Below the pieces are notes generated by a model. The model did not search any database, had not been told where the DNA came from, and saw nothing but the letters and a program-made list of their open reading frames with translations. A stretch of DNA of 20,099 bases from a virus, in IMG/VR virus record IMGVR_UViG_3300047094_000028, positions 1-20,099 of that record. One strand, written 5' to 3'. Positions within the stretch are counted from its first letter, which is position 1. Every line of letters starts with the position of its first letter. Below, one piece after another: positions 1-20,099 of the stretch. The translations under genes and the position numbers were made by a program.

Positions 1-659
1 TGTTCGTTTGCTATCTCTTTAGGTTTAGATACGATTAACATATTATTAATTAATGTTTCATCTATTTTTAATAGTAAAGGATTTAATGGTTTAGATTGTG
101 ATGTAGTTACCACTGTTGCTTGAAAGGCTTGATTTAATATAACTTGACCAACATCTGATTCTACAGAAATTTCTCCTACAAAACAATAACCATTTTTATC
201 ACAAGATGGTAATAAAATAATTGTTGAACCACCAATCTCATCTATAGTCATTGAAAAATCTGTTCCTCTTACACCAATGGTTGCCGTTGGTGTTTCTATC
301 TTAACATTTTGTTGACTATTTTTTGCTATCTGACCTGATGCATAACGAACAGTACCTGCTGTTGCTTTGATAGATAGTTTGCCTGTTTTATTACTTGCGT
401 CAAAAACAAATTCATCTATTAATAATTTAGAGTGTGCTGTAACATCAACTCGTGTGTCATCTACAAACTGTATGGCAGTTTTACCTTGGCCGGTTTTAAC
501 AGTATCATAAGATAAAATTTCTAATTGTTTTTTAGAATCAACTTCGCCGCCGGCCTTTCTTTGTACTTTAGTATTTCCTTCTTGTAGTATAACTTCACCT
601 ATTCCAGCGTAAACACTTTTGCTGAATAGAAACATAATTAAACATAATATTATTTTCAT
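1..659 (-). CDS. FecR-domain secreted protein (partial, C-terminus off window)
   Basis: The frame starts with ATG at 659 and stays open to base 1, so 219 residues are visible and the C-terminus lies outside the window. Residues 1-18 form a clear signal peptide (MKIILCLIMF..., likely cleaved after VYA). The core of the protein is a FecR-type beta domain; the diagnostic stretch is TPTATIGVRGTDF at residues 123-135, preceded by repeated short beta strands. FecR domains occur in the FecR anti-sigma regulator and also in many secreted proteins of Gram-negative bacteria. With a signal peptide and no transmembrane helix in the visible part, the exported type fits better than the regulator. It is the last visible gene of the csgF-csgG-curlin operon, 9 nt after the curlin stop codon, so it is probably co-exported or works at the cell surface with the curli-like products. 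The domain call is solid; the role is unknown. Confidence 0.85.
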   Translation of the reverse strand, partial: MKIILCLIMFLFSKSVYAGIGEVILQEGNTKVQRKAGGEVDSKKQLEILSYDTVKTGQGKTAIQFVDDTRVDVTAHSKLLIDEFVFDASNKTGKLSIKATAGTVRYASGQIAKNSQQNVKIETPTATIGVRGTDFSMTIDEIGGSTIILLPSCDKNGYCFVGEISVESDVGQVILNQAFQATVVTTSQSKPLNPLLLKIDETLINNMLIVSKPKEIANE

Positions 660-660
660 A

Positions 661-676
661 AAGATTTATTAATCTT
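661..676 (-). repeat. small inverted repeat over the curlin stop codon
   Basis: A perfect 6-bp inverted repeat with a 4-nt loop (AAGATT-AATA-AATCTT on the minus strand) spans the stop codon of the curlin-like gene and ends just before the FecR-gene start. It could fold in the mRNA and affect translation of the FecR gene, which lacks a strong Shine-Dalgarno. Short AT-rich repeats like this also arise by chance. Confidence 0.3.
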
Positions 677-1343
677 CTTGTACGATTGTAACTGATGGAT
701 TATTACCTGAAGTCGTTAAACTAATTGTTTTGTTTTCAAGACCTTCTTGTGTAATATTAAAAGTTCCACCTGTACCAGTATGACTAAGTGTTAATTTATG
801 TTCACCTACTCCTGAGCCTTCCATAGTATTTGTAATTGTATTTGTTGAGCCAGTTATAGTTAAAGTTTGTTCAGCATTTGGACTATCAATCGTAGATGTA
901 ATAGTGTTACTATCACCAGTTACGTTTTTAATAACAGTTGTTCCAGTAGAATCATCATTCTCACCAATGCTTAAACTTACAGTGTTTGAATTGCCAGATA
1001 AATTTATTGTTGCTGTTACTGTATCACAACCTGATGATGAGTTACCACTGTCACATAAAAATGTTACAGTATTACTATTACCACTAGCATCAAAACTACC
1101 TGTATAATTATTACCATTTACTTCAAAAGTTAACTCGTTTGTATTACCATTTTGAACAATTGTAAAATCAGTTCCGGCACCTGTTAATGAAGATGGTAAA
1201 TTTAATGTACCAATCGTGTTACCTGTGCCTGACTGTGTTATATCTAATACTAAATTGTTACCTGATTGAGTAACATATATATCGTTAGCCCATACTGGAC
1301 TTGACAACATCAGAAACATAATGAGTTTAGTTGATGTTTTCAT
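669..1343 (-). CDS. curlin-like (CsgA/CsgB-type) repeat protein
   Basis: A 224-aa secreted protein. Residues 1-19 are a signal peptide (likely cleavage VWA|ND). The rest is almost entirely Asn, Ser, Thr, Gly and hydrophobic residues in short beta strands. Curlin-type units with Q-x-G-x-x-N spacing are visible at both ends (VTQSGNN, ITQSGTGN, IVQNGNTN, ITQEG). The middle carries degenerate units of the form G-[ND]-S-N-T-[VI] (ASGNSNTV, LSGNSNTV, VTGDSNTI, TGSTNTI). Curlins are amyloid fibre subunits exported through the CsgG pore. The gene overlaps the 3' end of csgG by 17 nt, and the pairing strongly supports a curli-type substrate. It differs from enterobacterial CsgA: the repeats are irregular, and a Cys pair (C97, C106) interrupts the repeat array. 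It could be a fibre subunit, a nucleator (CsgB-like) or a pore-bound surface protein. Confidence 0.8.
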   Translation of the reverse strand: MKTSTKLIMFLMLSSPVWANDIYVTQSGNNLVLDITQSGTGNTIGTLNLPSSLTGAGTDFTIVQNGNTNELTFEVNGNNYTGSFDASGNSNTVTFLCDSGNSSSGCDTVTATINLSGNSNTVSLSIGENDDSTGTTVIKNVTGDSNTITSTIDSPNAEQTLTITGSTNTITNTMEGSGVGEHKLTLSHTGTGGTFNITQEGLENKTISLTTSGNNPSVTIVQED

Positions 1344-2169
1344 CTATTTTTTCTTTGCTTTCTTCTTTGTTAATTTTTTTTGTTTTCCATAGACCTTTTC
1401 TTTCGCCTTCTTTAATCATTTCTAACACACCAAATTCTATGGCCGTTCTAGTTGCATAATTTACTGGTTCATTTACAGCGGCACCTTGTTCTATTTCCAA
1501 TGCCTTTGTACCCATATCTAAAAACTTAAACACATCTACACCTGACTTATAACTAGCAATAGTCTTAGATGATGATAAAGATATTAAAATTTCTCCTGTT
1601 TGTACTGAAATCAATCGTATAGATATTGTTACTTGATCCATACGATATTCTTCGTGTACTCCTATACCAAAATATCTAGCTCCTTCTCCACCTGATGAAA
1701 AGTTAGTGTCATAACCTACTACACCACCTTCAATAATTAATCCAGCAAATACAATAGGTTTTAATATGTTCATATTATTTTTTTCACCATCATATTGTTC
1801 TCTTGTATTTTTAATCAATTGTCTTTCTTTCACAAGGTTATCTAAACCCGCTCTTTCAACAACCTTAAACCATTTACCATCACTTACATTTTTCAATGCT
1901 TGTATTAACCAAACTTCTGAACCTTGAGTAACTGCTGTACTTAAATTAGAAAAGTTAGCATTAGGTTTTCTTTGGCCTGTTCTATCAGGAAAACTGTACA
2001 CAGCAATTGTCATAATAGGTTGATCTAGTAAAGGATATTCTAATAACATTTTAGTAGTAGGTGTTCCTTCTACATATGGTAAATCGCCATAGTAAGGTTG
2101 ATTCCTATAAAATGTAGCACAAGATTGTAACATCAGTGCCATAGATATTATACTAATAATTTTTAACAT
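1327..2169 (-). CDS. csgG: CsgG, curli outer-membrane secretion lipoprotein
   Basis: A 280-aa homologue of CsgG, the nonameric outer-membrane pore of type VIII (curli) secretion. A lipoprotein signal ends in the lipobox LQSC, with C17 as the lipidated residue. Motifs shared with Escherichia coli CsgG run collinearly: DRTGQ-KP (about 62-69), STAV (77-80), WF-x-ERAGL (about 100-109), E-x(3)-GYD (about 147-154), SGGEGARYFGIG (159-170), the T-GEIL-S-x(2)-SKTI-SY strand region, and NEP followed by AIE-GV near the C-terminus. The length is close to the bacterial protein. The start has a good Shine-Dalgarno (AGGAA) just before ATG. It lies 10 nt after csgF and overlaps the curlin-like gene, so pore, accessory factor and substrate form one unit. 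The loop that lines the pore constriction differs from E. coli (see findings). Family assignment is very secure; use by a phage is unusual. Confidence 0.96.
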   Translation of the reverse strand: MLKIISIISMALMLQSCATFYRNQPYYGDLPYVEGTPTTKMLLEYPLLDQPIMTIAVYSFPDRTGQRKPNANFSNLSTAVTQGSEVWLIQALKNVSDGKWFKVVERAGLDNLVKERQLIKNTREQYDGEKNNMNILKPIVFAGLIIEGGVVGYDTNFSSGGEGARYFGIGVHEEYRMDQVTISIRLISVQTGEILISLSSSKTIASYKSGVDVFKFLDMGTKALEIEQGAAVNEPVNYATRTAIEFGVLEMIKEGERKGLWKTKKINKEESKEKIDENIN

Positions 2170-2179
2170 TTATTCCTAA

Positions 2180-2650
2180 TTAAAAAGCAAAACTTCCAAT
2201 AGGTACAGTTAAATTAGTTGTTGTGCCGTCAGCGCCTGTAACCGTAATAGAAATTGTATTTGCTGCTGTATCTTTAATCCAATATAATGTAGAACCTTCT
2301 ACTGTAGCTGTACCAGAATTAGCGGCACCTGCTTCAGTACTAAACATATTATCAACTAACTGTTTAGATAAATTGGCATATATTCTACTCTCAACGTTAG
2401 TAAGAAATTTATTAATTGTTTTATTGGCTTCTTCTCTTTTAGCGGCCGCTTCATCAGCTGCTTTTTTTTCTCTATTTTCTTTTTCTCTATTGTGTTGTAA
2501 TTGTTCAATAGACAATACGTGACTACTGTAACCTTGACCACTAAAGGCAGGGTTTTTAAAGTTGTGATTTAGTTCAGAAGAAATGCTAATAGTTATCAAA
2601 TAACCATAACTAAAAGTGGCTACTAGCACTAATTTTAATAGTGCTTTCAT
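2180..2650 (-). CDS. csgF: CsgF-like curli assembly factor
   Basis: A 156-aa exported protein. A hydrophobic signal segment covers about residues 5-24. Then comes the hallmark N-terminal segment of CsgF, F-K-N-P-A-F-S-G at 31-38, matching the FRNPNFGG segment of E. coli CsgF that inserts into the CsgG channel. The C-terminal part (about 118-150) is a beta-rich region aligning with the CsgF C-terminus (ITVTGADGTTTNLTV). Between them is a strongly charged, helical Lys/Glu/Ala linker (about 52-80) that is longer and more coiled-coil-like than I would expect in the bacterial protein. CsgF couples the pore to fibre nucleation at the cell surface. It is the first gene of the curli module, preceded by an exact late promoter box, with csgG 10 nt downstream. 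No csgE, csgB or csgC homologue is visible nearby. Confidence 0.88.
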   Translation of the reverse strand: MKALLKLVLVATFSYGYLITISISSELNHNFKNPAFSGQGYSSHVLSIEQLQHNREKENREKKAADEAAAKREEANKTINKFLTNVESRIYANLSKQLVDNMFSTEAGAANSGTATVEGSTLYWIKDTAANTISITVTGADGTTTNLTVPIGSFAF

Positions 2651-2656
2651 ACTCTA

Positions 2657-2664
2657 TATTTATA
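2657..2664 (-). promoter_or_regulatory. T4-type late promoter box upstream of csgF
   Basis: An exact TATAAATA on the minus strand, the late promoter element read by the gp55 sigma factor of T4-like phages. It lies 6 nt before the csgF ATG. With T4 spacing, transcription would start next to the start codon, leaving almost no leader. It suggests the curli module can be expressed late, independently of read-through from the holin cassette. The surrounding sequence is very AT-rich, so a chance match is possible. Confidence 0.55.
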
Positions 2665-2677
2665 TAAATTGATTGAT

Positions 2678-2932
2678 TTATTTGTCTTTTTTATTCTTTT
2701 CTTGCTCTTCTTGGTACTCTAGTATAAGATTTAACTTTGTGTTTAATCTGATAAGGTCATTATCTAGCATTCTTATTCTGTCAACTAATGCTATGAGTGT
2801 CTTACTGGTCTCACTTGTCACAGGTTTAATTTCTATAGTTACCCATTTCCAAACAAAGTATATAAAATATCCCATACCAAATGCAGCAACAATTGGAAAG
2901 CCATACTGATTAATCATCTTTACTAAATCCAT
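2678..2932 (-). CDS. small single-TM protein with coiled-coil tail (paralogue A)
   Basis: An 84-aa protein with one transmembrane segment (about residues 11-31) followed by a charged heptad-like tail rich in Leu, Ile, Lys and Glu. I place the start at the internal ATG at 2932 rather than the TTG at 2974. The ATG has a Shine-Dalgarno (AAGGA) and directly follows the upstream stop codon (TAATATG), and the resulting N-terminus MDLVK...GFPI matches the N-terminus of its upstream neighbour, MDFLK...GFPI. The two proteins also share the pattern I-x-x-LD-x-R...D-x-IR-x-x-T...L in their tails, so they are tandem paralogues. The topology (short N-terminus, one TM, cytoplasmic coiled coil) resembles small holin-like or BhlA/UviB-type proteins. 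The position behind a holin supports an accessory lysis or membrane role, but the function is not established. Confidence 0.75.
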   Translation of the reverse strand: MDLVKMINQYGFPIVAAFGMGYFIYFVWKWVTIEIKPVTSETSKTLIALVDRIRMLDNDLIRLNTKLNLILEYQEEQEKNKKDK

Positions 2933-2933
2933 A

Positions 2934-3212
2934 TTAATCCTTTCTTGCGTCCTCTTTACCGTTTGCACGGCCAATTCTATCTACGTCTGGTTTAATTCTT
3001 AATGTCGCACTTACTAATGTATCAATTCGTATTACATCAGCATTCATAGTTTTAACTCTATTATCTAATGCTTCAATTATACCACTTAGTTTTTTTACAT
3101 CACCTGTAACTGATGCTAGAATAAATTTTAATGTGAGAAATACAAAGAAGCCACCAGCACAAGCGGCCGCTATTGGAAACCCTACTTCTAATGCTAGTTT
3201 AAGAAAGTCCAT
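2934..3212 (-). CDS. small single-TM protein with coiled-coil tail (paralogue B)
   Basis: A 92-aa protein with the same plan as the next gene: MDFLK, then a transmembrane helix rich in Ala, Gly and Phe (about 10-33), then a helical tail with the shared pattern I-x-x-LD-x-R...D-x-IR-x-x-T...L, and a basic/acidic C-terminus. It starts 14 nt after the holin stop codon and ends 1 nt before the start of its paralogue (TAATATG), so the three genes are translationally linked. Small TM-plus-coiled-coil proteins beside holins often act as holin partners or antiholins in phages. That is context only here, and I cannot assign a named family with confidence. Confidence 0.75.
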   Translation of the reverse strand: MDFLKLALEVGFPIAAACAGGFFVFLTLKFILASVTGDVKKLSGIIEALDNRVKTMNADVIRIDTLVSATLRIKPDVDRIGRANGKEDARKD

Positions 3213-3226
3213 AATAAATTAGTTCT

Positions 3227-3694
3227 TTACTTTTTTGAAAATGCTCTATTACCAAACCAGAAAGCAACAACGGCAGAAAATAATCCTGCAGTTTCATCGT
3301 CCCATAGTTTTGGTATTGATTCTACAAAACCTACTCCTGATCTCATATATGCAACTAAAGCACAAACTTTAATTGTAACAAATAAGATAAAAAATATATA
3401 TGTAACAACAGGTCGAACAGATGATCTCATAGCATCAATAAACGCACCGCCCTTTAATGAGGCATCGTGAGCGTATAGTCCAGCTACTTCAGCAGCTTTA
3501 GCTTTTGCTTCTTCTACTTCGACCTGTGCTTGTACTTGTTTAATGTTAAGTTCTATACCTCTAGCTTGAAGTTCTGCTCTTAGTTTTAATTCTTCTAAGT
3601 CAGCCGCTCTTTTAGATTTCTCTTTAAAAAAATCAAAGATCGATGGTATAATTGATGTACCAAATCCTAATAATGTACCTAATAAACTTAACAT
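3227..3694 (-). CDS. GTA-type 3-TM holin family protein
   Basis: A 155-aa membrane protein. It has an amphipathic or TM N-terminus (about 1-23), a long charged Ala/Glu/Lys helix (about 24-75), a strong TM helix following SSVRP (about 94-117), and a C-terminal TM helix (about 135-150) with the motif WDDETAGL...AFWFGNRAFSK. The R-P-V start of the second helix and the C-terminal FWFG-x-R motif are typical of the 3-TM holins described from gene transfer agents (GTA_holin_3TM family) and found in many marine phages. Holins form lesions in the inner membrane and time lysis. The start has a strong Shine-Dalgarno (AAGGAG). It is the first of three membrane-protein genes that lead straight into the curli module. 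No endolysin or recognisable spanin pair lies in the window. Confidence 0.8.
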   Translation of the reverse strand: MLSLLGTLLGFGTSIIPSIFDFFKEKSKRAADLEELKLRAELQARGIELNIKQVQAQVEVEEAKAKAAEVAGLYAHDASLKGGAFIDAMRSSVRPVVTYIFFILFVTIKVCALVAYMRSGVGFVESIPKLWDDETAGLFSAVVAFWFGNRAFSKK

Positions 3695-3703
3695 TATACT
3701 CCT

Positions 3704-3838
3704 TTATTTTTTAAATCTTCCAATAATACTATTTATGATCTCTTTTACTTTAGTTATCACTGTGTCCACTATAGCTGGTTTTGGAATTGACCAACCAATC
3801 ACTACACCAATCAGGATTAAGATTAATATTTTAATCAT
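3704..3838 (-). CDS. 44-aa single-TM protein
   Basis: A short frame of 44 codons starting at ATG 3838. It overlaps the stop of the preceding gene by 8 nt and ends 9 nt before the holin start. The translation begins MIKILILILIGVVIGW: a transmembrane helix at about 2-17, followed by a short Pro-containing turn (SIPKPAIVD) and an amphipathic basic helix. It fills what would otherwise be the largest gap in this block, has the same strand as its neighbours and a coherent composition, so I judge it real. Tiny one-TM proteins beside holins may be antiholins or other lysis regulators. The function is unknown. Confidence 0.65.
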   Translation of the reverse strand: MIKILILILIGVVIGWSIPKPAIVDTVITKVKEIINSIIGRFKK

Positions 3839-4094
3839 CTTTTTTGTCTCCTTCTTTTTTTTTGTTTTTTTTATTTTGTAAGTTTTTAGAAGCAGTTACA
3901 GCTTGTGTTCCTCTACTGTCTCTACTACCGTCATTTTTAGGGGCAGTATCTCCTAAATCATAAGAAGGGTGAAAGGAATCTAAACTTCCTATTGAAAACC
4001 CACCTACACCTACAAAGTTAGCGTCATCATACTCTTTCAAGTAATCCTTCGCAAACTCTTTAAAACTCTTAAACGTTCTTTTTTTATCTGACAT
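3831..4094 (-). CDS. small Gly/Lys-rich protein with SFKEF-type tag
   Basis: An 87-aa protein of no family I recognise. The N-terminus contains TFKSFKEFAKDYLKE, a Lys/Phe amphipathic helix of the type that recurs at the start of many proteins in this window. It is followed by a Gly-rich stretch (FVGVGGFSIGS) and a very polar tail of Lys and Asp that is probably disordered. It begins right after the upstream stop codon (TAATATG arrangement) and overlaps the 44-aa membrane protein gene. If the N-terminal helix is a capsid-targeting tag, this would be a small internal head protein, with LKE|Y as a weak candidate cleavage site. That is inference. Confidence 0.7.
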   Translation of the reverse strand: MSDKKRTFKSFKEFAKDYLKEYDDANFVGVGGFSIGSLDSFHPSYDLGDTAPKNDGSRDSRGTQAVTASKNLQNKKNKKKEGDKKDD

Positions 4095-4095
4095 A

Positions 4096-4299
4096 TTATT
4101 TACAATTACATTGTTTAAACCAAGGACCTAAATGTGCTAATCCCATTAATATCCACATATAAAACATTTCTGAAAAATGCGAATGATTATGACCTTGATT
4201 GTTATGATGACATATAGTTTCTGAACAATTTAAATAATAACTTATGGCTGCTGCTACAAAAAATATTGGTGTCCAAATTTTGTTATAATGTTTAATCAT
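4096..4299 (-). CDS. small His/Cys-rich membrane protein
   Basis: A 67-aa protein with two probable membrane segments (about 9-24 and 45-61). They flank a short loop rich in histidine (H31, H32, H37, H39, H41) with cysteines at C25 and C30, and the C-terminus ends in a C-x-C motif (C64, C66). Such a cluster could bind a metal ion. The start overlaps the previous gene by 8 nt and has a plausible Shine-Dalgarno (AAGG). I do not recognise the family. It belongs to the run of small membrane proteins that ends with the holin, so a membrane or lysis-related role is possible, as is a role in metal handling. Confidence 0.65.
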   Translation of the reverse strand: MIKHYNKIWTPIFFVAAAISYYLNCSETICHHNNQGHNHSHFSEMFYMWILMGLAHLGPWFKQCNCK

Positions 4300-4729
4300 T
4301 TATTTTATACCTTTGTTTAAATGTTTTACGTGGTTTTTTATCTTCTGTTATTATTACACCTGGAATACCTACTGTGCCTGTGTTTGAAAAATCTATTAAT
4401 GTATCTACTTTATCTAAGCCATCTAGTACTTGTTTTAATACAATGTTATTATTATCAAATTTTTCTTTTATATTTCTTTTTAACATACCCATTACTATAG
4501 TTTTTTTCTTTTTCTTGTTAATGCCAGGCTCACCAGCAGGTCCAACTCCTACACCTGCAATATTACCACCACCTACATTATTTACAGGTGCATCTTCTTG
4601 TACTAATATTCCCTTGTCATCTACTTTATACCCTGACGGTATTGGTTTACATTTTTGATCAGTATTGCAATAATACTCACCAGTCTTACAAGTCTGATTA
4701 ACTTCTCTAAAATTTTTAAACGTTTTCAT
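4292..4729 (-). CDS. conserved phage protein with Cys motif and MKTFKNF tag
   Basis: A 145-aa protein. It begins MKTFKNF, close to the N-terminal tag of T4 internal head proteins, but lacks a clear L/I-x-E cleavage site. Residues 14-34 hold a compact cysteine motif, C14-x(6)-C21-x(5)-C27-K-P-I-P-x-G-Y, a short module I recognise from other marine phage proteins without a known function. A Gly/Pro/Val-rich low-complexity linker (about 50-70) follows, then a basic segment and a helical region (about 80-112). The gene overlaps the upstream gene by 14 nt. A virion or prohead-core protein is my best guess from the tag and composition. Confidence 0.7.
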   Translation of the reverse strand: MKTFKNFREVNQTCKTGEYYCNTDQKCKPIPSGYKVDDKGILVQEDAPVNNVGGGNIAGVGVGPAGEPGINKKKKKTIVMGMLKRNIKEKFDNNNIVLKQVLDGLDKVDTLIDFSNTGTVGIPGVIITEDKKPRKTFKQRYKIND

Positions 4730-5186
4730 ATTCAGATATTAATTCTCCGTTTTTCTCATATATATCTATTCCAAAACAAGTCATATAAGGTTGTTTATTA
4801 CTTTCTTTTATCTCTCTTACTGTACTAAACATTTCTTCATAATAATTTATTTGTTTTAAATATGTTATAACAGAACTTTCAATTAATGGTTTGTACTGTA
4901 TCAATTCTTTGTTTTCTTTTAATACAAAAGCTAATGCAGTTGCAAAAGAACCTACAGAACTACTTACACCAAATTTTTGTAAAGTTCTTTTTAAATTAAA
5001 AACAAATCTATGTAATACAGTATAAGAATCTTTTTCTGCTTCTGTATTTAATTTATTTGCTTTTCTCAAAACTTTTCCATTTTTATCTATAATACCAAAT
5101 TTAAAAGCCTCTTGGTCTTTAAAATCAGTTGACAATAGTTTTACTATTCTATAAGTAATTAATAAATCTACTAATCTATTTGCCAT
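4716..5186 (-). CDS. conserved hypothetical phage protein (ITYR...HRF type)
   Basis: A 156-aa protein of a family I recognise from marine T4-like phages but cannot name. Visible conserved-looking elements are LLITYRIVKLL near the N-terminus, F-GIIDKNGKVLRK (about 30-42), a YTVLHRFVFNLKRTL helix (about 55-70) and a Gly-Ser-Phe-Ala-x-Ala-Leu-Ala helix (about 78-88). The C-terminus is acidic and helical. It shares a TAATG stop/start with the upstream gene, indicating translational coupling. It has no signal peptide and no clear membrane helix. Possibly a virion or morphogenesis protein; the function is unknown. Confidence 0.75.
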   Translation of the reverse strand: MANRLVDLLITYRIVKLLSTDFKDQEAFKFGIIDKNGKVLRKANKLNTEAEKDSYTVLHRFVFNLKRTLQKFGVSSSVGSFATALAFVLKENKELIQYKPLIESSVITYLKQINYYEEMFSTVREIKESNKQPYMTCFGIDIYEKNGELISEYENV

Positions 5187-5548
5187 TATAGTCCTTTTAA
5201 TATTTCAAAAACTTTTATATCTGCATCCACTTGTTGTAGTTCGTGTGGATACAAATAGTTTAAATAATCTAAAACAGATTTCAAAGCAGGCCAAAATCGT
5301 ACATCTAATTTATATAACAATAATGTAACAGCTGCTTCTACACCAAAAACATTTTGCAACACTATAATATGATTTACGACTAATCTAATATTTAAATCGC
5401 CAGTAAATACATACTTACGAAACAATCGTTTTAGATATTTAAATCTCTTTAAATCTTCGTAAAACTCTTTTTCTTTTTCAAGTGTTGGGTTATCATAATG
5501 ATGTTGTGCAAACAATAACCAATTTTCTTTGGTAATCTGTTTAAACAT
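5186..5548 (-). CDS. conserved phage protein, DUF7207-like
   Basis: A 120-aa, helix-rich acidic protein starting MFKQITKENWLLFAQHHYDNP. The pattern ITKENWLL-A-HYDNP, then FYEDLKRFKYLKRLF, then NHIIVL-NVFG-EA, matches a small protein found widely in T4-like phages, which I recall as DUF7207 (I cannot check the number here). These proteins often lie near virion genes, but no activity is known. It abuts its neighbours: a TAATG overlap with the downstream gene and 9 nt after the upstream gene. A cytoplasmic or virion-associated role is likely, as there is no signal or TM segment. Confidence 0.75.
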   Translation of the reverse strand: MFKQITKENWLLFAQHHYDNPTLEKEKEFYEDLKRFKYLKRLFRKYVFTGDLNIRLVVNHIIVLQNVFGVEAAVTLLLYKLDVRFWPALKSVLDYLNYLYPHELQQVDADIKVFEILKGL

Positions 5549-5557
5549 TGTTAATCT

Positions 5558-6097
5558 TTAGATTAACTTTGCGTAAACCTTTGATGTATTATTACTTAAT
5601 TTTTCAAAGTTAAACTCTAGTTTTAATCCACCAGTTTTTCTGTGGCTAATACCATCGTCATTAATTACATCTTCAGGTTTTGTATCAACATCTTTTCCAA
5701 ATCTGCCACCAAATTGTTTAAGATCAACTGTTACAGAACCTTTGTCACCTTCTAGTATAACGTTACCAAAAGATAATCCGATTCTTGCTAGTTTTTCTTT
5801 TAACTCATTGATTGCGTGAGATGGATTGATATACTCACGGTCTGCAATAGAACCCACAAAAGCATTAACTTGTTTTAATACCTCTGGGTTTTCTATATTA
5901 TGAGCGCCAATACGACTATCTTCAATGGAATTTTGATCCATAGTACCAACGCCTTGAGCATCACCCGCATAGTTATTTTCTTTAATATGTTGTTTAAAAC
6001 TTCTCATATTTTTTTCCTTGTTGTTTTCATTAAATAAAATATCTTCTTCAAATTGTTCTAAATCTTCATTTTTAATATAAGACTTAAATCTTTTCAT
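5558..6097 (-). CDS. conserved phage protein with duplicated N-terminal tag
   Basis: A 179-aa protein with a tag-like N-terminus (MKRFKSYIKNE), an acidic spacer, and then a second methionine that begins a near copy of the tag (MRSFKQHIKE, from residue 31). The C-terminal domain (about 75-179) is alpha/beta, with INELKEKLARIGLSFGNV and FGGRFGKDVD segments that I recognise from other marine T4-like phages. Two starts are plausible. The outer ATG at 6097 forms a TAATG overlap with the upstream gene but has only a weak Shine-Dalgarno. The inner ATG at 6007 has a good AAGGA at proper spacing and would give 149 aa. Both forms may be made. IKE|N at the end of the second tag resembles a prohead-protease site. 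Likely an internal head or core protein by inference. Confidence 0.75.
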   Translation of the reverse strand: MKRFKSYIKNEDLEQFEEDILFNENNKEKNMRSFKQHIKENNYAGDAQGVGTMDQNSIEDSRIGAHNIENPEVLKQVNAFVGSIADREYINPSHAINELKEKLARIGLSFGNVILEGDKGSVTVDLKQFGGRFGKDVDTKPEDVINDDGISHRKTGGLKLEFNFEKLSNNTSKVYAKLI

Positions 6098-6276
6098 TAT
6101 TCTTTACTCATTTTAATAAGTTTATCTACTTGTTGAATAGCTCCGTGAACAGCATTTAAATTACTTTTCAACGTTCCTAAATCAACTTCGTATTGTTTAA
6201 TTTTTTCTGAAAGTGTATCAAAATCTTTTTTTAATAATGTTCTTTCAGATAATAAAATTGTTTCATCAATAATCAT
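6097..6276 (-). CDS. 59-aa coiled-coil protein
   Basis: A short frame starting at ATG 6276 with a clear Shine-Dalgarno (TAGGAG, about 7 nt upstream), 14 nt after the preceding stop and overlapping the next start as TAATG. The product begins MIIDETILLSERTLLKKD and is a single long amphipathic helix with heptad-like Leu/Ile spacing to about residue 55, ending KMSKE. It has no membrane segment. It is too short to assign to a family. A small chaperone or scaffold-like role in virion assembly is possible. Confidence 0.7.
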   Translation of the reverse strand: MIIDETILLSERTLLKKDFDTLSEKIKQYEVDLGTLKSNLNAVHGAIQQVDKLIKMSKE

Positions 6277-6290
6277 ATTTTAACTCCTAA

Positions 6291-6764
6291 TTAAGCTGAT
6301 ACAGTATATGCATTACCACCTAAGATATTCCATTTAGATGATTTGTATAATAATGTAACTGTTCTTCCGGGTGCACTCAATAACACTTTTGTATTACCAG
6401 TTCCTAGATTAGGATTTGTAACAGTAATTTGTACAGTGTTTGTACCGCCTGTAGAATTGTTAATAATAGTTTTAACTTGTCCATCAGTACCTGCTGCTAG
6501 TGTTCCTAAAGCATTTGCTGATGTAGCATTAATTGTTGTAATTGCTGTTGTTACATTTACTACCGATACTGTAGAACCGTCGCCAGTGATAGATTGAACT
6601 GTTTGTTTTAATCCAATCCAAGTAGGAATGTTATTAAAAATATTTTGAGTTGATATTTTTTTATTGATTGGTGTACCAGATGGATCATCAACTATGTTAA
6701 ATAAATCCTCTGATGCTATTGCTGTACCTAAATCGGTAAGCGCCGTAATTTTCTTATCTGCCAT
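6291..6764 (-). CDS. virion structural protein (beta-rich, fibre/decoration type)
   Basis: A 157-aa protein beginning [13 protein letters not shown] and containing [20 protein letters not shown] (about 18-37). This N-terminal module occurs at the start of many marine phage fibre and surface proteins. The remaining part is Thr/Asn/Val-rich beta structure ([18 protein letters not shown] and following), ending in a small hydrophobic strand pair. It has no signal peptide. The gene has its own late promoter, a leader of about 60 nt with two hairpins, and a strong Shine-Dalgarno (AGGAG), all signs of an abundant late product. A head decoration, neck or tail-fibre-linked role is likely; which one cannot be told from sequence alone. 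Confidence 0.75.
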
Positions 6765-6781
6765 TTTTCATCTCCTATTAA

Positions 6782-6815
6782 CCCTTTCGGGAATGCTACT
6801 CTAGGTAATACCTAG
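6782..6815 (-). promoter_or_regulatory. structured 5' leader: two hairpins before the 157-aa virion gene
   Basis: The predicted leader carries a perfect 7-bp inverted repeat around a single base (CTAGGTA-T-TACCTAG on the minus strand, 6801-6815) and a 3-bp stem capped by a GNRA-type GAAA tetraloop (CCC-GAAA-GGG, 6782-6791), followed by AGGAG and the ATG. Such structures may stabilise an abundant late mRNA or protect its 5' end. The 7-bp palindrome could instead be a protein-binding site in DNA. Confidence 0.45.
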
Positions 6816-6830
6816 ATCACTTTGTTTATA

Positions 6831-6838
6831 TATTTATA
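6831..6838 (-). promoter_or_regulatory. T4-type late promoter box
   Basis: An exact TATAAATA on the minus strand in the 106-nt gap between two virion genes. T4 spacing puts transcription start near 6825, about 60 nt before the ATG at 6764. It directly follows a GC-rich hairpin, so the previous transcript would end and the next one start in the same few bases. Confidence 0.7.
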
Positions 6839-6839
6839 A

Positions 6840-6856
6840 GGGCGGACTAGCCGCCC
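6840..6856 (-). terminator. probable intrinsic terminator after the 97-aa virion gene
   Basis: A perfect 6-bp, all-GC stem with a 5-nt loop (GGGCGG-CTAGT-CCGCCC on the minus strand), the most GC-rich stretch nearby in a very AT-rich region. It lies 15 nt after the stop codon at 6871. The tail after the stem is TTATAAATAT rather than a pure T run, so termination may be partial. Confidence 0.6.
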
Positions 6857-6870
6857 CTATATTTACTTTA

Positions 6871-7164
6871 TTACGTATTACTTGTTAAACAAACTAATGT
6901 TTCACCAGTAACTCTTCCTGATCTTCCACCCGAACCAGTTGTTTTTAAAACCCAACCTTGGTGTGAACCTGCAGGAAATTCGCCTGCTGCATAGTTAAAT
7001 AATCCTCTAGTAATACCAGTGATTAAATTACTCGCTGTAGCGTTATTAAATAATTTACCAGAACCTGCTGGTCCCATATTTGCACTTGTAGGTGCTTTAT
7101 TTACTGACGCCAGAGCCCATAAAGGTGCTGCTGTATATGCGTCTGCTTTTCCCCAACTTGCCAT
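6871..7164 (-). CDS. small virion structural protein (MASWGKADAY type)
   Basis: A 97-aa protein beginning MASWGKADAYTAAPLWA. It continues with a small-residue-rich sequence containing KAPTSANMG, LFNNATASNLITG, GWVLKTTGSGGRSGRVT and ETLVCLTS. I recognise this type as a small, abundant virion protein of marine T4-like phages, where it occurs with the pattern GWVLRT-GSGGRAGRV-ETLV. Its exact place in the particle is uncertain; head decoration or tail are both possible. It has its own late promoter, a strong Shine-Dalgarno (AAGGAGAG) and a terminator-like hairpin after it, so it can be made as a single-gene transcript at high level. Confidence 0.78.
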   Translation of the reverse strand: MASWGKADAYTAAPLWALASVNKAPTSANMGPAGSGKLFNNATASNLITGITRGLFNYAAGEFPAGSHQGWVLKTTGSGGRSGRVTGETLVCLTSNT

Positions 7165-7217
7165 TTTATTCTCTCCTTAATTAATTGTTAAGTACTCAAT
7201 TTGTTGATGTATGTTAT

Positions 7218-7225
7218 TATTTATA
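7218..7225 (-). promoter_or_regulatory. T4-type late promoter box
   Basis: An exact TATAAATA on the minus strand in the 68-nt gap before the 97-aa virion gene. The predicted transcription start is near 7212, giving a leader of about 48 nt that ends in a strong AAGGAGAG ribosome binding site. Confidence 0.7.
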
Positions 7226-7232
7226 AGAAATA

Positions 7233-7733
7233 CTATTTGAAACCTAATGATTTTAACTGTGATATTGTACTGGCCGCACTGATATGATGTATTCCTATAC
7301 CACCACGAGCTTTGAATTGATTGATATTTTTTATATAATCGTCTATTAATAAAGTAGGTTCGCCATTTAATTTAGCAAAGTTTTGTTTCTCTCGTCTTTT
7401 AACTAGATTAATTCTATTTGTAGGCAATCCTAAATTTGATTGTGCCCAAAATCTTTTACCTGGAATACAATTTGGATCTGTTGCGTGTTCTACGTATGCT
7501 GATAATATATGTGGGGAATAATTATTAATGTATGACCATAACTGTTGGCCACCTTGCTGCCAAGGTAATGTATACCAAAATCTTTTATTATCTATGATTG
7601 GTTTCCACTTATCATCACTATCTTGGTTCTCCATCCATTTATCTAAAGACATACCTGTTGTTTTTATAGCTGCTGATTTAAAATCGCACAGCACACCATC
7701 CATATCACAGTATATTCTTGGTAACTTTTCCAT
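7233..7733 (-). CDS. HAD-superfamily 5'(3')-deoxyribonucleotidase-like protein
   Basis: A 166-aa cytoplasmic enzyme of the HAD fold. Motif I is YCDMDGVLCDF, with the nucleophile D10 and acid/base D12. Motif II is the Ser in ILSAY (S78). The basic motif III residue is probably K112 or K116 in NLVKRREKQNFA. Motif IV is LLIDDYIKNI (D131, D132). The short helical cap between motifs I and II, including W-NQ-DSDDKW, is of the NT5C type, which removes phosphate from deoxynucleoside monophosphates. Related genes occur in many T4-like phages and are thought to help adjust nucleotide pools. All catalytic residues I expect are present and the length is typical. It sits 6 nt after a small unknown gene and is followed by a late promoter for the next gene. 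Confidence 0.82.
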   Translation of the reverse strand: MEKLPRIYCDMDGVLCDFKSAAIKTTGMSLDKWMENQDSDDKWKPIIDNKRFWYTLPWQQGGQQLWSYINNYSPHILSAYVEHATDPNCIPGKRFWAQSNLGLPTNRINLVKRREKQNFAKLNGEPTLLIDDYIKNINQFKARGGIGIHHISAASTISQLKSLGFK

Positions 7734-7739
7734 TTACGT

Positions 7740-7967
7740 TTAAATGAATTTTAATAGAGTATTAATAGCTGATTCTAATTTGACTTTGATTTCTAATTCT
7801 TCAGCTTGTAGATTAAGTTTATCTGTATTTTTTAGATCGTTTAATAATTCAGTATATTCATCAGCACTTAACTGACCAGATTTATATTCTTCTGTAAATT
7901 TAATTGCTAATTGTGCTTTCTTTGCAGCCCAATCACTTGATGTTAATAGTTCTTTTAATTGTTCCAT
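7740..7967 (-). CDS. 75-aa conserved phage protein
   Basis: A small helical protein starting MEQLKELLTSSDWAAKK. The segment AIKFTEEYKSGQLSADEYTELLNDL (quoted in part) has a form I recognise from other T4-like marine phages, with the order DWAAKKAQ...EEYKSGQLS-DEY-ELL-DL conserved. It is acidic, has no cysteine, and has no signal or membrane segment. It shares a TAATG overlap with the upstream lipoprotein gene and is followed 6 nt later by the HAD nucleotidase gene. The function is unknown; no catalytic motif is visible. Confidence 0.75.
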   Translation of the reverse strand: MEQLKELLTSSDWAAKKAQLAIKFTEEYKSGQLSADEYTELLNDLKNTDKLNLQAEELEIKVKLESAINTLLKFI

Positions 7968-8371
7968 TAGTTTCTACCTTGTAATGCTTTTGATATTATA
8001 TGTGATTGTTCTATTAATAAAGTTTTTTTGTTTTCGCAATAACTATTACTTATAGATTTTTTTTCTGTTCTTGTAATCATATCTTGTAATGTTTGATTGT
8101 AAACGTTAGCCATATTAAAGATGTCATCTGTTTTTTTACTTTCGCTATATATAATAAGCCATTCAACTCTTTCATCTAAAGAATCTAAATGTTTTTTCAA
8201 AACAGTTATTTCTGTTTTACAATTTATTCTTTTTGATTTTTGTTGAATGTCTGTTATAGCAGCAGATTGATTTACGTCCCAAGCGCTAGGCATTAATGCT
8301 GATATACCAGCAAGAGCTAAACAACCATTTAAAGAAACAGCCAAAAATAAGTATAATATAATTTTTTTCAT
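7967..8371 (-). CDS. phage-encoded lipoprotein
   Basis: A 134-aa protein with a lipoprotein signal: MKKIILYLFLAVSLNGC, lipobox LNGC with C17. A hydrophobic Ala/Gly/Leu stretch (18-28) follows, then a soluble helical region (about 40-130) with a long charged helix pattern and two further cysteines (in RINCK and NSYCENK). It should be anchored by lipid to the inner or outer membrane on the periplasmic side. The start abuts the stop of the upstream gene and the end overlaps the next start (TAATG). Phage lipoproteins include outer-membrane spanins and superinfection-exclusion proteins, and either would fit. No partner inner-membrane spanin gene is visible beside it. I do not recognise the family. 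Confidence 0.75.
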   Translation of the reverse strand: MKKIILYLFLAVSLNGCLALAGISALMPSAWDVNQSAAITDIQQKSKRINCKTEITVLKKHLDSLDERVEWLIIYSESKKTDDIFNMANVYNQTLQDMITRTEKKSISNSYCENKKTLLIEQSHIISKALQGRN

Positions 8372-9553
8372 TTAACCTTTAACCTTAGGATCTACGTCAA
8401 TTTTAGTTATTGGTTTGTCTGTTAAAGTTCTTTTAGAATTAACTTCTTTATCTTGTTCTTTTTTTAAAGACTTTTTCATAGACTTATAATTTTTCTTTGC
8501 TTCATTTACTGATTCTTGTTTTGTTTCAGCATTTCTTTTTTGCATTAAATCTTGTAATCTTAATTTTGCTGTTGCAAGATCAGATTTGATTATTGCTTCT
8601 TTAGTTTTACTTTCAGGTTTAGATTTATCTAATTTTTGTAAATTAACTTGTAATCTTGATATCTTATCATTTAGATTTGTTAATCTATCTGGACCTGCGG
8701 CTTCTTCAACATTTTCTACTTCTTCTGTTTTAGTAGCTGACAATCTTTTCTTTACATCAATTACTGACATTTGAGTTTGTTTTATTTGTTTTTCAACATC
8801 AGTTGTGTCTCCACCAGCGTTTGCATTTTTTCTATCCCTTAGTTGAGATAATCTTGTAGATAGTCTTTCTAATTCTTTTTTGTTAGTATCAATCTCTTTC
8901 ATTCCACCTTCTTTGATTTCAACTTCTTCCTTTGGTACACAGTTAGGAACATCTTTACCATTTTTCTTTTTCATTCCAACCATTTTATAATCTTTCCAGC
9001 AAGGATCGTCTTTCATTTTTACTTCTTCATTTTTATCTTTTTTCTCTATAGCCTTTTGAAGTGCTGGTGGTAATTTTTTTTGTGCCGCTGTTAATTCTTC
9101 TTCTTTTACTTTTTTAGCAATATCGTGTGCTTTAGTTATTGTAGATTTTTTTAACGGAGGTGTATCGCCTGTTGATTTCATAGCTGCTGCCATACCGATA
9201 GCATATGGATTATTTGCTTGTTCAGGTACAAAACTTTCAGCTTCAACATAACCTTTTGCTTTATAATCTGCTAATTTTTCTTTTGGTATTCTGATTACTT
9301 TTTCTTTATTACCTGGTGCAGCTACTAAAGTTGTTTTTGAATCTTCTGGTTTAGACGGTTCAGTCGCTTCATTCTTAGCATTGTGCATTTTATCTATCTT
9401 ATTAAAAAATGCTTTCTTTTCATCAGGTGTCATTGAACCAATACCTTTACCTGTTTTTTCTAATTCTTTTTTAAATATGGCCTGGTAATCATCACTTAAT
9501 CTTTTGATAGTTTCTGATATACTGCCCGGTTTAATTTCTAAATATCTTGTCAT
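8372..9553 (-). CDS. long coiled-coil virion-associated protein
   Basis: A 393-aa, strongly charged protein. The N-terminal part contains IFKKELEKTGKGIGSMTPDEKKAFFNKID (about 26-54; quoted in pieces: KELEKTGKGIGSM, EKKAFFNKID), a module I recognise from marine T4-like phages. A second short module, DPCWKDYKMVGMKKKNG followed by PNC (183-205), also recurs in marine phage proteins. Two helical repeats with similar Leu/Arg/Lys spacing follow (about 225-275 and 290-340), likely coiled coils. The C-terminus is basic. The gene overlaps the upstream gene as TAATG. Composition and neighbours suggest a prohead core, internal head or scaffold-like protein; several Glu-Ala junctions (VNEA, EEAAG) could be protease sites. 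The assignment is by context, not homology to a characterised protein. Confidence 0.75.
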   Translation of the reverse strand: MTRYLEIKPGSISETIKRLSDDYQAIFKKELEKTGKGIGSMTPDEKKAFFNKIDKMHNAKNEATEPSKPEDSKTTLVAAPGNKEKVIRIPKEKLADYKAKGYVEAESFVPEQANNPYAIGMAAAMKSTGDTPPLKKSTITKAHDIAKKVKEEELTAAQKKLPPALQKAIEKKDKNEEVKMKDDPCWKDYKMVGMKKKNGKDVPNCVPKEEVEIKEGGMKEIDTNKKELERLSTRLSQLRDRKNANAGGDTTDVEKQIKQTQMSVIDVKKRLSATKTEEVENVEEAAGPDRLTNLNDKISRLQVNLQKLDKSKPESKTKEAIIKSDLATAKLRLQDLMQKRNAETKQESVNEAKKNYKSMKKSLKKEQDKEVNSKRTLTDKPITKIDVDPKVKG

Positions 9554-10899
9554 TACTTTTTCTCCTTTAATTTTTTGAAAGCTTTTTCTACTGTTGCTTT
9601 AGCGCCTTTATATGCTTCTTTTACTGGTTGTTTTTCTACTTTAGATAATTGATCGTAGTAATCTGGTCTTTCATCTATATGAGCAAGTGCTATTTTTTCT
9701 GCTGTCTTTTCATCTTTGGTATGTTCTTTTTCTACTTGAATACCTTTTTCTAATTGTTTCTTTAATACTTCAACATCTACTTTATGTTTCTTAGCACTAT
9801 CTTCTAAACTAGGAACTGGTTTTAATTCTACTTCTTCATCTACATATTTGATAGGCCTATATCCTTTTCTGTCTAAATCGGTTATAAATTTATTTTTTTC
9901 TTCCTTGTTTTTAAAAATTTCTACATCAAAAAAATCACTTCCATCATTATGTTTTTTAATTCCATCGTGAAAACTAACAACATATTTTGCTGTACCTACA
10001 TTACTCATTTCTTTATATCGTTTAGCACCTTCTTCTAAATCTATTTCTTCTGTTGCTTTATGTATAACATCTTCACCATCTTTTTTAGCTAACATAACAG
10101 TTATGCCTGTTGTATTATTTAATCCAAATTTTTCTGAAGCCTTTTTAGCTGCTTCGTAAGATGAGTTTGCTGTTACACTTGTTTTTCCTTTTTTAGTGTG
10201 TACGGCAACATAATCATTTTCTTCAGCCATACCTTCTAAACCTGGTACTTTAACACTTGTTATTTTAACTGGCGATTTTCTTACTCTTAATATTGAACCA
10301 GCTCCAGTTGAAGCAAATGGTATATTTTGTTTTTGTAATTTTTCTAAATCAGCATCTTGTAGTTTAAACAATATATTTTTTAATTGTTGATACTGTGCTG
10401 TAGTAATTGTTTTACCTTTTAATGGTTCGTATTCTTTTTTAAGAGCGGCAAGCATAGCATCTGTAAATTCTTTTAATTCTATCTGTTCGCCTAAAACTTT
10501 TTTAACTAATGCTGGATTTAGTTTTAATTCTTTTGCTATATCTTCTGTTGACTTACCATCTTGTTGCATTTGATAAATTTTTTCAAAAGTAGATTCTGTT
10601 AAATCAGAAGATTCTTTAATAGTTTCTTCTGTTACTTTTTCATTTTTACTAGAAAGATAATTGCCTACAGTAGAGATGTAATCAGTTGCTAAAGTAACTT
10701 TAGATTGAACCCAAGCTGGTAATTGTTTTTCATAATCGTTACCAACGTAAGCACGAAGCATCTCAATACCTCGTTCTAATTCTTCTAGTTGATTTAATAT
10801 CATACTGCCTTCATCATCTAACATATTACCCATAGCAATTGCAATGTGATTTTCTTTTACTTGGCTGTACGCTTTTTTTGATTCTTTTATAAAACTCAT
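9553..10899 (-). CDS. modular virion-associated protein with DUF5661-like C-terminus
   Basis: A 448-aa protein built from small modules. Residues 1-6 are a tag (MSFIKE). A helical domain (about 16-85) contains LPAWVQSKVTLATDYI, a signature I recognise from marine T4-like phages. A helix-turn-helix-like stretch covers about 103-136 (KIYQMQQDGKSTEDIAKELK). A further helical part runs to about 190. A small alpha/beta module lies at about 225-272 (VAVHTKKGKTSVTANSSYEA), another at about 303-350 (KYVVSFHDGIKKHNDG...FFDV), and a DUF5661-like helical domain at about 362-420 (KGIQVEKEHT...AHIDERPDYY). The linkers between modules end in L/I-x-E followed by a small residue (IKE|S, LTE|S, LEE|G), like T4 prohead-protease sites. 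It lies 1 nt after the 754-aa gene (TAATATG). Function unknown; a processed internal head protein is a reasonable idea. Confidence 0.78.
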   Translation of the reverse strand: MSFIKESKKAYSQVKENHIAIAMGNMLDDEGSMILNQLEELERGIEMLRAYVGNDYEKQLPAWVQSKVTLATDYISTVGNYLSSKNEKVTEETIKESSDLTESTFEKIYQMQQDGKSTEDIAKELKLNPALVKKVLGEQIELKEFTDAMLAALKKEYEPLKGKTITTAQYQQLKNILFKLQDADLEKLQKQNIPFASTGAGSILRVRKSPVKITSVKVPGLEGMAEENDYVAVHTKKGKTSVTANSSYEAAKKASEKFGLNNTTGITVMLAKKDGEDVIHKATEEIDLEEGAKRYKEMSNVGTAKYVVSFHDGIKKHNDGSDFFDVEIFKNKEEKNKFITDLDRKGYRPIKYVDEEVELKPVPSLEDSAKKHKVDVEVLKKQLEKGIQVEKEHTKDEKTAEKIALAHIDERPDYYDQLSKVEKQPVKEAYKGAKATVEKAFKKLKEKK

Positions 10900-10900
10900 A

Positions 10901-13165
10901 TTATTTCTTAGCGTAATCTTTGAAAGATAACATCTTACCTTTAACTTCGTCTATTTTAGACTTATAATTATCGCCGTACCTTTCTCTATATTTATCTATT
11001 GTAGCATTTGAATTAGCCCATTCTTCTATATCCTGGGTAGTTATTTGTTTTAAATTATCATCAGGTTTACTTGGTTTATAAGATGTACCTTTATAATTAG
11101 GGTCATAACCCGGTTCGCCAGGTGTTGTTTTAGATGTGTGTTGAGCATAATCGTGACCTATATCATATGCTTCTTTTTTAGTATCAGTCATTTTAATTAA
11201 TTCCTTTTTTAATTCACCAAACATTTTTTTCTTTTTTTCTTGTATTAGTTTAGGTTCTTCTTTGATTTCTGAAACGGCTTTAAATCCGTAATCTACGTCT
11301 AAGTTATATTCTCTTACTGCAACTTCTTTATTAGCTGAAACTGGTATACAATCCCAAATCCAAGATTTGTGTAAACTATTATTCGTATCTTCTAATACAA
11401 TATAATTTGTTCCTCGTCTTATTACTTTTCCAATTATATTTAATTTGGTGTTATTCACTTGTTCTCCAATATTAAATATTACTTCTCTAATGTATAAATC
11501 TCTTACTTGTTTAGCTTCAAATTCTTGTAACGTTTTTATTTTATTTTCTTGTGGTTCGAAATTAGAAGCTAAACTAACTGATAATCCCATACCTTTTCTT
11601 ACATCAAAAAATAATTCGTTCTTTTGTTTTTCAGATAAATTACCTGGAACTCCTCTTTTGAAATTTTTTAAATCTCCTCTTTTTGCATAGTCTCTTAATT
11701 TACTTGCACTCATTCCAGTTACGCCTTCTTCATCTGGATCTCTTTCGCCAGCAGATACTACATCAATCTTTTTAAAATTATAATATCCGTGTCTATTTTT
11801 TTCATCATTATATTTGTTTAATATAGATTTAAATTCTCCTACTCTATCACTTCCTACAACCATAGTTATTGATGTGTAACCCATACTATAAATTTTTGTT
11901 GCTAATTCTAATACCATATTTGTTGGCATTACTAATATGTGACTAGCATAATTTTTAAATATCATTTGCATCCATTTTAATTTGTCTGATGGTGATAATG
12001 GATTTTTAACTGCGTCTTGTGATCTACTTATAAAGATTTTATAATCTGAACCTTGACTTGCAACTGTTCTTATAAGTTTCTCGTGGCCTATTGTTGGTGG
12101 ATTAAATCTACCAAAAGTAAATGCGAAAGATTTATTTACTCCTTCTGTTATAGGTTTATCACCGTGCATTGTTATTGGTTCCATGCCTAATTTTTTTCTA
12201 TAAACATTCAATTGTTTTATAATTTCTTTTTGTATAATAGAACCAGGCATAGCTTTCATTGCTCTACCTGTTAATTTGTACATCATTACTCTATCATCTT
12301 CTTTATCTTCGGTTTTTATAGAACGTATTTCTGCATCTGTTACTTGTCCATCTTCTAATATATCTTTTAATTCTTTATAGAAAGTTAAGTAATGATATTT
12401 CTCTAACATCTTATATACAACATTTTTAGGTAATTGATTTTTTCTACCAAATGTTTTTATTTCTTCTGGTGTCATATCAGTAGCAAAAGCATCAGCTCTA
12501 TCTTTTAATACTGTGTTACCAATATCAACTAATTGTTTAATACCATTTTCTATTTCATCTAACTTTTCATTTATTAATTCTTGTAAATTTAATATGTCAT
12601 CTGGATTTAATTCTTTTAATTCTTTATAGTCTATAAGGTCTCGTTTTAATTCGCCTTGAACTACATCAATCTCTTTAACTCTTTTTTCAAAATCAGCGGC
12701 ATAACGTTTTGCATCAAACTTAAATTCTTTTGCTTTTCTTATAAATGTATTGTTCTTAATATCAAATACAGCATCTGCCATTTTATCGTTTGTTTCTTTT
12801 ACATTTGGATCTGTAATGATATAATAGTTAATTGGGTGTTTAGTTCCTGGTACTAATGTTCCATTAATATTTCTTAATGACTTGGCCAATTCTTTTCTTA
12901 TCACATCTCTATCTGGTAATGGTACATCAAACAAAACATTTATATCTAAATCAGCATCATCTCTATAATTTTTTGTAAGTATAGAACCCACTAAACTATA
13001 TTTTAATACTGGTCTTATATCATTAAATTGTTTAATTTGATTTTCAATAATATCTAATACTATTTGTTTTAATTTTGGATTATCTGTATCAGCATTATCA
13101 AATACACCTTTAGCATATGTACGTCTAGGTATATCTATTACTGCTTCTTTAATTAATCTAAACAT
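10901..13165 (-). CDS. Pol-beta-type nucleotidyltransferase fused to NMNAT-like nucleotidyltransferase
   Basis: A 754-aa multidomain protein. The N-terminus is tag-like (MFRLIKE|A). Residues about 50-140 form a Pol-beta-type nucleotidyltransferase: VGS (59-61) and D-D-A-D-L-D (69-74), the metal-binding D-x-D. A helical region (about 150-330) follows. Residues about 345-530 form an HIGH-type nucleotidyltransferase of the NMNAT/cytidylyltransferase class: GRFNPPTIGH (352-361), VVGSDRV (about 437-442) and GMSASKLR (484-491), the counterpart of the ISSTxxR motif. Residues about 563-608 are a small beta domain (GKVIRRGTNYIVLED...KSWIWD), and the tail is polar, ending SFKDYAKK. Such enzymes transfer a nucleotide to a protein, RNA, NMN or sugar-like acceptor; the substrate cannot be told here. 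It overlaps the kinase gene by 8 nt. Active-site motifs of both domains look intact. Confidence 0.85.
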   Translation of the reverse strand: MFRLIKEAVIDIPRRTYAKGVFDNADTDNPKLKQIVLDIIENQIKQFNDIRPVLKYSLVGSILTKNYRDDADLDINVLFDVPLPDRDVIRKELAKSLRNINGTLVPGTKHPINYYIITDPNVKETNDKMADAVFDIKNNTFIRKAKEFKFDAKRYAADFEKRVKEIDVVQGELKRDLIDYKELKELNPDDILNLQELINEKLDEIENGIKQLVDIGNTVLKDRADAFATDMTPEEIKTFGRKNQLPKNVVYKMLEKYHYLTFYKELKDILEDGQVTDAEIRSIKTEDKEDDRVMMYKLTGRAMKAMPGSIIQKEIIKQLNVYRKKLGMEPITMHGDKPITEGVNKSFAFTFGRFNPPTIGHEKLIRTVASQGSDYKIFISRSQDAVKNPLSPSDKLKWMQMIFKNYASHILVMPTNMVLELATKIYSMGYTSITMVVGSDRVGEFKSILNKYNDEKNRHGYYNFKKIDVVSAGERDPDEEGVTGMSASKLRDYAKRGDLKNFKRGVPGNLSEKQKNELFFDVRKGMGLSVSLASNFEPQENKIKTLQEFEAKQVRDLYIREVIFNIGEQVNNTKLNIIGKVIRRGTNYIVLEDTNNSLHKSWIWDCIPVSANKEVAVREYNLDVDYGFKAVSEIKEEPKLIQEKKKKMFGELKKELIKMTDTKKEAYDIGHDYAQHTSKTTPGEPGYDPNYKGTSYKPSKPDDNLKQITTQDIEEWANSNATIDKYRERYGDNYKSKIDEVKGKMLSFKDYAKK

Positions 13166-13844
13166 CTTTTCTTCTCGCTATTCTTTCTTTTGCCATCCAT
13201 CTTTTAGCAATATAACTTTTAATTGGCGTATTTAAATATCTTCTTACAATGTTATTTACTTTGTTCATAGTCATTGTAACTAATTCTTGTTCTGATTTGC
13301 TGTTATCTACTACTATAAAATTTTGTAAACCAAAAAAGTTTTGAAATTTACCAATATTGTTTTGCACTCCTTGCCAAGATGTTCTTGTAATATATTCAGG
13401 TACTGTTCTTTCTCTTTTAGCATTTCTTTCTAATGCAACTTCTAAACTCGTATTTACAAATATCATATAACAATCGTAACCTAATTGTTTTAATTGGCTT
13501 GCTTGATTGTGTATTACATTATAATCTCTACCTGTTGAATCTACTACTAAACCTAATCTGCCTTGTACATAAAGAGATGCTTGATTTTCTGCTCTTGCCT
13601 TTGCTTGTGTTCTTAACATATCTCTAAAATATTGTTCTTCGTCAGGTAATGTTAATGATAGGCCTGCATTTTTTAAACTTCTTTCAAAGAATGTATCTGA
13701 ATTTACAAACTTCAATCCTGTACCTGTAAATACGTTTCTACTCACAAAAGATTTACCTGAACCTGGCCCACCTGCTAAAAAGAAAGCCTTAAAGATACCT
13801 GGATCGTATAAGCCTTCTGAAAGTATTTGTTCAAACGATTTCAT
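13158..13844 (-). CDS. P-loop kinase (zeta-toxin / polynucleotide-kinase-like)
   Basis: A 228-aa P-loop kinase. The N-terminus MKSFEQILSE|G closely resembles the capsid-targeting sequence of T4 internal proteins. The Walker A motif GGPGSGKS lies at 25-32. D50 in VNSDTFFE sits where this kinase class has its phosphoacceptor-activating Asp. VVDSTGRD (100-107) is the Walker-B-like element. An Arg-rich lid, ERNAKRERTVPE, lies at about 139-150. The arrangement fits the AAA_33/zeta-toxin/PNK group, which phosphorylates small molecules or nucleic acid 5' ends. The C-terminus is a basic helix that could bind nucleic acid. It follows the structural-protein gene by 1 nt (TAATATG) and overlaps the nucleotidyltransferase gene by 8 nt, suggesting a shared pathway. 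The exact substrate is unknown. Confidence 0.83.
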   Translation of the reverse strand: MKSFEQILSEGLYDPGIFKAFFLAGGPGSGKSFVSRNVFTGTGLKFVNSDTFFERSLKNAGLSLTLPDEEQYFRDMLRTQAKARAENQASLYVQGRLGLVVDSTGRDYNVIHNQASQLKQLGYDCYMIFVNTSLEVALERNAKRERTVPEYITRTSWQGVQNNIGKFQNFFGLQNFIVVDNSKSEQELVTMTMNKVNNIVRRYLNTPIKSYIAKRWMAKERIARRKDV

Positions 13845-13845
13845 A

Positions 13846-15201
13846 TTAATTTGTTAGGTCGTAAAAACCTAAAGCTCCAATTCCGTTATTTGTTCCTGAT
13901 AATGTTCTAGCACACAAAGTATAAATGTCGCTTACGCCGGCTAACGTTCTTCCTATTTGTGTATCTAAATTATATCTGCCTGTATCATTTATTGATGTCT
14001 GTGATTGATTTGTAGATATAGAATAAAATTGTTTAACTATGTTGGTATTGCTAAATGTAACTGATGAAGCATCAGTGTCAAATTCTACGTTTGTAAAAAG
14101 TGAAGTATTCCAATTAGGTGTTCCTCCTAAAGTTCCATTTTTGAGTAAAATTATTTCATATTCGGAACTACCAGTTGCTGCTATACCTAAAAAATTTAAT
14201 GTACTAGGTAATATTATTGCATCTAAAGAAGTGCTTTTTAATCTTATAGAAACTAAAGGTAAAAAAGTTGTACTTATATTTGTTTTAATTGTTGATCTTC
14301 TAGCAAAATGTTCTTTTGCAACTTTTTGATATCCTTCTTCACTAATAACAGTTGAACAAATTTGTTTTAATGTGCTGTTAGAATCTGTTGCTGATGTATT
14401 TGTAATTTCGTAACGTATAGGTAATGATGCTGTTTTTATGTATGTTGTTGTTTCAATATTAGCGTGATGAAATGCGTGTGCAGGCACAAATTGCCCATTT
14501 ATTACAAATCCACATCTTACAGTACCTACACCTAACCACTCAAAATCCATCCACATTATTTGAGCTTTAGTTAAATCAAGTGTAATTCCACTTTCACCTG
14601 TACCATCTAATGAATCTATATTCCAATTTGTTTGTAATATTCTTGTAGTAACATTACCTCCGGTAACGGAACTTCTTTTTACAAAATAAACACTATTGTT
14701 TTCTTGTTCTAAATATATTCCATCTGTGGTGGTCATATAACCAACTCGTTGTCTTAAATAAGTTTTAGGTGAATTAAAACAAAAAGTATTCAGTACTAAT
14801 AAAGATTTTCCTGGTTGATATGAAAAACATCTTTTAGTTTCCCTTACAATTTCATCACCTGATTGTGTGCCAATTATTAAATTAACTGAACTATCATTTA
14901 CATTGTGAGATACTGCTACCGCACCTGAACCTGTTGTTGATGATGACCATTTGTCATTTAAACTATAAACATTTGAACTGTCAAACAAAGTAAAAGCACT
15001 AGAAATTCTTAGACGGCCAAAAGCATCACTAGACGCTGAGGCTATATCTGTTGAACCTATAGCGTTAGATATTGTAACAGGAAATGGATTATATTTTGTA
15101 ACTATTTCTCCATTTTTATTAGCAATCATTGGAACTTCAAAGACAGTTTTATCGTGTCCTGTAGGTCCAAATACTTGTTGATCTTTTCTAAAATTTGCCA
15201 T
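13846..15201 (-). CDS. virion structural protein (DAFGRLR type)
   Basis: A 451-aa beta-rich protein, dominated by Ser, Thr, Asn, Gly and Val, without signal peptide or membrane helix. Near the N-terminus is SSDAFGRLRISSAFTLFDS (57-75), a signature that recurs in large structural proteins of marine phages of several types. W-F/W-rich strand patterns (IMWMDFEWLGVGTVRCGFVI, about 210-230; quoted in part) and a GQFVPAHAFHHAN segment follow. The C-terminal third looks like a jelly-roll or lectin-like surface domain. It begins directly after the stop of the RKWNC gene (TAGATG). Most likely a virion surface, fibre or decoration protein. It lacks the SFK-type tag of its neighbours, in keeping with an external rather than internal place. 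Confidence 0.8.
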   Translation of the reverse strand: MANFRKDQQVFGPTGHDKTVFEVPMIANKNGEIVTKYNPFPVTISNAIGSTDIASASSDAFGRLRISSAFTLFDSSNVYSLNDKWSSSTTGSGAVAVSHNVNDSSVNLIIGTQSGDEIVRETKRCFSYQPGKSLLVLNTFCFNSPKTYLRQRVGYMTTTDGIYLEQENNSVYFVKRSSVTGGNVTTRILQTNWNIDSLDGTGESGITLDLTKAQIMWMDFEWLGVGTVRCGFVINGQFVPAHAFHHANIETTTYIKTASLPIRYEITNTSATDSNSTLKQICSTVISEEGYQKVAKEHFARRSTIKTNISTTFLPLVSIRLKSTSLDAIILPSTLNFLGIAATGSSEYEIILLKNGTLGGTPNWNTSLFTNVEFDTDASSVTFSNTNIVKQFYSISTNQSQTSINDTGRYNLDTQIGRTLAGVSDIYTLCARTLSGTNNGIGALGFYDLTN

Positions 15202-15489
15202 CTAACAATTCCATTTTCTTAATGCCAATGCCTTACGAGTTGGTCTACCTTTTTCGTCTTTCATTGGGCCTGGATTACCAGACATACGAGCACAGAATGA
15301 CTTACGTCTATTATATGCCTTACTGCCTTTTTTTAATTCAGATGGTTTTTTTGTTACAGGTGCTTTTAGATTACTGCCATCTTTACGATTAAAATAATCT
15401 CTACCTTTTTGTGTTAAACCTCCTGTAGAACTTTTAAGTCCTTTTTTATCTACAGCAGCTTCGTTTATAAATTCTTTAAATGTTTTCAT
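15202..15489 (-). CDS. small basic phage protein, DUF6321-like, with capsid-targeting-type tag
   Basis: A 95-aa, very basic protein. Residues 1-11 (MKTFKEFINEA) are almost the T4 capsid-targeting sequence of internal protein III as I recall it (MKTYQEFIAEA), including the I-x-E|A prohead-protease site. The rest contains GLTQKGRDYFNRKDGSNLKAP (quoted in parts: GLTQKGRDYF, GSNLKAPVTKKPSELKKGSK), RRKSFCARMSG and the C-terminal RKALALRKWNC. This pattern occurs in many phages and I recall it as DUF6321. The composition suggests DNA binding or packing inside the head. It sits between the ligase-like gene (1 nt gap, TAATATG) and the 451-aa structural gene (abutting). The tag makes an internal head protein the most likely role; the biochemical function is not known. 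Confidence 0.82.
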   Translation of the reverse strand: MKTFKEFINEAAVDKKGLKSSTGGLTQKGRDYFNRKDGSNLKAPVTKKPSELKKGSKAYNRRKSFCARMSGNPGPMKDEKGRPTRKALALRKWNC

Positions 15490-15490
15490 A

Positions 15491-16711
15491 TTATCCTTTT
15501 ACCCAGTCACGTGCTACATTAAAATTAGCACGACTAAATTCTAATCTATCTACAAGTTTAACTGCCCCTCTTACTCTATCAACAGCAACATATCCTTCTG
15601 GATTTGTAACTCTATATCCATCAGGTGTTCTCATAAAATGCCCTATTGATTGTATTTGATTTAACTTACGTATTAAAAAGTTTTTTGCTCTTTGTAATGA
15701 TATCCAACTTGCGATTGTATAATAAATTCCATTTTTGTTTTTATCTATAAAATTTAAACCATTATCTCTTATTGTTCTGTATTTATTTTTTGTTTCTTCT
15801 TTAGATACTGCATCAACTTCTTGTTGTAACATATTTGAATAATATGATCTAAATGATTCTACTAATTCTTTTACTCTAGCCATATCTCCTTGCGAATTAC
15901 GTATATAAAAATTAAAGAATGATTTTAGTTTATATCCTACAGCTAAAGGATCAGATGTGTTGAAGTCGTTTAGAACTGGTTGTGCTTTTTGTAATGAACC
16001 TTCAGCCATAGAAAGAATACTATCAAATTGTACTTGTTCTGTTTTACTAAATGTTGCTGAACCTGAAGCGTCTTTATAAGTGGCGTCTGTAACAAACACT
16101 GATGCTAATTTTGGAAATCCTTTTATAGAACCAAAGCCTCCTTTTAAATTTTTTAAATTGCTTCCGTGATATACTGTATGAAATACTATACCAATTCTAG
16201 CTTTAGATATTCTTCTACCTAAATCACTATTTACTGGTACTGCATATGTAATTGTATTTGGTGTAAATGTAAGATAATCTTGTTCGTCTATATTAACTGT
16301 TTTTACATCGCCAGGAGTAAATAATAAATCTCCTTGTAGAATTCCTGTAATACCTAGTTTAGATAATTCTCTTAAACATACTATTAATTTTTGTGCTAAA
16401 ACTCCATCGTGATTTTTCATTATATCACCTGTAGAGTAATTGACTTTTGGAGTTACATTAAATACTGATTTCGTACCAACAAAGAATTTTCCGTTCTCGG
16501 GATTAATGCCACAGATAACAGCAGGCGCACCGTCCCATTTTACTGTTACGTTTAATCGGCCACCTGTATGACCTGTCAGCATTTTTTTGATTGACTTTAG
16601 AAAGTTAACGGCATCTTTACCGCCTTTTGAACCTCTATCTATAATAGAATCTTCTAAGTGTTCTAAATGTGTATTAGTACCTTTAGTAACGAATCCTTTA
16701 AAACTAAACAT
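15491..16711 (-). CDS. DUF6267-like protein with polynucleotide-ligase-type motifs
   Basis: A 406-aa protein of a family I know from marine T4-like phages (I recall DUF6267). Residues 15-22 (HLEHLEDS) and VKWDGAPAV (57-65) are typical. K58-W-D-G matches motif I (K-x-D-G) of ATP-dependent DNA/RNA ligases and capping enzymes, with K58 as the possible AMP-lysine. LQGDLLF (125-131) resembles motif III, IGIVFHTVYHG (173-183) motif IIIa, PEGYVAV (371-377) motif IV, and AVKLVDR (383-389) motif V. The gap of about 190 residues between IIIa and IV is unusually long and mostly helical. The N-terminus MFSFKGF is tag-like but has lost a clear cleavage site. The gene has its own late promoter and a good Shine-Dalgarno (GAGAGGA). 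A divergent ligase or nucleotidyltransferase is my reading; activity is unproven. Confidence 0.78.
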   Translation of the reverse strand: MFSFKGFVTKGTNTHLEHLEDSIIDRGSKGGKDAVNFLKSIKKMLTGHTGGRLNVTVKWDGAPAVICGINPENGKFFVGTKSVFNVTPKVNYSTGDIMKNHDGVLAQKLIVCLRELSKLGITGILQGDLLFTPGDVKTVNIDEQDYLTFTPNTITYAVPVNSDLGRRISKARIGIVFHTVYHGSNLKNLKGGFGSIKGFPKLASVFVTDATYKDASGSATFSKTEQVQFDSILSMAEGSLQKAQPVLNDFNTSDPLAVGYKLKSFFNFYIRNSQGDMARVKELVESFRSYYSNMLQQEVDAVSKEETKNKYRTIRDNGLNFIDKNKNGIYYTIASWISLQRAKNFLIRKLNQIQSIGHFMRTPDGYRVTNPEGYVAVDRVRGAVKLVDRLEFSRANFNVARDWVKG

Positions 16712-16771
16712 TTTCCTCTCATATTTCCCATAAATAAAATCAAATTACCCATACACTATATCAATTAGTAC

Positions 16772-16779
16772 TATTTATA
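16772..16779 (-). promoter_or_regulatory. T4-type late promoter box
   Basis: An exact TATAAATA on the minus strand in the 74-nt gap before the ligase-like gene. The predicted transcription start is near 16766, giving a leader of about 55 nt that ends with a GAGAGGA ribosome binding site. It probably drives the ligase-like, RKWNC, structural, kinase and nucleotidyltransferase genes, which follow without gaps. Confidence 0.7.
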
Positions 16780-16785
16780 CATACA

Positions 16786-17967
16786 TTATTTTGCAAGTAC
16801 AAACTTACCAGACAGTTGTGTTCTGGCTGTAGTGTACAGGTATACTAATTTACAAAACTGTGTTGTTTTTTCATTCTTTTGATTATACCAATTCTTTAAT
16901 ATGGGATTGACTGCGTTAGTTATAGTCATTGCACTTAGTTGTGCTCTTTTATAATCAAATATATCGTATTCATATTTTTTATTTTTTAAAATTACAATTT
17001 CTTTTTTAAACTGTTGTTCTGCTATATTAAATGTTTTTAATAATTTTTCTGCTGTTGTTTTATCTACAAAAGACATTAATTCGCAAAACATTTTCATACT
17101 ACCTATAGAACCCCCCCTAGAATCTTTATCTATAACAGCTTCGATTTTATAAGAAGGTGTTGATGGGTCGTGTCTCATTTTTATTTTACCTCCATTAGAT
17201 AAATTAACTGTTATGTCTCTTGTTTCTCCTTTTGTAGGATATTTAACTATCTTATATGGTTTCCAATCATTTACACTTGAAATTTTTATATCTTTAATTG
17301 CTTCTAATTCTTTTTTTCTATCAAAGTTTATTCTTTCTATTTTAACTGTTCCTGTTGCTAACTTTAAAGACAGTGGTAATAAATCTCCAGAATCTATTAA
17401 AGAATTTGTTATACTATTTAAGTTTATAAAACTATATGATGATTGATTCGATTCTGCTTTGTTTAATTCTTTTTTAAGTTCAGTTTTAGCCTTATCACTT
17501 GCAAAATATATATCTGCTGGATTCCATTTATTAATATCTCCAAATTTAAGTTGTTGTTTAATTGTTATAGGAGCTTTATTTGCAATTTTAAATATAGAAG
17601 AAATAGTACCCATTATATCATTATCACCTCTAAAGTAAAAAATATTTTGATATCCTGGTGCTTTAATTTTAAAATCATTATCTATAAATGATATTTGATT
17701 TACTAATGCAACAGCAATATTTACTGAGGATATATACCAAGGATTATTTTTACTTAAAAAATCATCTATCTCTTTAGAAGAAGCTGCTGGTGTAGAGATT
17801 CTGGAATGTGCAGAAGATATTATTTTATTATATTTTAATTTAAAATCTTCATACGTATTAAATTTTTTAATATCTAATACTTTGTTTGATTCTGTTATTC
17901 CTAATTGATCTGCTATTGCACAAAATAATGCTTGAGAACTTTCTTGTAGTGCTGTTTTATCGGCCAT
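16786..17967 (-). CDS. 393-aa conserved hypothetical phage protein
   Basis: A 393-aa soluble protein whose family I cannot name. Visible blocks are YFRGDNDIMGTISSIFKIAN (111-130), KWNPADIYFAS (147-157), SGDLLPLSLKLATGTVKIE (193-211) and, near the C-terminus, Leu/Tyr-rich helices. The pair W-N-P-A-D152-I...L-P-L-S-L-K202 has the look of a degenerate PD-(D/E)xK nuclease core (acidic residue after Pro, then hydrophobic-x-Lys strand), but the usual Glu/Asp before the Lys is Ser, so this is weak. A run of seven G on the coding strand (17111-17117) is read through in frame. The start ATG at 17967 has no Shine-Dalgarno and lies directly behind a late promoter box. It is the first gene of the late block. 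Confidence 0.75.
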   Translation of the reverse strand: MADKTALQESSQALFCAIADQLGITESNKVLDIKKFNTYEDFKLKYNKIISSAHSRISTPAASSKEIDDFLSKNNPWYISSVNIAVALVNQISFIDNDFKIKAPGYQNIFYFRGDNDIMGTISSIFKIANKAPITIKQQLKFGDINKWNPADIYFASDKAKTELKKELNKAESNQSSYSFINLNSITNSLIDSGDLLPLSLKLATGTVKIERINFDRKKELEAIKDIKISSVNDWKPYKIVKYPTKGETRDITVNLSNGGKIKMRHDPSTPSYKIEAVIDKDSRGGSIGSMKMFCELMSFVDKTTAEKLLKTFNIAEQQFKKEIVILKNKKYEYDIFDYKRAQLSAMTITNAVNPILKNWYNQKNEKTTQFCKLVYLYTTARTQLSGKFVLAK

Positions 17968-17972
17968 TTATA

Positions 17973-17980
17973 TATTTATA
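17973..17980 (-). promoter_or_regulatory. T4-type late promoter box at a start codon
   Basis: An exact TATAAATA on the minus strand that ends 5 nt before the ATG of the 393-aa gene. T4 late spacing would put the first transcribed base on the A of that ATG, so the mRNA would be leaderless. This agrees with the absence of any Shine-Dalgarno there. It marks the change from the replication block to the late block. Confidence 0.6.
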
Positions 17981-17985
17981 AATGA

Positions 17986-18243
17986 CTACTTAATATTATC
18001 ACAAAGAAATTTAGGTATACCACCATTTGGTTGCCATTGACGATTGGCATTTTGAAAGTCTACCAGTTGAGATATATCTTCTTCAAAGAAAGATTGTCTA
18101 ACAATTGTGCCTGTTGGTTGTTCAACTGCCTGCCAATAGATGTCACCTTTTTTCTTAACCATTATTTTTTCATATGACAATTGTTCACCTAGATGACCAG
18201 GTCTCCTATCGTTTCTATGAAATCTTACTTTTTGTTTTTTCAT
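17986..18243 (-). CDS. 85-aa basic hypothetical protein
   Basis: A small basic protein starting MKKQKVRFHRNDRRPGHLGE. It carries an N-terminal Lys/Arg/His-rich patch and then an alternating hydrophobic pattern, IYWQAVEQPTGTIVRQSFFE, ending in an aromatic Asn/Gln-rich tail. Its start overlaps the helicase stop by 4 nt (ATGA), so it is translated with the helicase. No family recognised. The position suggests a replication-related accessory role, possibly nucleic-acid binding given the basic N-terminus, but nothing in the sequence proves this. Confidence 0.7.
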   Translation of the reverse strand: MKKQKVRFHRNDRRPGHLGEQLSYEKIMVKKKGDIYWQAVEQPTGTIVRQSFFEEDISQLVDFQNANRQWQPNGGIPKFLCDNIK

Positions 18244-19622
18244 ATTTTAAAATCTGAAAATTTATCGTAACTTGTTTTTATTGGTATTTGTTTTTGGTTA
18301 CTATCTACAATGTTCTGTGCATTATTAGATACATCATACAATCTCATCTTAGCTCTATCTACACCCACAATAAAGGCACGATTAATACTAGGGTCATTAT
18401 ATCTATTTTTCAACTGTTTAATTTTCATTTGACCTAGAGCTTCTAATTCTTCATTTGATATTAAAGCAAACATAAAGTCTGCAGTTGCTGGAAGACCAAA
18501 CGATTCAGAAGTATCTTCTAAACCAATATCTGTACTTACAAAACCTGTTCTTGTTGTTTGTGTTGCACTAAAGATTGGTACATTAAACTCTACTGCAAGA
18601 CCTCGTAGTTCTTCGGCTATTGCCTTAATGAAGAAGTACGAAGATATATTTCCACCTTTAAATCTACTTGAAGAACAAATATTTAGATAATCAATAAAGA
18701 TTACGTTTGGTCTAAATGATTTCTTTAAAGCAAGTTCATTCAACAATGCTCTAAAATGACCAGCGTGTGCTGATGCTGTAGGATATTCTTTTATAATTAA
18801 TTTACCAGCAGTCTTGTTTCTAATCTTTGTAATCTTATCATCATATAATTGTCTAGGCATTGAATGTAAATCGTCCATAGTTACATCTAATAGATTGGCA
18901 TCTATACGTTCTGCGATACGTTCTTCTGCCATTTCCATTGTAATGTATAATACGTTTAGACCTTGTGTAAGAAAGGCACTGGCACAATGACACATAAACA
19001 AAGATTTACCTACACCCGTACCTGCAAGAGCAATGTTTAAAGTCTTAGGTGGTACACCACCTTTTGTAATACGATTTAAGTATGTTAAATCAAATTGATA
19101 TTTTTTTTCTTTAGTATGATAAAAGTCAAATCGTCTTTCAGCATCTTCAATATAATCGTGACCAATATGATTATCAAAAGAAACGGCCAATGCGTCTGCA
19201 AGAATTCCAGGTATTGCCTCTGGTGTAAGTTTAGGATCTTTCTTATCTAGTATTTTAATACCAGTTAATACTGCGTTATGTACTGCACGGTCTTTACAAA
19301 ACTTTTCTGTAGTGTCTAGTAACCATTGTAAGTCTGCACTTTCATTTAATATTGTATCTAGTAAATCTTTTACTGCTTTAAATTCATCTTCGTTTATGTC
19401 TTTTCTTTGACCTAATTCTATAACTAAAGCTTCTTTTGTAGGTATATTTTTGTACTTATTTACAAAAGTATCTATTTCTCTAAACAATATTCTTTCAGAA
19501 CGATTTGTAAAATAATCTTCTTTACAGAAAGGTAAAGCCTTTCTAGTAAATGCATCGTTGAATATGAAATTACGTAGTACTGTAATCTCTATTCGTTCAT
19601 TATTTAAATTCAATTTTTCCAT
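18240..19622 (-). CDS. 41: replicative DNA helicase, T4 gp41 / DnaB-like
   Basis: A 460-aa RecA-fold replicative helicase, close to the length of T4 gp41. The N-terminal helical domain (about 1-150) matches the DnaB-type N-terminal region. The C-terminal motor has Walker A AGTGVGKS (200-207), an acidic motif ITMEMAEERIAERI (227-240) with the catalytic Glu region, Walker B VIFIDYLN (307-314, D311), and SATQTTR (352-358), the DnaB-type sensor or arginine region. The enzyme unwinds DNA 5'-to-3' at the fork and recruits primase. As in T4, it lies downstream of uvsX with a small gene between. It overlaps that small gene by 23 nt and the following gene by 4 nt. The primase and polymerase are not in the window. 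All core motifs look intact. Confidence 0.94.
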   Translation of the reverse strand: MEKLNLNNERIEITVLRNFIFNDAFTRKALPFCKEDYFTNRSERILFREIDTFVNKYKNIPTKEALVIELGQRKDINEDEFKAVKDLLDTILNESADLQWLLDTTEKFCKDRAVHNAVLTGIKILDKKDPKLTPEAIPGILADALAVSFDNHIGHDYIEDAERRFDFYHTKEKKYQFDLTYLNRITKGGVPPKTLNIALAGTGVGKSLFMCHCASAFLTQGLNVLYITMEMAEERIAERIDANLLDVTMDDLHSMPRQLYDDKITKIRNKTAGKLIIKEYPTASAHAGHFRALLNELALKKSFRPNVIFIDYLNICSSSRFKGGNISSYFFIKAIAEELRGLAVEFNVPIFSATQTTRTGFVSTDIGLEDTSESFGLPATADFMFALISNEELEALGQMKIKQLKNRYNDPSINRAFIVGVDRAKMRLYDVSNNAQNIVDSNQKQIPIKTSYDKFSDFKI

Positions 19623-19911
19623 CTGTCAATTGTTTCTCCAATAGTTCTATTAGTATATCACCAATATAATCTATAAATTCCTGATTGTCAATATCTACTT
19701 TGTTTGGATTTTTAAAGATATCATATTTAAATCTCATAGGTAATTTGCCATCAGCATTTTCTTCTTTAGCAAATCCTACGTCATCATATCTGTATATGAC
19801 ACCGTCATACTTTTTATCTGTAAGTTTAATACAGGTAAAATCGTCTCCGTCTTTTTGAACAAAAGTATATCTATTCGCTTCCGTAAAGGAACTTTTTCTT
19901 TGTTGCTTCAT
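19600..19911 (-). CDS. 103-aa conserved protein between uvsX and helicase
   Basis: A small acidic alpha/beta protein starting [17 protein letters not shown]. It has aromatic strand patterns ([29 protein letters not shown]) and an acidic C-terminal helix ([16 protein letters not shown]). Proteins of this form occur between uvsX and the gene 41 helicase in marine T4-like phages. T4 has gene 40 at this position, but I see no clear sequence match to it, so equivalence is only positional. It overlaps the uvsX end by 41 nt and the helicase start by 23 nt, which is more than the other junctions here and implies tightly coupled translation. No membrane segment or catalytic motif is seen. Confidence 0.75.
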
Positions 19912-20099
19912 CTATCTGTTTCAATATTTCCTTTGTAAAATACTTTTCAGGTTCATCATTAATAGATTTACCAAACACTTTAGTGCCATCAGGTAACTCG
20001 TATCTTGTGGATACTTTTTTGAAAATGCCTTCTTCTTCTGCAATTTCTAACAAACCATAATGGCGATCTAAACCATCTTTGTATGTTAGTCTTACATCT
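19871..20099 (-). CDS. uvsX: UvsX/RecA-like recombinase (partial, C-terminus only)
   Basis: Only the last 75 codons are in the window; the gene continues past the right edge. The frame has no good start inside the window. It reads back through a TTG at 20053 to [16 protein letters not shown] at the edge. The C-terminal signature matches T4-type Uvs[46 protein letters not shown] and final FLYGSE. UvsX is the phage RecA-type strand-exchange protein that drives recombination-dependent replication. The ATPase core lies outside the window, so only the family can be assigned. The end overlaps the next gene, and the gene 41 helicase follows, as in T4-like genomes. Confidence 0.85.

Follow-up and report, generated by a model that had tools for sequence, protein, structure and literature searches.

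We found a curli (type VIII secretion) gene module of the kind carried by pelagiphages at the left end of a marine phage contig. We consider it probable, at roughly 0.7, that the module serves to build a surface fibre or coat through a CsgG-CsgF pore, with a FecR-domain protein as its partner and a cyclase as its reporter. The window, which is the whole viral contig that was analysed, is 20,099 bases long and has its main genes on the minus strand. Its replicative helicase is closest to those of Methylophilales phage Melnitz (66%) and Pelagibacter phage HTVC008M (64%), placing the contig in the neighbourhood of T4-like pelagimyophages and methylophages. Judged by such sequence relationships, the contig is a marine T4-like phage, kin to known SAR11 and OM43 viruses, with HTVC008M and Melnitz as its nearest isolates.

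The module itself is already published, in GenBank records and in papers from 2020 to 2022. The HTVC008M record (KC465899) names CsgF, CsgG and a "curlin minor subunit CsgB", which bears out the suspicion in an earlier note on this DNA that the pore genes might not be new. Zaragoza-Solas et al. (2020), who described this cluster in pelagimyophages, put forward sibling capture (PMC7029224). In pelagiphages, Wittmers et al. (2022) reported modules of the composition CsgF-CsgG-CsgA/B-FecR-cyclase and their expression in metatranscriptomes, and suggested superinfection defence or capture as their role (PMC9599517). The linkage of a curlin-like substrate and FecR to the pore genes, which the earlier note had singled out as the part worth checking, is therefore not new either, since it is present both in GenBank (HTVC008M, Melnitz) and in Wittmers et al. 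What we did not find published is the reading of FecR as a partner of the fibre or pore, the near-constant company of a pair of small transmembrane (TM) proteins, and the occurrence of the operon in bacteria.

Gene layout and the predicted CsgG-CsgF pore

In order of transcription, the left end of the window encodes two small membrane proteins, CsgF, CsgG, a curlin-like protein and a FecR-domain protein truncated where the contig stops. The last four had been described as one minus-strand unit, and all four are in place: csgF at 2180–2650 (156 aa), csgG at 1327–2169 (280 aa), the gene for the curlin-like substrate (CsgA/B type) at 669–1343 (224 aa), and fecR at 3–659, whose frame is open at the contig end and yields the N-terminal 219 residues of about 366. 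The start of the curlin gene overlaps csgG by 17 nt. The window thus has the order CsgF, CsgG, CsgA/B, FecR of the pelagiphage T8SS module. The unit is larger than four genes. Upstream, two paralogous genes at 2678–3212, also on the minus strand, encode proteins with one TM segment and a coiled coil that belong to phrog_18771: "a" at 2678–2974, with a likely start at the ATG at 2932 (84 aa), and "b" at 2934–3212. In relatives, the unit continues downstream with a second curlin gene and an adenylate cyclase gene of the CHASE2 type, positions that fall past the contig end of the window. Two contigs whose CsgG is 97% identical to that of the window (L002 and L003) carry the remaining part of FecR, the second curlin and the CHASE2 cyclase.

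The homology of the two pore proteins is clear, as had been noted from the sequence: both exceed their Pfam cut-offs (E 4e-53 for CsgG and 1e-12 for CsgF). A profile match to the solved E. coli CsgG extends across its length (E 5e-98), and the window CsgG is 63% identical to that of HTVC008M and 51% identical to that of Melnitz. It has an LQSC lipobox, of which Cys17 is invariant in an alignment of relatives. The Pfam match of CsgF spans residues 9–150, and its N-terminal segment, of the type F-x-N-P-x-F-x-G, is strongly conserved in the alignment; its match to E. coli CsgF in CsgG-CsgF structures is weak (E 0.09) and confined to the N-terminus. We propose that CsgG-CsgF would form the outer-membrane exit for the curlin-like proteins. 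The constriction residues Y51 and F56 of E. coli CsgG are mostly replaced in phage CsgG; we considered the loss of these aromatics as a marker of the phage pore and dropped it, because other bacterial CsgG proteins vary much alike. The csgG of a record labelled as a Salmonella phage (OR851715) probably does not belong to a phage; the record is an unverified contig of 1.5 kb, and its CsgG is of the enterobacterial type.

CsgE was not found in HTVC008M, in Melnitz, or in three bacteria that carry the same operon. This fits the proposal of Zaragoza-Solas et al. (2020) and Wittmers et al. (2022) that CsgG, ungated by CsgE, stays open and admits bigger compounds, for example siderophores or cofactors. 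However, an uptake pore would leave CsgF, two curlins and FecR unexplained, and Alphaproteobacteria are generally without CsgE, as all those examined by Dueholm et al. (2012) were (PMC3521004). Moreover, a FecR protein without an anti-sigma part provides no tie to iron uptake. We regard an uptake function as the least likely of the explanations we weighed, with little chance of being correct. The same observations qualify the description of the phage system as reduced: the lack of CsgE in two phages agrees with it, but Alphaproteobacteria lack CsgE too, and relatives of the window have a cyclase and a further curlin as well.

Conservation of the module and its small membrane proteins

We assembled a set of 49 viral loci seeded with CsgG, together with the isolates HTVC008M and Melnitz. 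Among the CsgG-seeded loci with sufficient flank, csgF lies upstream of csgG in 49 of 49, a curlin-like gene follows csgG in 46 of 46, and a FecR gene is present in 44 of 44; the cyclase was identified in 28 of 32 testable loci (the four loci without it are on similar contigs) and the small TM pair within 8 kb in 26 of 27, although some of these contigs are near-copies, so the counts are not all independent. The order csgF-csgG-curlin-FecR-(curlin2)-CHASE2 cyclase is kept almost without exception among related contigs. Hence, the expectation that pore, cognate curlin-like substrate and FecR form a conserved phage-borne unit is upheld by near-total synteny; relatives with csgG and csgF that never carry curlin-like or FecR genes, an outcome that would have spoken against it, were not what we observed. 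Pairwise dN/dS is about 0.05–0.25 for csgF, csgG, FecR, the cyclase and curlin2, with still lower values for the small membrane proteins; all of these genes are under purifying selection. The curlin of the window has too few differences for its dN/dS to be weighed.

The constancy of this gene set bears on the proposal that the pore sets the timing of lysis. Buchholz et al. (2022) reported that Melnitz-infected cultures did not clump and, from models and synteny, took Melnitz CsgG for a channel resembling a pinholin or secretin, and CsgF for a protein that has diverged to serve a different role (PMC9004378). Small proteins beside csgF do match a holin family, phrog_4898, weakly (8 of 24 proteins, best E 1e-4), and just upstream of them in the window, the product of 3227–3694 has a weak match to holins. 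However, CsgG is an outer-membrane protein of the lipoprotein type rather than an inner-membrane holin, CsgF keeps a strongly conserved N-terminal segment, and every testable locus has a curlin and FecR, neither of which a pore alone would need. Among the CsgG-seeded loci, the gene at 3227–3694 turned up in the window, L003 and L004 alone; we therefore dropped it as a member of the module. A role in lysis timing is thus unlikely, though we give it slightly more weight than the other alternatives, and we favour export of a surface fibre or coat.

We also scanned viral sequences with the phrog_18771-type pair alone as the seed. Among the best 80 of 586 relatives, a biased sample, 74 contigs have csg-module genes in the fetched flank; in most of the other six, the contig breaks off near the pair. 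Within phages, the pair is positioned ahead of csgF or on the opposite strand past the cyclase, and in most cases its proteins are about 80–120 aa long. Wittmers et al. place a short "histidine kinase, sometimes two" before the module (PMC9599517). None of 24 small membrane proteins has a Pfam kinase match, HisKA and HATPase included, and none has a conserved His, with at most 6 of 24 sequences having His in any alignment column. Their resemblance to YvrJ is faint. We think that the published "histidine kinase", equated here by its position, is probably this pair: membrane proteins of roughly 95 aa that lack kinase features. In phages, the module rarely occurs without two such proteins.

Curlin-like substrate, FecR-domain protein and cyclase

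The curlin-like protein of the window scores below threshold with the Pfam Curlin_rpt profile (E 0.028; 14.8 bits versus a cut-off of 20.7), so its assignment cannot rest on Pfam alone. The second curlin of the close relative L003 does pass (E 1.5e-7), and the window protein is 47% identical to the HTVC008M protein named as curlin in GenBank (E 3e-44). Q, G and N at the repeat positions are invariant in alignments of 22–64 relatives. An AlphaFold2 model built from the alignment of 64 relatives is all beta from residue 21 (pLDDT 88.8, pTM 0.83). Foldseek returned no match below E 0.001 for this model; the top VIA match is Pontibacter CsgA (8c50; Z 19.0 over 189 residues, 19% identity, rmsd 8.5), with SufB/D solenoids at Z 16–18 and E. 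coli CsgA at 12.6. A beta-solenoid fold is therefore well supported as a prediction, in line with the expectation that the product of 669–1343 would be one, and the identity of the protein as a curlin follows from the fold, the repeat pattern and the homology to annotated phage curlins taken jointly. The protein ends in -SVTIVQED and starts with what, by eye, is a Sec signal. We suggest that host Sec would export the curlins and FecR to the periplasm, and that the curlins would assemble outside the host cell as a curlin-type fibre or coat.

The FecR-domain protein exceeds the Pfam FecR cut-off (E 8e-11) and matches phrog_37870 (E 2e-93). By eye, it has a signal peptide (MKIILCLIMFLFSKSVYA/GIGE), and the FecR domain starts at about residue 21; its C-terminal end is missing because the contig stops. 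The full-length protein of L003 (3228–4328; 366 aa) begins with a signal sequence and the FecR domain, continues through a helical middle section that is predicted poorly, and closes with beta structure at its C-terminus. Its model matches the periplasmic FecR/PupR signalling domain 6ovk (Z 15.0, 135 residues), and the first part of the FecR domain matches 5ix9, a "cell surface anchoring domain" of the antifreeze adhesin MpAFP (Foldseek 1.0 Å over 62 residues, 32% identity; Z 7.6). The 5ix9 domain belongs to a giant type I-secreted adhesin, and to our knowledge that adhesin has no curlin-like end. In the aligned proteins, the signal sequence runs straight into the FecR domain and the N-terminal cytoplasmic anti-sigma domain is absent. 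NCBIfam relatives of the protein are Leptospira surface proteins. The best of the other FecR matches in 385 alphaproteobacterial genomes cover the FecR domain only, and 29 that we fetched are mostly N-terminal parts of large proteins, several with visible repeat-like sequence.

The last strand of the phage FecR proteins reads, for example, GGSGNVIYIKQSS or GGQENAITINQTN. This C-terminal motif is present in 61 of 70 phage FecR proteins and 91 of 142 phage curlins, versus 19 of 1172 other ORFs on the same contigs, and its Gln is invariant in an alignment of 65 FecR sequences. The lack of an anti-sigma part, together with a curlin-like end strand that has an invariant Gln, suggests that FecR is probably a fibre- or pore-associated partner and not a regulator. 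The FecR domain would be held at the envelope, in the periplasm or close to the pore, with no anti-sigma role, and the C-terminal beta domain would dock onto or cap the fibre; we infer from these sequence features that FecR may contact or join it. The motif could also be simply a short beta strand. A bolder reading, which we hold tentatively and think rather less likely to be right than wrong, takes the phage system for a remodelled form of type VIII secretion with FecR as a substrate-like anchor: its folded FecR domain would be held at the envelope, its curlin-like C-terminal strand would join the fibre at the CsgG-CsgF pore, and the TM pair, which was found with the phage version but in none of the three bacterial operons, would add a phage-specific function.

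The cyclases of relatives have CHASE2 and cyclase domains. In an alignment of 70 distinct cyclases, both metal-binding Asp residues, the Lys and the Arg are invariant in all 70. The adenine Asp and the transition-state Asn are kept in 38; in the other 32, the Asp is replaced by Ser or Gly and the Asn by Ser, and these proteins may differ in activity. The cyclases of L002 and L003 have the full residue set, so that of the window's lineage is probably active. Wittmers et al. (2022) proposed that the curli genes are regulated by a circuit of FecR, the cyclase and the "histidine kinase". The domain content of the cyclases and their invariant metal-binding Asp, Lys and Arg are consistent with this idea, but it has to accommodate a FecR without the N-terminal anti-sigma region, small proteins with neither a kinase domain nor a conserved His, and altered adenine and transition-state positions in 32 of the 70 cyclases. 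We judge it improbable, and prefer a fibre or coat whose CHASE2 cyclase would report the state of the envelope or fibre through cAMP. The likeliest benefit of such a structure would be an altered surface of the infected cell, leading to aggregation or to exclusion of competing phages, as others have already proposed; the absence of clumping in Melnitz-infected cultures counts against this picture. The sequence speaks neither for nor against the roles that the earlier note suggested, namely display of a surface protein, exclusion of other phages, uptake and breach of the outer membrane.

Bacterial counterparts and comparison with known systems

Whereas a single CsgG query gave no relatives in bacterial-genome contigs, an alignment query did, and we took 80 such loci. 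Among these, csgF-csgG-curlin(-curlin)-FecR-cyclase operons occur in two Caulobacteraceae MAGs (L056 and L057) and in Hyphomonas sp. TMED17 (L059). By eye, the neighbouring genes are of bacterial type, indicating chromosomal contigs. Therefore, the published claim that the cyclase is absent from bacterial T8SS operons has exceptions. The operon is not widespread in bacteria as far as we searched: at E 1e-50, phage-type FecR was found in no genomes besides the seeds in two overlapping samples of 398 genomes of the seeds' order, and no other full-length phage-type FecR was among the matches listed from 385 genomes of the class. Six more contigs filed in bacterial MAGs resemble phage fragments.

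In the CsgG tree, the two bacterial types branch together with phage contig L201 (SH-aLRT 98), within the phage side. A phage-only CsgG clade is rejected (AU p 0.0098), for a group that was named after the tree was seen. Transfer from phage to these bacteria and two captures from one bacterial source would both fit this tree.

The commonest bacteria of the ocean have phages equipped with what may be machinery for rebuilding the host surface. The present reading turns FecR from a vague "regulator" into a candidate structural part that can be tested, the small membrane pair provides a marker of the phage version of the module, and the operons of Caulobacteraceae and Hyphomonas may open the system to study in bacteria.

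The module shares with E. coli csgBAC-csgDEFG the CsgG and CsgF homologues and a curlin predicted to be a beta-solenoid. It differs in that CsgC, CsgD and CsgE were not identified and in that the curlin repeats are more degenerate, and it adds FecR, the CHASE2 cyclase and the small membrane pair. The bacterial operons share gene order and the FecR and CHASE2 cyclase families with the phage module, but lie alongside bacterial-type genes, and the small membrane pair was not found in any of the three. The MpAFP adhesin shares the fold of its anchoring domain with the first part of the FecR domain. The closest counterpart is the pelagiphage T8SS module of HTVC008M and Melnitz (MZ577097), in which the small protein or proteins, CsgF, CsgG, curlin and FecR have the same order as in the window, and whose second curlin and adenylate cyclase are shared by relatives of the window. 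The window represents a different sequence member of this module, for which we interpret both the "histidine kinase" and FecR differently.

Patchwork within the curli module and its upstream neighbour

When the curli genes of the window (3-2169) were compared with those of its relatives L002 and L003, the FecR gene (3-659) was identical to that of L002 throughout its 657 nt, the curlin-like gene (669-1343) was nearly identical to that of L003, and csgG (1327-2169) differed from each by about 46-52 changes. This patchwork of identity suggests recombination inside the module. Directly upstream of the two small one-TM proteins adjoining csgF lies a gene for a 155-aa, weakly holin-family-like protein (3227-3694), which we found in the closest relatives only.

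Second curlins and cyclases

In the second curlin of Pelagibacter phage HTVC008M (L051:9585-10910), a PA14 domain (E 3e-6) precedes the curlin repeats, and it is possibly an adhesive tip; with Pfam, no PA14 domain was found in L003. In 32 of 70 module cyclases, including those of L015, L025 and L035, Ser or Gly takes the place of the Asp that specifies adenine, and Ser that of the transition-state Asn. These cyclases are a class of their own.

Curli genes in bacterial and phage records

Six module-carrying contigs (L054, L055, L058, L074, L087 and L123) look like phage fragments despite being filed in bacterial MAGs (labelled Pelagibacter, Pirellulales, Flavobacteriales, Planctomycetaceae, Sphingobacteriales and Rhodobacteraceae). 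Contigs of Caulobacteraceae (L056, L057) and Hyphomonas (L059) carry csgF-csgG-curlin-FecR-CHASE2 cyclase among bacterial-type neighbours; the phage clade encloses their CsgG. The record titled 'Salmonella phage S.Kent 1-2-1' (OR851715.1; 1,499 bases, unverified) is probably a host fragment, and its csgG resembles enterobacterial csgG.
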